From Arthrobacter bussei (lineage in GTDB: Bacteria; Actinomycetota; Actinomycetes; Actinomycetales; Micrococcaceae): a DNA stretch of 64,000 nucleotides. Where the stretch lies: assembly GCF_009377195.2 (NCBI RefSeq), contig NZ_VJXX01000001.1, forward strand, positions 744,001 to 808,000, written 5' to 3'. The notes below the pieces were generated by a model. That model was not told where the DNA came from, made no database searches, and was given only the letters and a program-made list of their open reading frames with translations. Of the stretch, positions 1 through 64,000 are shown one piece after another (within the stretch, counting starts at the first letter, position 1; every line of letters begins with the position of its first letter). Made by a program: the position numbers and the translations under genes.

Positions 1-45
1 CAGGCTTTCGCTCGAGGCCCCGGACCGAGAAGTCCGCACCGGAGG

Positions 46-557
46 TCATACTGGAGCCGTCGTAACCTGATCGGCAACGGACGTGCATCCGGACTCATCC
101 GCTTGGATTCGACTCCGGAGTGAACCGTGGGCGATGACGACCGGGCAAGCGGACCGCTCCGCGACTGAGGAACTAACGGAGCCCAGGAGAAGCCCGGCGA
201 AGCCACCATGCCCGCGGGAGCCGACAACGACCATCAATGCGTGCTCGCTTTCGTCGATGAGCACTTGAGCCGCCGGTCCTTGAAGGACTCGTCGTTCCAC
301 CCGGCAGGGTGGTGCGTCTTGAAATGCGGCGGACAGTGCGTGATCGAGGGCGTTTTCTGCTAGTTCGTTGGGGTTCCAGTCGACGGGCGCAAAGGTGCCG
401 AAGCCGATGGGTACTGCCAGGCGGTAACTGCTCTAAGGAAGTCGCCGGCCAGTGGGACGAGGTGGGCTGCGAGTTCGAGTGCGGCGATGGATTGCTCCGA
501 GCCGTCGGCGCCGACGACGATGGCGCGCGGTGTGAAGGATGATGTAGCGGTGTTCAT
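46..557 (-). pseudogene. Universal stress protein (UspA family), frameshifted
   Basis: Two reading frames carry the two halves of one UspA-type protein. The N-terminal half starts at the ATG at 557 and shows the first beta strand and nucleotide-loop start (AIVVGADGSEQS). The C-terminal half, in another frame, shows the ATP-binding motif GSRGHGGFAGLLLGSVSSSV and the last strand CPVVIAH. A single indel around 390-415 separates them: the second frame reads on as APVDWNPNELAENALDHA, typical of this family, whereas the first frame stops at a TAG at about 360. This is either a real pseudogene or an assembly error. Two DosR-like boxes lie just upstream. Confidence 0.75.
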
Positions 558-627
558 CGTGGCGTCCTGCTTCCGGGTTCCGACTGTTGGACACATAGAT
601 CGTTGTACGGATGCCGGATGTCTTGGT

Positions 628-643
628 AGGGCCGAAAGACCTG
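628..643. promoter_or_regulatory. DosR-like box A1
   Basis: On the minus strand this reads cAGGTCTTTCGGCCCT, differing in two positions from the palindrome repeated in this region. It lies between the divergent universal stress gene (start 557) and the response regulator gene (start 770), in tandem with a second copy 27 bp away centre to centre. Function is inferred from similarity to mycobacterial DosR sites. Confidence 0.5.
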
Positions 644-654
644 TCCGAGAAATC

Positions 655-670
655 AGGGTCTTTCAGCCCT
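655..670. promoter_or_regulatory. DosR-like box A2
   Basis: AGGGTCTTTCAGCCCT, extended by flanking TC and GA into a longer interrupted palindrome (653-672). It differs by one base from the exact copy at 5680-5695. Placed about 100 bp upstream of both flanking start codons. Confidence 0.55.
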
Positions 671-769
671 GACGGTGCAATGTCCTGCGGGTGATGATGG
701 TGAGGATCGTAATCATGTGGATGACGAGGCCTGGTAGGAGCCCGGGCTTTGTCAGATTGGAGGATGTGC

Positions 770-1435
770 ATGGACAGGGTCCAAACCACGCCAGGCGCGA
801 AGATGACGGTTTTTCTCCTCGACGACCATGAGCTGGTCCGGCGGGGCCTGCGGGAGTTGCTCGAGGGTGAGGGTTTTGCCGTTATCGGAGAATCGGGATC
901 TGCCGAGGAGGCTGCTCGTAGAATCCCGGCGTTGTCGCCGAATGTCTCGATCCTTGACGCGAGGCTGGCCGATGGTACGGGCATCGAGGTATGCAGGGAT
1001 GTGCGGTCGGTCGACCCGTCGTTGGCGTGCGTGATTCTGACAAGTTACGACGATGACCAGGCGTTGCGGGGTGCTGTCATAGCCGGTGCAGCCGGATACA
1101 TCCTGAAGGAAATTCTCGGATCTGACCTGATCGACAAAGTGCGTCGGGCGGCTGCGGGCGAATCGCTGTTCGAAGCAGGTGTGAAAGAACGGATCATCGC
1201 CGGGCTTCAGGACGCGCCAGTCGAGGACCCCCGACTGGTCGGTCTGACGAGCCAGGAGAAAAAGGTACTGGCTCTCATCGGAGCCGGGTTGACCAACCGC
1301 GAAATCGGAGCGGAGCTCTTCCTTGCGGAGAAAACGGTCAAAAACTATGTTTCCTCGTTGCTGTCGAAACTGGGTTTCCAGCGACGCACACAAGCTGCGG
1401 TCTTCATCTCGAGGCCGGCAGCGTCGCCCCGGTAG
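770..1435 (+). CDS. LuxR/NarL-family response regulator, DosR/DevR-like
   Basis: 221-residue two-component regulator. The receiver domain (about 12-130) has acidic pocket residues in LLDDH, the phosphoacceptor Asp63 in ILDARLADGTG, Thr91 and Lys113 (YILKE). The C-terminal LuxR-type helix-turn-helix (about 157-212) has LTSQEKKVLALIGAGLTNRE and the recognition helix AEKTVKNYVSSLLSKLG. This layout and the LDxRLxDG motif match the mycobacterial dormancy regulator DosR. The start at 770 is chosen for a GGAGG at 759-763 with 6-nt spacing; ATG at 803 is an alternative. It converges on the sensor kinase gene with a 32-bp tail overlap, and the two probably form a cognate pair. Likely target sites are the boxes around 628-670, 3164, 5680 and 8206. 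Confidence 0.85.
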   Translation: MDRVQTTPGAKMTVFLLDDHELVRRGLRELLEGEGFAVIGESGSAEEAARRIPALSPNVSILDARLADGTGIEVCRDVRSVDPSLACVILTSYDDDQALRGAVIAGAAGYILKEILGSDLIDKVRRAAAGESLFEAGVKERIIAGLQDAPVEDPRLVGLTSQEKKVLALIGAGLTNREIGAELFLAEKTVKNYVSSLLSKLGFQRRTQAAVFISRPAASPR

Positions 1436-3074
1436 GTTCGAGCGGAATGTGGAGATGAACCACAGTTCCCTGCCCGGGTGTGCTGTCGATCGAGAGTGCG
1501 CCACCGCATAGTTGGGCACGGTGCTTCATGTTCGCCAGCCCGCTTTCGCGGTCCGGGTCCTCAAAGCCTCTGCCATCGTCGATGATCCTCAATTCCAGGT
1601 GATCCGTTGTCGACTTCAGGGAGACTGTGATGGCACGGGCTCCGGCGTGACGAAGGGCATTGGAAAGACCCTCGAGGAGAATTGCGCGAACATGATCAGC
1701 TGGCTCGCCGCGTACCGAGGTGTCCAGCGGACCGGAGAGTTGCAGGACAGGTTCAAGTTCGTGGCCGTCGAAGGCGTCGGCCACGAGGGCGAAGACGGTG
1801 GTGGTGAAGGTCGGGGTGACCTGCGGGACGGAACGCAATGAGTAGATCGTGTCTCGAAGTTCGCGGATGGTGGCGTCGAGTTCAGTCGTGATTGAACTGA
1901 TACGGCCCAGCGCCTCCTCGTCCGGGGTGTATTTGCGGAGGCTCTGAATACTGAGGCCGGCGGCGAAAAGCCGTTGAATGACCAGGTCGTGCAAATCCCG
2001 TGCAATCCGGTCGCGGTCACCGAAGACCGCCTCCTGCTCCCTTTGGCGGTGAATCCGCAGAAGCTCCAGTGCGAGAGACACGTGAGACGCGAACACACGC
2101 ATCACTTCGTGATCAACTTCGGTGAACAGTGGCGCCCCCGGAGCGCGGCCGATGAGCAGGAACCGCCGGTCCCCTTCCCCGGGGAGCCTGCAGCACAAAG
2201 CCGTTCCGATCCGGCCTTCGGCTGCGGGTAGCAGCTGCGCAATTTCGTGCGGGCTCAGAAGCGCCGGAGAGGGCGACATCGTCAGCGATTCCAGCAGCGA
2301 GGCACCTTGGCTTCGCCGCCCGAGGAGGCTTTCGACGTCAACTCCGTCTGCGGCTTCGCACATCAGTTCATGCTGGGTGCCGAATGCCCGAAGGACAGCT
2401 GCCAGGATGCTCTGCGATGAGTCGGTAGCGTGGGCCGAAAGGATCTCCAGATCGTTTCGGTCCTCGTCTTGCTGACCGAGCAGCTCCCTGACCGCGTTCA
2501 GTCCGCCCTCCAACCATCTCGTCCTGCGGTTGGCTTCGTCGAACAAGCGGGAGTTCTCGATCGCCACACCAGCGGCGGACGCCAACGAGACAAGTAGCTG
2601 CTCATCGGCGGCGGAGAAGTCCGCTCCCCCGTTCTTCTCCGTCAGGTAGAGGTTCCCGAACACCCGGTCATGGATGCGTATGGGAACCCCCAGAAAGGAG
2701 GTCATCTGGGGGTGGTGGGCCGGGAAACCGTAGGAGAGGGGGTGATCGCGTAGATCTGACAGTCGCAGCGGATGAGGCTCTGTAATCAGCAGTCCCAGGA
2801 CGCCGTGCCCGGTGGGCAACGGTCCGATCCGGTGGATCTCATCGTCTTGAAGCCCGACGGTGATGAAGTGGCTGAGTCTCCGGTGCGGACCGATGACACC
2901 CAGGGCTCCGAAGCGTGCATCAACGAGTTGGCATGCTGCGGAGATGACTCGCTCCAGGACTGTGTCGAGTCCTAAGTCGTCTGCGATGGCAGCGAAGGCT
3001 GCCAGAAGGTGCTCGACCCCCGCAATCGATTGCCTGACAGAGTCCGCGGGAAGCTCCCCTGGATCCGTGATCAT
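1404..3074 (-). CDS. Two-GAF sensor histidine kinase, DosS/DevS-like
   Basis: 556-residue cytoplasmic kinase. GAF-1 (about 25-175) carries the HHPQMTSFLGVPIRIHDRVF stretch; His121 and Tyr143 are 22 residues apart, as are heme ligand His149 and Tyr171 of M. tuberculosis DosS, so heme-based O2 or redox sensing is inferred. GAF-2 spans about 205-345. The HisKA_3 box RDRIARDLHDLVIQRLF places the phosphoacceptor at His362; the ATPase domain has GLSNALRHAG (N-box, Asn472) and DDGRGF (about 499-504). ATG 3074 has AAGGAG eight bases upstream; the GTG three codons earlier abuts the same Shine-Dalgarno. No transmembrane segment is visible. The neighbouring LuxR-type regulator is the probable partner. 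Confidence 0.85.
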   Translation of the reverse strand: MITDPGELPADSVRQSIAGVEHLLAAFAAIADDLGLDTVLERVISAACQLVDARFGALGVIGPHRRLSHFITVGLQDDEIHRIGPLPTGHGVLGLLITEPHPLRLSDLRDHPLSYGFPAHHPQMTSFLGVPIRIHDRVFGNLYLTEKNGGADFSAADEQLLVSLASAAGVAIENSRLFDEANRRTRWLEGGLNAVRELLGQQDEDRNDLEILSAHATDSSQSILAAVLRAFGTQHELMCEAADGVDVESLLGRRSQGASLLESLTMSPSPALLSPHEIAQLLPAAEGRIGTALCCRLPGEGDRRFLLIGRAPGAPLFTEVDHEVMRVFASHVSLALELLRIHRQREQEAVFGDRDRIARDLHDLVIQRLFAAGLSIQSLRKYTPDEEALGRISSITTELDATIRELRDTIYSLRSVPQVTPTFTTTVFALVADAFDGHELEPVLQLSGPLDTSVRGEPADHVRAILLEGLSNALRHAGARAITVSLKSTTDHLELRIIDDGRGFEDPDRESGLANMKHRAQLCGGALSIDSTPGQGTVVHLHIPLEPTGATLPASR

Positions 3075-3162
3075 CAACTGCACTCCTTCGAAGAAGGCGC
3101 TCTACCTTCTCATTGACGTTCGATCTGCCGAGGAGGGGCGGCTCGTAGTCCTCGCTGACCGG

Positions 3163-3180
3163 TAGGGTCCGAGGGCCCTA
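3163..3180. promoter_or_regulatory. DosR-like box B
   Basis: TAGGGTCCGAGGGCCCTA, with the arms AGGGTC and GGCCCT kept but a changed centre. It ends 34 bp before the ATG of the flavin-fold gene at 3214 and lies about 90 bp upstream of the kinase start at 3074, so it could control both divergent genes. Confidence 0.45.
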
Positions 3181-3213
3181 CTGGTCGGGCCGGTCAGTTC
3201 GTAGTGTCCGTAT

Positions 3214-3663
3214 ATGGAAGCTGAGAGTACACCTACGAAAATTCTTGCAGCTCATGAATGCTGGAGCTTGCTCCGTGATAGCCCGTTCGGGCGTCTGGCG
3301 TTCTGTGTGCAGGGAGAACCCGATATTCTCCCCATCAACTTCGTCGTCGATCACGGCTCGATTGTTTTCCGCACATCCGAAGGAACGAAGTCCCGCTCCT
3401 CAGAGAGAGCTGCCGTCGCCTTCGAAGCTGACGGTTTTCTCGGTGACGGCACTCGAGTGTGGAGTGTCGTCGTGAAAGGGCAGGCGTCGACCATCAACCA
3501 GACACCCGAGCTCATGAGGACGGTGCACTTGCCCTTGCACCCGTGGGAGGCGGGCCGGAAGGACCGGTACATGCGCCTGGTCCCCGAGACGATCAGTGGG
3601 CGCTCGTTCGCGCCGGTCCCGACATCGCCCTACCTTCAAGCGGTGGAGGCACACGATGAGTAA
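3214..3663 (+). CDS. Pyridoxamine 5'-phosphate oxidase-fold flavoprotein
   Basis: 149 residues with the split beta-barrel signature of the FMN- or F420-binding PNPOx-like superfamily: a helix with WSLLRDSPFGRLAFCVQG, then ILPINFVVDHGSIVFRTSEG, the strand AVAFEADGF, and WSVVVKGQAS. The substrate cannot be read from sequence. Related small proteins occur in the mycobacterial DosR regulon. A DosR-like palindrome lies about 35-50 bp upstream, and no strong Shine-Dalgarno is seen before ATG 3214. The 3' end overlaps the convergent universal stress gene by 71 bp. A second paralogue is at 5839. Confidence 0.8.
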   Translation: MEAESTPTKILAAHECWSLLRDSPFGRLAFCVQGEPDILPINFVVDHGSIVFRTSEGTKSRSSERAAVAFEADGFLGDGTRVWSVVVKGQASTINQTPELMRTVHLPLHPWEAGRKDRYMRLVPETISGRSFAPVPTSPYLQAVEAHDE

Positions 3664-4513
3664 AAACCAGAGTCGGGCACGGAGGCTCCAGCAGCAGTGA
3701 ATGGGTAACCGAGCCCAACGAGCTGATCGATCTGGCTCCTGCCCCATGCCGGCCGATGATCAGCAGGTCCGCGCCCGCGCCCTGTAGCGTGAGGGCCTGC
3801 AGCGGTGAGTGGAGGTCGTCCACAACCCACCGCACCGGCAGCGAGGGATGCCTCCTCCTCACCTCCACCAACATCGCCGACGCGCTGACGGTCATAGGTT
3901 CAAATGACGGACCCATGGCCGTCACCACGGTCAGGGAGGTACCAGCGGCATCAGCCTCCTCCGCAGCCCTCATGAGCGCCTCATAAGACGCCTGGGAACC
4001 GTCCACTCCTGCAACCACACCGCCCCGGTCTTCTGCCAATGACGGATGCAGGAACCGTGGCGGTACCACCACGACCGGTGCACCCGAATTCAGCCCTACC
4101 AGCAGCGCGACGGATCCTGCAAAGACACCGGTGCCCGGGTCCTTCCGATCAGCGCCGACGATGATCATGTCCGCGGATGCAGACATGCCCAGGAGCGCCT
4201 CGACAATTCCACCGCAATGTACGTACGTCGCGACCCGCAGGCCGGGATGACAGTGCTCTACCCTTCCCGCTTCATCGCTGACAAGGTCCCGGCCGGCGAT
4301 CACCTTGTCCCCGTACGCGGTTCCTGGTCTAAGCAGCGAAGGATCGGCAACGGCATGCAGAATCGTAAGCTGCACGCCGAGTGACACCGCCCTGCGGGCG
4401 GCCCAGTCCACTGCAGCCCGGTCCGTCACTGGATCACGCATCGCCACAAGCATCCGTTCCCCATGCGGGGTGGTCGGTGCAGCCGACACCCTGTCGGGCA
4501 GGAGAGTCGTCAT
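3593..4513 (-). CDS. Tandem-domain universal stress protein
   Basis: 306 residues with two UspA domains (about 20-155 and 165-290). The first ends with SADMIIVGADRKDPGTGVFAGSV and PVVVVP; the second begins GGVVAGVDGSQASYEAL and has DLLIIGRHGAGARSISSLGSV and CPTLVFTH. The glycine-rich motifs suggest ATP binding in the second domain; the first is less canonical. The start ATG overlaps the stop of the upstream alcohol dehydrogenase by 4 nt (ATGA), so the two are cotranscribed and probably driven by the box at 5680. A role in metabolic slowdown under hypoxia is inferred from the mycobacterial parallel. Confidence 0.85.
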   Translation of the reverse strand: MTTLLPDRVSAAPTTPHGERMLVAMRDPVTDRAAVDWAARRAVSLGVQLTILHAVADPSLLRPGTAYGDKVIAGRDLVSDEAGRVEHCHPGLRVATYVHCGGIVEALLGMSASADMIIVGADRKDPGTGVFAGSVALLVGLNSGAPVVVVPPRFLHPSLAEDRGGVVAGVDGSQASYEALMRAAEEADAAGTSLTVVTAMGPSFEPMTVSASAMLVEVRRRHPSLPVRWVVDDLHSPLQALTLQGAGADLLIIGRHGAGARSISSLGSVTHSLLLEPPCPTLVFTHRVPPPLEGRAMSGPARTSAH

Positions 4514-5610
4514 GGTCGTGCCTCCGGATCATGATCAAGCTCAGGATCTTGGGCCTGAGACGGGATGACGACGGCTCGTCCCCGAAGGGTGCCGGCGTGG
4601 AGCGACTCGTAGGCGCGGGGCGCCTCATCAAGGCTGAAGCGTTCAATTTCGACCTTGATCCTGCCCGTGCGGGCCAGTTCCAGGACTTCAATGAGCTCGG
4701 ATCGAGATCCCCAGTAAGGGGCTCTCGCCGATGACTCCCACGGCGTTGAAAAGAACCCGACCTGCACTGTCCCGGGGCCGACCCCGACGACGACGATCTC
4801 CCCGCCGACGCCAACGAGGCGGGCAGCGAGTTCTGTGGTCGATTGGATGCCGACGAAGTCAAAGACGGCCGCCGCGCCCCGTCCGCCGGATAGCGCGCGA
4901 ATCTCCTCCTCAAGCATCAACATCGTCTCTGCTGCTCCGCCAGTCACGAACCCGAAGTGTGCTCCGACGGCTCGCGCCAGATCGATCTTGTCCCCGGCAG
5001 TGTCGAGCGCTATCACCAAACTGGGCGTGATCGCGCGGAGGATTTGCACCGCAACGTGTCCGAGACCGCCCGCGCCAATGACTATTGCTACCGATCCTGG
5101 TACCAGGATCGGCAGGCTCTTCTTGATCGCGTGATAGGGCGTCAGGCCCGCATCGGTCAAAGACACGCAGGTCACCGGGTCGAGGCCGCCCAACGAGACG
5201 AGGTGCCGCGCGTCGTCGACTAACAGGTACTCAGCCATCGCGCCAGGCGCACCAAGACCGGGTGGGCGGATACCTTGGACCGCAGCGCTCTCGCAGTAGT
5301 TCTCCTCACCGCGGGAGCACGCATAGCAGCGCCCGCAACCCCAGGGACCATAAACAAGCACCGACTCCCCGACGCTGATTCCCTTCACCCCCTCACCGAG
5401 AGATTCGACAATGCCGGCACATTCGTGCCCAAGGGTCAGCGGGAGCCCGTACACGTACTGCTCTTCCGGCAGACTCATGATGAACTCGTCTGAATGGCAG
5501 ACCCCCGCAGCGCTTACACGAAGCAGCACCTCTCCCGGCCCAGGAACCGGTACGGGAACGTCAACGACCTCCGGGGCTCTGCCGATACTTCTGTACTGAA
5601 AAGCCTTCAC
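4510..5610 (-). CDS. Zinc-dependent medium-chain alcohol dehydrogenase
   Basis: 366-residue MDR enzyme. Catalytic zinc ligands appear as Cys38 (GVCHSD), His62-Glu63 (GHE) and Asp153; structural zinc cysteines are at 92, 95, 98 and 106 (CGRCYACSRGEENYC). The nucleotide-binding Rossmann motif is GAGGLGHVAVQ. It is expected to oxidise alcohols or reduce aldehydes with NAD(P). The GTG start at 5610 is preceded by a strong GGAGGGAAAGG. It is first gene of a two-gene unit with the universal stress protein. A perfect copy of the DosR-like palindrome lies 70-85 bp upstream, which suggests hypoxic induction and a role in redox balance. Confidence 0.88.
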   Translation of the reverse strand: MKAFQYRSIGRAPEVVDVPVPVPGPGEVLLRVSAAGVCHSDEFIMSLPEEQYVYGLPLTLGHECAGIVESLGEGVKGISVGESVLVYGPWGCGRCYACSRGEENYCESAAVQGIRPPGLGAPGAMAEYLLVDDARHLVSLGGLDPVTCVSLTDAGLTPYHAIKKSLPILVPGSVAIVIGAGGLGHVAVQILRAITPSLVIALDTAGDKIDLARAVGAHFGFVTGGAAETMLMLEEEIRALSGGRGAAAVFDFVGIQSTTELAARLVGVGGEIVVVGVGPGTVQVGFFSTPWESSARAPYWGSRSELIEVLELARTGRIKVEIERFSLDEAPRAYESLHAGTLRGRAVVIPSQAQDPELDHDPEARP

Positions 5611-5678
5611 GAGTGACCTTTCCCTCCGATAAGTCCTGCTCCCTGTCTTCTACGATCACAGACCGGTAACCGCCTGAT

Positions 5679-5696
5679 CAGGGTCTTTCGGCCCTG
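5679..5696. promoter_or_regulatory. DosR-like box C (clearest copy)
   Basis: CAGGGTCTTTCGGCCCTG with 7-nt complementary arms, sitting between the divergent alcohol dehydrogenase (start 5610) and PNPOx-fold gene (start 5839). It keeps the GGG-C...G-CCC arms of the mycobacterial DosR consensus. This copy defines the repeated motif in this window. Confidence 0.6.
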
Positions 5697-5838
5697 ATAT
5701 CCATGCAGGGCTCCCCCGTAGCGTCGATATCAGCCACCCGTTACCGATGTGCCGGATGGCGTCACTCCGATCCCAGAGTGACGCGCAGGAACAGGACCGA
5801 CAAGAGTGGGCGCGAGGCCCACATCAGGGAAGGACCGC

Positions 5839-6291
5839 ATGATGACAACGCCTTCACGTCAGGACAGCTACTGGGATAGCCCGGGAACACTGCACGCCTC
5901 CGAGGTGCTGACGCCGTCCCAGTGCTGGGCGTTGGCAACCACACAGACGATGGGTCGTCTCGGGTTCTTCCGCGAAGGGCTGCTGAACATATTCCCCGTC
6001 AACTATTTCGTCCTCGACGAGCACGTCTATTTCAGGACTAGGGCCGACGGTCTCATTGCGACCAGCTACCTCGAACACGCGGCGTTCCAAACCGACTTCG
6101 TGGATATGACCACACAGAGCGGATGGGCCATCCTCGTCAACGGACCCGCTACCCGGGTTCAGGACCCTGACAGGCTTTCCATCCTCTGGGGCAAGGTCGC
6201 TGAGGAACCGTGGGCACCAGGGTTACGCGACTTATTTTTCGACTTCACGCCGGAGCACGTGCGAGGCCGGCGGTTCCACACCACCCACTAA
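5839..6291 (+). CDS. Pyridoxamine 5'-phosphate oxidase-fold flavoprotein (second copy)
   Basis: 150 residues with the same fold as the gene at 3214: LTPSQCWALATTQTMGRLGF, then LNIFPVNYFVLDEHVYFRTR, the strand AAFQTDFVDM and GWAILVNGPATRV. The C-terminus VRGRRFH corresponds to the flavin-contacting tail seen in this family. Start ATG at 5839 or 5842, with AAGGA at 5830-5834. It is divergent from the alcohol dehydrogenase and shares the box at 5680. The function is unknown beyond flavin binding; the two paralogues are clearly diverged, so this is not a recent duplication. Confidence 0.8.
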   Translation: MMTTPSRQDSYWDSPGTLHASEVLTPSQCWALATTQTMGRLGFFREGLLNIFPVNYFVLDEHVYFRTRADGLIATSYLEHAAFQTDFVDMTTQSGWAILVNGPATRVQDPDRLSILWGKVAEEPWAPGLRDLFFDFTPEHVRGRRFHTTH

Positions 6292-6315
6292 GCCGGCCTA
6301 TCAATGCGCCCCCAC

Positions 6316-6354
6316 CACACAGATAGTTCACACAGATAGTTCACACAGACAGAT
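6316..6354. repeat. Three 13-bp direct repeats in the 6.3-6.5 kb gap
   Basis: Units CACACAGATAGTT (6316-6328), an identical copy (6329-6341) and CACACAGACAGAT (6342-6354). The third copy leads into an inverted repeat, GTTCACA at 6339-6345 and TGTGAAC at 6357-6363. They lie in the 212-bp gap between the PNPOx-fold gene and the zinc-ribbon gene; nothing else recognisable is in that gap. Confidence 0.7.
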
Positions 6355-6503
6355 CATGTGAACAGACCAGGCGGACAGATCGGGTGCAAAGTAATGTCCC
6401 TTATTGGATCCCTCGATCTCCTCCACCGATCGGTGTCGATGGTGCCAGCTCAAGCATCCCGGCAAGCGCTCCATCTGGTTACTAACGAGAGAAGGAAATT
6501 ATT

Positions 6504-6788
6504 ATGGATCAGGACCAAGCAATACAGCCTGCGGTGATCTCAGTGCCCGGGAACAGCATCACCGCCCGGGCGCGCGCCGGGACCGGTCCCCGTCCCCTTA
6601 CTCCAATGTGCCTGATGTGCGGTTCGGAGGACTCCCTGGTCTTCACCAAGTACACCGAACCCCTGACCCTTCCCAACGGGCGAGTGAAGCCCTCCCACGC
6701 CTGGTACTGCTGCACGCGCTGCGGACGCACCCGCGATCACACCGTCTCTGCCGGATGGCGCCCGCCCGGCTGGTTCTACTGCACCTGA
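6504..6788 (+). CDS. Small zinc-ribbon-like hypothetical protein
   Basis: 94 residues. Two cysteine pairs, MCLMCGS (about 36-39) and CCTRCGRT (about 69-73), are spaced as in a treble-clef or zinc-ribbon, with TEPLTLPNGRVKPSHAWYC between them. The first 30 residues look disordered. GAGAAGGAA lies just before the ATG at 6504, giving good translation signals. It is followed 34 bp later by the emfourin-like gene, so the two may be cotranscribed. The protein family is not recognised; it might bind metal or nucleic acid. Confidence 0.65.
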   Translation: MDQDQAIQPAVISVPGNSITARARAGTGPRPLTPMCLMCGSEDSLVFTKYTEPLTLPNGRVKPSHAWYCCTRCGRTRDHTVSAGWRPPGWFYCT

Positions 6789-6822
6789 CGAGTACGGCCC
6801 ATCGAGACGGCAGGAGTACATC

Positions 6823-7203
6823 GTGCACTTAAGTGTCCAGCGTAGCGGCGGCATCACGGGGGTGACGCGGCTATGGTCCGCTGAAATTCCGGAAGGCGAA
6901 TGCCCCAGATGGGAAGCAGTTCTCGCGGACGTCCCTCAAAGCGTTAGCACGCGGCCGGATGAGCGCATGTACGACATCACCTTAGGAGGTTTCCATATCC
7001 AGGTCACCGAGAAGGATGCGCACCAAGGCCAAATTGCTCGACTGCTACGCGAAGTGCAGCAGACCGGTGCTGCAGCGGACCGGAGCGGATCTGATCTTCT
7101 CGCGAAGGCAGAAGCCCCGTCAAAGACACCTGCGTCAGAGAAAGCTGCCTCATCGCTCCATCCAGATGCCGCCACAGCCGCTTTTCATCCACGCCGCTTC
7201 TGA
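6823..7203 (+). CDS. Emfourin-like protease inhibitor domain protein
   Basis: 126 residues. The first 85 residues resemble the protealysin inhibitor emfourin: an N-terminal strand with QRSGGITGVTRLW, a central segment with RPDERMYDITLGGFHIQVTE, and a helix QIARLLREVQQTG. The remaining 40 residues are Ala/Ser/Lys-rich and look disordered. GTG start at 6823 is supported by CAGGAG at 6811-6816. Emfourins inhibit M4 (thermolysin-type) metalloproteases and are usually encoded beside their protease, but no M4 protease gene is present here. Identification is by pattern only and would need a profile search. Confidence 0.55.
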   Translation: MHLSVQRSGGITGVTRLWSAEIPEGECPRWEAVLADVPQSVSTRPDERMYDITLGGFHIQVTEKDAHQGQIARLLREVQQTGAAADRSGSDLLAKAEAPSKTPASEKAASSLHPDAATAAFHPRRF

Positions 7204-7325
7204 TCCTTCCTACCGTCACCGAAGCGTAGTGCTGGTCACGTAGCCTACCTACCTGCCTACCTTTGTCAGAAAAGGAAATGCTGACATGGCAGGAGCCGAC
7301 GTGTGTCAAAGCCGACGGTAGAGAT

Positions 7326-7772
7326 CTACGGCTCCAAATAAAGAGGCTGCACGATCTGCAGGTTACGGGGCGCGGGGCAAGCCATGGTTGTCGCCAGACG
7401 AACTGTGAATGCCCTAGCACTCAGATCGGGTCGCACGGACTCCCATGCTTGTGCTCCGCTGAGATCGACGATGACAGTGCTGCCCTGAGCCAAGGTACCC
7501 GCACGGCGCACGACCAGGTCCAGTCCGCGCAGGTTCACTGACGTCACGCGGCCATGGACGATGATCCGCACTGTCCTCAGAGACGTATCTGTTGCAATCA
7601 GGACCTGAAATTTTTGCCCTACTGAAGACGGGTGGGCTGCCATGGACTTCTCGCGCAGAGATAGCCGGGAAACAGATCCGGGGCTGGTAGCAGCATGCGC
7701 TACAGCACCTGGGTCCGTGTTATGCGTCGCGGCGGAATGTGCTGCCGCCTGAGCCTTCGCTGAGGCGTTCAC
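7326..7772 (-). CDS. Hypothetical protein, possible STAS-like fold
   Basis: 148 residues. The first 50 are Ala/Ser/His-rich and probably unstructured. The rest alternates strands and helices: KFQVLIATDTSLRTVRIIVH, GRVTSVNLRGLDLVVRRAG, STVIVDLSGAQAWESV. The VIVDLSG strand and the preceding loop recall STAS domains, but no family is firmly recognised. Its start overlaps the stop of the upstream gene by 4 nt (ATGA), so the pair forms one operon under the DosR-like box at 8206. Transcribed towards the emfourin-like gene. Confidence 0.5.
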   Translation of the reverse strand: MNASAKAQAAAHSAATHNTDPGAVAHAATSPGSVSRLSLREKSMAAHPSSVGQKFQVLIATDTSLRTVRIIVHGRVTSVNLRGLDLVVRRAGTLAQGSTVIVDLSGAQAWESVRPDLSARAFTVRLATTMACPAPRNLQIVQPLYLEP

Positions 7773-8179
7773 CGGTCTAGGGCCTCTACAGGGAATTGAC
7801 GGAGAACTGGCGACACGGATGCAAGCGGCGGAGGGCTAGTTGTCAGACTGGTGGAAGAGCCCGCTGCACGAGCCTGTGCCCTGAGGAACACGACTTCCTC
7901 TCCCGAGAACCTATGCTCCCCATGCTCGTCACTGCTGAGCTTTTCGCCGGTGGTCGCCTCCACACGGTTCACAAGTGTTCGTGGCAGGACAACCGTTCCG
8001 GGATTGCTGATCAACCACTGTTTCACAACGGAATCGAGCCCGACCCACAGCGTACTGATGGTATTCACAAGAGAACCTTCCAGTCGTATCAAAGACCTAC
8101 CCCGCAGACACTGAGGCTTCCGCGGCGCAGCTCCCACAAAGGCACCCGTATCGGGCGATATCAGGTGAGTGCTATCCAT
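7769..8179 (-). CDS. Hypothetical protein, first gene of a two-gene operon
   Basis: 136 residues with no family that I recognise. The central part, LWVGLDSVVKQWLISNPGTV followed by VLPRTLVNRVEATTG, looks helical and folded; the C-terminal 30 residues are Ser/Pro-rich. There are no membrane segments or signal peptide. The start is ATG 8179, 27 bp from a near-perfect DosR-like box, which is the main support that this is a real gene, along with the 4-nt overlap with the downstream gene. Confidence 0.45.
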   Translation of the reverse strand: MDSTHLISPDTGAFVGAAPRKPQCLRGRSLIRLEGSLVNTISTLWVGLDSVVKQWLISNPGTVVLPRTLVNRVEATTGEKLSSDEHGEHRFSGEEVVFLRAQARAAGSSTSLTTSPPPLASVSPVLRQFPVEALDR

Positions 8180-8205
8180 CCCACCTCAACCACCGGACTA
8201 CCGAC

Positions 8206-8221
8206 AGGGCCGAAAGACCCC
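8206..8221. promoter_or_regulatory. DosR-like box D
   Basis: On the minus strand GGGGTCTTTCGGCCCT, matching the copy at 5680 in 15 of 16 positions. It is 27 bp upstream of the minus-strand gene at 8179 and about 150 bp upstream of the BON-domain gene at 8374. Such a short distance would place it near the -35 region of the minus-strand promoter. Confidence 0.55.
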
Positions 8222-8323
8222 TTCGCGTCTTTATCGCTCACCGGACACAAGATCCCTGTGATCATCAATTGGAACCTCGTGCACGAGCTTCGCGTCATCG
8301 ATTGCCGCTGACGTATCACTGGT

Positions 8324-8339
8324 AGTGACCTTCGGCTCT
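8324..8339. promoter_or_regulatory. Weak DosR-like box E
   Basis: AGTGACCTTCGGCTCT keeps the central CTTCGGC and has partly degenerate arms. It is 34 bp upstream of the BON-domain gene, at the same distance as box B from its gene. Judged weak on sequence alone. Confidence 0.3.
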
Positions 8340-8373
8340 GGTTGCTGACCTCACCGGATTCCACGCTTGAAGC

Positions 8374-8709
8374 ATGAGAAGCCACGGTGACGACCGACCT
8401 CAACCTCAAGACAACGCTGAGCCACAAACCGGGGGCATCCTAACGACTCTTCAAGCAGGCACTGCTGCTCCGAGACAGAGCACCTTGGGTTCGGTTGATG
8501 ATCCGCTCGGCGTCCGATCCCTTGTGGAGCAGGCGATAAGGTCCGCTGCACAATGTGTCGGTCTGGGTGTGTCCATGGAAGGCGGAACAGTAATTCTTAC
8601 AGGTACGGCCGCATCCTCGCAGGACAGATGCAGGGCCGGTCTAGCCTGCTGGTGCGATCCAATGGTGAGCGCCGTGCAGAACAATCTCCGGATCAAGCCT
8701 CAGTCCTGA
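8374..8709 (+). CDS. BON-domain protein
   Basis: 111 residues. After a polar N-terminus, residues about 45-110 show a BON domain: the helix VRSLVEQAIRSAAQCVGLGV, the strand-turn-strand SMEGGTVILTGTAASSQDRC, a second helix, and MVSAVQNNLRI at the end. BON domains bind lipids or membranes and often occur in stress-induced proteins. There is no signal peptide, so the protein is probably cytoplasmic. Two cysteines in ACWCD are unusual for the domain. The weak box E upstream would place it in the same regulon. Confidence 0.6.
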   Translation: MRSHGDDRPQPQDNAEPQTGGILTTLQAGTAAPRQSTLGSVDDPLGVRSLVEQAIRSAAQCVGLGVSMEGGTVILTGTAASSQDRCRAGLACWCDPMVSAVQNNLRIKPQS

Positions 8710-8850
8710 GCGATGCGGTAATTCCACTGTTCCATTAGAACCCACCAGGTGTGCCCTACGCCCTCCAACAGTTGCTACTCGACTGCGCCATGCGGGGTCT
8801 CCGGCGTAGGATCCGCGACCGCCGACGGCGGACAGAAAGAAAGGAACCTC

Positions 8851-8940
8851 ATGCCAGTATCGACTCCGGATCGCCGGCGCACGACCGGTGAGACGATGCC
8901 GTGGATAGACCATGCCACGCTTAGAGCATGCCGCGGTTAG
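8851..8940 (+). CDS. Short ORF with strong ribosome binding site, possibly a cut gene start
   Basis: 29 codons from ATG 8851, preceded by GAAAGGA at 8838-8844 with good spacing. The product (MPVSTPDRRRTTGETMPW...) matches nothing I know. It runs 4 bp into the end of the VIT-like fragment. It could be a leader peptide, a microprotein, or the 5' end of a gene cut off when the neighbouring segment was rearranged. Confidence 0.25.
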   Translation: MPVSTPDRRRTTGETMPWIDHATLRACRG

Positions 8941-9536
8941 ACCATGCCGGTGGTGCCGAGGAGGGCGCCGACGAGGTAGGTGAACGCCATCGCCAGTGCG
9001 CCGCCGAGGACGAGGCGGAGCATGGCACGCCGCCGGGAGCTCCCGCCGACGTGGGCGCTGACAGCCCCGGTGATGGTCAGTGCCACCAGGACCGCGACGA
9101 AGGTCAGTGGTATGCGGACCTCCTTCGGCAGAAGGAGGATCGCGAGCAGCGGTAGGACGGCACCAGCCGCGAACGCTGCAGCGGAAGCTAACGCTGCATG
9201 CCAGGGGTTGACGACCTCGAGTTCGTCGATGTTCAGTTCGGCTGAGAGGTGGGCGGCCAGGACGTCATGACCCGTCAGTTCGACAGCAACCTGCCGGGCC
9301 GTGGCGGGCGTGAGGCCATTGGCCTCGTACAATCCGGCCAGCTCGTCGAGCTCACCGTCGGGATCCTCCCGCAGCTCCTGCCTCTCCTTCTCGATCAGGG
9401 CTTCCTGGCTGTCCTTCTGGCTACTAACCGATACGTACTCGCCCAGGGCCATCGAGACGGACCCGCCCACCACCGCGGCGGTGCCGGCGACCAGGATCGG
9501 CGCGAGGATGTTCGTCACGCCGGCGACTCCGATCAC
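8937..9536 (-). pseudogene. VIT1/CCC1-family transporter, N-terminally truncated
   Basis: 199 codons beginning at a GTG that corresponds to the VIGVAGVTN motif inside the first transmembrane region; about 40 N-terminal residues (including the ANDGIVST motif) are missing. What remains is typical: GGSVSMALGEYVSVSSQ, the cytoplasmic KERQELREDPDGELDELAGL helix, and three C-terminal transmembrane segments. Family members move Fe2+ or Mn2+ across membranes. Upstream sequence abruptly changes to unrelated DNA at 9546. Its 5' part is a near copy of the sequence at 13902-14117, where the N-terminus is intact but the C-terminus is missing. Confidence 0.8.
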
Positions 9537-9545
9537 CGTGGCCGC
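9330..9545. repeat. 216-bp direct repeat, copy 1
   Basis: Aligns without gaps with 13902-14117, with roughly 15 to 20 differences counted by eye. Both copies encode the same segment of a VIT-family transporter, from VIGVAG to DELAGL. The repeats mark the edges of a 4.4-kb block that holds conjugation-gene remnants, as expected after recombination between paralogues. Confidence 0.85.
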
Positions 9546-9550
9546 GCCTG

Positions 9551-9706
9551 TTGGGTCTGGGCATAGCTCATGGCGATAAGGTCCGGGCCCGATTGCAGAA
9601 GGTCCTCACCCGCTTCTCCACCGGAACCGTCAAACGCTCCATCCCGGTAGCGATAGCGCTGTTCATCCTCGCAGCAGTCGTCCTGACCATCGCACTCCTC
9701 CCATAA
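9551..9706 (+). pseudogene. C-terminal remnant of a membrane protein
   Basis: An open frame on the plus strand reads from the repeat boundary through AHGDKVRARLQKVL and KRSIPVAIALFILAAVVL to a TAA at 9704. A basic amphipathic stretch is followed by one hydrophobic helix and a short tail, as at the end of many inner-membrane proteins. There is no convincing start. It looks like the 3' end of a gene cut at the rearrangement junction near 9546. Confidence 0.35.
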
Positions 9707-9813
9707 CCTGAGTGCGGCATCGGGTCCGCCGGACTCGGTGAGCGTCGGGCTGTCCCCCTCCTCGGCCGGCATCCGACCCGTACACGGAGATCACGGCTGA
9801 GGCGCCTATCGCG

Positions 9814-10167
9814 TCAGATGCTGGCGAGCCGGTATGGCTCGATGAGAAGTTCCTCGAGTTCGGCGCGGTCAATCCTGCCCAGCAGTACAAGCACCGTGCT
9901 CTCATCTCCCCTGCCGTAGGGGTCGACGAGGGATGGTTCCGCTTGCGCATGGATGAGCGCGAGGCTTTCCTCCGACTTCACGCTGAGGGTGTCCTCGTCG
10001 TACATCCGGGCGAACATGGTGCGCGCGAACCAGGCAGGCTGCCGCCACCTGATTTTCTCGACCAGGTCCGGAAAGCCCAGGCAGAGCGCCCGGACATCCG
10101 ATTTGCTCAGCGCCGTCGAGTGACGGCACACCGCCGGTCGCCCGGCAGCGCGGTTGCTGCCGCGCAC
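9814..10167 (-). CDS. MmcQ/YjbR-family protein
   Basis: Up to 117 residues. The family pattern is visible: a helix with DVRALCLGFPDLVEKIRWRQ, PAWFARTMFARMYDEDTLSV, KSEESLALIHAQ, DESTVLVLLGRIDRAELEEL and LIEPYRLA at the end. YjbR proteins have a CyaY-like fold and may bind DNA; the biochemical role is unclear. The start is uncertain: the first 15 codons are not conserved in the family, and GTG 10131 is a plausible alternative. Confidence 0.65.
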   Translation of the reverse strand: MRGSNRAAGRPAVCRHSTALSKSDVRALCLGFPDLVEKIRWRQPAWFARTMFARMYDEDTLSVKSEESLALIHAQAEPSLVDPYGRGDESTVLVLLGRIDRAELEELLIEPYRLASI

Positions 10168-10242
10168 GGTTAGTCAGTCGACGGAACGAACTTCATTAGT
10201 TGGCGCTGCCGCCAGACACCCCTGGCGTGGCACGCTTACTGC

Positions 10243-10665
10243 GTGGATCTTGAAGTGACATCGGACTTGATCATTCCGGCGACCGAATTGCAGTGGAAGT
10301 TCTCCAGGTCGTCCGGGCCTGGCGGGCAGCATGTCAACACTTCTGACAGTCGGGTGCAACTCACCTGGGTGGCATTGGAATCGTCGGCGCTAAGCGATGA
10401 GCAACGGATGCGAATCGTTCACCAGCTCGACCGGAGCGTTGTCTCGGGCGCGATCACGGTAACGGTGTCGGAGCAGCGGTCCCAGTTGCGTAACCGCGAA
10501 ATCGCTCTCAAGGCGCTCCGCGAAATTGTGGCCGCCGCACTTACCCCTTCGCCCCCTCTGCGCCGCGCGACGCGTCCCACACGCGGCTCTGAACGGCGCC
10601 GTTCGGCGTACAAGCAGCAGCGATCCGCGACCAAGCGACAACGCCGACGGCCCACCAGCGAGTAA
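10243..10665 (+). CDS. arfB: Peptidyl-tRNA hydrolase ArfB (YaeJ-like) ribosome rescue factor
   Basis: 140 residues with the class-I release-factor-like domain: FSRSSGPGGQHVNTSDSRVQ contains the catalytic GGQ (about residues 27-29) that hydrolyses peptidyl-tRNA on stalled ribosomes. The Arg/Lys-rich C-terminus (about 108-140) is the tail that ArfB inserts into the empty mRNA channel. Length matches the family. GTG 10243 is the start; no clear Shine-Dalgarno is visible, so a leaderless transcript is possible. The gene stands alone, convergent with the DUF4913 gene. Confidence 0.88.
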   Translation: MDLEVTSDLIIPATELQWKFSRSSGPGGQHVNTSDSRVQLTWVALESSALSDEQRMRIVHQLDRSVVSGAITVTVSEQRSQLRNREIALKALREIVAAALTPSPPLRRATRPTRGSERRRSAYKQQRSATKRQRRRPTSE

Positions 10666-10740
10666 CGGCTCGCTGTGGCCGGTGCTTCGTGACGCACGCG
10701 GACTTAGCAACGAGGACGAGAAGCACACAGCAGCATGCGT

Positions 10741-11136
10741 TCACCACGCCCAATCTTGGGGCGGCTGCTCGGTGGCAAGCACCCGTCGGGTCGTCTTCTC
10801 GGAATGGGTGGTCCCGCATTCTCCGAATGGCCCACGTTTAGCGAATAGGACAACAGCGTGGCGGTCGAAGTGGTCGATCCACCAGGACGACACGCCACCG
10901 TTTGCTTGGGCATCAAGCCACTGCTCGTACAGCCCCCTGAACCGGTCGACGGCTTCTGGGTGGTTCCACCACCGGGAGCACCAGTACTGGTTTTGCGACC
11001 GATCCACGGACTCGAGTATTGCTACGAGGCTTTCCACCCAGTCCACGAGGTCTTCCGGGGTGTAGGTGAGCTCTGCCCCCTCGCCCTGACCGTTAGGTTC
11101 GGTACCACTCACGGTCGTGTTTGTAGTTCCCGTCAT
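10741..11136 (-). CDS. DUF4913-family protein
   Basis: 131 residues. The DUF4913 pattern of Trp-rich motifs is clear: YWCSRWWNHPEAVDRFRGLY (about 51-70) and VSSWWIDHFDRHAVVLF (about 82-98). Members are found beside TraG-like coupling proteins in actinobacterial conjugative elements; the molecular role is unknown. The ATG overlaps the stop of the coupling-protein pseudogene by 4 nt (ATGA). The reading frame is intact although its upstream operon partners are broken. Confidence 0.75.
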   Translation of the reverse strand: MTGTTNTTVSGTEPNGQGEGAELTYTPEDLVDWVESLVAILESVDRSQNQYWCSRWWNHPEAVDRFRGLYEQWLDAQANGGVSSWWIDHFDRHAVVLFAKRGPFGECGTTHSEKTTRRVLATEQPPQDWAW

Positions 11137-12366
11137 GACGGCATCCCTGTCTTTTGGCCCTTGATGCGGTCGACTGTTTCCCCGATGCGGGTGTTGATCG
11201 TTTTGTCTCGGAACCAGGGGACGGTGCGGACGATGGTTCCGCCTCCGTTGGAGGTCTTCACCCATGCTCGGTTGGCGGGGAGTTCGGAGAGCTGGGAGAC
11301 GGACAGGATGTCGCGGCGCTGGGTCTGCACGGACCGGGAGGACCCGTTTCTCGAGGTCGAGGAGCTGCGGACCTTCGCGTCGTACTGGCCGATCGTCTTG
11401 GACAGCGACTCGAGAAACTGTGTGTCCTCGGACCCGCCGCCGTAGACCTTGATGGCGGCCGCGGACCAGAGGGTGTCCCACCCGGTGCGTTCGAGCATGG
11501 CCATCCCCTGCCCGCGGGTCTGGAAGTAGGAGCTGACGACGATGCCCATGGACCCGAAGAACGAATACCAGTCGGGCAGCTGCTTGAGTTTGACGACGTT
11601 CCCGACCTCGTCCAGGTCAGCGACTAGAGGCACCGGAAGGCGGCCACCGGCACGACGGGCGGCCTGCTGCGCGGCCGTGAACACCGCATAGACCAGCATG
11701 GACACGAACGCTGCGCCGGAGCCTGCAGCATCCTGCGAGAGCAGGATCAGCGTGTCCTTGCCGGTCACAAATCGGGCCGGATCAAACACCGGGACGCCCG
11801 GGGTCGGCGTCGACCACGCCACGAGCTCGTCGTGTACCAACGCTGAGGCCATGCGCTGGGCGCTGGCGGCCACGGACCCGCGGGTGTCGTCTGGTTGGGC
11901 GCTCATGCCCTTCAACGCCGATGCCGGGCCCGCAAAGCCGGCACGCTCGAGGAGTTCGGCTGGTTCCATGAAGTCCGCGCTAACCACCCACCGCAGGACG
12001 TCCTTCATAGTGCCGTCATTTTTGGCGGCGGCGAGGAGGCACCAGGCCAGGAAGTCACGTCCCTGCGAGTCGAACTGCGCGTCCCCCTTGCCTTGACCGG
12101 CGTTGGGTGCCGACGAGGTTTCAAAGATTGAGGCAACCTCGCCTGCGCTCACCGTATCCGTGACACAGGTGAGTGGGTTGAAGATCATGGCGGGTCGGTG
12201 GCTGTCGCGCCAGATCCGCTGCGGGTCGAACAGCCACACCGTTCCGGTAGCGGTTTCCATTGTTGTGCGGGCGGCCAGGACCTCGGCAACGCCGTCGACC
12301 TTGTTGCTGGTCATCACCTACGGGCCGGGCGCTTCGGTGGCGTGACGAACGACCTGTGGTGTCGAC

Positions 12367-12392
12367 TTACCCCGCCCTATTACCCCGCCCTA
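12367..12392. repeat. 13-bp exact tandem duplication inside the coupling-protein gene
   Basis: TTACCCCGCCCTA occurs twice in a row (12367-12379 and 12380-12392). Thirteen is not a multiple of three, so it shifts the frame just before the Walker A residues. Deleting one copy joins the frames on both sides. Confidence 0.9.
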
Positions 12393-12847
12393 CCCCTCAG
12401 ACGTAGGTCGAGCACTCCCGCCAGCCCTGAATAACTGCTTTGGCCCCGGCGTCGCCGGCATACCCGATGGTCGGGCCCGGGCCGATGCTTTCGGCGGTCG
12501 GGTGGAGGCGGGCGGCTTCGGTGAGGCGGGCATCGAGCATCGCCGGGCGCATCTTTCCGCCGGGACTCATTCGACGGGATACCTCGGCGGTGCGTGACAC
12601 CGGGCGGGTCCTCCACCTCGCAAAGGCAGCGATGACCACGACCGCTTCGGCGCCGAGCAGCTAGCTCGCGGCCGCCGGCCACGGATCCCCGGTGGCAAGG
12701 CCGATGACGAGGGTGATCGGGTTCCATGACAGGTCGGTGGGAACCGGTGTGAACGCGTCGGCAAGGTGGATGAGGGCGACCGCGGCGAACGCAGCGAGGA
12801 CCACGAACGAGAGGCGATGACGGGGCCGTTTTCCTCGGTCCACGTCC

Positions 12848-12857
12848 GGGGGGGGGG
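12848..12857. repeat. Homopolymeric G10 tract
   Basis: Ten G on the plus strand (C10 in the coding strand of the coupling-protein gene). An 8- or 11-base run would join the start codon at 12887 to the membrane-segment frame. Confidence 0.9.
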
Positions 12858-12883
12858 CGGTGACACCTGATTGGTGTTGGGGT

Positions 12884-13901
12884 TCATCGACCCTTCGGCG
12901 ACCAGCCGACCAGCCGACCAGCCGACCAGCCGACCAGCCGACCAGCAGGGCCTTCTCCCGCTCCGAGACGGGAACACCGTTCCAGCAGGTCCGACTCGTT
13001 CTGCGCGAGTCCGCCGAGGATTTTTACGGAGGAGCGTTCCACGAAACCGGTCGCGATTTTCGTCAGCTCGTCGGTGGACAGCTGTAGGTCCTCGATGAAG
13101 TGCGTGATCATCAGTTGCCCCAGGCCCTCGGTCCGGTTCAGGCGGGTGATGGAGTCGATCTGGTGCACCAGCAGCTCACTGGCGCTCAGGGATTGCCACA
13201 GCTCGTCCATGATCATCAGGTGGTGGCGTTCCTCCATCAGGCCCGCGTCGGCGAGGGTCTTCGCGGCCGAGATGCCGGCCTGACCGTAGGACCAGCACAC
13301 TGTCTGCACCGCGGCGCGGAGCGTCAGCTGCGATTCGTCGATGAGGGAAATATCGAAGTCAACGGAGGCGTCGATCTCTATTTCCTTGGTGGTGTGCTGG
13401 CAGAACACGTCGCCGAACGGGCCGTGCTCGCCGAGGGCGTTCAGGCCGGCCAGGAAGTTCTTGAGCCGACTGGATCTGCGGTGGCGCGGACTTGATGGCG
13501 TCGACAACGTCCCCGACCAGCGGTTGCCGGCTCTCAACTTCTGCTTCTCGGCCGCCATGGCGATCACCATGGACAGCACCGTCTGTTCCTGCTTTTTCGC
13601 ATCCAGCGGTTCCTTGAACACCAGTTCGATGAGCCCGGTGAGGGTCATCAGGCGCCGTGCGTGGATCTCGGCGCCATCTGCCGCTGCATCGAAGCCGGAA
13701 GACACGCGAGCTCCCGCCAGAGCGGGCCGGCGTCGAGAGGGTTGGTCCCTCCGACACCAGTGGCAGCGTTCCACATGATCTTCGCCTCGACAGCCTGCAG
13801 CTGGTCAGGGCTCTCGACCGTCGCGGTGACGCCGATGCGAAGCGCACCAGTGCCGCCCTTCGGCTTGCTCCCGTTCGGCCTTGCGGGCCTTCTCGAGGGT
13901 G
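12884..13901 (-). pseudogene. VirB4/TraC-like conjugation ATPase, truncated and frameshifted
   Basis: The C-terminal half of a type IV secretion ATPase. Visible pieces in different frames are VTATVESPDQLQAVEAKIMW (near 13800), LTGLIELVFKEPLDAKKQEQ, a short GDVVDAIKSAPPQIQS stretch in another frame near 13490, then a long open frame with FLAGLNALGEHGPFGDVFCQ, the Walker B strand HHLMIMDELWQ and VKILGGLAQNESDLLE. Walker A and everything upstream are missing: at 13902 the sequence becomes a VIT-family gene. At least three frameshifts are seen, at about 13870, 13690 and 13490. It is followed with a 4-nt overlap by the coupling-protein gene, the usual order in actinobacterial conjugative elements. 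Confidence 0.75.
12899..12946. repeat. Six exact 8-bp tandem repeats (CGACCAGC)
   Basis: Six head-to-tail copies near the 3' end of the VirB4-like gene. On the minus strand they encode a period-8-codon repeat (AGRLVGWS twice) before the stop. Eight-bp units change the frame with each copy gained or lost, so the tract is a likely slippage site. Confidence 0.95.
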
Positions 13902-14117
13902 CAATCCGGCCAGCTCGTCGAGCTCACCGTCGGGATCTTCCCGCAGCTCCTGCCTCTCCTTCTCGATCAGGGCTTTCTGGCTGTCCTTCTGGCTACTGAC
14001 CGACACGTACTCGCCCAGGGCCATCGAGACGGATCCGCCCACGACCGCTGTGGTGCCGGCGACCAGGACCGGCGCGAGGGTGTTCGTCACGCCGGCGACT
14101 CCGATCACCGTGGCCGC
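13902..14117. repeat. 216-bp direct repeat, copy 2
   Basis: Partner of 9330-9545, same orientation, same length. The left end is the exact point where VIT-family coding sequence gives way to VirB4-like sequence. Confidence 0.85.
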
Positions 14118-14225
14118 TGTGGACACGATCCCGTCGTTGGCTCCCGCCACGGCAGCCCGCAGCCGGTTCAACCGTGCCGCAACACCACTGTCATGGGGCT
14201 CGACCAGACCCTGTTCATCCGTCAT
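13902..14225 (-). pseudogene. VIT1/CCC1-family transporter, N-terminal fragment
   Basis: 108 residues from ATG 14225 to DELAGL. It has the family N-terminus: LRAAVAGANDGIVSTAATVIGVAG (transmembrane 1) and GGSVSMALGEYVSVSSQ (transmembrane 2), then the KERQELREDPDG cytoplasmic helix. After DELAGL the frame enters VirB4-like DNA and becomes nonsense. The C-terminal three transmembrane segments are absent, whereas the other copy at 8937 has these and lacks the start. At the protein level the shared part differs in about four positions. Confidence 0.8.
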
Positions 14226-14518
14226 GGAAGCAGTCAACACCCGACGTCCGGCTCCAGCCACGCAGGAACGGCTCACCTGAGACCGGCACCGCAGCAGCCG
14301 GCGTGCCTTGACCCTCCGGAACGGGCTGTCGGGCAGTCATGCCTCAGGAGGTTTCGCCGGCAGTTCTACCCGCGCACACCACTCCGTCCCTGGCTGGAGT
14401 GTCCGCTTCCTCATCAGGCAGGTCGACGCTGCCGAGAGTTGACGGGCGCAGCGATAGGTTTCGCCGTCTGGAGTGGTCGTCATCCGTGGGGGTATCAGCC
14501 CCGCGTGTGTGGTGGCAG
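14226..14518. other. Intergenic, no gene recognised
   Basis: About 290 bp between the VIT fragment start and the alcohol dehydrogenase terminator. I see no coding pattern, RNA structure or promoter that I can support beyond the region needed to start the VIT fragment. Confidence 0.5.
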
Positions 14519-14558
14519 AACGGGTCACCTTCACCGGGGGGGGTGAAGGTGACCCGTT
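14519..14558 (-). terminator. Strong hairpin after the alcohol dehydrogenase gene
   Basis: A perfect 17-bp stem (14519-14535 with 14542-14558) around a 6-G loop. It starts 16 bp beyond the stop codon of the minus-strand dehydrogenase. No T-run follows, but the stem is very stable. Confidence 0.75.
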
Positions 14559-14573
14559 CCTCCTTCGCACGCG

Positions 14574-15620
14574 TCAGGCGAAAGTGGCGGCGTCGATGAC
14601 GAAGCGGTAGCGGACGTCAGAGTTCAGCACACGCTCGTAGGCGTCGTTGATCCCGTCGGCGCCGATGAGCTCCGTCTCGGGGTGAATGCCGTGCTCAGCG
14701 CAGAAGTCGAGCATCTCCTGCGTCTCGCGGATTCCGCCGATCATCGAACCTGCCCAGCTGCGGCGGCCCGGGATCAGGGCGAACGCGGGGACACCGAGGG
14801 GCTCGGAAGGAGCGCCCACGTTCACGAGGGTCCCGTCGACCTTGAGGAGGCCGAGGTAGGCACCCATGTCCACCTTCGCCGAGACCGTATTGATGATCAG
14901 GTCGAACGAGTTGGCGAGCTCCGTGAAGGTCTCCGGCTCCTTCGTGGCGTAGTGGGCCTTCGCGCCGAACCGCAGGGAGTCCACTTTCTTTGAGGTCGTC
15001 TGCGAGAGCACCGTGACCTCGGCGCCGAGGGCAGCGGCGATCTTCACGCCCATGTGGCCGAGACCGCCGAGGCCCACGATGGCCACCTTCGTGTCCGGGC
15101 CTGCCTTCCAGTGGTGCAGCGGCGAATAAAGGGTGATCCCGGCGCAGAGCAGTGGGGCCACCTTCTCGAAGTCGAGGCTCTCGGGGACGCGGAGCACGAA
15201 GTCCTCGGTGACGACGACGGCCTGCGAGTAGCCGCCCTGGGTGATGGTGCCGTCGGCGGGATCGACGCCGCCGTACGTCTGGATGTTGCCCTTGCTGCAG
15301 TACTGCTCGTCGCCGCGGACGCAGTATTCGCACTCGCCACAGGAGTTGACCATGCAGCCCACGCCGACGCGGTCGCCGACCTTGTGTTTGGTGACCTCGG
15401 AGCCGATCTCGCTCACGGTGCCGACGATCTCATGGCCGACGACCTGGGGGTACTGGATCTCGCCCCACTCACCGCGCACGGTGTGGATGTCGGAATGGCA
15501 GACGCCGGAGTAGGCGATGTCGATCAGGACGTCCTTGGGGCCGACGTCGCGGCGCTCGATGGTGGTCCTGATCAGTGGTTCGGTGGCGGACGGTGCCGCG
15601 ACGGCGTTGACGGTGCGCAT
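14574..15620 (-). CDS. NAD(P)-dependent alcohol dehydrogenase, YahK/cinnamyl-alcohol-dehydrogenase type
   Basis: 348-residue zinc MDR enzyme. Catalytic zinc ligands are Cys41 (GVCHSDIH) and His63-Glu64 (GHE); structural zinc cysteines are 94, 97, 100 and 108 ([15 protein letters not shown]). The dinucleotide-binding motif is [11 protein letters not shown]. It belongs to the broad-specificity aldehyde reductases related to E. coli YahK, usually NADPH-dependent. ATG 15620 is preceded by AAGGAGA. It is monocistronic, with a strong hairpin downstream. It differs from the dehydrogenase at 4510 in sequence and setting, and no DosR-like box precedes it. Confidence 0.9.
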
Positions 15621-15963
15621 GATTCTCCTTGAAAACGGCGGGGTGTGGGCAGGCTGTGGGCGTATAGATGAGGCATCAGTGCGTCTTCACGACAGCTGGC
15701 GTGTTGGTGTCGGTCGATGGTGACCGCGGCCTCGAGGTACGCAGGATGCGGGGTGGACGCTGTCGACGCCGGGTGACCGCCAGCGCATCGTCCGAGCGCC
15801 CCACGATCGGCACCTCTTCGACAGTGCCTGATAAGCCATCCCTGCGTAGTAGCCGGTCTGTTCGTCGTAGCGGATTCGTCGGCGATCGATGCTCGACAGT
15901 CGATCTTACCGAATCCAGCGCTACTGATTGCGCGCGCCGCCATCGTCGAGTGGCTTGAGAAGC
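15621..15963. other. Intergenic, no gene recognised
   Basis: About 340 bp upstream of the dehydrogenase. It must hold that gene's promoter, but I see no motif I can defend. No coding pattern in any frame is convincing. Confidence 0.5.
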
Positions 15964-16262
15964 TCAACGGCACGCCACAAGCATGCAGGAGGAGGTGAGC
16001 GGGAGCTGCTTCGGAGTCCGCTGGCCGAACGGCCCGTGCTCACCGAGGGCGTTCAGGCCCGCCAGCAGGTTCTTGACCTGCGACAGGCACTCCTTCCTCA
16101 CGGCCGCACCCTCCTGGATCCGGTCGGCACGGCTCATCGAGGACAAGACCCCTGATCCTGCTTCTTCGCGTCCAGCGGCTGCCGGCCCCGGTGCCTCCAG
16201 CCGGCCGGCACGGCACACGGGTCGACGCCGGAGGAGGACCGCGCCGGACCTTCTCACGATGC
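15964..16262 (-). pseudogene. Second VirB4-like remnant
   Basis: The minus strand reads PLDAKKQDQGSCPR, then in another frame KNLLAGLNALGEHGPFGQR, matching EPLDAKKQEQT and KNFLAGLNALGEHGPFGDV in the remnant at 12884-13901. About 50 bp (16024-16076) nearly duplicate 13413-13464. The order of the pieces is as in the larger copy, with internal deletion and frameshift, so this is a separate, more decayed VirB4 fragment. Confidence 0.6.
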
Positions 16263-16282
16263 ACCTGCGCCGCGGATAGGTG

Positions 16283-16303
16283 ATCGTCACGAATCGTTCA
16301 CGC
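16283..16303. promoter_or_regulatory. Possible GlnR-type site upstream of narK
   Basis: GTCAC (16288-16292), six bases, then TTCAC (16299-16303). Actinobacterial GlnR sites have GTnAC-n6-GAAAC half-sites; the first half fits, the second only partly. About 75-90 bp before the narK start. Weak support. Confidence 0.25.
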
Positions 16304-16375
16304 AGCGCGCCAAGACCTGAAACGCGGCCTCACTAGCCTCGGGGAAACGCTCGAACACCATCCCTGGAGGACTCC

Positions 16376-17779
16376 GTGAGCATCGACGAGGCAGCATCCC
16401 CCACCCTTGCCCCACCACCATCGGGCGTCACCGCGCTGACCCATCGCCCCGGCCGCTGGATCGACGGCTGGGATGCCGAGGACACCGCGCAGTGGAACGG
16501 CGTCGGCAGGTCCATCGCGAGACGCAACCTGCAGTGGTCCATCGCCTGCGAGTTCCTCGGTTTCGTGGTCTGGCAGCTCTGGTCCATCGTCGTCGTCTAC
16601 CTGCCGGCGGCGGGCTTCACCTTCACGACGTCGCAGATCTTCTGGCTGATCTCCATGCCGTCCCTCGTCGGTGCGACGCTGCGCATCCCCTACACCTTCA
16701 TGGTGCCGAGATTCGGCGGACGCAACTGGACCATCATCTCGGCCCTGCTCCTGCTCATCCCGGCCGTCGGACTGGCCCTGTGCGTCTCGAACCCGGAGAC
16801 GCCGTTCGGCGTGATGCTCGCCGTCGCTGCCCTCGCCGGTCTCGGTGGCGGCAACTTCGCCAGTTCGATGGCGAACATCACCTTCTTCTACCCTGCCCGC
16901 GAGAAGGGCTGGGCGCTCGGGCTGAATGCCGCGGGCGGCAACCTCGGTGCCGCCGTCGCGCAGTTCATGGTGCCGGTCGTGATCGGCCTCGGAGCGGCCT
17001 TCTCCCTGGGCATCCCCCTCGCCGGGTGGGTCTGGGTCCCGCTGATCCTGGTCGCCGCGTTCGGCGCCTGGAAGTACATGGACAACCTGTCGAACGCCAG
17101 GAGCGACCTCGCCGGATCCTTCGCGGCGGTCCGCGAGCCGCACCTCTGGATCATGGCGCTCCTCTACATCGGGACGTTCGGCTCGTTCATCGGCTTCGCG
17201 GGCGTCTTCCCGAAGCTGATTGCCGATTCCTTCCCGGCCTTCAGGACGATCGACATGCTGGGGATCAGCCTCACCCTGGCCTTCCTGGGCCCACTGGTCG
17301 GCTCGCTCGCCCGGCCGTTCGGGGGGCGTCTGGCGGACCGCTTCGGCGGTGCGATCATCACGGTGTGCGCCTTCGCCGTGATGGCGGCCATCGCCCTCAC
17401 CGTGGTCTGGACGCTGCCCCTGGGCAACTTCTGGCTCTTCCTCGGGCTCTTCCTGGTCCTCTTCACGGCGGCCGGCGCCGGCAACGGTGCCACGTACCGG
17501 ATGATCCCGATCATCTTCGCCCGGCGCGGCGCCGTGGGAGAGGCGGGTGAGGTCCGCGAGTCGGTCAGTACCGCCCGGAAGTCAGCCGCGGCCCTCGGCC
17601 TCATCTCCGCAGTCGGTGCCTACGGCGGGTTCCTGATCCCCCAGGTGCTCAACGCGTCGAACAGTGCCACCGGCAGCTATGACAACGCCTTCTACGGCTT
17701 CGTGGCCGGCTACGTCCTGATGCTCGCCGTCACCTGGTTCTTCTACCTCCGCCGCTCGTCCACGGTCGGCAAGGTCTGA
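16376..17779 (+). CDS. narK: NarK-type nitrate/nitrite MFS transporter
   Basis: 467 residues, about 12 transmembrane segments. Nitrate-porter signatures are present: GLGGGNFASSMANITFFYP after segment 4 and GLNAAGGNLGAAVAQF in segment 5, and a C-terminal glycine-rich motif in GAGNGATYRMIPIIFARR. The N-terminal 50 residues are cytoplasmic. GTG 16376 has GGAGG eight bases upstream. The nitrate reductase gene begins 3 bp after its stop, so transport and reduction are cotranscribed. It imports nitrate or exports nitrite; direction cannot be read from sequence. Confidence 0.93.
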   Translation: MSIDEAASPTLAPPPSGVTALTHRPGRWIDGWDAEDTAQWNGVGRSIARRNLQWSIACEFLGFVVWQLWSIVVVYLPAAGFTFTTSQIFWLISMPSLVGATLRIPYTFMVPRFGGRNWTIISALLLLIPAVGLALCVSNPETPFGVMLAVAALAGLGGGNFASSMANITFFYPAREKGWALGLNAAGGNLGAAVAQFMVPVVIGLGAAFSLGIPLAGWVWVPLILVAAFGAWKYMDNLSNARSDLAGSFAAVREPHLWIMALLYIGTFGSFIGFAGVFPKLIADSFPAFRTIDMLGISLTLAFLGPLVGSLARPFGGRLADRFGGAIITVCAFAVMAAIALTVVWTLPLGNFWLFLGLFLVLFTAAGAGNGATYRMIPIIFARRGAVGEAGEVRESVSTARKSAAALGLISAVGAYGGFLIPQVLNASNSATGSYDNAFYGFVAGYVLMLAVTWFFYLRRSSTVGKV

Positions 17780-17782
17780 TCC

Positions 17783-19960
17783 ATGCCGGCCCAGGTGGGA
17801 ACCGCGACGCACTGCCCCTACTGCGCACTCCAGTGCGCCATGACGGTCACGGCGGGCGCCGGGAGCGTCCGCGGGGACACCGGACGGCACGACGACGCCA
17901 CGATCGCGGGCCGCGACTTCCCCACCAACCGCGGCGGCCTGTGCCGGAAGGGGTGGTCGGCCGCCGACCTCCTCCGCCACCCGGACCGGCTCACCGCTCC
18001 CCTGCTGCGTGGACCGGACGGCGTGCTCCGGGAATCGACGTGGGACACTGTGCTCCCCCTCATCTCTCAACGCGTCCGGAGCATCCAGGCCGAGCACGGT
18101 CAGGATGCCGTCGCGGTCTTCGGCGGCGGCGGGCTCACCAACGAGAAGGCGTACACCCTCGGCAAGTTCGCTCGGCTGGCCCTGCGCACCTCGAGGATCG
18201 ACTACAACGGCCGGTTCTGCATGTCCTCCGCGGCAGCCGCCGGGAAACGTGCCTTCGGCGTCGACCGCGGCCTGCCGTTCCCCCTGGCCGACCTCGACGA
18301 CGCGTCGGTGGTGCTGCTGCTCGGATCCAATGCGGCGGACACCATGCCGCCCTTCATCCAGCACCTCCGCGGCGCGCAGGCGGCGGGCGGACTGATCGTC
18401 GTCGACCCCCGCCGGTCCGCCACCGCACGCCTGACCGGACAGGGGCAGGGCCTCCACCTCCAGCCCACCCCGGGGACGGACCTCGCGCTCCTGCTCGGGC
18501 TCGCGCACGTCGTCGTCGCCGAGGGTCTCGAGGACCGCGCCTTCCTCGCGTCCCGGACGCGGGGGTACGAGGACGCCGCCCGGGAACTGGCGCGCTGGTG
18601 GCCCGAGCGCGTCCAGGCCGTCACCGGCGTCCCGGCCCCGCTGATCCGCGCGACGGCGAGGCTCCTCGCCCGCGGCGCCCGCAGCGGGACGGCCGGCGGA
18701 CCCGGTGCGTACATCCTCACGGGGCGCGGCATCGAGCAGCACGCCGACGGCACGGACACCACCACGGCCGCGATCAACCTGGCACTGCTCCTCGGCCTGC
18801 CCGGCACCGCGGGAAACGGGTACGGCACCCTGACGGGCCAGGGCAACGGGCAGGGCGGCCGCGAGCACGGACAGAAGGCGGACCAGCTGCCGGGCTACCG
18901 CGGGATCACCGACCCCGCGGCCCGCGCGCACGTGGCATCCGTGTGGGGCGTGCCCGAGGTCGCCATCCCCGGACCGGGACTTCCCGCCGTCGAGCTGCTC
19001 GCCTCGCTGGGGCGACCCGACGGCACGCGCTGCCTCTTCGTCCACGGAGCCAACGTGGCGGTCTCGGCACCCGACGCCTCCGCGGTCATCGCGGGCCTGG
19101 AGTCCCTGGACCTGCTGGTCGTCTCGGACTTCTTCCTCTCCGAGACCGCTGCCCTCGCCGACGTCGTGCTCCCGGTGCTGCAGTGGGCCGAGGAGGAGGG
19201 CACCGTGACGAACCTCGAGGGACGCGTCCTCCGCCGCCGCGCCGCCGTCACGCCACCTGCCGGCGCCCGGAGCGAGCTGTGGATCATGCAGGAACTCGCG
19301 CGCCTGCTGGAGGCCCCCTCGGTGTTCAGCGAGGACCCGGAGACCATGTTCGACGAGCTGGCGCGCGCGAGTGCCGGCGGCCCTGCCGACTACTCCGGCC
19401 TCGACTACGCCGTGCTCGACGGCGGCTCCCCCGCCTACTGGCCCTATCCGACCGGCAGCACCGGCACGCCCCGGCTCTTTCTCGACACCTTCGCCCACTC
19501 CGACGGCCGGGCCGTCCTCGTCCCCGTCACCCCGCGCGCCGACAGTGCGGCGGCCCGCATCCCGGCGCCCCTGCTCCTCGCGACGGGCCGCCTGCTCGAG
19601 CACTACCAGTCGGGTACGCAGACGCGCCGCGTGCCCGAGCTGCTCGCCGCCCGGCCAGGGCCCCGCCTTGACCTGCACCCCGCCACGGCGCAGGGGCTCG
19701 GGATCGGCCAGGGAGACCCCGTCGTCATCACCAGCGCGCACGGCGAGGCGCAGGCCACCGCCCACCTGACCCCGGACCTCCGCCAGGACACGGTGTTCCT
19801 CGCCTTCCACTTCGCCGGCGCCGGGAACGCGAACCTCCTGACGGGCGGGCCGACCGACCCGGTCTCGGGCATGCCGGAGTTCAAGACGACGCCGGTGCGG
19901 GTGACCTGCCGCACCGCGCGCACCCGGAGGGACGGTCAGGCACAGGAGGTGTACGCATGA
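17783..19960 (+). CDS. nasC: Assimilatory nitrate reductase catalytic subunit (molybdopterin)
   Basis: 725 residues. The N-terminal [4Fe-4S] site is HCPYCALQC (Cys11, 14, 18) with a fourth Cys in GGLCRKGWS near residue 54. Molybdopterin oxidoreductase domain follows, with GGGGLTNEKAYTLGKFARL, YNGRFCMSSAAAAGKRAFG (Cys in position to ligate Mo), GQGNGQGGREHGQKADQLPG, and a C-terminal molydopterin-dinucleotide domain from about 600 (LLLATGRLLEHYQSGTQTRR). It reduces nitrate to nitrite in the cytoplasm. Immediately follows narK and overlaps the electron-transfer partner by 4 nt. No signal peptide, consistent with assimilation. Confidence 0.93.
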   Translation: MPAQVGTATHCPYCALQCAMTVTAGAGSVRGDTGRHDDATIAGRDFPTNRGGLCRKGWSAADLLRHPDRLTAPLLRGPDGVLRESTWDTVLPLISQRVRSIQAEHGQDAVAVFGGGGLTNEKAYTLGKFARLALRTSRIDYNGRFCMSSAAAAGKRAFGVDRGLPFPLADLDDASVVLLLGSNAADTMPPFIQHLRGAQAAGGLIVVDPRRSATARLTGQGQGLHLQPTPGTDLALLLGLAHVVVAEGLEDRAFLASRTRGYEDAARELARWWPERVQAVTGVPAPLIRATARLLARGARSGTAGGPGAYILTGRGIEQHADGTDTTTAAINLALLLGLPGTAGNGYGTLTGQGNGQGGREHGQKADQLPGYRGITDPAARAHVASVWGVPEVAIPGPGLPAVELLASLGRPDGTRCLFVHGANVAVSAPDASAVIAGLESLDLLVVSDFFLSETAALADVVLPVLQWAEEEGTVTNLEGRVLRRRAAVTPPAGARSELWIMQELARLLEAPSVFSEDPETMFDELARASAGGPADYSGLDYAVLDGGSPAYWPYPTGSTGTPRLFLDTFAHSDGRAVLVPVTPRADSAAARIPAPLLLATGRLLEHYQSGTQTRRVPELLAARPGPRLDLHPATAQGLGIGQGDPVVITSAHGEAQATAHLTPDLRQDTVFLAFHFAGAGNANLLTGGPTDPVSGMPEFKTTPVRVTCRTARTRRDGQAQEVYA

Positions 19961-21480
19961 CGGCCACGGGCGGATTCGCCGCCGAGCGGATCGTGATCGT
20001 GGGCTTCGGGCCCGTCGCCGCACGCCTCCTCGAACACCTCGAACACCTCGTCACCACGGGCGCCGTCGCGGTGACCGTGATCGGCCAGGAGCCGGAGCCG
20101 GCGTACAACCGCGTCCTGGTCGCGGATGTCGCCGTCGGCCGCACCCGGGAGGCTGCCATCCGGCTCGCGGACGCCTCGGCGCTGGCCGCCCTCGGCGTCG
20201 ACGTCCGGCTTGGTGCGCGCGTCACCCGGGTGGACCGGCCGTTCCGGCGGGTGCTGCTCGACGACGGTGGGAGCGTCGACTACGACCGCCTGGTCCTCGC
20301 GACCGGCTCGCGCCCCGTCCTCCCCCGGCTCGCCGGGATCGACGACGCTCTGCTGCCTGCCGGTGTCAGCTTCCTCCGGGATCTCGCCGACGCGCGGGCG
20401 CTCTCCTCGGCCATGGCCGCGGACCGGCGCATCGTGGTCCTCGGCGGCGGGATCCTCGGCATCGAGGCCGCCCTCGCCGCCGCCGAGGAGGGAGCACGCG
20501 TCACGCTCGTCCACTCCGGCCGCGCTCCGCTGGAACGCCATCTCGGCGACGGCGCCCGGGTCCTCGGAGCGGCGCTCGCCCGGACCGGTATCACCGTGAC
20601 GGGCGGTGCCTCGACGGGGATCACCCTGACGGACGGGCGTTTCTCGGGCCTCACCCTCGAGGGCGGCCTGCAGGTCGAGGGCGGGGCGCTGGTGATCGCC
20701 TGCGGTGTCCGTCCGCGGACCGAGCTCGCGGACGGCTGCGACCTCAACACCGCCGCCGGCATCCTCGTGGACCACGACCTCCGCGCGCTCGACACCCGGG
20801 ACATCTGGGCCATCGGCGACTGCGCCGAGGTGCGCTGCTGGGATCCCTCCTGCGCGGGGTGCTCCGGAACCACCGTGCCGCAGGGGCTGATCGGGCCGGG
20901 CTGGCAGCAGGCGGACCAGCTCGGGGCGGCCTTCACCGCCGAGCTCACCGGCGCCCTCCCGTCCGCCGCCGCCGGGCCGCCCGATCGGCGGGACCCCCTC
21001 CTGCTCCTCAAGGCCCGCGGTGTCGACGCCGTGACCGCCGGGGAGACCGACGCCGATCCCTGGTCCACGGAGCCCGGCCTCGACGTCGCCGTGTGGACCG
21101 ACACGGGCCACGGCCGCTACGCGAAGATGGTGACGCGCGACGGCGTCCTCACGGGACTGGTCTGCGTGGGAATGCCGCGGACCGGCGCCGAACTGGTGCT
21201 GCTCTTCGAGCGGGGCAGCGAACTACCGGCCGACCGCTCGAGCCTCCTGCGCCTCGACGGTGTGGAGGGAGGGGCACCGGCCCTCCGTCCGGGACCGGAG
21301 GCGACGCTGTGCCGGTGCGCCGGCATCACGCGGGGCGCGGTGGAGGCCTCCGTCCGCGCAGGCTGCACGACGGTGCAGGAGGTGTCCGCGGGGACCCGTG
21401 CCGGCACCGGGTGCGGAGGCTGCCACGAGGACATCCGGGCGGCGATCGAGCAGCACTACGCGGCGGCGGTGGCCCCGTGA
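19957..21480 (+). CDS. nasB: Nitrate reductase FAD/[2Fe-2S] electron-transfer subunit
   Basis: 507 residues. FAD-binding Rossmann motif IVIVGFGPVAARLLEHL (about 12-28), NAD(P)H-binding GGGILGIEAALAAAEEGARV (about 166-185), the ATG-like motif LVLATGSRP, and IWAIGDCAEV near 290. A BFD-like [2Fe-2S] domain at the C-terminus has CRCAGITRG and GTGCGGCHED (about 450-495). This is the NirB-N-terminal-like reductase found as partner of NasC-type nitrate reductases; it passes electrons from NAD(P)H. The two genes overlap by 4 nt (ATGA). It lacks the siroheme domains of NirB, so it is not itself a nitrite reductase. Confidence 0.85.
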   Translation: MTATGGFAAERIVIVGFGPVAARLLEHLEHLVTTGAVAVTVIGQEPEPAYNRVLVADVAVGRTREAAIRLADASALAALGVDVRLGARVTRVDRPFRRVLLDDGGSVDYDRLVLATGSRPVLPRLAGIDDALLPAGVSFLRDLADARALSSAMAADRRIVVLGGGILGIEAALAAAEEGARVTLVHSGRAPLERHLGDGARVLGAALARTGITVTGGASTGITLTDGRFSGLTLEGGLQVEGGALVIACGVRPRTELADGCDLNTAAGILVDHDLRALDTRDIWAIGDCAEVRCWDPSCAGCSGTTVPQGLIGPGWQQADQLGAAFTAELTGALPSAAAGPPDRRDPLLLLKARGVDAVTAGETDADPWSTEPGLDVAVWTDTGHGRYAKMVTRDGVLTGLVCVGMPRTGAELVLLFERGSELPADRSSLLRLDGVEGGAPALRPGPEATLCRCAGITRGAVEASVRAGCTTVQEVSAGTRAGTGCGGCHEDIRAAIEQHYAAAVAP

Positions 21481-21495
21481 GCGGGGAACGGGCGC

Positions 21496-22617
21496 TCAGA
21501 CGTGCAGCCGGTACCCCCGCTTGACCACGGTCTCGACGAGGTGCGGGTCGGGCAGCGACTTCCGCAGGCGGTTCACGTTCATGTCCAGTGCGTGCCCCGC
21601 CCCGGTGTGCGCGAGCAGGGAGGTGAGCGCGTCCCGGCTCAGCACCGCGCCGCGGGCGGAGAGCAGCGCCTTGAACAGCACCAGCTGCGCGGGGGCGAGG
21701 TCCACCTCGACGTCGTCGACCCGCACGGACCGGCCGCGCACCTCCACGTACCCGGCGCGCGTGCGGAGCTGCTCCACGTGGTGTTCCGCGAGGTGGTCGC
21801 ACACGAGGCGGATCAGCGCACCCATGCGGAAGCGCTCCGGAACGATCGGCTCGATCCCCGCATCGAGCAGGGGCTGCGCGGTGACCGGTCCCACGGCGGC
21901 GGCGAGGACGCTCCGCCGGAAGCGCCGGATCAGTTCCTCCTGCAGCCCCTGTTCCGCGGCGGTACTGAACAGCGCGTCGACGGCCGGTGCACTCGTGAAC
22001 GTCACGCAGTCCAACCGGCCCGCACACACGGCCTCGATGAGGCGGGGCAACCGCTCGGACCCCTCGGGCTTGATCCACCGGTAGGGCGTCACGGTGAGGA
22101 GGGCGGCGCCGGCTGCCCGCAGGCGTTCCAGCTGGTGCGCATCCGCGTAGGCGTGCAACTGCACGCCGATCGTCAGCCCGGCGAGGTCCTGCTCCAGCAG
22201 CTCGTCCACGAGCGTCGCCGTGGTCTCGTCGGAACTGATGCCGACGTCGTCGAGCCCTGCGGCACGCACCGCGCCCCGGGCCTTCGGGCCGCGGACGTAG
22301 ATGCGGCCGCTCCCGAGCACGTCCAGGAGATCATCACCGAGGCCCGCGGCGTCCGCGGCCTCGAACCAGCGGCGCATGCCGTACGCCGTCGTGATGAGGA
22401 AGAGATCGGGCCGGGCCTCGACCATGGCGGCCGTGTCGGCGAGCAGGTCGACGTCCTCGGCGATGGGCGCGATCTTCAGCGCAGGGGCGTGGAACACGGA
22501 GGCACCCCGCCGTTCCAGGGCGTCGATGAGGTCGCCGGAGCGTCGGTCGGACGTGACGCCGATCCGGAACCCGGCGAGCTGTCCGCCGGACGTGTCGACG
22601 CGGAGGGTCTCGGTCAT
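21496..22617 (-). CDS. nnaR: HemD-like/winged-helix protein, NnaR-type nitrate/nitrite assimilation regulator
   Basis: 373 residues. Residues about 15-270 are a uroporphyrinogen-III synthase (HemD) domain: RIGVTSDRRSGDLIDALERR, LFLITTAYGMRRWFEAA, VTFTSAPAVDALF and AAVGPVTAQPLLDAG. Residues about 285-370 form an OmpR-type winged helix (VDLAPAQLVLFKALLSARG, MNVNRLRKSLPDPHLVETVV, KRGYRLHV). In Streptomyces and mycobacteria, such NnaR proteins activate nitrate and nitrite genes together with GlnR; a ligand role for the HemD part is suspected. It converges on the nas genes and its start overlaps the SUMT stop by 4 nt, so it shares the nirB transcript. Confidence 0.85.
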   Translation of the reverse strand: MTETLRVDTSGGQLAGFRIGVTSDRRSGDLIDALERRGASVFHAPALKIAPIAEDVDLLADTAAMVEARPDLFLITTAYGMRRWFEAADAAGLGDDLLDVLGSGRIYVRGPKARGAVRAAGLDDVGISSDETTATLVDELLEQDLAGLTIGVQLHAYADAHQLERLRAAGAALLTVTPYRWIKPEGSERLPRLIEAVCAGRLDCVTFTSAPAVDALFSTAAEQGLQEELIRRFRRSVLAAAVGPVTAQPLLDAGIEPIVPERFRMGALIRLVCDHLAEHHVEQLRTRAGYVEVRGRSVRVDDVEVDLAPAQLVLFKALLSARGAVLSRDALTSLLAHTGAGHALDMNVNRLRKSLPDPHLVETVVKRGYRLHV

Positions 22618-23720
22618 GAGGCCAGCGATTCCGTGAGGCGGGCCAGATGCGTCGCTCCACCCTGCAGCTCCAGACCCACGCGCACCACCTCACCGATCAC
22701 GAGCACCGCCGGCGACTGGCAGCGTGCGGCGCCCGCTGCGGTCACGATGGTGGCGAGCGTCCCCGCCGTCGTCCGCTGCGACGCGCTGTAGCCGCGCTCG
22801 ACGACGGCGACCGGCATGCCAGGCCGCATCCCGGCGCGGCCGAGGCCCGCGACCAGCTGGGGCAGCGTCGAGACGCCCATGAGGACCACGATGGTCCCGC
22901 CGAGTCCGGCGAGGTGCAGGTGCTCCTCCTCGGAGAGGGGCGCGTGGCCCGAGACCACCGTGAACAGGTGGCTGACGCCCCGGTGCGTGACCGGGATGCC
23001 CGCCGCGGCCGGCACGGAGATCGCGGAGCTGACGCCGGGGACCACCCGGCACGGGACGCGCGCCTCCAGGCAGGCCGCGAGCTCCTCGCTGCCGCGCCCG
23101 AAGACGAACGGGTCCCCGCCCTTCAGCCGCACCACGTGCCGCCCCTCCCGCGCGTACCGGACGAGCAGGTCGTTGATGCCGGACTGCGGGACGCGGTGGT
23201 GCCCCGGCAGCTTGCCGACGTCGATCAGCTCCGCGGCCGGGGCGAGGACGGCGAGGTCCTCGGTGGGTGCCAGCCTGTCGTACAGCACGACGTCGGCCTC
23301 GCGGAGGGCGGCCGCGGCGTCGAGCGTGAGCAGGCCGAGCGCTCCCGGGCCGCCGCCGATCAGTGTCACGTGGCCGGGTCCCACGGCTGCGGCCTCCTCC
23401 CGGACGACCAGGACACCGGCGTCCCGGCAGCGTTCACGCAGATCCCCGGCGACGACGGTCCGGTCCGTGGCTGCCGGCCCCGATCCGGCAGCCACGGCCG
23501 GAACGTCCGCGGCAGGGGGCGCGAATCCGCCGCCATGCGCGCTCTCGACGAGGACGACGAGGCGCGCGCCCGCCAGGGCGCCGGGATGGAGCGCCGCGGC
23601 GCCGCTCACGCGCTCGACGTCGGCCCCGGCAGCGCGATACCGCGCGAGGACCCTGCGCGAGGCCTGCTCGGCCCCGACGACCACGATGCGCTGCCCTGCC
23701 AGATCGACCTCGAGCTGCAT
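22614..23720 (-). CDS. cobA: Uroporphyrinogen-III C-methyltransferase (SUMT) for siroheme
   Basis: 368 residues. The C-terminal 260 residues are a canonical SAM-dependent methyltransferase: VTLIGGGPGALGLLTLDAAA (SAM-site loop), VVLYDRLAP, VGKLPGHHRVPQ, RLKGGDPFVFGRGSEE, and the VPGVSSAISVPAAAGIPVTHR motif. About 100 N-terminal residues begin with a Rossmann-like strand RIVVVGAEQASRRVLARY but lack a complete NAD site or the SirC domain, so the CysG-type dehydrogenase activity is probably absent. It makes precorrin-2 for siroheme, the NirB cofactor. ATG 23720 starts 2 bp after the nirB stop. Confidence 0.88.
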   Translation of the reverse strand: MQLEVDLAGQRIVVVGAEQASRRVLARYRAAGADVERVSGAAALHPGALAGARLVVLVESAHGGGFAPPAADVPAVAAGSGPAATDRTVVAGDLRERCRDAGVLVVREEAAAVGPGHVTLIGGGPGALGLLTLDAAAALREADVVLYDRLAPTEDLAVLAPAAELIDVGKLPGHHRVPQSGINDLLVRYAREGRHVVRLKGGDPFVFGRGSEELAACLEARVPCRVVPGVSSAISVPAAAGIPVTHRGVSHLFTVVSGHAPLSEEEHLHLAGLGGTIVVLMGVSTLPQLVAGLGRAGMRPGMPVAVVERGYSASQRTTAGTLATIVTAAGAARCQSPAVLVIGEVVRVGLELQGGATHLARLTESLAS

Positions 23721-23722
23721 GG

Positions 23723-26398
23723 TCAGCCTTCCGTTCGTGGGGTGGCGCCGGCCCCGGCGCGCACGGGGATCGCGGAGCCGAGATCGGTCCGGCGTGCCCG
23801 GGCCTCGAGTTCCGCCTCCGTGGCCGGGCGTCTCTGTCCACGTTCCTCGACGAGGACGATCGACTGGTCCGCGGCGTCCGGCGCGTTGACGAAGGACCGG
23901 AAGCGGCGGAGCCGGTCCGGGTCCCTGAGCGTCGCGGCCCACTCGTCCTCGTAGTGCTCCACGTGCCGGGACATGGCCGCCTCCAGGTCCTCGCCGATGC
24001 CGAGGGAATCCTCGACGACGACGCTGCGCACGTGGTCGAGACCGCCGTCGAGGTCGTCCATCCAGCGGGCGGTGCGCTGCATCCGGTCCGCCGTGCGGAT
24101 GTAGTACATGAGGTAGCGGTCGATGTACCGGATCAGGGTCTCCCCGTCGAGGTCCTGGGCGAGGAGCTGTGCGTGGGCGGGCTGGAACCCGCCGTTGCCG
24201 CCCACGTAGAGGTTCCAGCCCTGGTCCGTGGCGATCACGCCGACGTCCTTGCTGCGGGCCTCGGCGCATTCGCGGGCGCACCCCGAGACGCCCATCTTGA
24301 ACTTGTGCGGCGCGCGCAGCCCGCGGTACCGCAGTTCGAGGTCGATCGCCATGGCCACCGAGTCCTGGACGCCGAACCGGCACCAGGTGGACCCGACGCA
24401 GGACTTCACGTTCCGCAGCGCCTTGCCGTAGGCCTGGCCGGACTCGAACCCGGCCTCGACGAGGATCTTCCAGATCTCCGGCAGCTGCTCGAGGCGCGCG
24501 CCGAAGAGGTCGATGCGCAGCGCGCCCGTCAGCTTCACGTACAGGCCGAACTGCTCCGCCACCTGCGCGATCACCGCGAGTTTCTGCGGGGTGATCTCGC
24601 CTCCCGGGATGCGCGGCACCACGGAGTAGGTGCCGTTGCGCTGCATGTTCGCCAGCGCCCGGTCGTTGGTGTCCTGCAGCGTGCCGCGGCCGCCGTCGAG
24701 CACGTACTCGCCACGCTGGGTCGCGAGGATGGACCCGATGGCCGGCTTGCAGATGTCGCAGCCGTGACCGGCTCTCGCCTCGTCGGTGGTGCCGAAACGC
24801 CGGATGATGTCGGTGAAGGAGCTGAGGTCGAGCGCCTGGATGGCCTCGAACAGCTCGGGACGGGACATCCCGAAGTGCTCGCACAGCCCCCGGGAGACCG
24901 TGCGCCCCGCCTTCGTGAGTTCACCGTCGAGGAGCTTCTTGAGCATCGGGACGCAGGAGCCGCACTGCGTCCCGGCCCGCGAGCAGGCCTTGAGTGACGG
25001 CAGGTCGAGAGCGGGCTCCACCGCCGAGCCGTCCTCCGCCGTCCCATGGACCGCCGAGCGGCAGGCCCCTGCCGTCACGTTGTTGCAGGAGCAGAGCACG
25101 ACGTCGTCCGGCAGCTCGGACTGCGGGGCCTCGCTGCCGCTCGCGGAGGAGAGGTACGCGCCGGGTTCGGCGGGGAGTTCACGGCCGAGGAGCGGCCGGA
25201 GCGCCGAGTAGGGGGTGGCGTCGCCGACGAAGATCCCGCCGAGCAGGATCTTCGCGTCGTCGGTGACCACGAGCTTCTGGTAGAGCCCGCGTGCGGGGTC
25301 TGCGTAGACGATCTCGAGGCTGCCCTCGGTGTCGGCGAGCGCATCCCCGAAGCTCGCCACCTCCACGCCGGAGAGTTTGAGCTTGGTCGCCGTGTCGAAG
25401 CCGGCGAAGCTCGAGACCCCGCCGAGGATCCCGTCGGCGCAGACCTCGGCCATGGCGTTCGCCGGCGCCACCAGCCCCATGCTGACGCCACCGTAGCTGG
25501 CCACCTCGCCGATCGCCCAGACGCCCGGCACCGACGTCTCGCAGGACGCGCTGATGATCACGCCACCGCGCGGTGCGGTCGCCAGGCCTGCATCGCGGGC
25601 CAGCTCGTCCCGGGGGCGGATGCCGACGGCGAAGACCACCAGATCCGCGGGGAGCACCGCCCCGTCGCTGAGGCCCACGGCCGTGACCCGGCCGTCGTCG
25701 TCCCTGTCGATCGAGGTCGGAGCGCCGCCGCAGTGGAGGCCGAGCCCCTTGGCGGCGATGAGGCGGCCGAGGGCCTGGCCGCCGCCCTGGTCGAGTTGTG
25801 CGTTCATGAGCCAGCCGGCGCGGTTCACCACCGTGGCGTCGGCGCCGAGGACCTGCAGCCCGCCCGCGGCCTCGAGCCCGAGGAGCCCGCCGCCCACCAC
25901 GACGGCGCGCGGCGGCCGCCCGAGGTCCTCCGCGAGCCGGGCCGTCTCTGTCCGCAGCCACTGCACGTCGTCGAGCGTGCGGTAGACGGCAGCGTGCTCG
26001 CCGTTGGGCAGCGACAAGCGTACGGCGTCGGAGCCGGTGGCGAGGACGGCGTCGTCGTACGCGTAGACCGTCCCGGACGCGCCGATGACACAGCGTGCCG
26101 CCGGGTCGAGCCGCACGGCGCGCTCACCGGTGACGAGGCGGATGGTGGGTTCCCGCCACATGAGGGGTTCACCGAGGGTGAGATCGACGTCGCCCGTGAG
26201 CGCCGAGCTCAGCGCCACGCGATCGTAGGGCGCGTGCTCCTCCTCGGTCAGGACGGTGATGTGCAGGCCGTCCGTGCCGCGCCGCCAGAGCGCCTCGACG
26301 AAGCGGTGGGCCGCCGGGCCGCCGCCGACGACGACGATGCGGCGCTCCGCTCCTCGCGGGGAGTCCCCGGCGGGCCGTGGTGATCGCGTCTCGCTCAT
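23723..26398 (-). CDS. nirB: Assimilatory NAD(P)H nitrite reductase large subunit
   Basis: 891 residues, close to the family size. FAD-binding IVVVGGGPAAHRFVEALWR at the N-terminus; NADH-binding VVVGGGLLGLEAAGGLQVLG (about 150-170); IWAIGE-type motif as VWAIGEVASYGG. A BFD [2Fe-2S] domain has CSCNNVTAGAC and TQCGSCVPMLKKL (about 425-475). The nitrite/sulfite reductase ferredoxin domain ends with the siroheme/[4Fe-4S] motifs KSCVGSTWCRFG and GVSGCARECAEARSKD. It reduces nitrite to ammonia. ATG 26398 follows GGAAGG with 5-nt spacing; 58 upstream codons open in frame are not conserved. First gene of nirB-cobA-nnaR, divergent from nirD. Confidence 0.95.
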   Translation of the reverse strand: MSETRSPRPAGDSPRGAERRIVVVGGGPAAHRFVEALWRRGTDGLHITVLTEEEHAPYDRVALSSALTGDVDLTLGEPLMWREPTIRLVTGERAVRLDPAARCVIGASGTVYAYDDAVLATGSDAVRLSLPNGEHAAVYRTLDDVQWLRTETARLAEDLGRPPRAVVVGGGLLGLEAAGGLQVLGADATVVNRAGWLMNAQLDQGGGQALGRLIAAKGLGLHCGGAPTSIDRDDDGRVTAVGLSDGAVLPADLVVFAVGIRPRDELARDAGLATAPRGGVIISASCETSVPGVWAIGEVASYGGVSMGLVAPANAMAEVCADGILGGVSSFAGFDTATKLKLSGVEVASFGDALADTEGSLEIVYADPARGLYQKLVVTDDAKILLGGIFVGDATPYSALRPLLGRELPAEPGAYLSSASGSEAPQSELPDDVVLCSCNNVTAGACRSAVHGTAEDGSAVEPALDLPSLKACSRAGTQCGSCVPMLKKLLDGELTKAGRTVSRGLCEHFGMSRPELFEAIQALDLSSFTDIIRRFGTTDEARAGHGCDICKPAIGSILATQRGEYVLDGGRGTLQDTNDRALANMQRNGTYSVVPRIPGGEITPQKLAVIAQVAEQFGLYVKLTGALRIDLFGARLEQLPEIWKILVEAGFESGQAYGKALRNVKSCVGSTWCRFGVQDSVAMAIDLELRYRGLRAPHKFKMGVSGCARECAEARSKDVGVIATDQGWNLYVGGNGGFQPAHAQLLAQDLDGETLIRYIDRYLMYYIRTADRMQRTARWMDDLDGGLDHVRSVVVEDSLGIGEDLEAAMSRHVEHYEDEWAATLRDPDRLRRFRSFVNAPDAADQSIVLVEERGQRRPATEAELEARARRTDLGSAIPVRAGAGATPRTEG

Positions 26399-26468
26399 GG
26401 GTGCCTTCCGTCCGGACCTGGTGTCCCGTTCCTTGGCTCCCACAGTACGAACGGGCAATTTCTCCCGT

Positions 26469-26495
26469 GTGTCACCGATGTGTCGCAACGTTAAC
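26469..26495. promoter_or_regulatory. Candidate GlnR-type direct repeat in the nirB/nirD intergenic region
   Basis: GTGTC (26469), GTGTC (26480) and TTAAC (26491) repeat every 11 bp; on the minus strand this reads GTTAA-n6-GACAC-n6-GACAC, close to the actinobacterial GlnR half-site GTnAC-n6-GAAAC. It is about 70-100 bp upstream of nirB and 143 bp upstream of nirD, so could serve both. NnaR could bind next to it. Confidence 0.4.
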
Positions 26496-26637
26496 TTCCG
26501 GCTCACGCGGTAGCCCGGCCGCGGTGAGCCCGAAGTTACCCGCGTGCAACAGCGGCGGGACGAGCCCGACACGCGGGGTGCCTAGCGTGGGAGGCAGCCC
26601 GACCTCTGCCCGACCTCTGCCCGACAGGAGAACCGAC

Positions 26638-27009
26638 ATGACCGAACTCGTCCTGCAGCGTCCCGTGAACGCGGGAACCACGGAGCCCATCTGGCGTCCG
26701 GTGTGCCGCCTCGACGACCTCGAGGAGTGCTGGGGCGAGGCCGCCCTGGTGGACGGCGAACAGATTGCCCTGTTCCGGCTGCCCGGCGACAAGCTGCACG
26801 CCGTCGGCAACATCGACCCCCGGACCCGCGCGGCCGTGATGGCCCGGGGAATCGTCGGGTCCCGAGGCGCAGCACCCACCATCGCCTCGCCGCTGCACAA
26901 GGAGGTGTACGACCTCGCGACCGGCGCCTGCCTCTCGGGCGGCGAGGGCCTCCCGACCTATCCCGTCCGGAGCGTCGACGGCGTCGTCGAGGTCGGCCAG
27001 GCCACGTGA
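26638..27009 (+). CDS. nirD: Nitrite reductase small subunit (Rieske-like)
   Basis: 123 residues with the NirD fold, a Rieske-type beta barrel: WRPVCRLDDLEECWGEAALV, QIALFRLPGDKLHAVGNIDP, AARGIVGSRG and SPLHKEVYDLATGACLSG. The Rieske His/Cys iron ligands are not conserved, as is usual in bacterial NirD. It pairs with NirB for nitrite reduction. ATG 26638 has AGGAG at 26626-26630. The leader contains CCCGACCTCTG twice in tandem (about 26598-26620). It is divergent from nirB with a 239-bp shared promoter region. Confidence 0.9.
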   Translation: MTELVLQRPVNAGTTEPIWRPVCRLDDLEECWGEAALVDGEQIALFRLPGDKLHAVGNIDPRTRAAVMARGIVGSRGAAPTIASPLHKEVYDLATGACLSGGEGLPTYPVRSVDGVVEVGQAT

Positions 27010-27028
27010 TGCCGGGCCGGATGCTTGA

Positions 27029-27829
27029 ATGTCACCCATGATCCTCGACGCCGCAGGTCCGCCGGTCCTCATCGCCTGCTCGCACGGGACGGACAATGTG
27101 CAGGGGCGCCGCGAGATCGATGCCGTCCGCGCGGGCATCTCCGCCCTCCGACCGGACCTCGACGTCGTCGAGGCCTACGTGGACGTGCAGGAGCCCGACC
27201 TCGTGGACGTCATCGCCGCGCTCCCCGAGGGGCGGTCCGCCGTCATCGTCCCCCTGCTCCTCTCGGTCGGCTACCACGTGAAGGTGGACATCGCGCGGGC
27301 GGCCGCCGGCAGGCCGGGAACGGTCGCCGCCCTGCCGCTGGGCCCGGATCCTCGCCTGGCCCGGGTCCTGCAGGAGCGGCGCGCCGACGCGGGGGTGCCC
27401 GACGATGCCGCCGTGGTCCTCGCTGCCGCCGGATCCTCGGATGCCTGCGCGGCTGAGGACGTGGGCGAGGTGCTCGCGGTCCTCGCCGGCCTCCGGACCG
27501 GGCCGGTGAACGCCGGTTTCGGGTCGAAGGCCTCGCCGTCCGTCCCGGCGGCGGTCGCCGCGTTCCGCTCGGCCGGGTGGGAGCGCGTGGCGCTCGCCTC
27601 CTACCTCCTGGCTCCCGGATACTTCCACGACCAGCTGGCCCGGGCACAGGCCGACGTCGTCACCGCTCCCCTGCTGCCCAGTCCCCTCGTCGCCGAGCTC
27701 GCGGTGGCGCGGTACGACGACGCCGTCGCGCACCTCCCCGGTCCGGTCCGCGCGACGACGCCCTGTCCGCGTCCCTGCCGCGCGCTGGTCTCGACCTGCG
27801 TGCGCAGCGAGGCGCTGCAGACCGTCTGA
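27029..27829 (+). CDS. CbiX-like sirohydrochlorin ferrochelatase
   Basis: 266 residues, two tandem CbiX-like halves. The first has the metal-binding CSHGTDNVQGRREID (His at the catalytic position), VPLLLSVGYHVKVDI; the second has LAAAGSSDACAAEDV and ASYLLAPGYFHDQL with another candidate metal-site His. It inserts iron into sirohydrochlorin to make siroheme. The start is 20 bp after nirD, so it is in the same operon and completes the siroheme supply for NirB with the SUMT of the opposite operon. ATG 27038 is an alternative start. Metal specificity (Fe or Co) cannot be proved from sequence; context favours Fe. Confidence 0.85.
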   Translation: MSPMILDAAGPPVLIACSHGTDNVQGRREIDAVRAGISALRPDLDVVEAYVDVQEPDLVDVIAALPEGRSAVIVPLLLSVGYHVKVDIARAAAGRPGTVAALPLGPDPRLARVLQERRADAGVPDDAAVVLAAAGSSDACAAEDVGEVLAVLAGLRTGPVNAGFGSKASPSVPAAVAAFRSAGWERVALASYLLAPGYFHDQLARAQADVVTAPLLPSPLVAELAVARYDDAVAHLPGPVRATTPCPRPCRALVSTCVRSEALQTV

Positions 27830-27948
27830 CACCGCGGAGCCGTCCGAAGCTCCTCCGGGCACGGGTGCGTCCGAGGAATCACCACCGGCATCAGCCACGC
27901 CACCCCGCCCTCCTTCCCGCACCGGCCCCCACCTGACACAGTGTTGGG

Positions 27949-29157
27949 ATGAACCTCGACATCGCCGCGTTCCGTGCGCACTTCCCCGCCCTGCTCACCG
28001 ACATCGCCTTCTTCGACGGGCCGGGCGGAACGCAGGCCCCCGCCGCCGTGGGAGCGGCGATGGCCGGGGCCATCACCGGGCCGCTGTCCAACCGCGGCTC
28101 CGGGGTGCTCTCGGAGACCAACGCCGACGCAGCGGTCGGCGGATTCCGGCAGGCGATGGCCGACCTGCTCGGCGCCCATCCCCGCGGCGTCGTGTACGGG
28201 CGGAGCGCCACGCAGCTCGCCTACGACTTCTCCCGCCACCTCGCCAAGTCCTGGGGGCCGGGTGACGAGGTCGTCGTGTCGCGCCTGGACCATGACTCGA
28301 ACATCCGCCCATGGCTGCAGGCCGCCGAGGCTGTCGGCGCCACCGTGCGGTGGATCGAGTTCGATCCGGGGACCACGGAGATCGACGAAGCATCCGTCGC
28401 AGCCACGATCACCGAGCGCACCAGACTCGTGGCGGTCACCGCCGCGTCGAACCTCCTTGGCACCAAACCGCCGTTGCGCCGCATCGCGGATGCCGCGCAC
28501 GCGGTCGGCGCACTGGTCTATGTCGACGGCGTGCACTACACCGCTCATGCCCCGGTCGACGTGCAGGAGCTGGGAGCCGACTTCTTCGCCTGTTCGCCCT
28601 ACAAGTTCCTCGGGCCCCACTGCGGTGTCCTGGTGGCCGACCCGGAGCTGCTGGAGTCGCTGCAGCCGGACAAGCTGCTGCCCTCCACGAACGAGGTGCC
28701 CGAGCGGTTCGAGTTCGGCACCCTCCCGTACGAGATCATGGCCGGGGTCACGGCCACCGTCGATTTCCTCGCCGCGATCGCGCCGGGCACGGCGACCGGG
28801 CGTCGTGCGCGCCTCCTCGCCTCCGCCCAGGTGCTCGACCAGCACGAACTCACGCTGCGACACCGCCTGGAGGCAGGGCTGGCCGATCTCGGCGACCCCG
28901 TCACGCTGCACAGCCGAGCCCGGGAACGGACGCCGACGCTGCTGGTGACCTTCCCGGGCCGGTCCTCCGCGGACGCCTACCGGTACCTTGCGGATCAGGA
29001 CATCCTCGCGCCGGCAGGGTCCTTCTACGCCTACGAGGCCTTCCGCCGGCTGGATCTCGAGGACAGCGCCGCACTGCGCATCGGCGTGGCGCCCTACAAC
29101 GACGACGACGACGTGGACCGCCTCCTGGCCGCGCTCGGCGGCTTCGTCGCCCGGTAG
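27949..29157 (+). CDS. Class-V aminotransferase, cysteine-desulfurase-like (VC1184-type)
   Basis: 402 residues, PLP-dependent fold type I. The PLP lysine lies in FACSPYKFLGPHCGVL; upstream are VVYGRSATQLAYDFSRHLAK, VVSRLDHDSNIRPWLQAA and VYVDGVHYTAHAPVDVQELG (PLP-binding Asp and His). The catalytic cysteine loop of SufS/IscS is replaced by GSFYAYEAFRRL, so classical cysteine desulfurase activity is doubtful. The start is ATG 27949. The gene follows the ferrochelatase after 119 bp and may be independent. Substrate unknown. Confidence 0.8.
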   Translation: MNLDIAAFRAHFPALLTDIAFFDGPGGTQAPAAVGAAMAGAITGPLSNRGSGVLSETNADAAVGGFRQAMADLLGAHPRGVVYGRSATQLAYDFSRHLAKSWGPGDEVVVSRLDHDSNIRPWLQAAEAVGATVRWIEFDPGTTEIDEASVAATITERTRLVAVTAASNLLGTKPPLRRIADAAHAVGALVYVDGVHYTAHAPVDVQELGADFFACSPYKFLGPHCGVLVADPELLESLQPDKLLPSTNEVPERFEFGTLPYEIMAGVTATVDFLAAIAPGTATGRRARLLASAQVLDQHELTLRHRLEAGLADLGDPVTLHSRARERTPTLLVTFPGRSSADAYRYLADQDILAPAGSFYAYEAFRRLDLEDSAALRIGVAPYNDDDDVDRLLAALGGFVAR

Positions 29158-29220
29158 CCAAAGTCCCGAGGCGGCTCGGGCCATCGTCCATTCCCGTGAC
29201 CATCGAAGGATCCGACCATC

Positions 29221-29895
29221 GTGAAGCGTTCCCTCCCCCTTACAGCCCTGTGCCTGACCGCCCTGATCACCCTGTCCGCCTGCGGTTCCTCCTCCGGCGG
29301 AGACATGGAGGGGATGGACATGGGGCAGGAGAGTTCCCCCGCTGCCGCCCCTACCGCCCGGTCCGGCACCGCAGCTTCGTCGGGTGCGTCTGACGGGCCC
29401 TCGGCCGAGCACAACGGCGCGGACGTGATGTTCGCGCAGATGATGATCCCGCATCACCTGCAGGCGGTGGAGATGAGCGGGATGATCCTCGCGAAGGACG
29501 GCATCGACCCGCAGGTCACCGGGCTCGCGACCACGATCAGGAACGCCCAGGGCCCCGAGGCCGAGACGATGACCGGGTGGCTCGACGCATGGGGCGAGCC
29601 GCTGGATCCCGAGGACGGCATGGAAGGCCACGACGTGGGTGACATGGGTGGCTCGGCGACCATGAACGGCATGATGAGCGAGGACCGGATGGCCGAGCTC
29701 GCTTCTGCTGAAGGTCCTGACGCGTCGTGCCTCTTCCTCGAGTCCATGACGGCCCATCACGAGGGCGCGATCGGGATGGCGCAGAACCAGATCGACGACG
29801 GCCGGAACCCCGAGGCTCTCGAACTCACCGCAACCATCGTCAAGACCCAGCAGGCCGAGATCGACGAGATGGAGCAGCTCCTAGCCGCCCGGTAG
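29221..29895 (+). CDS. DUF305 lipoprotein, Met/His-rich
   Basis: 224 residues. The signal peptide ends with the lipobox LSAC (Cys21), so it should be lipid-anchored on the outer face of the membrane. DUF305 motifs follow: DVMFAQMMIPHHLQAVEMSG and FLESMTAHHEGAIGMAQNQI, each with paired histidines. Met-rich stretches MEGMDMG, HDVGDMGG and MNGMMSEDRM suggest metal (copper) binding, as in other DUF305 proteins; this is inferred. GTG 29221 start. A strong hairpin follows the stop codon. Confidence 0.82.
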   Translation: MKRSLPLTALCLTALITLSACGSSSGGDMEGMDMGQESSPAAAPTARSGTAASSGASDGPSAEHNGADVMFAQMMIPHHLQAVEMSGMILAKDGIDPQVTGLATTIRNAQGPEAETMTGWLDAWGEPLDPEDGMEGHDVGDMGGSATMNGMMSEDRMAELASAEGPDASCLFLESMTAHHEGAIGMAQNQIDDGRNPEALELTATIVKTQQAEIDEMEQLLAAR

Positions 29896-29901
29896 TCCCC
29901 T

Positions 29902-29937
29902 GGCCGGCGCCCGCCGATACGCCGACCGGCGCCGGCC
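29902..29937 (+). terminator. Hairpin after DUF305 gene
   Basis: Perfect 10-bp stem GGCCGGCGCC / GGCGCCGGCC (29902-29911 with 29928-29937), 6 bp after the stop codon. No T-run. Confidence 0.6.
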
Positions 29938-30021
29938 GGGGAGCATCAGGTCAGTCCGTCCCGGGCGGCAGCCGTGCTTTCGACCCTCTGTGCCTGCGGG
30001 CGCACGGGTGGCGTGCCGCTG

Positions 30022-31380
30022 CTACGCAACGGGTTCGAGGGACAGGCGCTCCTGTACGGTCGCGGCGAGATCCTCGGCGATGCGCTGCGCGGTGTCCGTG
30101 TCCGCGGCCTCGACCATGACGCGCACCACCGGCTCCGTGCCGGAGGGGCGCAGCAGGACCCGTCCCGTCTCCCCCAGCACCGCTTCGGCCTCGCGCACCG
30201 CGTCCTGGACGCCCTCGTCGGAGGTGGCCGCCGTTCGGTCCACGCCCTTGACGTTGATGAGCACCTGCGGGAGCTTGGTCATGACGGCGGCGAGTTCCTT
30301 GAGCGTCTTGCCCGTGCCGGCCATCCGCGCCGCGAGCTGCAGACCTGTGAGGACACCGTCGCCCGTCGTCGCGTACTCGGCGAAGATCACGTGGCCGGAC
30401 TGTTCGCCGCCGAGGCTGTAGTCGCCGTCGCGCATCCCCTCGAGGACGTAGCGGTCCCCGACCCCGGTCTCCTTGAGGGTGATGCCGGCCTCGCGGAGCG
30501 CGATCTTGAGGCCGAGATTGCTCATGACCGTGGCCACGAGGGTGTCGTCGCGGAGCTTCCCGGCGTCCCGCATGGCCAGCGCCATGACGGCCATGATCTC
30601 GTCGCCGTCAACGATGCTGCCCTCGTGGTCGACGGCGAGGCACCGGTCGGCGTCGCCGTCGTGGGCGATCCCGAGGTCGGCACCGTGCTCCAGGACGGCG
30701 GCCTGCAGCTTCTCGAGGTGGGTGGAGCCGTAGCCGTCGTTGATGTTGACGCCGTCGGGATCCGCGCCGATGACCACGATCTCGGCGCCCGCGTTCCGGA
30801 ACACCTCGGGCGAGCAGCCGCTCGCAGCACCGTGTGCACAGTCGAGCACCACGGTCAGTCCGTCGAGGCGGTGCGGGAGGGTCTGGAGGAGGTGTACCAC
30901 GTAGCGGTCCTCGGCATCGGCGAACCGCTGGATGCGTCCCACGTCGCCGGCGACGGGGCGGCGGGTCTCGTTGGCCATCTCCGCCTCGATGGCGTCCTCG
31001 AGCGCGTCGCTGAGCTTCTTGCCGCCGCGGGCCAGGAACTTGATGCCGTTGTCCGGGGCAGGGTTGTGCGAGGCGGAGATCATGACGCCGAAGTCGGCGT
31101 CCAGGTCCGCGACGAGGAACGCGGCGGCCGGCGTCGGAAGCACTCCGGCGTCGTACACGTCGACACCGGAACTCGCGAGACCGGCTTCGACGGCGGCCGC
31201 GATGAACTCACCGCTGATGCGGGGGTCCCGGGCGATCACAGCGGTGGGCCGGCGACCGCCGTCGACCGCGTTGTGGCCGAGGACGACGGCGGCGGCCTGC
31301 GCCAGCTGCAGGGACAGTTCGGCGGTGATCAGGCCATTGGCCAGACCTCGCACGCCATCGGTGCCGAATAACTTGCTCAT
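30022..31380 (-). CDS. glmM: Phosphoglucosamine mutase
   Basis: 452 residues, usual length. The active-site phosphoserine is Ser104 in [13 protein letters not shown]; the metal loop is AHDGDADRC (about 238-246); the sugar-binding motif is GGEQSGH (about 325-331); and the phosphate-binding motif is [12 protein letters not shown] near the C-terminus. It converts GlcN-6-P to GlcN-1-P for peptidoglycan precursor synthesis. It lies 112 bp after rpsI in the same direction, the usual actinobacterial order rplM-rpsI-glmM; a hairpin between them may give it separate expression. Confidence 0.97.
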
Positions 31381-31442
31381 CGTTGATCATCCTAGGTGAG
31401 GAACTCGAGACCGCTCAGGTGGGCCTCCATCAGGTTAAAGCA

Positions 31443-31475
31443 CGATGCCCGTCCGGAAGGCCCGGACGGGCATCG
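31443..31475 (-). terminator. Hairpin between rpsI and glmM
   Basis: CGATGCCCGTCCGG (31443-31456) pairs perfectly with CCGGACGGGCATCG (31462-31475) around a 5-base loop, 17 bp beyond the rpsI stop. On the minus strand it is followed by TGCTTTAA. Confidence 0.7.
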
Positions 31476-31491
31476 AAACGCGGTGAAAGGA

Positions 31492-31989
31492 TCAGCGCTT
31501 GGAGTACTGGGGCGCCTTGCGGGCCTTCTTGAGACCGGCCTTCTTGCGCTCGATGACGCGGGCGTCACGAGTCAGGAAGCCTGCCTTCTTCAAGGCGGGG
31601 CGGTTGTTCTCGCGGTCGATCTCGTTCAGCGTGCGAGCGACACCGAGACGCAGTGCACCGGCCTGGCCCGAGGGGCCACCACCGTGGATGCGGGCGATGA
31701 CGTCGTACGCGCCGTCGAGCTCGAGGAGCTTGAAGGGGTCGTTGACTTCCTGCTGGTGCAGCTTGTTCGGGAAGTAGTCGGCAAGCTCGCGCCCGTTGAC
31801 GATCCACTTGCCGGTGCCGGGGACGAGCCGCACGCGGGCGACAGCTTCCTTGCGGCGTCCGACGGCTCCGCCGCCGACGGTCAGGGCGGGGCGCTCCTTG
31901 ACGGCGGTCTCGCTGCCTTCGGTGGACTCTGAGGTGTAGCTCGTGAGCTCCTCAGTCGGTTCGTTCAGCTCTTCAGTGTTCTGAGCCAC
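31492..31989 (-). CDS. rpsI: 30S ribosomal protein S9
   Basis: 165 residues. The core is clear: [20 protein letters not shown] near the start of the conserved part, [16 protein letters not shown], and the C-terminal tail [12 protein letters not shown] that reaches the P-site tRNA. About 38 N-terminal residues (acidic, Glu/Thr/Ser-rich) extend beyond the E. coli protein, as in other Micrococcaceae. The start is GTG 31989, with AAGGAG four bases upstream. Cotranscribed with rplM, 40 bp gap. Confidence 0.97.
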
Positions 31990-32029
31990 GGTTCTCCTTG
32001 AAGTGATTTCTTAGTGTTGGTGGCCAGGA

Positions 32030-32473
32030 CTACTGGGCGACCTGGGTGATTTCGTACGTGGTGGGCTGCTGTGCAGCGTGGGGGTGCTCCGCGCCGCGGT
32101 AGACCTTCAGCTTGCCGATCTGCTGGGCGGCGAGTGAGTTCTTGGGGAGCATGCCGCGGATGGCCTTCTCGACCGCGCGCTCCGGGTTCTTGTCCAGGAG
32201 CTCGACGTAGCTGGTCGACTTCAGGCCGCCCGGGTAGCCCGAGTGGCGGTAGGCGCGCTTCTGCTCGAGCTTGGAGCCGGTGAGGGCCACCTTCTCGGCG
32301 TTGATGATGATGACGAAGTCGCCCATGTCCATGTGGGGGGCGAACGTCGCCTTGTGCTTTCCGCGCAGCAGGATGGCTGTCTGGCTGGCGAGGCGGCCGA
32401 GCACAACGTCGGTTGCATCGATTACGTGCCACTGGCGGGAGATATCGCCTGGCTTCGGGGTGTACGTACGCAC
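32030..32473 (-). CDS. rplM: 50S ribosomal protein L13
   Basis: 147 residues. Typical motifs are [50 protein letters not shown] and [20 protein letters not shown]. The GTG start at 32473 gives the family's standard length and the start [10 protein letters not shown]; an upstream in-frame ATG at 32515 is possible but adds 14 unconserved residues. First gene of rplM-rpsI. Its upstream region (to 32976) is shared with the divergent flp gene. Confidence 0.96.
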
Positions 32474-32976
32474 GGTTATGGCCTTCGTTTCTATTTCGGT
32501 GTCGCCCACATCCACGGAGTGCTCCGTGCCCGAGGGCTCAGCTTATTCATGCGCTACCGGAACTTCAGGTGAGGGCTGAAATACGACCAGTCATCCCGTA
32601 CAGCTCGGCTCCGCCCCCGGGCCAGGTGGTTCTGCAACTGAACCGCTCCGGAGGGCGCAGACGTATCGAGCAGGGATACGCACAACGACTACCAAGATTA
32701 GCGCGCCCTGCTCCCATAGGCAAAACAGCGGGTGCGCCGGCCCTCGGTGCCGGCCTGGGAAGCGGGAGGCGATGGGCCGGGCTGCCGCGCCGGGCTCCCT
32801 CGAGGCGGACGACGACGTTTGGGCAGCGCGAGCGCAGGTTCTGCTCAGGAGCAGTGCAGCTTTGCGAGCGTTCACTCAGGATCAGGGCAGATCCGGTTTC
32901 TCCCGGCGTCACGTTGCTACTTTTCTGGCAGTGCTGGCGCTGGGCCAGCCGCACCGTCCCCCTCAGGAGTCCCACC
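32474..32976. other. 503-bp divergent intergenic region (rplM / flp)
   Basis: No convincing ORF. It must hold the rplM promoter and the promoter of the Tad cluster. The part before flp, GTCACGTTGCTACTTTT (about 32908), contains a possible -10 (TACTTT) but not a clear -35. Several GC-rich inverted repeats are present (for instance GCCGGCC near 32740). I cannot name an operator. Confidence 0.4.
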
Positions 32977-33213
32977 ATGTTCGATCACGTCGCCGCATCC
33001 TTCGCCACCTTCGTCGCAGCAGCCCGTCACCGTCTCAGCAGCGAGCAGACGGGCGCCACGGCCGTCGAGTACGCCCTGATGGTCGGGCTCATCGCTGTCG
33101 TCCTCATCGCTGGTGTCACCCTCTTCGGCGGCCAGCTCAACACCTTCTTCAACGGACTGGGCACGAAGCTGAACATCGTCCCCGCGGCGCCTGCTGCGCC
33201 GGCCGCAGGCTAG
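32977..33213 (+). CDS. flp: Flp-type pilin
   Basis: 78 residues. A basic leader is followed by the Flp/Fap motif SSEQTGATAVEYALMVGLIA, with the prepilin glycine before ATAVEY and a glutamate at position +5 of the mature protein, then a hydrophobic helix IAVVLIAGVTLFGGQ. The C-terminus is Pro/Ala-rich. AGGAG lies 8 bases before ATG 32977. It is the major pilus subunit of the Tad secretion system; the peptidase encoded at 43070 would process it. Confidence 0.92.
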   Translation: MFDHVAASFATFVAAARHRLSSEQTGATAVEYALMVGLIAVVLIAGVTLFGGQLNTFFNGLGTKLNIVPAAPAAPAAG

Positions 33214-33325
33214 TTCAAGCGTAGTTCGTGGGAGTGCGCCGATCCTGACGCACTCCCACCCCTCGCCCTGCGCTCAGTGCCAGGCAGCCGGTCTGCACGA
33301 ACCACTTTCAATCGGAGAATCCTGC

Positions 33326-33706
33326 ATGCTGCGACTACGAGGCGAGCGAGGAGCGTCAGCAGTCGAGTTCGCTCTGGTTGTCCCGCTGCTGCTCGTCCTG
33401 CTCCTGGGCATCGTGGAATTCGGTCGCGTGTTCAACGCACAGCTGCAACTCACGTCGGCGGCCAGGGAATCGGTGCGCGTACTCGCCATCCAGAAGCAGC
33501 GCGATCCTGCCATCTCGACGGCCAAGCTGGCCGCGCCCAACCTTAACCCCGCCCTCGCCGACAGCAACATCCTCATCCCGGCGACGCCCTGCAGCGGCAC
33601 GCCCGATGCAACCGTGACCATCACCTACTCGGTCAGCCTCATCTCCGGCTTGTTCGTCAAGACGATTCCCCTGCAGGCCAAGGCGGTCATGCGATGCGGC
33701 GGCTGA
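33326..33706 (+). CDS. tadE: TadE-like pseudopilin
   Basis: 126 residues. The TadE motif RGASAVEFALVVPLLLVLLLGIVEFGR gives a prepilin-like cleavage before ASAVEFA and one transmembrane helix, followed by an extracytoplasmic domain with NAQLQLTSAARESVR. Predicted minor pilin of the Tad system. ATG 33326 is preceded by CGGAGAA. It overlaps the next gene by 13 bp, so translation may be coupled. Confidence 0.9.
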   Translation: MLRLRGERGASAVEFALVVPLLLVLLLGIVEFGRVFNAQLQLTSAARESVRVLAIQKQRDPAISTAKLAAPNLNPALADSNILIPATPCSGTPDATVTITYSVSLISGLFVKTIPLQAKAVMRCGG

Positions 33707-34611
33707 CAGGACGACGGCTGGCGGACCAGGAGCACGGGGCTGTTGCGGTCATGACCGCCCTGCTCATGGTCGTCCTTCTCGGCATCACCGCCATCGTCGT
33801 CGATGTCGGGATGGTCTACTTCGAACGCAATCAGCTCCAGAACGGGGCTGATGCCGCTGCCCTGGCCATCGCCCAGCAGTGTGCCGCCGGTACGTGTCCG
33901 GACCTCGCGTCCGAAGCCACGAAGTACGCCCGGGCCAACAGCAATGACGGCAGCGCCAGGGCCGAGGCGACCCGCACCGGGAACACCATCAGCGTCACCA
34001 CCCGGGCGTTGGACGCCACAGGGAATCCGGCGGTCAAGCACTGGTTCGCGCCCATCATCGGCATCGATTTGACGGCCGTCGCGGCGAAGTCGAAAGCGTC
34101 CTGGGGCAGCCCGTCCCGCGCGACGGTCTTCCCCTTCACCGCGCCCGAATGCGTCTTCACGGAGGCAGCGCAGAACACCGAGCTGTGGATCACGAGCACC
34201 ACCTCCTGCGGTCCGCCCACGAAGAGGCTGCCGGGTGCTTTCGGCTGGCTGGACGAGACCAGCAAGAAGAGCTGCCAGGCCACGGTCGACGTCGACCAGA
34301 TCATCACGGGTGAGCCCGGCAAGAGCGGGCCCGATTGCGACGTCGACGGGAAGACGATCCTCCTGCCTGTCTACGACTCCCGGGCCGAACAGGGCAACAA
34401 CGTCTACTACACCATCAGTGGTTTCGCAGCCTTCAAGGTCACCGCGCACAGCTGGCCGAGCGACCAGCTGACGGTTTCCGGTTGCAACAGGTGCACGGGG
34501 ATCCGCGGCACGTTCATCACCCTCGTGTCACTGGCGGATCTCCAGTCCTACGGTGTCGAGGAGCTCGGCGGCGAGTCGTACAACGCATTCTTCGTCAGCC
34601 TGAATCTTTAG
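33694..34611 (+). CDS. tadG: TadG-like pilus assembly protein
   Basis: 305 residues. The N-terminal DQEHGAVAVMTALLMVVLLG and TAIVVDVGMVYFERNQLQNG match the Tad_G-like N-terminal domain with one transmembrane helix; the rest is extracellular. The ectodomain has paired cysteines (CAAGTC, SCQAT, DCDVD, GCNRC), suggesting disulfides. Predicted to anchor or support the pilus base. ATG 33694 lies within tadE. Confidence 0.85.
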   Translation: MRRLTGRRLADQEHGAVAVMTALLMVVLLGITAIVVDVGMVYFERNQLQNGADAAALAIAQQCAAGTCPDLASEATKYARANSNDGSARAEATRTGNTISVTTRALDATGNPAVKHWFAPIIGIDLTAVAAKSKASWGSPSRATVFPFTAPECVFTEAAQNTELWITSTTSCGPPTKRLPGAFGWLDETSKKSCQATVDVDQIITGEPGKSGPDCDVDGKTILLPVYDSRAEQGNNVYYTISGFAAFKVTAHSWPSDQLTVSGCNRCTGIRGTFITLVSLADLQSYGVEELGGESYNAFFVSLNL

Positions 34612-34621
34612 GAGCAGTACC

Positions 34622-35392
34622 GTGAGATCCCGTGTACTCGGAGCCGGCGCAGCAGTACTGCTGGCCGTCCTCGGAACCTGGCTGATGATGACCTACGTCA
34701 GCGGGGCGGAGGAGCGCGCTTGGGCCGGCGTCGAGACGACGGCCGTGCTCGTGGTGACCGAGGCGGTGCCTGCCGGAACCACGTCCGACGTCGCGCTCCT
34801 CTCCGTCGAGCAGCAGGAGCTTCCCGCCAAAGCCATCGCCGAGGGCGTCGTCGTGGACACGGCGTCGCTCGCCGGGCAGGTCACGACCGTCGATCTCGTC
34901 CCCGGGGAGCAGCTCCTGTCCACGCGTTTCGCTCCCCCTGAAGAGGCGGACGCAGAGGCAGAGTCACCCGTCGTCGAGCTACCGGTTGGGTACCAAGAGC
35001 TGTCGATCAGCCTTGACGCCGAACGGACGGTCGGCGGGAAATTGACTGCGGGAGACAGGGTCGGTGTGTTCATCTCGGTCGGCAACAAGACGGAGCCAGC
35101 GCCAGGCTTGACCCATCTGACCCTGCACAAGGTGCTCATCACGGACATCCAGGGCGGTTCGTCGCCCCGCACCAGTGAGGACGCCGCTCCGGAGCCGGCG
35201 GCGGAGGAGCCCGCAGCGCCGACTGACGCCCTGCCCTCCAACGCGCTCATGTTCACGCTGGCCCTCACCAGCGCAGAAGCGGAAAAGGTGGTGTGGGGAC
35301 AGGAGTTCGGCACCATCTGGCTCTCCCTCGAACCGGAGGACGCCGTCGAGGACGGCACGCAGCAGATCACCAGGGAGAACGTGCATCAATGA
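34622..35392 (+). CDS. cpaB: CpaB/RcpC-like pilus assembly protein
   Basis: 256 residues. One N-terminal membrane helix (GAGAAVLLAVLGTWLMMTYV), then an SAF-type domain with VVVTEAVPAGTTSDVALL and DLVPGEQLLSTRF (about 40-105) and a conserved segment LDAERTVGGKLTAGDRVGVF. An Ala/Pro/Glu-rich linker lies at about 180-200. CpaB proteins sit in the cell envelope; the SAF domain may bind peptidoglycan. GTG 34622 start; the stop overlaps the tadZ start by 4 nt. Confidence 0.82.
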   Translation: MRSRVLGAGAAVLLAVLGTWLMMTYVSGAEERAWAGVETTAVLVVTEAVPAGTTSDVALLSVEQQELPAKAIAEGVVVDTASLAGQVTTVDLVPGEQLLSTRFAPPEEADAEAESPVVELPVGYQELSISLDAERTVGGKLTAGDRVGVFISVGNKTEPAPGLTHLTLHKVLITDIQGGSSPRTSEDAAPEPAAEEPAAPTDALPSNALMFTLALTSAEAEKVVWGQEFGTIWLSLEPEDAVEDGTQQITRENVHQ

Positions 35393-36588
35393 GTCGTTAC
35401 GTCGTCGTCACCACCGATCCGTCGTTCGCGGACCGCCTCGCCCTCGTCGCCACAGGGGTCCTCTCCGGCGAGGTCCATGCCTGGGCCGGCACCCAGTTCC
35501 CCCGGGATCCCCACGAGGTGATCGCCCAGCTCGCGCACCCCGCATTCCTGGACGTCCTGGTCCTCGGGCCGGGAGTGCCCCTGGACCAGGCGTACCGGCT
35601 GGCCGGCGAGTTCGAGACGCAGCGGCCCGATGTCGCCGTGCTGCTCGTGGCACCACCCACGCCCGAGGTCCTTCTCGCGGCCATCCGCGCGGGGATCCGT
35701 GACGTCGTCGAACCCGACAGCGGGCCCGCCGAGATCGGGGTCTTCCTGCACCGGGCCGTGAGGAGTACCCAGACACGCCGCACGGCACTCGATCCGCAAG
35801 CGAGGGCCACTTCGTCCCGCGGGCGGGTGATCGTCGTCGCCTCCCCCAAGGGGGGTGTCGGCAAGACGACCCTCGCGACCAACATCTCCGTCGGCCTGGC
35901 CCAGCAGGTGCCGCACGGCGTCGTTCTCGTCGATCTCGACTTCCAGTTCGGCGATGTCGCGACCGCTCTCTCCCTGGTTCCCGAGCATTCCGTGCACGAC
36001 GCCGTGCACGGCCCCGCACGCCAGGACACCATGGTCCTGAAATCCTTCCTCAGCGCACACCCGACCGATCTCTACGCGCTGTGCGCTCCGCCGCAGCCCG
36101 ACGCAGCGGAGTCGCTCACCGCCGACCACATCTCGCACCTGCTCACCCAACTGGCCGGCGAATACCGCTTCGTCGTCGTCGACACCTCGCCAGGCCTGTC
36201 GGACCACACACTGGCCGCCCTCGACGAGGCGACGGACGTCGTCCTCGTCAGCGGCATCGACGTGCCCAGCATCCGAGGCATGCGCAAGGAGATCGATGTG
36301 CTCAACGAACTGCAGATGATCCCCTCCACCCGCCACATGGTCCTCAACAACGTCAATCCTCGTGACGGCGTCACCGTGAAGGACGCGCGCGCTGCGCTCG
36401 GCGTCGACGTGGACTGCGTCGTCCCGTCGTCGCGGGCGGTCAGGCTGTCCACCAACCAGGGCGTGCCCCTCCTGCAGGGCCGGAGCAAGGACGCCGCCGC
36501 GCGAGCCATGCGGTCCCTCGTCCAGCGCTTCTCCAGTCCTCCCGCCGTCGTGCGCAGGCACGGCGCCAGGCATCGGGTCGGCACCTGA
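35389..36588 (+). CDS. tadZ: TadZ/CpaE-like ATPase
   Basis: 399 residues. A receiver-like N-terminal domain (about 1-130; DVLVLGPGVPLDQAY, VAVLLVAPP) is followed by a MinD/ParA-type ATPase with deviant Walker A SPKGGVGKTTLATNIS and VLVDLDFQFGD. It localises the Tad machine to the cell pole in other bacteria. ATG 35389 overlaps the cpaB stop (ATGA), and the stop overlaps the tadA start by one base. The receiver-like part lacks a clear phosphoacceptor set, so it is probably not phosphorylated. Confidence 0.88.
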   Translation: MSRYVVVTTDPSFADRLALVATGVLSGEVHAWAGTQFPRDPHEVIAQLAHPAFLDVLVLGPGVPLDQAYRLAGEFETQRPDVAVLLVAPPTPEVLLAAIRAGIRDVVEPDSGPAEIGVFLHRAVRSTQTRRTALDPQARATSSRGRVIVVASPKGGVGKTTLATNISVGLAQQVPHGVVLVDLDFQFGDVATALSLVPEHSVHDAVHGPARQDTMVLKSFLSAHPTDLYALCAPPQPDAAESLTADHISHLLTQLAGEYRFVVVDTSPGLSDHTLAALDEATDVVLVSGIDVPSIRGMRKEIDVLNELQMIPSTRHMVLNNVNPRDGVTVKDARAALGVDVDCVVPSSRAVRLSTNQGVPLLQGRSKDAAARAMRSLVQRFSSPPAVVRRHGARHRVGT

Positions 36589-38081
36589 TGAATCTCGCGC
36601 AACGTCTCGAAGCAGCCCGTGGACCCGGGACAGCACCGGTTCCGGCGCCACCGTCCCCTGCTGATCCCGTCGCGCCCGCACGATCCTCCGGTGCCGGCGA
36701 GCAAGCGCGCCGCACGCCGTCGCCCGACCAGAGGGTTGCCGGGCCGTCGCGGTTGCAGAAGACGCCGCAGCCGCAGCTCGAAGCAGTACCCGCCCAGGAC
36801 GCGCTGGCCAAGCTGAAGGATCGGGCCGGCACGATCCTCTTCGAGCGCCTGGGATCGAGGCTGCTCGACACGAACCTCACCGAGGAGCAACTGCACGCCC
36901 TCGTGCAGGAGGAACTCGTCGACGTCGTCGCTGCCGAGGAAGTGCCCCTCTCCCGTGAGGAACGGCAGCGGCTCATCCGCGGCGTGAGTGACGACGTCCT
37001 CGGGTACGGGCCGCTGCAGCAACTGCTCGATGACGAGACCGTGACCGAGATCATGGTGAACGGACCGGACATGATCTACGTGGAACAGAAGGGGAAACTG
37101 CAGCGCAGCCCTGTGCGATTCGCATCGGAATCACACCTCCGCAAGGTGATCGAACGCATCGTCGCGCGGGTAGGGCGCCGCATCGACGAATCGTCACCCC
37201 TCGTGGACGCCAGGCTCGCGGACGGGTCACGGGTGAACGCCGTCGTACCCCCTCTCGCCGTCAACGGGTCCTCCCTCACCATCCGCAAGTTCGCGACCGA
37301 TCCTTTCCAGGTCAGCGATCTCATCGGCTTCGGTACTCTCAGCCCCGAGATGGCCGAGCTGCTGCATGCATGCGTCGAGGCGCGGCTCAACATCATCGTC
37401 TCTGGCGGCACAGGCACCGGCAAAACGACCCTGCTCAACGTGCTGTCGTCCTTCATCCCCGCCGGCGAGCGCATCGTGACGATCGAGGACGCCGTGGAAC
37501 TCCAACTGCAGCAGGAGCATGTCGTCCGCCTCGAGAGCCGCCCGAGCAACATCGAGGGCAAGGGCGAGATCACCATCCGCGACCTGGTCCGCAACTCGCT
37601 CCGCATGCGCCCCGACCGCATCGTCGTGGGCGAGGTGCGGGGTGGGGAGACCCTCGACATGCTGCAGGCGATGAATACCGGCCATGACGGATCCCTCTCG
37701 ACGGTCCACTCCAACTCGCCCCGCGACGCCGTCGCTCGGCTCGAGACACTCGTCCTCATGGCGGGCATGGATCTTCCGTTGCGGGCGGTGCGCGAGCAGA
37801 TCGCCTCGGCGGTGGACGTCATCGTCCAGCTGACGCGCCTCAGGGACGGCACCCGACGGGTCACGCACGTCACCGAGGTCCAGGGCATGGAGGGCGAGAT
37901 CGTCACCTTGCAGGACGCTTTCGTGTTCGACTACAGCGCGGGCGTCGACGCAGACGGGCGTTTCCTGGGGAAGCCTGTCGCAACGGGGGTGCGCCCACGC
38001 TTCACCGACAGGTTCCGTGACCTGGGCATCGAGTTGTCCCCCGCGGTGTTCGGCGCCGTCCCCGTCGGGAAGGTCCGGTAG
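36588..38081 (+). CDS. tadA: TadA/CpaF pilus assembly ATPase
   Basis: 497 residues, a VirB11-like secretion ATPase. The first 60 residues are Pro/Ala-rich. The conserved part begins with LSREERQRLIRGVSDDVLGY, then LLDDETVTEIMVNGPDMIYV. Walker A is SGGTGTGKTTLLNVLSS; the Asp box is IVTIEDAVELQL; Walker B is RIVVGEVRGGETLDMLQAMN and the His box is TGHDGSLSTVHSNSP. It powers assembly of the Flp pilus. Stop-start overlap with tadZ and 5-bp gap to tadB indicate one transcript. Confidence 0.95.
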   Translation: MNLAQRLEAARGPGTAPVPAPPSPADPVAPARSSGAGEQARRTPSPDQRVAGPSRLQKTPQPQLEAVPAQDALAKLKDRAGTILFERLGSRLLDTNLTEEQLHALVQEELVDVVAAEEVPLSREERQRLIRGVSDDVLGYGPLQQLLDDETVTEIMVNGPDMIYVEQKGKLQRSPVRFASESHLRKVIERIVARVGRRIDESSPLVDARLADGSRVNAVVPPLAVNGSSLTIRKFATDPFQVSDLIGFGTLSPEMAELLHACVEARLNIIVSGGTGTGKTTLLNVLSSFIPAGERIVTIEDAVELQLQQEHVVRLESRPSNIEGKGEITIRDLVRNSLRMRPDRIVVGEVRGGETLDMLQAMNTGHDGSLSTVHSNSPRDAVARLETLVLMAGMDLPLRAVREQIASAVDVIVQLTRLRDGTRRVTHVTEVQGMEGEIVTLQDAFVFDYSAGVDADGRFLGKPVATGVRPRFTDRFRDLGIELSPAVFGAVPVGKVR

Positions 38082-38086
38082 CAGCC

Positions 38087-39022
38087 ATGACGACCCTGGC
38101 TCTCGGCATGTTCATGATGTACGGATCGATCGGGCTCGCCGGTTGGCTGATCATGCTCGGTCCCCGGCCGACCAACCTGCTCACGCGGAAGGACGCGCCC
38201 TTCCGCGTCGCAGGGACGCCCTCGGCAGGTTTCGGGCAGCTCATCACGGACCGGATCGCCGGTCTCCTGCGTCGCCGGAATCTCTCCGTCTCCCTTGCAA
38301 CCTCCCTCGAGCAGGCCGGGTTGAAGGCGAAACCCGCGGAGTTCATCGTCTTTGCCGTGGTCGGAACGACTCTTGCCGGACTTGTCACCCTGATCCTGAC
38401 CAATCCGTTCCTCGCGGTCGTCGTCTGCATCGCGTCCCCCCTTGCCGTCCGTGTGCTCCTCCAGGTCCTCTCCGGTCGTCGACGCAGCCGGTTCGCGGAC
38501 CAGCTCGACGAGACGCTGCAGCTCCTGGCCGGCGGGCTCCGTGCAGGACACAGCCTCCTGCGGGCCATCGATGCCGCCGCCGACGAATCCGAAGCCCCTA
38601 CGTCCGAGGAATTCACGCGGATCATCAACGAGACGAGGTTGGGGCGTGATCTCGGCGAGGCCCTCGAGGACGCCTCAGCACGGATGCGGTCACTCGACTT
38701 CTCCTGGGTGGCCCAGGCGATCGCCATCCACCGTGAGGTCGGCGGGAACCTGGCCGACGTCCTCGACCAGGTGGGGCACACCATCAGGGAACGCAATCAG
38801 GTGCGGGGACAGGTCAAGGCCCTGAGTGCCGAGGGCAAGATCTCGGCACTCATCCTCATGGCCCTCCCGTTCGCCCTGTCAGGGATCCTCATCGTCGTGA
38901 GCCCCGGCTACATGGATCCGATGTTCGAACATCCACTCGGGCTCCTGATGATCGTCGTGTCCATCATCATGCTGACCGTCGGCGGCGTATGGCTCAAGAA
39001 AGTCGTCAGCTTCTCCTTCTAG
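38087..39022 (+). CDS. tadB: TadB-like inner-membrane platform protein
   Basis: 311 residues of the T2SSF family. Transmembrane segments are at about 1-22, 85-125 and the C-terminus (ISALILMALPFALSGILIVV and LLMIVVSIIMLTVGGVWLK). The cytoplasmic T2SSF domain has LDETLQLLAGGLRAGHSLLR and AQAIAIHREVGGNLADVLDQ. It forms the membrane platform together with TadC. ATG 38087. Confidence 0.9.
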   Translation: MTTLALGMFMMYGSIGLAGWLIMLGPRPTNLLTRKDAPFRVAGTPSAGFGQLITDRIAGLLRRRNLSVSLATSLEQAGLKAKPAEFIVFAVVGTTLAGLVTLILTNPFLAVVVCIASPLAVRVLLQVLSGRRRSRFADQLDETLQLLAGGLRAGHSLLRAIDAAADESEAPTSEEFTRIINETRLGRDLGEALEDASARMRSLDFSWVAQAIAIHREVGGNLADVLDQVGHTIRERNQVRGQVKALSAEGKISALILMALPFALSGILIVVSPGYMDPMFEHPLGLLMIVVSIIMLTVGGVWLKKVVSFSF

Positions 39023-39047
39023 GAGGAGCCGGCAGGAAGGAGGAACC

Positions 39048-39929
39048 ATGGATCCCCTCATCGTCCTCGGCGCATCGTCGATCTTCCTCGGCCTCGCACT
39101 GGGCACCTGGCTGCTGATAGCGTCTCGGACGCCCCACCGGGCAGCCATCCGGAAGCATCTCCGGAGCGGCGTCAGGGAGGAAGGCCGGCGTCCCCCGCGG
39201 TCGGCCGGCCGCTTGTCAGCCTCGGCGGAGCGGTTCACCCCGGCGCGCCTGACCGCGAATCTCGAGCGGCGGCTGGCGCTCGCCGGCCGGCCCGCTGCCT
39301 GGCCCCTGAGGCGTCTCATCGTCGCGAAGATCCTGGCCGCACTGGGTGCCGCCCTGACCGCGACGCTCCTCGTCAACGCGAGCCCCGGCCCACGCACCAC
39401 GGTCCTCGCGCTCTTCGTGGTCGTCGTGGCCTATTTCGTCCCCGATCTGCTCATCTACAGCAAGGGCAATGAACGCCAGGTGCAGATCGGTCAGGAGCTC
39501 CCGGACACCCTGGACCAGATGACGATCGCCGTGGAGGCCGGGTTGGGCTTCGACAGCGCCATGGCGAGGACCGGGCAGAACGGAAAGGGCCCGCTGGCTG
39601 CGGAACTGGTCCGCACGCTCCAGGACATGCAGCTGGGCATGTCACGGCGTGAGGCCTACCTGGCTTTGTCGCACAGGACATCCGCGCCGGATCTGCGCCG
39701 TTTCGTCAACGCCATCCTGCAGGCGGACAAGTACGGGATCTCGATTACCGCGGTGCTCCGCACGCAAGCCAGCGAGATGCGCATCCGCCGCCGCCAGCGC
39801 GCCGAGGAGAAGGCGATGCAGATACCGGTGAAGGTCCTGTTCCCTCTCATGGTGTGCATCATGCCGGTGCTGTTCATCGCACTGCTCGGACCGGCAGCCA
39901 TCAATGTCGTCACCACGCTCAGCGGGTGA
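39048..39929 (+). CDS. tadC: TadC-like inner-membrane platform protein
   Basis: 293 residues, second T2SSF protein. N-terminal helix LIVLGASSIFLGLALGTWLL, central helices near 100-140, and the cytoplasmic domain LPDTLDQMTIAVEAGLGFDS with QLGMSRREAYLALSHRTS, then a C-terminal helix. It is last of the contiguous Tad operon. AAGGAGG before ATG 39048. Confidence 0.9.
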   Translation: MDPLIVLGASSIFLGLALGTWLLIASRTPHRAAIRKHLRSGVREEGRRPPRSAGRLSASAERFTPARLTANLERRLALAGRPAAWPLRRLIVAKILAALGAALTATLLVNASPGPRTTVLALFVVVVAYFVPDLLIYSKGNERQVQIGQELPDTLDQMTIAVEAGLGFDSAMARTGQNGKGPLAAELVRTLQDMQLGMSRREAYLALSHRTSAPDLRRFVNAILQADKYGISITAVLRTQASEMRIRRRQRAEEKAMQIPVKVLFPLMVCIMPVLFIALLGPAAINVVTTLSG

Positions 39930-40011
39930 CATGCTCAAGGAACGGCGCAGTTATCGCTCAGTATCAGCGAATGCCCTGCAGATGGTCAGACAGTGGCCGT
40001 AGCCTGACGGG

Positions 40012-40389
40012 GTGCCAGTGAATGCCGCCCTGAAGGTCCTCCCCATCGTGGACCTCGCCGTCCTCTCCCTCCTCGAGAGCCAGCTCAACGATCCCCGGCC
40101 TGCGCGCGCCTTCGCCCGTGACTACATCGCCGGCTTCCAGGACAGGTTCCTGCGCCTCACGCGGTCCATCGGCAACCGGGACCTCGCGGCAGCGCTCGAC
40201 GCCGCCCTGAGCCTGCGCAACTCGTCGGCGATGGTGGGCGCTGCGCGTCTCTCCGCCATGGCCGAGACCTTCGAGGTCGCCGTCGTCTCCGCCGATCTGG
40301 ACACAGCACGCCGCACCCTGCCCGCCATCGAGCTGTGCGGCCTGGAGACCATCAGCGAACTCGAGGAACGCTACCTCTCAGCAGCCTGA
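40012..40389 (+). CDS. HPt-like protein lacking the phospho-accepting histidine
   Basis: 125 residues, predicted four-helix bundle. It matches the histidine phosphotransfer pattern: DLAVLSLLESQLNDPRPARA, FARDYIAGFQDRFLRLTRSI, then DAALSLRNSSAMVGAARLSA where canonical proteins have AHSLKGSSxxxGAxxL. The histidine position holds Leu66 and the following Lys-Gly is Arg-Asn, so phosphotransfer is impossible at the usual place. Start GTG 40012. It follows tadC by 82 bp and precedes the convergent response regulator. It might be a phosphorylation-independent partner of one of the neighbouring kinase or receiver domains. Confidence 0.65.
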   Translation: MPVNAALKVLPIVDLAVLSLLESQLNDPRPARAFARDYIAGFQDRFLRLTRSIGNRDLAAALDAALSLRNSSAMVGAARLSAMAETFEVAVVSADLDTARRTLPAIELCGLETISELEERYLSAA

Positions 40390-40405
40390 CGAGCCGGCGT
40401 GGCGA

Positions 40406-41182
40406 TCAGGCGCGGGCGGGCGTCAGCCGGTAGCCGACACCTCGGACGGTCTGCAGCCACCGCGGGCTCTTCGGATCCTCCTCGAGCTTCCGCCGCAGGT
40501 TACCGACGTGCACCTCGATGGCACGCTCGTCGGAATCGCTGATGTACGTGTCCTCGCCGTAGTAGTCGCCGCGCACCACCCGCACCAGGTCGGACTTCGT
40601 CCGCACCGCGCCGTTGCTGCGGAGCATCTCGTGGAGGAGATCGAACTCGCTCCGCGTGAGGAGCAGGTCCCGGCCGTCGACGACGACGGTCCGGGCCGAG
40701 GCGTTCAGCGCCAGCCCATTGTGCTGGAGGACCGGGGACGGCGCGGCGGGAGCGGCAGCCTGGACAGCTGAGGCGGCAGGGGCGACGGCGGTGGACGGCT
40801 CCTCGGGCACCGCGCGCGGACGGCGGAGCATGGCGGCGATGCGGGCCCGGAGCTCACGGGGCCGGAAGGGCTTCGTCAGGTAGTCGTCGGCACCGGACTG
40901 CAGCGCCGTGAGCGTGTCGAGCTCATCCCCGCGCGAGGTCAGCATCACCACGTAGCAGTTGCTGAAGTTGCGGATCCGCCGCAGGACCTCGTACCCGTCG
41001 ATGTCGGGCAGCCCCACGTCGACCGTCACCACCGTCGCCTCGTGCTCGCGAACCAGATTCACGCCGGCCCTCCCCTCGGGCGCCACGTGCACGTCGAAGC
41101 CGGACTGCCGCAGGACGGCCCCCACGAGGTTCCGTACGTCGGCGTCGTCCTCGATGACCACCGCCACTCCCGGATCGCTCAC
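40406..41182 (-). CDS. OmpR-family response regulator
   Basis: 258 residues. Receiver domain (about 1-125): AVVIEDDADVRNLVGAVLRQ, phosphoacceptor Asp in VVTVDVGLPDIDGYEVL, VMLTSRGDE, and DYLTKPFRPREL. An Ala/Pro-rich linker (about 130-160) precedes the winged helix (LLTRSEFDLLHEMLRSNGAV, RAIEVHVGNLRRKLEED, VRGVGYRLTPA). GTG 41182 has GGGAGG six bases upstream. It is divergent from the histidine kinase at 41375, the probable partner, and lies inside the Tad region, so Tad expression is its likely target. Confidence 0.88.
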   Translation of the reverse strand: MSDPGVAVVIEDDADVRNLVGAVLRQSGFDVHVAPEGRAGVNLVREHEATVVTVDVGLPDIDGYEVLRRIRNFSNCYVVMLTSRGDELDTLTALQSGADDYLTKPFRPRELRARIAAMLRRPRAVPEEPSTAVAPAASAVQAAAPAAPSPVLQHNGLALNASARTVVVDGRDLLLTRSEFDLLHEMLRSNGAVRTKSDLVRVVRGDYYGEDTYISDSDERAIEVHVGNLRRKLEEDPKSPRWLQTVRGVGYRLTPARA

Positions 41183-41374
41183 TCCGCGCCTCCCGTCTGA
41201 CCTGCGCTGAGGCTCTGTCGACTCGTCATGAACCCCAAGGTGCCTGCCGGGACCACCCCTTTGTGCCGCGTTCTGCTGCAAAACGCCGAGTCGGCTACAT
41301 AATGGGAGCAGTACGTAGGTCTCAGCGTCGGAAAGTCTCACACATGCGGTTCTCCCCCTGCCCCTGGTCCGTGC

Positions 41375-43069
41375 ATGCCTAGGGATGCCTCAGCCGTGTG
41401 GTTGCGCGCGGCTGCATCGAAAGTGGTCGTCGACCGATCGGTCGTGCTCTGCCAGGTCCCCCTCTCGCTGATCATCCTCGTCATCGGCATCACCGGTCCC
41501 ATCCTCCGGCCCGGCCTCGTATCGGACCCGACGTTCGAGCTCGGTTTCTCGGTGATCCTCGTCCTCCTGGCGGCGTCCGTCGTCGTACCGTGGCGCGAGC
41601 TGCCGCGCGGGACCCTCCTCCTGGTACCCGTCCTCGACTTCCCGGCGATCGCCCTCGTGCGGGCCGGGGCCATGGAGTCGCAGCCCGCACTCGGCGTGCT
41701 CGCGATCTTCCCCGTGCTCTGGCTCATGCGCTCCTCGCTCCCGACGTGGGCGGCCCTCGCCCTGACGGGCGCGGGGTCGCTGCTGATCACGGCCTGGCCG
41801 CTGCTCGGCGCCTTCGATCCTGCCCTCGCACACTCCTACCTGGGCGTCCTCCTGCTCCCGATCGTGATGCTCTGCATCGGCGTGGCCATCCGCATCATGA
41901 GCCTGAACGCCAGGGCCCGGGAACTCGAGATCGAGCGGAAGGACCGGGAGCTCAATGAGCTCCTGCGTGCCGCCATCGACCGCGAGCGCGTCCTCACGGC
42001 CATCCTGAACACGGTGGACGTCGGTCTCACCGCCGTGGATGCGCAGGGCGCCACCACCATGACCAATCGTCAGCAGGAGCTGTTCAACCGGCTCGCGGCA
42101 GGGCCCGACGACGACGGCGGCGGAGCGCCCAGCCTGGTCTTCGGCGCCGACCGGACCACTCCCCTGCCGGTGGACCGCAGGCCCATCTACCGCGCCCTGA
42201 CGGGTGAGACCTTCGCCGACCAGCTGGTGTGGGTCGGCGACGGTGAGGCCCAGCGTGCGCTCTCGACAGCCGCGCGGCCGATCACGAATGCGGACGGTGC
42301 GCTCACCGGCGCACTGATCGCCTGCAGCGACGTCACCGAACTGGTCGAGGCCGTGACCGCCAAGGACGCCTTCATCTCGAACATCTCGCACGAGTTCCAT
42401 GCGCCGCTGACCTCGGTCCTCGGCTACCTCGAGCTCGTCCTCGAGGACGAGCACCCGTTGCCGCCGCACCTCCGGGGATACGTCGACGTCGCCGGCCGGA
42501 ACGCGGAACGCGTGCTGCACCTCGTCGCCGATCTCCTCTCCACCGCGGGCGACCAGGTCCGGGTGCACCCACGGCCCGTCGATCTCGCGGCGCTCATCGA
42601 GATGAGTGTGCGTTCCAACCGCCTGCGGGCGCAGAAGAACCGGGTGAAGCTGCGGTCGGACGTCCAGGAGCCCCTCTGGACCCTCATCGACCCGCTGCGG
42701 ATCTCCCAGGTGCTGGACAACCTCCTGTCCAACGCCATCAAGTACTCGCCCGACGGCGGGATGGTGACGGTGCACGCGGAGGAGTCGGAGTCGGCCATCG
42801 CGCTGCACGTCGAGGACCGCGGTATGGGGATGACGGAGCAGGAGGCCCAGCAGGTGTTCTCGCGTTTCTACCGCACCCCGTCCGCCCGGCGCGCCGACAT
42901 CGCGGGCGCGGGCCTGGGTCTCGCCATCACCCGGTCCATCGTCGAGAGCCATGGCGGCTCCATCCACTGCGCGAGTTCGCCGGGCAAGGGCAGCCGCTTC
43001 ACGGTGACGCTCCCGGTCAACGGTGAGGTGGGTCGGGTGCAACACCCCTCGATGGAAGAATCCGCCTAG
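41375..43069 (+). CDS. Membrane sensor histidine kinase with PAS-like region
   Basis: 564 residues. Five or six transmembrane segments (about 20-175; LSLIILVIGITGPIL, PALGVLAIFPVLWLM, YLGVLLLPIVMLCIGVAIRI), a coiled linker, then a PAS-like region (about 205-325). HisKA box: FISNISHEFHAPLTSVLGYL (His at about 338; HEFHAPL in place of the common HEFRTPL). ATPase: DNLLSNAIKYSPDGG (N-box), DRGMGM (G1), SRFYRTPSA (F-box) and GAGLGLAITRSIVESHGG (G2). The region before ATG 41375 holds a possible -10 TACATAAT (41297-41304). The tadV start follows its stop without a gap, tying this kinase to pilus biogenesis. Confidence 0.88.
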   Translation: MPRDASAVWLRAAASKVVVDRSVVLCQVPLSLIILVIGITGPILRPGLVSDPTFELGFSVILVLLAASVVVPWRELPRGTLLLVPVLDFPAIALVRAGAMESQPALGVLAIFPVLWLMRSSLPTWAALALTGAGSLLITAWPLLGAFDPALAHSYLGVLLLPIVMLCIGVAIRIMSLNARARELEIERKDRELNELLRAAIDRERVLTAILNTVDVGLTAVDAQGATTMTNRQQELFNRLAAGPDDDGGGAPSLVFGADRTTPLPVDRRPIYRALTGETFADQLVWVGDGEAQRALSTAARPITNADGALTGALIACSDVTELVEAVTAKDAFISNISHEFHAPLTSVLGYLELVLEDEHPLPPHLRGYVDVAGRNAERVLHLVADLLSTAGDQVRVHPRPVDLAALIEMSVRSNRLRAQKNRVKLRSDVQEPLWTLIDPLRISQVLDNLLSNAIKYSPDGGMVTVHAEESESAIALHVEDRGMGMTEQEAQQVFSRFYRTPSARRADIAGAGLGLAITRSIVESHGGSIHCASSPGKGSRFTVTLPVNGEVGRVQHPSMEESA

Positions 43070-43726
43070 GTGCAGGGTCTCGACGCGTCGGTCCTCGGGG
43101 CGGTCCTCGCCGCAGTTCCCGCCGCAGTCCTGGCCTCACTGCTGACCCTGGTGATCGTCGACCGCGCCGGACGCGATCCCCGCACCGTGCTCCCGCCCTC
43201 GGGCAGGGTTCCGCTCGCCGCCCTCGCAGGACTCTCCGCGGCCTGCGGGAACCTGCTCCTCGAGGCGTGGTGGGACGATCTCCTGGTGACGGTGTTCGCC
43301 ACATTCGCCGTGGTGCTCGGCGCGATCGACGCGCGGACCAAGCTGTTGCCGAACGCTCTCCTCCTGCCCTTCGCCCTCAGTACGCTCGCTATCCTGCTCG
43401 TGGCCGCTGTCGCGAGCGGATCGTGGTGGAGCCTGCTCGGCGCCCTCGCCGGAGGACTGGGCCTGTTCGCGGTCTACCTTCTGCTGGCGCTCGTCTCACC
43501 CGCGGGCATGGGGATGGGCGACGTGAAGCTCGCCGCGGTCCTCGGCCTCTATGGCGGGTGGGCCGGCTACACCGCGTGGATGTGCACGCTGCTCGGCGGG
43601 TTCCTGCTCGGCGGCCTCGCGGGCGTCCTCGTCCTGGTCCTGCGGCGCGGTAACCGCGGCTCCACGTTCCCGTTCGGCCCCGGCATGCTCCTCGCGGCCT
43701 TCGCCGGGCTCGTCCTCCTCGGCTAG
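43070..43726 (+). CDS. tadV: Prepilin peptidase, A24 family (TadV/CpaA)
   Basis: 218 residues, about six membrane helices. The two catalytic aspartates are in GAIDARTKLLPN (about residue 87) and AGMGMGDVKLAAVLGLYGG (about 149), the GxGD signature of A24 peptidases. It would cleave Flp, TadE and TadG pseudopilins. GTG 43070 begins directly after the kinase stop. The tail overlaps the convergent anti-sigma gene by 4 bp. No N-methyltransferase domain, as usual for TadV. Confidence 0.9.
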   Translation: MQGLDASVLGAVLAAVPAAVLASLLTLVIVDRAGRDPRTVLPPSGRVPLAALAGLSAACGNLLLEAWWDDLLVTVFATFAVVLGAIDARTKLLPNALLLPFALSTLAILLVAAVASGSWWSLLGALAGGLGLFAVYLLLALVSPAGMGMGDVKLAAVLGLYGGWAGYTAWMCTLLGGFLLGGLAGVLVLVLRRGNRGSTFPFGPGMLLAAFAGLVLLG

Positions 43727-44511
43727 TCCTGCTGCCGGCCGGATCCGGCCGCCAGCGTGCCCCGGAGCACGCTCACGCCGGAGTGGGTGGGATCGCCGTC
43801 GAGCGGCTCGTCCGAGACATCGACGATGGGGAACTCATCCAGGTCCACGCTGTCGGGAATCGTCAGGGAACCGTCACCGCCGTGCAGGACGCCCAGGCTG
43901 TACATACGGTCGAGTTCGGGCGCGATCAGCCAGACCTCCTCGAATCCGCCGCCCTCGCCGGCCGTGGACCGGACATCGAGCGAGCGCACGCCGCCCTCGC
44001 CGGACACGACGGTCGCCGTCCCTTCCGCCGTGGATCCGTCGAGGGGTTCGAGGACCGTCTCGGCGAGGACCTCCGGTGCGGGCGGGGACGCGAACACCTG
44101 GACGGCCCAGAGTGCGCCCCCGCCGACCAGCACGCCCACCGTCGCCGCGGCCGCCAGGTGCCGCACGCCGAAGGGCCGCCGGAACGATCGGCCCTTCATC
44201 GGCGTGACGTCCCCGGGCCCCGGGCCCGTCCCGACGGCCCGGAGCCCTCCGCGCGCCGACGCCGTCCGCGTCAGGGGATCCTCGAGGTGCGCCGGACCGA
44301 GCCCGAGCTCCGCATGTATGCCCGCCCATACCGCTGGGTCCGGCGAGTCGAGGTGGCCGTCATCGCCGGCGCGAGCCACCCGGACGACCTCGTGGAGATC
44401 GTCGACCTCCATCGCACAGGTGTCGCATCCGTCGAGGTGGGCGCGGGCGGACTCGTCGAGATCCTCCCCCAGGGCGGCCAGGCTGATGGACTCGGGATCA
44501 AGGTGCTGCAT
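43723..44511 (-). CDS. Anti-sigma factor, RskA-like
   Basis: 262 residues. The N-terminal zinc-binding anti-sigma motif is HLDGCDTCAMEVDDL (His-x3-Cys-x2-Cys). One transmembrane helix, HLAAAATVGVLVGGGALWAV (about 118-138), divides cytoplasmic and extracytoplasmic parts. The outer domain has ASPPAPEVLAETVLEPLDG and VWLIAPELDRMYSLGVL, matching RskA C-terminal domains. It would hold the ECF sigma factor at the membrane; release by proteolysis is inferred from the family. Its start overlaps the sigma gene by 14 bp. Confidence 0.85.
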   Translation of the reverse strand: MQHLDPESISLAALGEDLDESARAHLDGCDTCAMEVDDLHEVVRVARAGDDGHLDSPDPAVWAGIHAELGLGPAHLEDPLTRTASARGGLRAVGTGPGPGDVTPMKGRSFRRPFGVRHLAAAATVGVLVGGGALWAVQVFASPPAPEVLAETVLEPLDGSTAEGTATVVSGEGGVRSLDVRSTAGEGGGFEEVWLIAPELDRMYSLGVLHGGDGSLTIPDSVDLDEFPIVDVSDEPLDGDPTHSGVSVLRGTLAAGSGRQQD

Positions 44512-45136
44512 GCCAGGCCTCCAATCGGCGTCGTAGGTGGGTGAGGCTTCGGCGGATGTGGCTCTTGACCGTCCCAAGCGGCAGGCGCAGCCGCGCGGCG
44601 ATCTCCTTGTGCGTGAGATCTTCGTAGAAGGCGAGCTTCAGGATCGATCTCTGGGGTTCCCCGAGCAGCTCCAGCTCGGAATCGAGGACCACCCGATCCG
44701 CCAGCCCCTCCATGACCTCGCTGCCGGGACCGGCGGACCGGTGATGGGCCACGGTGGTGGCCAGGTGGTCCAGGCGCTCGCGCCGCCGGCGGGCCGCGAG
44801 GGCATCGGCGATCACATTCCGGTTGATGCCGAGCAACCAGGCGGGAAGGCTTCCGGCCTCGGGGTCGAACCCCGACCGGAAGCGCCACGCCCGGATGAAG
44901 ACCTCCTGCGTCGCGTCCGATGCGGCCTGACGGTCCCCGAGGGCGCGGAGGGCCACGCTGAACACCAGCGGCGCATGCGCGCGATAGGCCAGGGCCAGGC
45001 CTTCCTCCCCACCGGTCGCGAATTGCAGATCGAGAGTCCCGGCCGGCCCTCGACCTGAGGATGCCACGGTGCTCTCCTTCGGGCGGGGACGCTGGACGAC
45101 GGCCTCCTGCGTCGACTCCGTCGCGCCCGTCCACAT
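44498..45136 (-). CDS. ECF RNA polymerase sigma factor, SigK-like
   Basis: 212 residues. Sigma region 2: YRAHAPLVFSVALRALGDRQ and ASDATQEVFIRAWRFRSGFD (with SLPAWLLGINRNVIADALAA). Region 4: LDSELELLGEPQRSILKLAF, EDLTHKEIAARLRLPLGTVK, SHIRRSLTHLRRRL. It follows the sortase gene by 17 bp and overlaps the anti-sigma gene, so one transcript carries substrate, sortase, sigma and anti-sigma. Likely autoregulated from a promoter ahead of the DUF4397 gene; no promoter match was identified by eye. Confidence 0.9.
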   Translation of the reverse strand: MWTGATESTQEAVVQRPRPKESTVASSGRGPAGTLDLQFATGGEEGLALAYRAHAPLVFSVALRALGDRQAASDATQEVFIRAWRFRSGFDPEAGSLPAWLLGINRNVIADALAARRRRERLDHLATTVAHHRSAGPGSEVMEGLADRVVLDSELELLGEPQRSILKLAFYEDLTHKEIAARLRLPLGTVKSHIRRSLTHLRRRLEAWHAAP

Positions 45137-45153
45137 CTCGATGGCAGGGCGTT

Positions 45154-45897
45154 TCAGAGCGGCGTTGCCGTGAGGACCACATTATCCTCATAGTCCGCGC
45201 GGTCCGAGAGCCACTCCCCGCCGCAGGTCACGATGACGAGCTGGTGGTCGCCGTCGCGCCGGAAGATCTCGTCGGTGTCGAGGGCCGCCTTCGGTTCGTT
45301 GCGTACGTCCGTGACCCGGTAGCGCACGGGCTCGGCGTCCGCACGCCCCACGGTGATCTCGGTACCGATCGCGACGTCCTTGAGCCGTGCGAAGGGCATC
45401 TGCTCCGTGCCGATGTCGATGTGCGCGGCGAGAACGGCATTGCCCGACGAGGCGCCCGGTGCAGGGCCGTACCGGTACCAGCCGGCCTCGTAGAAGCTCG
45501 TAGGGATCTCCATCTCGTCGTCCTCCGCGATCCCCACGTCGATCACGTCCACCTGGATATCCGTGCCCTCGATGTCCAGGGAGACGGGAGGAGGAGCGAC
45601 CTCCGCCTGCCCTGCGGTGGCGGGCCGGAGGGTGATGCCTGCTGCCGACGTACCGCCCGGGATCGCAGCGGCGGGCGCGGACGTGCCCTGCCCTGCTCCT
45701 GCGTCCAACGACCCATCGGGAGCCGGCACTGCGCCGGATCTTGGCGCGACACGAGGATCCTGCGCTGAGCCGACCGTCGACGACGGCGTGGGCTGGGGTG
45801 CCGCAGCGGTCTGTGCGCATCCGGCGGAGAGCAGGCCGAGGCTCGCGCTGAGCAGCAGGACGGCGGTGCGGTGGGGCAGTCGAGTCACGGACTTCAC
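45154..45897 (-). CDS. Class F sortase lipoprotein
   Basis: 247 residues. A signal peptide ends with a lipobox (LSAGC, Cys near 25), then a long Pro/Ala-rich linker (about 28-95). Sortase domain: RLKDVAIGTEITVGRADAEP, catalytic His in VLAAHIDIG, catalytic Cys in LVIVTCGGEW and Arg or Asn in RADYEDNVV. Class F sortases are found in actinobacteria, with substrates only partly known. GTG 45897 chosen; a GTG three codons later is possible. Cotranscribed with the DUF4397 protein upstream, the likely substrate or partner. Confidence 0.85.
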   Translation of the reverse strand: MKSVTRLPHRTAVLLLSASLGLLSAGCAQTAAAPQPTPSSTVGSAQDPRVAPRSGAVPAPDGSLDAGAGQGTSAPAAAIPGGTSAAGITLRPATAGQAEVAPPPVSLDIEGTDIQVDVIDVGIAEDDEMEIPTSFYEAGWYRYGPAPGASSGNAVLAAHIDIGTEQMPFARLKDVAIGTEITVGRADAEPVRYRVTDVRNEPKAALDTDEIFRRDGDHQLVIVTCGGEWLSDRADYEDNVVLTATPL

Positions 45898-45965
45898 TTT
45901 CGGTCGAGGAAGGGGCGACCAGGCGGGGCGGGAGGATGGAGGAGCCCCCCGCCCCGTCGGCCTGC

Positions 45966-46787
45966 TCAGGCGGCCGCGCGCGAGCTCCGGACGCGAGCTG
46001 CCACCGCGGCGCCGGAGAGCAGCACGAGGCCTACCGCGCCCGCTCCCAGGAGCATGCCCGAGCTGTCCTGTGCCGGTCCGGCCTGCGCGCCCGGAACGGC
46101 GGCGGGATCGGAGTGGAGCCCCTCGATGACCTGCGTGGCGAGGGCGAGGTTGCCGTCCTCGAGACTGCCCCACGCGTACACGATCGTCGCGGTGCCCTCC
46201 GCGAGCGTGAGGTCGGCCGGGCCGATCACGGGCGCGGTGGTTCCCGTGGCGGCGACTGCTGCCGAGATCGTCCCGGGATCAGTCGTGAGCGTCGCCTCGT
46301 CGGGGTTGCTCAGGTTCTCGACCACGGGCGCGCCACCGGCCAGTACGTCGACAGCAGGAGCGGCGGCGGTGTGCCGCACGGTGAGGCGCGCCTTCCCGGC
46401 CTCGACCGCGGAGACGTCATTCGTGTAGAAGTTGGCGGTGGGCGTGCCCTCGGCGTCGAGGTTGGCCGTCGCGGTGTAGTTCCCGCCGGCTGCGAGGGTG
46501 ACGGTGACGGGGCCGATGACAGGGGCGCCGGCGTCGTCGGCATCCGCTGCCGTCACGGCCAGTTCGTAGTCACCCGCCGGGAGCTCGAGGGGCCCGGCGA
46601 GGGTTCCGGGCGTGAAGTCGTCGAGGGTCAGGTCCCCGTTGACGTAGACGTCCACCGTGAGGTCGGGGACGGCGTGGAGGACGGACAGCTGGGCCGTGTC
46701 CGCCGTCTCCGCCGCGATGGCGGGGCTGGCGACGCCGGCGACACCCAGCGCTGCGACCGCACCGACTGCATAGAAGCTCTTGCGCAT
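45966..46787 (-). CDS. DUF4397-domain secreted protein with C-terminal membrane tail
   Basis: 273 residues. Signal peptide with cleavage near AIAAET. Two DUF4397 repeats, one starting LSVLHAVPDLTVDVYVNGDL and the other RLTVRHTAAAPAVDVLAGGA. The C-terminus has a hydrophobic helix (GMLLGAGAVGLVLLSGAAVA) and basic tail RVRSSRAAA, like a sortase sorting signal, but no LPxTG-type motif precedes it. AAGAACATG context at 46787. It heads the sigma/sortase operon. Confidence 0.82.
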   Translation of the reverse strand: MRKSFYAVGAVAALGVAGVASPAIAAETADTAQLSVLHAVPDLTVDVYVNGDLTLDDFTPGTLAGPLELPAGDYELAVTAADADDAGAPVIGPVTVTLAAGGNYTATANLDAEGTPTANFYTNDVSAVEAGKARLTVRHTAAAPAVDVLAGGAPVVENLSNPDEATLTTDPGTISAAVAATGTTAPVIGPADLTLAEGTATIVYAWGSLEDGNLALATQVIEGLHSDPAAVPGAQAGPAQDSSGMLLGAGAVGLVLLSGAAVAARVRSSRAAA

Positions 46788-46908
46788 GTTCTTCTCCTCG
46801 TTCGGGCTCCGCGGAGCCTCCGATTGATCCTTACACCCGTACTACCGGCCGGGAGGCCGCTCTGGATGCAGGATGACGAAAAGAAGTGCGACGGTGCCCT
46901 GGGCCGTG

Positions 46909-47880
46909 TCAGTCCTCGTCCGCGTCGATGCCCTGCGCCGAGCCGTCGGAGAGGTGCCCGGAGGTCCGGCGCGCACGCGTCAGGGCGGCCCGACCGGCGA
47001 GCTCGCCCTCCCCCGGATAGGCGATCTCCTCGAGGACCAGCGGGTGCGGGGCAGCGAGGATGGACCGCGCGTCCTTGAGGCGGGCGGCGAGGCGTTGGGC
47101 CAGCCAGACCGGCGGCATCTCCCCCGCACCCACCCGCAGCGTCGAGCCGATCAGCGCGCGCACCATGTTGTGGCAGAAGGCATCGGCCTGGACGGTCGCT
47201 GTGATGGCACCGTCCTTCCCGCGCACGAACTCGTAGCGCTGCAGTTCCCTGATGGTCGTGGCCCCCTCCCGCGGCTTGCAGAACGCCGCGAAGTCCTGCA
47301 TTCCGAGCAGGTGGGCGGCGCCCTCGTTGAGCAGCTCCACGTCGAGTGGTGCCGAGTACCACAGGGTGGTGTGCCGGTGGAGCGGGTCCTGGCCCGTCAC
47401 CGAGTCGGCGATGCCGTAGCTGTACCGGCGCCAGAGTGCGGAGAAGCGAGCATCGAACCCGCTGGGCGCACGCGAAGCGGAACGCACGACGACGGCGGGG
47501 ACGGAGTTCCGCACGGAGCGTCCCCTGCCGCTGACGCCGTCGGTCAGGACGCGGTTGATGGTCCCGGTCAGGCGGCGACGGAAGGCATCCGCCGGGTCGA
47601 CGTCACGTCCCCTCCCCATGCCCGCCCATTCCTCCGCAGTGAGGTCGGCGTGGGCCACCTGCCCCCGTGCATGGACGCCTGCGTCCGTGCGCCCGCCCAC
47701 CGTCAGCCGTACGGAACGCCTCAGCAGCGTGAAGAGGGCGTCCTCGAGGACGCCCTGGACGGTGACGAGCCCTGGCTGAAGGGCCCAGCCGGAGAACGGC
47801 GATCCGTCGTACGCGATGTCGAGGCGGACACGCAGAAGCCCGCCGTCCCTCTCGGGTACGGCGGGCTCCTGGGTGGTCAT
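46909..47880 (-). CDS. truA: tRNA pseudouridine synthase A
   Basis: 323 residues, a little longer than E. coli TruA. The catalytic Asp is in GGRTDAGVHARGQVAHADL (about 62). Other family motifs: LDIAYDGSPFSGWALQPGLV at the start, SRAPSGFDARFSALWRRYSY, and the C-terminal FCHNMVRALIGSTLRVGAGE. It makes pseudouridine at positions 38-40 of tRNA. It lies 22 bp downstream of rplQ, the usual actinobacterial order. Confidence 0.95.
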   Translation of the reverse strand: MTTQEPAVPERDGGLLRVRLDIAYDGSPFSGWALQPGLVTVQGVLEDALFTLLRRSVRLTVGGRTDAGVHARGQVAHADLTAEEWAGMGRGRDVDPADAFRRRLTGTINRVLTDGVSGRGRSVRNSVPAVVVRSASRAPSGFDARFSALWRRYSYGIADSVTGQDPLHRHTTLWYSAPLDVELLNEGAAHLLGMQDFAAFCKPREGATTIRELQRYEFVRGKDGAITATVQADAFCHNMVRALIGSTLRVGAGEMPPVWLAQRLAARLKDARSILAAPHPLVLEEIAYPGEGELAGRAALTRARRTSGHLSDGSAQGIDADED

Positions 47881-47902
47881 GGCGTGCGTCGAGTGGGAAG
47901 AA

Positions 47903-48520
47903 TTACTTCTTCTCGTCCTCGACCGTGCCCTCGACGACGACGACCTCGTCGGCGGTGCCGGCTTCGGCGTCGACCGTGGTGTCCTCGGCAGCTACCTCTT
48001 CGGCAGATGCGGCGGACTCAGCGGACTCGGCGGATTCTGCGGAATCGACCGAGTCGACGGAATCAGCGGACTCGGGTGAGTCGACGGATCCGGCGACCGG
48101 CGCGGCAGCGGCGGGAGCCTTGGCCTGCTCGGCCTCGGCGACCACGGACTGCTTGGCCGACATGGGCTCCAGCACCAGTTCGATGACCGCCATGGGGGCG
48201 TTGTCGCCCTTGCGGTTGCCGATCTTCGTGATGCGGGTGTAGCCGCCCTCGCGGTTGGCGACGGCCGGAGCGATGTCCGTGAACAGTTCGTGGACGATGC
48301 TCTTGCTGCTGATGACGCCGAGGACGCGGCGACGCGACGCGAGGTCACCCTTCTTCGCGAACGTGATGAGACGCTCGGCGTAGGGGCGGAGGCGCTTGGC
48401 CTTCGTCACCGTGGTGGTGATGCGCTTGTGCTCGAACAGTGAGGCGGCCAGGTTGGCGAGCATCAGGCGTTCGTGCGCCGGACCGCCTCCGAGGCGTGGG
48501 CCCTTGGTGGGTGTGGGCAT
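47903..48520 (-). CDS. rplQ: 50S ribosomal protein L17 with acidic repeat tail
   Basis: 205 residues. Residues 1-120 are L17: [60 protein letters not shown]. The remaining 80 residues are Ser/Ala/Glu/Asp-rich with a repeating SAES-like pattern (about 155-180) and end in EDEKK. The tail is encoded by imperfect 9-bp repeats (about 48000-48080). Tails on L17 are common in Micrococcaceae; the role is unknown. Alpha operon, 67 bp after rpoA. Confidence 0.96.
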
Positions 48521-48587
48521 GGTTCTTTCTCCTCATTAGGGTGTCCGCCCGCCGATCCGGAGACCAGCGGGCGTACGGATAGCGTTG

Positions 48588-49598
48588 TTAGAGCTCTTCG
48601 TCGCCGTAGGCGGCGTCGTCCTCTTCGATGGCGGCAGCGCGGGCGGCGAGGTCGAACCCTGGAGGGGAATCCTTCAGGGACAGACCGAGCTCGACGAGCT
48701 TCGCCTTGACCTCGTCGATGGACTTCGCACCGAAGTTGCGGATGTCCATGAGATCGGCCTCGGAACGTGCAACGAGTTCACCCACGGAGTGGATGCCCTC
48801 ACGCTTGAGGCAGTTGTACGAGCGGACCGTCAGTTCGAGGTCCTCGATGGGCAGCGCCATGTCGGCAGCCAGGGCGGCGTCCGTCGGTGACGGGCCGATC
48901 TCGATGCCTTCGGCGGCGGTGTTGAGCTCACGGGCGAGCCCGAACAGTTCCACCAGGGTGGTGCCGGCCGACGCGACGGCGTCGCGGGGAGCGATGGCGT
49001 CCTTCGTCTCGACGTCGACGATCAGCTTGTCGAAGTCGGTGCGCTGCTCCACACGGGTGGCTTCCACGCGGAAGGTGACCTTCAGGACCGGCGAGTAGAT
49101 CGAGTCGACCGGGATCCGGCCGATCTCGGAGTCGCCGGACTTGTTCTGCGAGGCGGACACATAGCCGCGGCCACGCTCGATGGTCAGTTCGAGCTCGAAC
49201 TTGCCCTTCGAGTTGAGCGTCGCGATGTGCAGGTCCGGGTTGTGGAACTCGACGCCGGCGGGAGGCGCGATGTCCGCCGCGGTGACGACGCCGGGACCCT
49301 GCTTGCGCAGGTAGGCGACGACCGGCTCGTCGTGCTCCGAGGAGACGGCGAGGTTCTTGATGTTCAGGATGATCTCGGTGACGTCTTCCTTGACACCGGG
49401 AACCGTGGTGAATTCGTGCAGCACGCCGTCGATCCGGATGCTCGTCACGGCTGCGCCGGGGATCGAGGACAGGAGCGTGCGGCGGAGCGAGTTGCCGAGG
49501 GTGTAACCGAAGCCGGGCTCTAGGGGCTCGATGACGAACCGCGAGCGGTTGTCGGCGACGACTTCTTCAGTCAGGGTGGGGCGCTGTGCAATGAGCAC
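48588..49598 (-). CDS. rpoA: DNA-directed RNA polymerase alpha subunit
   Basis: 336 residues from GTG 49598 ([14 protein letters not shown]), preceded by AAAGGAA; ATG 49604 is too close to that Shine-Dalgarno. The N-terminal domain has [20 protein letters not shown] and [20 protein letters not shown] for dimerisation. The C-terminal domain has [20 protein letters not shown] and [20 protein letters not shown] for UP-element and activator contact. Acidic C-terminus. Alpha operon. Confidence 0.98.
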
Positions 49599-49748
49599 GT
49601 ACATTTCCTTTCAGGAAGCATCCGCTATATGACGCTTCTCAGTGGGGCGGGACTGCTGGTCAGCCGGCTCTGGAGCGACCGGGAACGGCACCGAACCGCC
49701 CTGCCGGAACTTTCGTTCCTGCAAGGCGGCGCGGTGACGGCAGGCCGA

Positions 49749-50150
49749 TCAGACGCGGCGACGCTTCGGCGGGCGGCAGCCGTTGTGGGCGCTGGGGGTG
49801 ACGTCCTGGATGGATCCGACCTCGAGGCCCGTGGCCTGCAGCGAGCGGATCGCGGTCTCGCGACCGGATCCGGGACCCTTCACGAAGACGTCGACCTTCT
49901 TGACGCCGTGCTCCTGCGCACGCTTGGCAGCGGCCTCCGCAGCCATCTGCGCAGCGAAGGGGGTGGACTTGCGCGAGCCCTTGAAACCGACCTCACCGGC
50001 GGAGGCCCAGGAGATGACTGCTCCGCTGGGGTCCGTGATGGAGACGATCGTGTTGTTGAACGTGCTCTTGATGTGCGCCTGGCCGAGCGCGATGTTCTTC
50101 TTGTCCTTGCGACGCGGCTTACGCACCGCTCCACGAGTCTTGGGGGGCAT
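49749..50150 (-). CDS. rpsK: 30S ribosomal protein S11
   Basis: 133 residues. Motifs: [40 protein letters not shown] (here WASAGEVGF) and [20 protein letters not shown] at the C-terminus. ATG 50150 is used; 22 upstream in-frame codons are not conserved. Alpha operon, 150 bp upstream of rpoA in the transcript. Confidence 0.97.
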
Positions 50151-50290
50151 TACTTCTCCTACGAAGGTATTGGGTAAAGCATTGAGTCGGATCGAATCCT
50201 GCTGGAGGTCCCGCAAACAGGGGCCTCCGCCGGCGAGGGTCCCCTGGCCTGACGAGCGCTAGCGAGTCATGTCAGGGAGCCGGTGGGGAT

Positions 50291-50668
50291 CTAGCGTCCG
50301 ACCTTCTTCTTGCCTGCGACCGTGCGCTTCGGGCCCTTGCGGGTACGAGCGTTGGTCTTCGTACGCTGTCCGCGTACGGGAAGGCCGCGGCGGTGCCGAA
50401 TGCCTTCGTAGCTGCCGATCTCGACCTTGCGGCGGATATCGGCGGCGACCTCACGGCGTAGGTCACCCTCGACCTTGAAGTTGCCCTCGATGTAGTCGCG
50501 GAGCTGGACGAGCTCGACGTCGGAGAGGTCCTTGACGCGCGTGTTCGGGGAGATCCCCGTGTCGACGATCGTCTTCTCCGCACGGGTCTTGCCCACGCCG
50601 TAGATGTAGGTAAGCGCGATGACTACCCGCTTTTCGCGGGGGATGTCTACGCCAGCGAGACGTGCCAT
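50291..50668 (-). CDS. rpsM: 30S ribosomal protein S13
   Basis: 125 residues. The start [40 protein letters not shown], and the basic tail [20 protein letters not shown] are all typical. The tail reaches the A/P-site tRNAs and subunit bridge. Preceded by a 163-bp gap after rpmJ that holds GC-rich hairpins (about 50735-50775). Confidence 0.97.
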
Positions 50669-50831
50669 GGTGGCGGTGCTCCTTCAGTGGTGCCGGAGGT
50701 GTGGAGCAGAACGTGCCCGGAACCGGTGTTCCGGTCCCCGGCCTCCGAGCCGGGGGTGTCCGTCCCCTGGGGGACGCTGTTCTGCCGTTGAATGTACTTC
50801 TACGCGCGGGAAGAACCTCGGGGGGAGGTTC

Positions 50832-50945
50832 TCAGCCCTGGCGCTGCTTGTGGCGCGGGTTCTCGCAGATGACGAGAACGTTGCCCTTGCGGCGAACCAC
50901 CTGGCACTTCTCGCAGATCCGCTTCACGCTCGGGTTGACCTTCAT
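50832..50945 (-). CDS. rpmJ: 50S ribosomal protein L36
   Basis: 37 residues, [20 protein letters not shown] then [16 protein letters not shown]. Cys11, Cys14, Cys27 and His32 give the C+ zinc-binding form. 21 bp after infA, same strand. Confidence 0.95.
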
Positions 50946-50966
50946 GGTTTTCCTTCGAGTTGATTC

Positions 50967-51188
50967 TTATTTGTAGCGGTAGACGATACGGCCCCGGGTG
51001 AGGTCGTACGGGCTGAGTTCCACTACGACCCGGTCCTCAGGAAGGATTCGGATGTAGTGCTGGCGCATCTTTCCCGAGATGTGGGCGAGAACAATGTGAC
51101 CGTTGGCCAACTCAACGCGGAACATCGCATTGGGCAGCGCCTCGTTCACAGTGCCTTCAATCTCAATGACACCGTCTTTCTTGGCCAT
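50967..51188 (-). CDS. infA: Translation initiation factor IF-1
   Basis: 73 residues, single OB fold: [71 protein letters not shown]. First gene of infA-rpmJ-rpsM-rpsK-rpoA-rplQ-truA. A terminator-like hairpin lies between map and infA, so infA probably has its own promoter (51189-51394). Confidence 0.97.
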
Positions 51189-51394
51189 ATCCTCCGCTAA
51201 CGTCGATGCCCACCACTTGCACGGTGGACGGGTTTGGGGTTTTGATTGTCAGACCCGCGGGGAGCCTGAGCTCGTCCCGCAGGATGGTCTCCGGGGCCCG
51301 TTGGGCACGAAAAGCAGAGACAACCAACAGACGACTCTACTCCATCGTCCGCGAATGGTTAAATCGCGCCCCGGTCCTGCGCTCCGGACGACGA

Positions 51395-51420
51395 AGGCCC
51401 TGCAGCGGGCTGCAGGGCCT
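51395..51420 (-). terminator. Hairpin after map
   Basis: Perfect 11-bp stem AGGCCCTGCAG / CTGCAGGGCCT with a 4-base loop, about 50 bp beyond the map stop codon on the minus strand. No T-run. Confidence 0.65.
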
Positions 51421-51471
51421 GACGGGATGAGCGGCGGAAGGATCGGGCCGTGCGGGAGCGCGGCCGTTGCC

Positions 51472-52299
51472 TCACACGTGCAGGGGAGCCGGAGTGACGC
51501 CGAGCGGTTCCAGCCGCGAGGCTCCCCCGTCCGGCGCGGACAGCACCCAGATGCCGCCGTCGTGCACGGCGACGCTGTGCTCCCACTGGGAGGCGCGCTT
51601 GCCGTCCGTCGTCACGACCGTCCAGTCGTCGTCGAGCACCGCGGTCTGCAGCCCGCCCTGCACGAGCATCGGCTCGATGGCGAGGCACAGGCCCGGCCGG
51701 ACCTTCGGCCCGCGATTCGAGCTCCTGTAGTTGAGCACGTCCGGCGCCTGGTGCATCTGGGTGCCGATCCCGTGCCCCACGTAGTCCTCGAGGATGCCGA
51801 GTGCCGGCCCCGGGACGGACGAGACGTAGTCGTCGATCGCGGCACCGATGTCACCGACGAACCGCCCGGAGGCGAGCGCTGCGATACCCCGCCACATTGC
51901 GTCCTCGGTGATCCGGGACAACCGGACGTCCTCCGGCCGCGGCGTCCCGGCGATCACGGTGCGCGCCGAGTCGGAGTGCCAGCCCCTGACGACCGCGCCG
52001 CCGTCGATCGAGATGATGTCGCCGTCCTGCAGCGCGTATCCGCCGGGGATGCCGTGGACCACCTCGTGGTTCACCGAGGTGCAGATGCTGGCCGGGAAGC
52101 CGTGGTACCCGAGGAAGTTCGATGTCGCGCCCTCCTCCTGGAGGACAGCCTCGAACACCCCGTTGAGCTCCGCCGTGGTCACACCGACCCGCACGGCAGC
52201 CACTGCCTCGTCGAGCGCCCTGGAAAGCACCAGGCCGGCATCGCGCATCACGAGCATCTGCTCGTTGGTCTTGTACTCGACCTTCGGCTGACGGAACAT
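51472..52299 (-). CDS. map: Methionine aminopeptidase type I
   Basis: 275 residues. Metal ligands visible: Asp in ISIDGGAVVRGWHSDSART (two Asp, about 104 and 115), His in YVGHGIGTQMHQAPDV, and Glu in GLCLAIEPMLVQGG and HSVAVHD region. It removes N-terminal methionine from new proteins. Six bp after adk in the same transcript. Confidence 0.95.
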   Translation of the reverse strand: MFRQPKVEYKTNEQMLVMRDAGLVLSRALDEAVAAVRVGVTTAELNGVFEAVLQEEGATSNFLGYHGFPASICTSVNHEVVHGIPGGYALQDGDIISIDGGAVVRGWHSDSARTVIAGTPRPEDVRLSRITEDAMWRGIAALASGRFVGDIGAAIDDYVSSVPGPALGILEDYVGHGIGTQMHQAPDVLNYRSSNRGPKVRPGLCLAIEPMLVQGGLQTAVLDDDWTVVTTDGKRASQWEHSVAVHDGGIWVLSAPDGGASRLEPLGVTPAPLHV

Positions 52300-52305
52300 G
52301 CGGTC

Positions 52306-52878
52306 CTAGCTCGCGACCTTGAGTGCCGCCATGACGCGCTCGGTGACTTCGTCGATCGAGCCGATACCGTTCACTTTCGTCACGATCCCCCGCTCGTCGT
52401 ACCTCGACACGACGGCCTCGGTCTGATCGTGGTAGAGCCCGAGGCGATGGCGGATCACCCGCTCGTTGTCGTCCGACCGTCCGTCGAGCTTCGCCCGTCC
52501 GAGGAGCCTCTTGACCAGTTCCTCGTCATCGGCCGTGAGCTGGAGGACGACGTCGAGATCCAGCTCGTTCTCCCGCAGGATGTCGTCGAGCTCCGTCACC
52601 TGGGCGGCGGTGCGCGGGTACCCGTCGAGGAGGAAGCCCTCCTGGACGTCGTCAGCTGCCAGCCGGTCCCGCACCATGCTGTTCGTGACGCTGTCGGGGA
52701 CGAAGTCCCCGGCGTCCATGAACTTCTTCGCCTCGAGCCCCAGCGGGGTCTCGCGCTTCACGTTGTCGCGGAAGATGTCCCCGGTCGAGATCGCCACGAC
52801 GGCGAGACGCTCCGAGATGCGGGCCGCCTGTGTTCCCTTGCCGGAACCCGGAGGACCGATGATGAGCATTCTCGTCAA
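52306..52878 (-). CDS. adk: Adenylate kinase
   Basis: 190 residues, short form without the LID zinc domain, as usual in actinobacteria. Walker A GPPGSGKGTQAARISERL; NMP-site ISTGDIFRDNVKRETPLG; GFLLDGYPRTAAQ; LID DGRSDDNERVIRHRL. TTG 52878 is chosen since it overlaps the secY stop by 4 nt (TTGA) and has GAAGGG upstream; ATG 52869 is the alternative. Confidence 0.95.
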   Translation of the reverse strand: MTRMLIIGPPGSGKGTQAARISERLAVVAISTGDIFRDNVKRETPLGLEAKKFMDAGDFVPDSVTNSMVRDRLAADDVQEGFLLDGYPRTAAQVTELDDILRENELDLDVVLQLTADDEELVKRLLGRAKLDGRSDDNERVIRHRLGLYHDQTEAVVSRYDERGIVTKVNGIGSIDEVTERVMAALKVAS

Positions 52879-54185
52879 CGCAACAACCCTTCGTAGTGAC
52901 GCTGCTGGAGCTGCGCGTCGATCTGCTTGACGGTCTCCAGCCCCACGCCCACCATGATCAGGATCGACGTACCGCCGAAGGGGAAGTTCTGGTTGGCGCC
53001 GATCGCCACGAGGGCGATCAGCGGGATGAGCGCCACGAGACCGAGGTAGATGGCGCCCGGCAGGGTGATGCGGGACAGTACGTATTGCAGGTACTCGGCG
53101 GTGGGCCGGCCTGCGCGGATGCCCGGGATGAAGCCGCCGTACTTCTTCATGTTGTCGGAGACCTCGTCCGGGTTGAACGTGATGGCGACGTAGAAGTACG
53201 TGAAGAAGACGATCAGCAGGAAGTACATCGCCATGTAGAGGGGGTGGTCCCCACTGGTGAGGTACGTGGTGATCCAGTTGACCCAGTCGGCCGGAGGCGT
53301 TCCGTCCTGCGGCGTGTTGAACTGCGCGATCAGGCTCGGCAGGTACAGCATCGACGACGCGAAGATGACCGGGATGACACCAGCCATGTTGACCTTGATG
53401 GGGATGTACGTGCTGCTGCCGCCGAGGGTGCGGCGGCCGACCATGCGCTTGGCGTACTGGACCGGGATACGGCGCTGCGACTGCTCCACGAAGATCACGA
53501 GGGCGACGACGACGACGCCCATAAGGAGCACGAAGGCGAACACGGTGGCACCCTGGGTGCGGAAGATCTCGCCCAGCGAGGTCGGGAACCCGGCCGCGAT
53601 CGCGGTGAAGATGAGCAGCGACATGCCGTTGCCGACGCCGCGCTCGGTGATGAGCTCGCCCATCCACATGATGAGGCCGGTGCCGGCCGTCAGGGTGATG
53701 ATGAGCAGGATGATCGTGATGAGCGAATCGTCCGGGATCAGCGGGACGGGACAGTTGCCGAGCAACGCCCCCGAGCGCGCGAGCGAGACGAGAGTCGTGG
53801 CGTTCAGGAGACCGAGGGCGATCGTCAGGTAGCGCGTGTACTGGGTCAGCTTGGACTGGCCCTGGGCGCCTTCCTGGTGCAGCTCCTGGAAACGGGGGAT
53901 GACCACCCGGAGGAGCTGGGTGATGATGCTCGCGGTGATGTACGGCATGATGCCCAGCGCGAAGATCGAGACCTGCAGGAGGGCTCCACCGCTGAAGAGG
54001 TTGACGAACTGGTACAGGCCGCCGTCGGTGTTGCCGAGGTCCAGGCACTGCTGGACGTTGCCGTAGTCGACTCCCGGGGCGGGGATGAAGGCCCCGAGGC
54101 GGAAGATGGTGATGATTCCCAGCGTGAACAACAGCTTGCGCCGCAAGTCTGGCGTCCGGAATGCCCGGCCAATAGCGCTAAGCAA
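52875..54185 (-). CDS. secY: Protein translocase subunit SecY
   Basis: 436 residues, ten transmembrane helices. The start LLSAIGRAFRTPDLRRKLLF is typical; TTG 54185 has AGGAGG four bases upstream. Plug region after helix 1, TGLIMWMGELITERGVGNGM, VEQSQRRIPVQYAKRMVGRR and the cytoplasmic loop GGFIPGIRAGRPTAEYLQYV are conserved. A strong terminator lies between rplO and secY, so secY-adk-map appear to be a separate unit. Confidence 0.97.
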   Translation of the reverse strand: MLSAIGRAFRTPDLRRKLLFTLGIITIFRLGAFIPAPGVDYGNVQQCLDLGNTDGGLYQFVNLFSGGALLQVSIFALGIMPYITASIITQLLRVVIPRFQELHQEGAQGQSKLTQYTRYLTIALGLLNATTLVSLARSGALLGNCPVPLIPDDSLITIILLIITLTAGTGLIMWMGELITERGVGNGMSLLIFTAIAAGFPTSLGEIFRTQGATVFAFVLLMGVVVVALVIFVEQSQRRIPVQYAKRMVGRRTLGGSSTYIPIKVNMAGVIPVIFASSMLYLPSLIAQFNTPQDGTPPADWVNWITTYLTSGDHPLYMAMYFLLIVFFTYFYVAITFNPDEVSDNMKKYGGFIPGIRAGRPTAEYLQYVLSRITLPGAIYLGLVALIPLIALVAIGANQNFPFGGTSILIMVGVGLETVKQIDAQLQQRHYEGLLR

Positions 54186-54294
54186 GCGTCCTCCTGAAGG
54201 TCTGTTGGTCCTGTGGCGGACCGTGCACAACAACCGAGTCTAACGGTTGGTCGCCGGCGCGAGACACACGCCGGCCCTGGGGTGGCCGGAGCCG

Positions 54295-54340
54295 AAAAAA
54301 GACTCCTGGTGGGCCGATTCGGTCCTGCCCACCAGAAGTC
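54295..54340 (-). terminator. Rho-independent terminator between rplO and secY
   Basis: On the minus strand a 14-bp stem with one mismatch (54327-54340 with 54301-54314), 12-base loop, then six T (54295-54300). It is the only hairpin in the window with a clear T-run, 70 bp beyond the rplO stop. Confidence 0.85.
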
Positions 54341-54368
54341 TAGTTCCTCAGTGCTGTCGATCACAGCC

Positions 54369-54400
54369 GACCCCTCCCCCGAGACACGGGGAAGGGGTCG
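54369..54400 (-). terminator. Additional hairpin after rplO
   Basis: CGACCCCT (54369) pairs with AGGGGTCG (54393-54400), with further C/G pairing inside. It begins 10 bp after the rplO stop, ahead of the stronger terminator. Confidence 0.5.
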
Positions 54401-54409
54401 GTCAGTGGC

Positions 54410-54898
54410 CTACAGTTCGGTGACGGTTCCGCCCGCAGCGACGATCTTCTCTGCCGCTGAGGCGGAGAAGGCGTCGGCCGAGACGTTCACGGCTACCGTG
54501 ATCTCGCCCGTACCCAGCACCTTGACGGGCTGGTTCTTGCGGACCGCACCGTTCGCCACCAGGCTGTCCACCGTGACGTCGCCGCCGGCGGGGTACAGCT
54601 CGGACAGCTTGTCCAGGTTGACGACCTGGAACTCCACGCGGAACGGGTTCTTGAAGCCGCGCAGCTTCGGAAGGCGCATGTGCAGGGGCAGCTGGCCACC
54701 CGCGAATCCTGCCTTCACCTGGTAGCGCGCTGCGGTTCCCTTGGTTCCACGGCCGGCAGTCTTACCCTTCGAACCCTCACCACGGCCGACACGGGTCTTC
54801 GCCGTCTTGGCACCCGGGGCGGGACGCAGGTGGTGGACCTTGAGGGCGTGGACGCGCTCCTCGCTGGCGGCCGGAGCCGCAGTGTTCTTCTCTGCCAT
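54410..54898 (-). CDS. rplO: 50S ribosomal protein L15
   Basis: 162 residues. [40 protein letters not shown], and [20 protein letters not shown] are standard; the C-terminal half has [20 protein letters not shown]. Start overlaps the rpmD stop by one base. Last gene of the spc transcript, with two hairpins after it. Confidence 0.97.
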
Positions 54899-55116
54899 TA
54901 GTTGGCCTCCTCAACCTTCAAGAGGTGCGGAACCGTGTTGACCATGCCGACGGTGACGGCATCCGCTTCACGGACCACGGTGTGGCCGATCCGCTTGAGG
55001 CCGAGCGACCGCAGCGTGTCGCGCTGGTTCTGCTTGCCGCCGATGGCGGACTTGATCTGTGTGATCGAGAGCTGCTTGGTGCTCACGACTACGCGCTTCG
55101 GAGTGATGGCGGTCAT
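54898..55116 (-). CDS. rpmD: 50S ribosomal protein L30
   Basis: 72 residues: [40 protein letters not shown] and [16 protein letters not shown]. About ten N-terminal residues extend beyond the E. coli protein. One-base overlap with the rpsE stop (TGATG). Confidence 0.96.
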
Positions 55117-55856
55117 CACGCACCTGCCTTCTGAGCTGCGATCGCGCGCAGCATCTGGTGGGATGCGACCTCGTCGAGGGGCAGGCCGCGGCGGGCCGCG
55201 ACTGCCTGGGGCTCTTCGAGGCGCTTCAGGGCATCGACGGTCGCGTGAACGATGTTGATGGCGTTCGCCGAACCGAGCGACTTCGAGAGGACGTCGTGGA
55301 TGCCGACGCACTCGAGCACGGCACGCACCGGACCACCGGCGATCACACCGGTACCCGGGGACGCGGGACGGAGCAGCACGACGCCGGCTGCGGCCTCGCC
55401 CTGCACCAGGTGCGGGACGGTGCCACCGATCCGCGGAACGCGGAACATCGTCTTCTTGGCTTCCTCGACGGCCTTCTGGATGGCGGAGGGAACTTCCTTC
55501 GCCTTTCCGTAACCGACGCCGACCATGCCGTTGCCGTCACCGACCACCACGAGGGCGGTGAAGCTGAAGCGACGGCCGCCCTTGACGACCTTCGCGACGC
55601 GGTTGATGGTGACGACGCGTTCGATGAACTTGTCCTTGTCGTCGTTCCGACCGCCGTCACGGCCGCCACGGCCGCCGCGCTCGCCACCGCGGGCGTTGCC
55701 GCCGCGCTGGTCACCGCCGCGCGAGTTGCCCCGCGCGTTGGAGCGGTTGGCGTCAGCCGACGCGGTGTCGGTTGCGCCTGCAGCCGGAGCTTCGGCCGCG
55801 GGCTGCTCTGTAGCCGTATTCAATGGGGCTTCCTTTGCCTTGGTTTCCTCGGTCAC
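55116..55856 (-). CDS. rpsE: 30S ribosomal protein S5 with RGG-rich N-terminus
   Basis: 246 residues, about 80 longer than E. coli S5. The core starts near [20 protein letters not shown] and has [39 protein letters not shown] and [20 protein letters not shown]. Residues 1-35 are Ala/Glu/Thr-rich, and 38-72 contain repeated RGG/RGGD motifs ([16 protein letters not shown]). Overlaps rplR by 4 bp. The RGG stretch may bind RNA; role unknown. Confidence 0.96.
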
Positions 55857-56236
55857 AGTGACAGCCCACCTTCACGTGCACCGTCTGCGATGGCTGCAAC
55901 CCGACCGTGGTACTTATTGCCACCACGGTCGAAGACGACGGCCTCGACGCCTGCAGCCATGGCCCGTGCCGCGACGAGCTCGCCGACGCGCTTGGCCTTG
56001 GCGGTCTTGTCACCGTCGAAGGACCGGAGGTCCGCTTCGAGGGTGGATGCCGAGGCGACGGTCATGCCCTTGGTGTCGTCGACGACCTGCACGAATACGT
56101 GGCGGGCCGAACGGTTGACGACCAGGCGCGGACGCACGGCCGTGCCCGAGACGCGCTTGCGTACACGGAGGTGGCGACGTCCGCGCGAGGCGGACTTGCT
56201 CTTCGAGCTGCGCTTCTTGTTGATGCTCAGACCCAT
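55853..56236 (-). CDS. rplR: 50S ribosomal protein L18
   Basis: 127 residues: [60 protein letters not shown] and AREGGLSL at the end. Binds 5S rRNA. 4-bp overlap with rpsE, 2-bp gap to rplF. Confidence 0.97.
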
Positions 56237-56238
56237 GG

Positions 56239-56775
56239 TTACTTACCAGCCTTTCCGACCTTGCGGCGGATGATCTCGCCTGCGTAGCGGATGCCCTTGC
56301 CCTTGTACGGGTCAGGCTTGCGCAGCTTGCGGATGGTTGCAGCGACCTCGCCGACCTGCTGCTTGTTGATGCCCGCGACCGAGAGCTTGGTGGGGCTGTC
56401 CACGGTCAGGGTGATGCCCTCGGGAGCCTTGACGGCGACCGGGTGGCTGTAGCCCAGGGCGAACTCGAGGTCACTGCCCTTCGCCTGCACGCGGTAACCG
56501 GTGCCGACGATCTCGAGGTTCTTCTTGTAGCCCTCGGTGACTCCGACGATCATGTTGGAGATCAGCGTGCGCGTCAGGCCGTGCAGCGAGCGCGACTCGC
56601 GCTCGTCGTTCGGCCGGGAGACGGTGAGGATCCCGCCGTCGAGGGTGACCTCGATGGGGCTGGGCACCCTGTGGCTCAGTTCGCCCTTGGCGGCCTTGAC
56701 CGAGACGACGTTGCCGTCGACCGTGATGTCGACACCGGCAGGAACGGTGATGGGGAGACGTCCAATACGTGACAT
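56239..56775 (-). CDS. rplF: 50S ribosomal protein L6
   Basis: 178 residues. [20 protein letters not shown], the repeated fold with [20 protein letters not shown], and the C-terminal [21 protein letters not shown] motif (here [20 protein letters not shown]). Standard length. spc operon. Confidence 0.97.
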
Positions 56776-56793
56776 GTTCTGTTCCCTTTCCCG

Positions 56794-57192
56794 TTACCAG
56801 ACGTAGGCGAGGACTTCCCCACCTACACCCTTCTTGGATGCCTGGCGGTCCGTGAGCAGACCGGAGGACGTGGACAGGATGGCGATACCGAGTCCGCCGA
56901 GCACGTGCGGCAGGTTGGTGGACTTGGCGTACACGCGGAGGCCGGGCTTGGAGATGCGGCGGATGCCGGCGATGGAGCGCTGGCGGTCCGGGCCGAACTT
57001 GAGGTCGATGGTCAGCTTTTTGCCGACCTCCGCTTCCTCTTCCTTCCAGCCGGCGATGTAGCCCTCGGCCTTCAGGATGTCCGCGACGCGGGCCTTCAGC
57101 TTGCTGTACGGCATGGACACGGAGTCGTGGTAAGCCGAGTTGGCGTTGCGCAGACGCGTGAGCATGTCTGCGACAGGATCTGTCATTGTCAT
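56794..57192 (-). CDS. rpsH: 30S ribosomal protein S8
   Basis: 132 residues from ATG 57192 ([20 protein letters not shown]). [20 protein letters not shown] and the C-terminal [20 protein letters not shown] are typical. Between rplE and rpsH (57193-57279) there is no rpsN gene; only 87 bp separate them. Confidence 0.97.
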
Positions 57193-57279
57193 GTGGGCTC
57201 TTGCCCTTCCTCGAAACGGTTTCCGGTCTCCGACCAGCACTCAGGGTGCCGGCTGGAGCGGACCTGCAACGTAGTTAGA

Positions 57280-57855
57280 TTAATCTTCGGATTTGAAGGG
57301 GAAGCCAAGCGCCTTGAGGAGCGCGCGGCCCTCGGCGTCGGTCTTGGCGGTGGTGACGACGGTGATGTCCATGCCACGTACACGGTCGATACGGTCCTGG
57401 TCGATCTCGTGGAACATGGACTGCTCCGTGAGGCCGAAGGTGTAGTTGCCGTTGCCGTCGAACTGCTTGCCGTTGAGGCCGCGGAAGTCGCGGATACGGG
57501 GCAGTGCGAGGGAGATGAGGCGGTCCGTGAATTCCCACATGCGGTCTCCACGCAGGGTCGCGTGTGCACCGATGGGCATTCCTTCACGGAGCTTGAACTG
57601 CGCGATGGACTTCCGGGCCTTGGTGACCTGGGGCTTCTGGCCCGTGATCGCCGTGAGGTCCTTGACGGCCCCGTCGATCAGCTTGGAGTCCTTGGCGGCG
57701 TCACCGACACCCATGTTCACGACGACCTTGACCAGGCGGGGGACCTGGTTCACGTTGGAGTAGTTGAACTGCTCCTGCAGGGTCGCCTTGATCTCGGCCG
57801 CGTAGCGGGCCTTGAGACGGGGAAGAACCTTGGTCTCTGTGGTCTCGACAGTCAT
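57280..57855 (-). CDS. rplE: 50S ribosomal protein L5
   Basis: 191 residues: [24 protein letters not shown] start ([17 protein letters not shown]), [40 protein letters not shown] and [20 protein letters not shown]. Binds 5S rRNA. One-base overlap with rplX stop (TAATG). Confidence 0.97.
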
Positions 57856-58229
57856 TACAGATCCTTCCCTGATGACTTGGCGATGCGGACGCGGACAACG
57901 CGCTCACGGCCGTCGCGCTCGACGGTCTCGGTGCGGTATCCGATGCGCGTCGGCTTCTTGGTCTCGGGATCGACGACGGCCACGTTGCTGATGTGCACCG
58001 GCGCCTCGACGACCTCGATGCCACCGGTCTTGGTGCCGCGCTGCGACTGCCCGACCTTGGTGTGCTTGGTGATCCGGTTGATGCCTTCCACGAGGACGCG
58101 GTTGGACTCGGGGAACACCTTGAGGACCTTGCCCTGCTTGCCGCGGTCTCCACCGCGCTCCTGCTTGGCCCCGGTGATGACCTGCACGAGGTCACCCTTC
58201 TTGATCTTGAGCTTTGTCTTCTGTGCCAT
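57855..58229 (-). CDS. rplX: 50S ribosomal protein L24
   Basis: 124 residues. [60 protein letters not shown] and KKPTRIGYR. Slightly longer than E. coli L24. 3-bp gap after rplN. Confidence 0.97.
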
Positions 58230-58232
58230 GGA

Positions 58233-58601
58233 CTACAGCACCTCCGGCGCCAGCGAGATGATCTTCATGAAACGCTTGTCGCGGAGCTCGCGACCGACAG
58301 GGCCGAAGATACGGGTACCGCGGGGGTCGCCGTCGTTCTTCAGGATCACTGCTGCGTTCTCGTCGAACTTGATGTAGGAACCGTCCGCACGGCGGCGTTC
58401 CTTCTTGGTGCGGACGATGACCGCCTTGACGACGTCGCCCTTCTTGACGTTTCCGCCCGGGATGGCGTCCTTCACCGTGGCGACGATGACGTCGCCGATG
58501 CCTGCGTAGCGGCGCCCGGATCCTCCGAGAACGCGGATGGTCAAGATTTCCTTGGCCCCCGTGTTGTCGGCGACCTTTAGCCGCGACTCCTGCTGAATCA
58601 C
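58233..58601 (-). CDS. rplN: 50S ribosomal protein L14
   Basis: 122 residues: [60 protein letters not shown], and [20 protein letters not shown]. First gene of the spc transcript: 324 bp separate it from rpsQ and a hairpin lies in between, so it should have its own promoter. Confidence 0.97.
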
Positions 58602-58925
58602 TGATTACTCCTGTCGTCGCGCCGGTTCTCTCATCGAGCCTTGCGGAACGGATATGGGTGGGCCCCGAGATACTGGTCCTCACCACGCGTGCGCCTGGGC
58701 GCACGGTCCTGCAGGAAACCTGCATGGGGTGGTGAACAAGATCATCGGGCTTTTGCCTATTTGCCCGGTGTGAGGGTCACCCGCGAGGGAACCTCGTGAG
58801 GGCATGCGCCAACCCACCAGACAGACAAGATTCTTATCGTATCGCGAGAATGCCCCGGACACGAAATCGTGTCCGGGGCATTCCGGTTGGGAGCCGGCGG
58901 GCCGGTCCCTGGTCGTGCTCGGGTG
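58602..58925. other. 324-bp gap between S10 and spc operons
   Basis: No gene. It holds a perfect hairpin (58848-58883) near rpsQ and, closer to rplN, smaller inverted repeats including GTGCGCCTGGGCGCAC (58688-58703). A promoter for rplN is expected; ATACGATAAGAAT on the minus strand (about 58830) is a possible -10 region. Leader regulation is conceivable but unproven. Confidence 0.5.
58848..58883 (-). terminator. Hairpin after rpsQ
   Basis: Perfect 17-bp stem (58848-58864 with 58867-58883) with a 2-base apex, 43 bp beyond the rpsQ stop codon. No T-run follows on the minus strand. Confidence 0.7.
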
Positions 58926-59237
58926 CTACTTGGCCTTCTCGATGACCTCGACCAGGCGCCACCGCTTGGTGGCGGACAGCGGGCGGGTCTCGCTGATGAG
59001 GACCATGTCGCCGATGCCGGCGGTGTTGTTCTCGTCGTGCGCCTTGACCTTGGAGCTGCGGCGAAGCACCTTGCCGTACAGGGCGTGCTTCACGCGGTCC
59101 TCGACCTCGACCACGATGGTCTTCTCCATCTTGTCCGAGACGACGTAGCCACGACGTACCTTGCGGTAGCCGCGCGAGTCGGCGTCGTGCACGGCCTTCT
59201 CGGTTCCTACGGTCGTCTCGCTCTGCTGCTCACTCAT
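58926..59237 (-). CDS. rpsQ: 30S ribosomal protein S17
   Basis: 103 residues: [60 protein letters not shown], and [19 protein letters not shown]. About 20 extra N-terminal residues. Start overlaps rpmC by 4 bp. Last gene of the S10 transcript. Confidence 0.97.
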
Positions 59238-59578
59238 TTGGCGTCCTCCTCAGAAGCCTCGGTGCTCACGGAAGGTTCGTCCTTCGTGGCTGCCTTCTTG
59301 GCCTTCTTGGGCTTCTCCGCCTTCGCGGGCTTCGCTTCCTCGACGGGAGCGACGACCTCGGGACGGATACCCAGTTCGCGCTCACGCAGCACCGTGTAGA
59401 TGCGGGCGATGTCGCGCTTGACCGAGCGAAGGCGACCGTGGCTCTCCAGCTGGCCGGTGGCCGACTGGAATCGGAGGTTGAACAGCTCCTCCTTGGCCTT
59501 GCGCAGTTCTTCCACCAGACGGTCCTTGTCGAAGCCGTCCAGCTGGTCTGTTGCCAGTTCCTTTGAACCCAGAGCCAT
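59234..59578 (-). CDS. rpmC: 50S ribosomal protein L29 with Lys/Ala-rich tail
   Basis: 114 residues, almost twice the usual 63-70. The L29 core is residues 1-75 ([56 protein letters not shown]). The remaining 40 residues ([20 protein letters not shown] then an acidic Ser/Glu end) are low complexity. Tail role unknown. Confidence 0.96.
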
Positions 59579-59580
59579 AA

Positions 59581-59997
59581 CTATTCACCACCCTCACGAC
59601 GCACAATGCGTGCCTTCAACGGCAGCTTGTGGATCGCGAGGCGCAGGGCTTCGCGGGCTACCTCTTCGGAAACACCGGACAGTTCGAAGAGAACACGTCC
59701 TGGCTTGACGTTGGCCACCCACCACTCGGGCGAACCCTTACCGGAACCCATGCGGGTCTCGGCGGGCTTCTTGGTCAACGGGCGGTCCGGATAGATGTTG
59801 ATCCAGACCTTGCCGCCACGCTTGATGTGGCGGGTCATGGCGATACGAGCGGACTCGATCTGCCGGTTGGTGACGTATGCCGGGCTCAGCGCCTGGATAC
59901 CCCACTCGCCGAAGCTGACCTCGGTACCGCCCGTAGCAGCGCCCGAGCGACCCGGGTGGTGCTGCTTACGGAACTTCACTCGACGTGGGATAAGCAT
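59581..59997 (-). CDS. rplP: 50S ribosomal protein L16
   Basis: 138 residues: [60 protein letters not shown] and [20 protein letters not shown]. Start is adjacent to the rpsC stop. Standard length. Confidence 0.97.
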
Positions 59998-60834
59998 TTA
60001 AGCCTGTCCTCCTTCAGTCGCGGCTGTAGAAGCTGCGGCGGTCTCGGCGGGTGCTGACGCACCCTGGCCCTCGGAACGCTCGGGAGCGCGACGACGACGG
60101 TCGCCGCCACGGTCGGCGCCGGCAGGGCCACGGCCCGGACGGTCTCCACCGCGGCCGCGGGAAGGAGCAGCGGCAGCCTGGGCTGCGAGTTCCTTCGCCG
60201 TGACGTCACCCTTGTAGATCCAGACCTTCACGCCGATGCGGCCGAAGGTGGTCTTCGCTTCGAAGAAGCCGTAGTCGATGTTGGCGCGGAGCGTGTGCAG
60301 GGGAACGCGTCCCTCGCGGTAGAACTCCGAACGGCTCATCTCGGCGCCACCGAGGCGACCGGAGCACTGGACACGGATGCCCTTGGCTCCCGCACGCTGG
60401 GCGGACTGCATGGCCTTCTTCATCGCGCGGCGGAAGGCCACGCGGGAGGAGAGCTGCTCAGCGATGCCCTGGGCGACGAGCTGTGCCTCGATCTCGGGGT
60501 TCTTGACCTCGAGGATGTTCAGCTGGACCTGCTTGCCGGTGAGCTTCTCGAGCTCGCCGCGGATGCGGTCCGCCTCGGCTCCACGGCGGCCGATCACGAT
60601 ACCGGGACGTGCCGTGTGGATGTCCACGCGGACACGGTCACGGGTGCGCTCGATCTCGACCTTCGCGATGCCGGCGCGGTCCATGCCGGTCGACATCAGC
60701 TGGCGGATCTTGATGTCCTCACGGACGAAGTCGCGGTAGCGCTGGCCCGGCTTGTTGCTGTCGGCGAACCAGTGTGACCTGTGGTCGGTGGTGATGCCGA
60801 GTCGGAACCCGTGCGGGTTTACTTTCTGTCCCAC
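59998..60834 (-). CDS. rpsC: 30S ribosomal protein S3
   Basis: 278 residues. Core: [22 protein letters not shown] domain [60 protein letters not shown] and [13 protein letters not shown]. The last 55 residues are Arg/Gly/Ala-rich ([20 protein letters not shown]) and end acidic, typical of actinobacteria. Confidence 0.97.
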
Positions 60835-61200
60835 TTAGCGGACCTCCACTTTCTCAGGGGTAGCGACGACAACCGTGATGTGGCTGGTCCGCTTGTTGAT
60901 GCGGAACGCACGGCCCTGGGCGCGCGGCCGGAACCGCTTCATCGTGGGGCCTTCATCAACGAATGCCTCGCTGATGATGAGGTTGTCCTCGTCGAAGGCG
61001 ACGCCGTCACGGTCCGCGAGGACTCGTGCGTTGGCCATCGCCGACTGGACCACCTTGAATACCGGCTCCGAAGCAACCTGTGGGGCAAACTTCAGAATAG
61101 CCAGAGCCTCATTCGCCTGCTTACCACGAACAAGGTTGACGACGCGCCGGGCCTTCATAGGCGTTACGCGGATATGACGCGCAATAGCCTTGGCTTCCAT
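60835..61200 (-). CDS. rplV: 50S ribosomal protein L22
   Basis: 121 residues: [40 protein letters not shown] and the tunnel loop with [20 protein letters not shown]. Adjacent to rpsC (no gap). Confidence 0.97.
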
Positions 61201-61237
61201 TGCTTTCCTTCTCTCGTCTTAGCCGTAAGAGCAGCGC

Positions 61238-61519
61238 CTAGCGGCGCTTGCCCTTGCGGTCGTCCTTAACATGGCCGCGGAAGGTCCGCGTGGGAGCGAA
61301 TTCGCCGAGCTTGTGCCCGACCATCGACTCGGTGACGAACACCGGGATGTGCTTGCGTCCGTCGTGCACCGCGATCGTGTGCCCGAGCATGTCGGGGACG
61401 ATCATGGAGCGGCGGGACCACGTCTTGATGACGTTCTTCGTGCCCGATTCGTTCTCGCGAGCGACCTTTACATACAGGTGCTGATCGACGAAGGGGCCTT
61501 TCTTCAGGCTGCGTGGCAT
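61238..61519 (-). CDS. rpsS: 30S ribosomal protein S19
   Basis: 93 residues: [40 protein letters not shown], and [20 protein letters not shown]. Standard. 12 bp after rplB. Confidence 0.97.
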
Positions 61520-61531
61520 GTCTCCAGGCTC

Positions 61532-62371
<840 letters not shown>

Positions 62372-62403
62372 AACTCAATTCCTCGTTAAAGTGGTCTCCG
62401 CTC

Positions 62404-62709
62404 TCAGGAGAGCGGACCGCCGAAGATGTCGATCGAGCCCTCTTTGAGGGACACGATGGCACGCTTGGTGCCCTTGCGCTGGCCCCAGCCGAACTTGGTG
62501 CGCTTGCGCTTGCCAACCCGGTTGATGGTGTTGATGGAGTCGACCTTCACGGAGAAGATCTTCTCGACCGCCAGCTTGATTTCTTCCTTGTTCGAGCGGG
62601 GGTCGACCAGGAAGGTGTACTTGCCTTCGTCGATCAGGCCGTAGCTCTTCTCCGAGACGACGGGTGCAATGACGACGTCGCGCGGGTCCTTTGCGATGCT
62701 GCCGCTCAC
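62404..62709 (-). CDS. rplW: 50S ribosomal protein L23
   Basis: 101 residues: [40 protein letters not shown] and [20 protein letters not shown]. Exit-tunnel docking site for trigger factor and SRP. Start overlaps rplD stop by 4 bp. Confidence 0.97.
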
Positions 62710-63329
62710 GTGGCATCCTCCTCGGTGATGACATCAGCCGAACCGACGAACTGGTCGTAGGCGGCCTTGGTGAAGATCACGTCATCGGACACCAGCACGT
62801 CGTACGTGTTGAGCTGGTCCACATAGAGGACGTGTACCTCGGGGACGTTGCGCACGGACAGTGCGGCGACGTCGTTGGCACGCTCGATCACGACGAGCAG
62901 GCGGGGCCGCTCGGAGATCGCGCGCAGGGTCTCGATGGCACCCTTGGTGGACGGCTTGCCGCCGTCGACCAGGGACTCGAGAACGTGGATACGACCGTTG
63001 CGTGCCCGGTCCGAGAGGGCGCCACGCAGTGCAGCAGCCTTCATCTTCTTGGGGGTGCGCTGGCTGTAGTCGCGGGGCGTGGGCCCGTGGACGACGCCAC
63101 CACCGGTCATGTGGGGGGCGCGGATCGAACCCTGGCGGGCGCGACCGGTTCCCTTCTGCTTGAACGGCTTGCGGCCTGCGCCGCTGACCTCGGCACGCGT
63201 CTTCGTCTTGTGCGTGCCCTGGCGGGCGGCAGCAAGCTGAGCCACGACGACCTGGTGCAGCAGCGGCACGTTGGTCTGTGCGTCGAAGATCTCCGCGGGG
63301 AGATCGACCTGTACTGGATTGGCAGCCAT
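62706..63329 (-). CDS. rplD: 50S ribosomal protein L4
   Basis: 207 residues: [40 protein letters not shown], the tunnel loop [20 protein letters not shown] and [20 protein letters not shown]. 4 bp after rplC. Confidence 0.97.
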
Positions 63330-63333
63330 GTGG

Positions 63334-63990
63334 CTATGCTCCCTTCACGGCGGTGCGTACGAGGACGACCTGGCCGCGGGCGCCGGGGACGGCGCCCTTG
63401 ATCAGCAGCAGCGACTTCTCGGCGTCGACAGCGTGAACCTTGAGGTTCAGCGTGGTCTGACGAACGGCACCCATGCGGCCTGCCATTTTCATTCCACGGA
63501 AGACGCGGCTGGGGGTGGATGCTCCACCGATGGAACCGGGCTTGCGGTGGTTCTTGTGGGCACCGTGCGATGCACCGACGCCGTGGAAACCGTGGCGCTT
63601 CATGACGCCCGCGAAGCCCTTGCCCTTGGTGGTGCCGATGACGTCGACCGTCTGGCCGGCCTCGAACATCCCGACGGACAGTTCCTGACCGAGCGAGTAG
63701 GAGTCGGCGTCGGAGGTCCGCAGTTCGACGACGTGACGGCGAGGCGTGACGCCTGCCTTCTCGAAGTGGCCGACGAGCGGCTTGGTGACCTTGCGGGGAT
63801 CGATCTGGCCGAAGCCGATCTGCACGGCGGTGTAGCCGTCCTTCTCCTCGTCGAGGAGCTGCGTGATGACGTTCGAGTCAGCCTGGACGACGGTGACGGG
63901 GATGAGGATGTTGTTCTCGTCCCAGACCTGGGTCATGCCGAGCTTGATGCCCAGCAGGCCCTTGACCTGGCGCGTAAGTGAAGTAGACAT
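63334..63990 (-). CDS. rplC: 50S ribosomal protein L3
   Basis: 218 residues: [60 protein letters not shown] and [23 protein letters not shown] 63990, 10 bp before the window end. rpsJ would be expected just beyond. Confidence 0.97.
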
Positions 63991-64000
63991 GTGTATCCGC

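Follow-up and report, generated by a model that had tools for sequence, protein, structure and literature searches.

Near one end of a 64,000-nucleotide stretch of the genome of Arthrobacter bussei, a soil-type bacterium (the window), a palindrome recurs between genes that surround a two-component regulatory pair. This raises the question of whether the palindromes are operators of the neighboring regulator and, if so, which signal they would answer and which genes they would control. Based on the comparisons below, we consider it highly probable that the DosR-type regulator with its gene at 803-1435 binds these boxes, in a DosR regulon with DosS-type signaling that most likely responds to oxygen.

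A DosR/DosS-type pair and its neighbors

The best solved match of the regulator is mycobacterial DevR/DosR (3c3w, E 4e-60). Pfam domains Response_reg and GerE are both found, the stretches EKTVKNY (recognition helix) and RRTQAAVF are identical to 3c3w, and the sequence ILDARL, aligned with VLDVRL of 3c3w, contains the aspartate that we take to be the phospho-acceptor. The GAF domain of the sensor matches the GAF-A structures of DosT/DosS (2vzw, E 6.5e-49; 2y8h, E 7.5e-45). Its His124 and Tyr146 align with the haem-ligand His and the distal Tyr of both structures, presumably H149 and Y171, and its Gly62 falls at the position that we take to be Glu87 in DosS and Gly85 in DosT. HisKA_3 and HATPase_c are also present, with a single GAF region by Pfam; mycobacterial DosS and DosT contain two GAF domains. 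By alignment, the sensor is a DosS/DosT-type kinase with the haem-ligand positions kept and the haem itself predicted. These matches bear out the DosR/DosS-like pair named in the preliminary description. No NCBIfam model names the pair; the models for MadR and MadS come closest but score far under their cut-offs.

The codon-bias gene caller performs weakly in this low-G+C cluster and missed several real genes, and we therefore defined the cluster genes by homology (Table 1). The universal stress proteins, PNPOx-fold proteins and alcohol dehydrogenase described earlier were all recovered in this way. The cluster already starts ∼2.6 kb before window position 1 and spans ∼11 kb in all; two additional boxes and further universal stress proteins lie in this outer part. 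A frameshift splits the N- and C-terminal halves of the first universal stress gene, and the conserved start of u136 is GTG 8068 rather than ATG 8179. For u94, no Pfam family scores above its cut-off. Profile searches against solved structures gave no match for u148 and nothing of weight for u136 (two matches, E 0.05-0.06 over 24 positions). Relatives of u136 and u148 recur in islands of related genomes. A plasmid origin was considered and rejected, as positions 1-8800 of the window have no near match in the plasmid collection.

Table 1. Boxes, promoter elements and genes of the cluster (window coordinates unless stated otherwise)
Feature	Position	Strand	Remarks
Two upstream boxes	20-mers at L042 17866 and 17980		Outside the window
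Universal stress protein gene	46..558	-	Two frames; Usp Pfam match for C-terminal half
Box 1	626..645		First described as 628-643; faces minus-strand universal stress gene, 68 bp before ATG 558
Box 2	653..672		First described as 655-670; faces dosR; tandem with box 1
Hexamer GATGAT	693..698		Exactly 20 bp after box 2
dosR-like response regulator	803..1435	+	Receiver and LuxR-type DNA-binding domain; start set by homology
dosS/dosT-like sensor kinase	1404..3083	-	GAF, HisKA_3, HATPase
Box 3	3162..3181		Separates dosS from first PNPOx gene, whose ATG 3214 is 52 bp from the box start
Inferred -10 element TAGTGT	3202..3207	+	PNPOx promoter; -12 to -7 of ATG
PNPOx-fold protein 1	3214..3663	+	Pyridox_ox_2
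Tandem universal stress protein	3593..4513	-	
Zinc-type alcohol dehydrogenase	4510..5610	-	
Hexamer GATCGT	5652..5657	-	20 bp from box 4
Box 4	5678..5697		Perfect palindrome arms; between alcohol dehydrogenase and second PNPOx gene
PNPOx-fold protein 2	5839..6291	+	
u94, small protein	6504..6788	+	Conserved CxxC...CCxRCG, zinc-ribbon-like
u126, uncharacterised	6823..7203	+	Emfourin Pfam match below its cut-off
u148, uncharacterised	7326..7772	-	Related proteins in 13/31 dosR loci of relatives
u136, uncharacterised	7769..8068	-	Related proteins in 15/31 dosR loci of relatives
Box 5	8204..8223		Upstream of u136/u148
Box 6, weak	8322..8341		Starts 52 bp before ATG 8374
Hexamer CACGCT	8362..8367		At box 6
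BON-domain protein	8374..8709	+	Pfam 27.5 bits, cut-off 27

The gene classes found here are those of DosR regulons. A regulon of the DosR family could nevertheless answer a signal other than oxygen, such as nitric oxide, redox state, light or nutrient stress: nitric oxide and carbon monoxide, too, are sensed by related kinases, and the haem site is predicted from sequence. The kept haem-ligand positions, the DosT-like glycine and the fit of the gene classes make another signal unlikely in our view, and hypoxia would be the trigger.

The boxes are concentrated in one cluster

All six palindromes lie exactly where they had been placed. The five main sites fall between homology-defined genes, and the codon-bias caller likewise puts them outside genes. 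Allowing up to three mismatches, AGGGTCTTTCGGCCCT has four sites in the window (628, 655, 5680 and 8206), a number that none of 100 dinucleotide shuffles reached (mean 0.68, largest 3). The 3164 and 8324 sites each differ from it at four bases, the former having perfect arms around a different center and the latter being a weak form.

In the 3.63-Mb genome (42 contigs), the consensus with at most two mismatches occurs five times, compared with two for a reversed control pattern, and four of the five sites lie within 8 kb in the cluster (628 to 8221; binomial P 1e-10, given that the consensus was derived from there). At this stringency, the motif is not equally frequent inside genes across the genome. 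With three mismatches, the genome total equals that of the control (41 each), and the bare arms RGGGNCNNNNGNCCCY are also at background (45 sites vs. 60 in the control); only close matches are therefore informative, and neither search was used as evidence. With at most one mismatch, AGKGNCNWWNGNCCCT has 26 distinct sites (counted from the listing), six of them in the 11-kb cluster, but across the whole genome the reversed control outnumbers it (54 vs. 24 forward). This motif is enriched locally, not globally.

In 83 kb of flanking genomic sequence, a matrix built from the genome's own seven boxes finds no site with a score above 11. The weak box 6 scores low (under 8 in one scan, 9.5 in another) and is supported by its position: it begins 52 bp before the ATG of the BON-domain gene with CACGCT at -12, a layout shared with the box at 3162.

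The boxes recur at dosR loci of relatives

We tested this matrix on 30 dosR loci, 29 of them from other genomes of the genus search set. Locus L220, apparently the same contig as L045 in view of their shared length of 23,784, was omitted from the matrix scan and the half-site counts and kept in the counts of neighbors, PNPOx promoters and flanks in relatives. At scores over 13, 81 sites were found, compared with a mean of 7.5 and a maximum of 23 for 30 shuffled matrices, and at scores over 15 there were 57 (mean 2.0, largest 9), in a test that is not fully independent because orthologous sites recur and the loci represent one genus. For 59 loci outside Micrococcaceae and Cryobacterium, the 29 sites over 13 are not clearly above controls (mean 14.2, largest 43), whereas the 13 sites over 15 are (mean 2.2, largest 7). 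The matrix shows nothing at three Cryobacterium loci, and at 18 Micrococcaceae loci from a separate dosR search it gives 49 sites with scores over 11, as many as the largest control (49).

Of 38 genomes of relatives, 35 contain the plain consensus with at most two mismatches, many of the sites lying far from dosR, at rates not much higher than control. AGGGNCNWWNGNCCCT occurs 42 times in the 26 genomes with dosR and four times in the 12 without, compared with 44 and 18 for the control (P 2.4e-4). The scanned neighbors of sites far from dosR include eight universal stress proteins and three PNPOx proteins.

These counts bear on a second alternative, in which the boxes would be recognized by a different LuxR/NarL-type response regulator of this genome. 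The genome does hold 45 first-look candidates for a DosR-like sequence, so it has other response regulators. However, dosR itself is flanked by boxes, close AGGGNCNWWNGNCCCT sites follow its presence across the 38 genomes and its recognition stretch does not differ from that of mycobacterial DosR, which makes this alternative very improbable.

A fixed distance between box and putative -10 element

The hexamer nAnnnT, which was not used in building the box matrix, is separated from the 20-bp box by exactly 20 bp in six of 16 of the genome's own flanks, compared with a mean of 0.54 at other offsets (P 9.2e-6). Without the PNPOx promoter that first showed this spacing, five of 15 flanks remain (P 1e-4). 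Neither flank of box 5 has nAnnnT at 20 bp, and the second dosR promoter box has no hexamer at exactly this distance toward a gene. In relatives, nAnnnT follows the box at 20 bp in 76 of 197 flanks; the stricter TAnnnT does so in 24 of the 197, and the remaining offsets between 5 and 49 give four at most. Among 19 same-genus rows of the PNPOx promoter, the best box stands at -52 in 17 (13 of these scoring over 12) and TAnnnT at -12 in 18. This conserved arrangement relative to the ATG implies that the PNPOx mRNA is leaderless. The box would overlap the -35 region, with its center at -42.5 of the putative transcription start.

Seventy-four off-cluster stretches of the genome (235 kb summed) contain 21 distinct sites with scores over 10, not one of them accompanied by nAnnnT at 20 bp; on this count, regulon members outside the cluster were rejected for the stretches covered. 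Among sites far from dosR in relatives, the spaced hexamer accompanies 12 of the 17 examined (18 found) in genomes with dosR and none of four in dosR-less genomes (Fisher P 0.02). The rule of box, 20 bp and nAnnnT thus tells boxes that are likely to be active apart from palindromes arising by chance. The DosR-type regulon is apparently confined to one cluster in this genome.

As inverted repeats between genes, the palindromes could also be transcription terminators or RNA hairpins. Since they are located between divergent promoters, with a -10-like hexamer at constant spacing, and no T run follows the main palindromes in the sequence shown, we give this hardly any credence. Chance similarity in a G+C-rich genome, for which the background counts of the loose motif forms would speak, is practically negligible given the crowding of close genomic matches and their recurrence in relatives.

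Comparison with other DosR systems

The DosR reading rests on the DosR/DosS-type pair, palindromes of DosR geometry, their recurrence at dosR loci of relatives and the fixed box-to--10 spacing. The locus shares with the mycobacterial DosR/DosS/DosT system the regulator and sensor families, a box in the -35 region and tandem boxes before dosR, and with its regulon a 20-bp palindrome with GGG-C/G-CCC arms and an A/T center, as well as universal stress protein targets. It differs in that dosR and dosS are convergent (3′ ends 1435 and 1404), whereas the mycobacterial pair forms one operon, and in that the sites, among those examined in this genome, lie in one cluster only, unlike the mycobacterial regulon.

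The mycobacterial consensus is TTSGGGACTWWAGTCCCSAA, in which A follows GGG. The arms had been described as matching the mycobacterial GGGAC...GTCCC type; the geometry agrees, but the base after GGG at the genus loci is mostly C or T (140 half-sites: C 72, T 35, A 26, G 7). The outer base is A/T here and S in the mycobacterial consensus. Other actinobacterial dosR loci (Nocardioidaceae, Micromonosporaceae and others) likewise have GGGNC-type, WW-centered palindromes with an nAnnnT peak 20 bp away. Half-sites in Nocardioidaceae/Propionibacteriales are mostly GGGAC (37 of 64), unlike those at the genus loci, and those of Micromonosporaceae are mixed (A 30 and C 35 of 76). Seven Frankia dosR loci have no WW-centered site. 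In Streptomyces, OsdR/DevR is a DosR-like system. Of the compact Micrococcaceae module proposed initially, the local cluster stands, but it is wider than claimed, and dosR loci with such boxes are found in other actinobacterial families as well.

Proposed mechanism and implications

We propose that the DosS-type kinase would sense a signal, most likely falling oxygen through haem in its GAF domain, and phosphorylate DosR, whose dimer or tetramer would then occupy the 20-bp palindromes. An active box would stand in for the -35 region, ending 20 bp before the -10 hexamer with its center at -42.5, and DosR bound there would recruit RNA polymerase. The output would comprise DosR's own operon, universal stress proteins, PNPOx-fold proteins, the alcohol dehydrogenase and several small proteins, which together should aid survival without growth.

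New effectors, as first suggested, may be among the neighbors. With somewhat less than even confidence, we suggest that u136, u148 and u94 represent undescribed DosR effector families kept beside the regulator in the genus, that the box with its spaced -10 element allows DosR regulons to be read straight from actinobacterial genomes, and that DosR of this lineage, its recognition helix unchanged, has come to prefer GGGCC/GGGTC over GGGAC.

The system is of a familiar kind, and its switch sites give a clean list of probably controlled genes, including a few uncharacterised small proteins. Its compact DosR regulon belongs to a fast-growing, harmless group in which the switch is accessible to study, and it supplies a handful of uncharacterised proteins as candidates for roles in dormancy.

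The Regulator and Its Sensor Kinase

The closest solved structure to the dosR product is mycobacterial DevR/DosR 3c3w (E 4e-60), with which it shares an identical recognition stretch, EKTVKNY. The GAF domain of the accompanying kinase is nearest to those of DosT and DosS GAF-A (2vzw, E 6.5e-49; 2y8h, E 7.5e-45), and the alignment shows His and Tyr retained at the haem-related positions, where they presumably bind and cover haem. Gly62 of the kinase falls where DosS has Glu87 and DosT has Gly. NCBIfam returned no equivalog above cut-off for either protein.

Features of the cluster and its surroundings (window positions unless prefixed L042, a stretch including upstream DNA)
Feature	Position	Strand	nAnnnT 20 bp past box
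Cluster span	~L042:17358 to ~8709		
Upstream boxes (20-mers)	L042 17866; 17980		
usp1			yes
usp2			yes
Split universal stress protein gene	46-558	-	
dosR	803-1435	+	yes
dosS/dosT-like kinase	1404-3083	-	
PNPOx 1	3214-3663	+	yes
PNPOx 2	5839-6291	+	
Alcohol dehydrogenase			yes
Box 5	8204-8223		none, either side
BON gene	8374-8709	+	yes
219-bp direct repeat	9327-9545; 13899-14117		

Extent of the Cluster and Its Palindromes

The cluster begins about 2.6 kb upstream of the window. This upstream part holds universal stress protein genes, three of them single and one tandem, with two further boxes (20-bp DosR-like palindromes) between two divergent ones. Beside box 1, a frameshift parts the N- and C-terminal halves of another such gene, which is either a pseudogene or an assembly error. 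G+C content is 59-65% in positions 1-9000 and 64-75% in the following 11 kb. There, two VIT1-family genes contain the 95% identical copies of a direct repeat, between which lie an RF-1-domain gene and a TraG/TraD-type conjugative coupling gene; on account of these repeat-flanked genes, the DNA bordering the cluster looks like mobile DNA.

All six palindromes reported in the preliminary description are present where it placed them. The exact consensus with up to three mismatches occurs at 4 sites in 64 kb (0.68 expected), and four of the five genomic sites with at most two mismatches lie inside the cluster. Genome-wide, three mismatches (41 sites vs 41 in the control) and bare arms (45 vs 60) remain at background, so only close forms are informative. 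Sites 3164 and 8324 each differ from the consensus at four positions; despite this distance, they are supported by their position.

Conservation in Relatives

A contig search with DosR, of which the best 80 of 558 relatives were taken, gave Arthrobacter sp. Br18 (82% identity) as the nearest named relative among these matches. DosR was found at E 1e-40 or better in 26 of 38 genomes of the genus search, several with two or three copies. Separate dosR islands within single genomes (G003, G040, G009 and G006) and the 12 genomes lacking dosR suggest island gain, loss or duplication.

All 31 dosR loci outside the A. bussei genome were examined, 30 of them with a matrix made from the seven A. bussei boxes only. 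The 83 kb of A. bussei flanks contained no matrix site scoring >11.

Matrix sites compared with 30 column-shuffled matrices
Loci	Score	Sites	Shuffled mean	Shuffled largest
30 dosR loci	>13	81	7.5	23
30 dosR loci	>15	57	2.0	9
18 Micrococcaceae (17 from the top rows of the best 80 of 558, plus L065)	>13	23	3.9	10
3 Cryobacterium	>13	1	0.6	
59 others	>13	29	14.2	43
59 others	>15	13	2.2	7

By tblastn (E < 1e-5), dosS is present in 25 of the 31 loci and alcohol dehydrogenase, at ≥67% identity, in 8; two PNPOx queries, which partly cross-match, each hit 21. Among the uncharacterised small proteins, u136 (15/31) and u148 (13/31) recur, and u94 (3/31) and u126 (2/31) were also found; the BON gene occurs in 2/31. 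Boxes mapped in these loci separate dosR from a divergent stress-protein gene, occupy the dosS/PNPOx 1 gap, and lie ahead of PNPOx 2 and u136.

Half-site preference was counted on WW-centred GGGNC-GNCCC sites, with families assigned by record titles. The mycobacterial DosR consensus has A after GGG. This base is C 72, T 35, A 26 and G 7 times in the genus loci, A in 37/64 half-sites of Nocardioidaceae/Propionibacteriales and 17/28 of a mixed group, and A in 30 and C in 35 of 76 in Micromonosporaceae.

Promoter Layout

In A. bussei, 6 of 16 box flanks carry the –10-like hexamer nAnnnT at exactly 20 bp past the 20-mer (mean at other offsets 0.54; P 9.2e-6). Leaving out PNPOx 1, whose promoter first revealed the spacing, gives 5 of 15 (P 1e-4). 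Among 197 distinct flanks of the 31 related loci, which share ancestry so that counts are not independent, offset 20 carries TAnnnT in 24 (≤4 at other offsets) and nAnnnT in 76 (≤21). The TAnnnT peak persists in flanks without ATG at +32 (11/181), and the nAnnnT peak is seen in all four groups compared for half-sites. Box 5 lacks the spaced hexamer, though u136 boxes recur in relatives.

Ahead of PNPOx 1, the top-scoring box sits at –52 in 17 of 19 same-genus rows (4 of the 17 scoring <10), and 18 of the 19 carry TAnnnT at –12 to –7. Such a –10 element would place the transcription start at the A of ATG; judged from sequence, the mRNA is thus probably leaderless and the box would be centred at –42.5.

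Reach of the Regulon

Exact AGGGNCNWWNGNCCCT sites (zero mismatches) number 42 in the 26 dosR genomes and 4 in the 12 without (P 2.4e-4; control 44 and 18). Within 10 kb of a dosR lie 24 of the 42; 17 of the remaining 18 were examined, and 12 of these carry nAnnnT at 20 bp vs 0/4 in dosR-less genomes (Fisher P 0.02). Scanned neighbours of dosR-distant sites include eight universal stress proteins, three PNPOx proteins, a pyruvate phosphate dikinase, a GyrI-like protein and an ABC transporter ATPase. In one related genome (L281 2565-5003), boxes with the spaced hexamer surround the dikinase gene, which may be a metabolic target of DosR there. In A. bussei, none of 21 off-cluster sites scoring >10 in 74 pattern-chosen stretches has the hexamer at 20 bp; within the limits of these stretches, the regulon therefore looks confined to the cluster.

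Taken together, the extent and promoter layout of the cluster are confirmed as those of a DosR-type regulon of known kind. The kinase would probably sense oxygen, DosR would bind the boxes, and the regulon, which includes conserved uncharacterised members, may serve dormancy.
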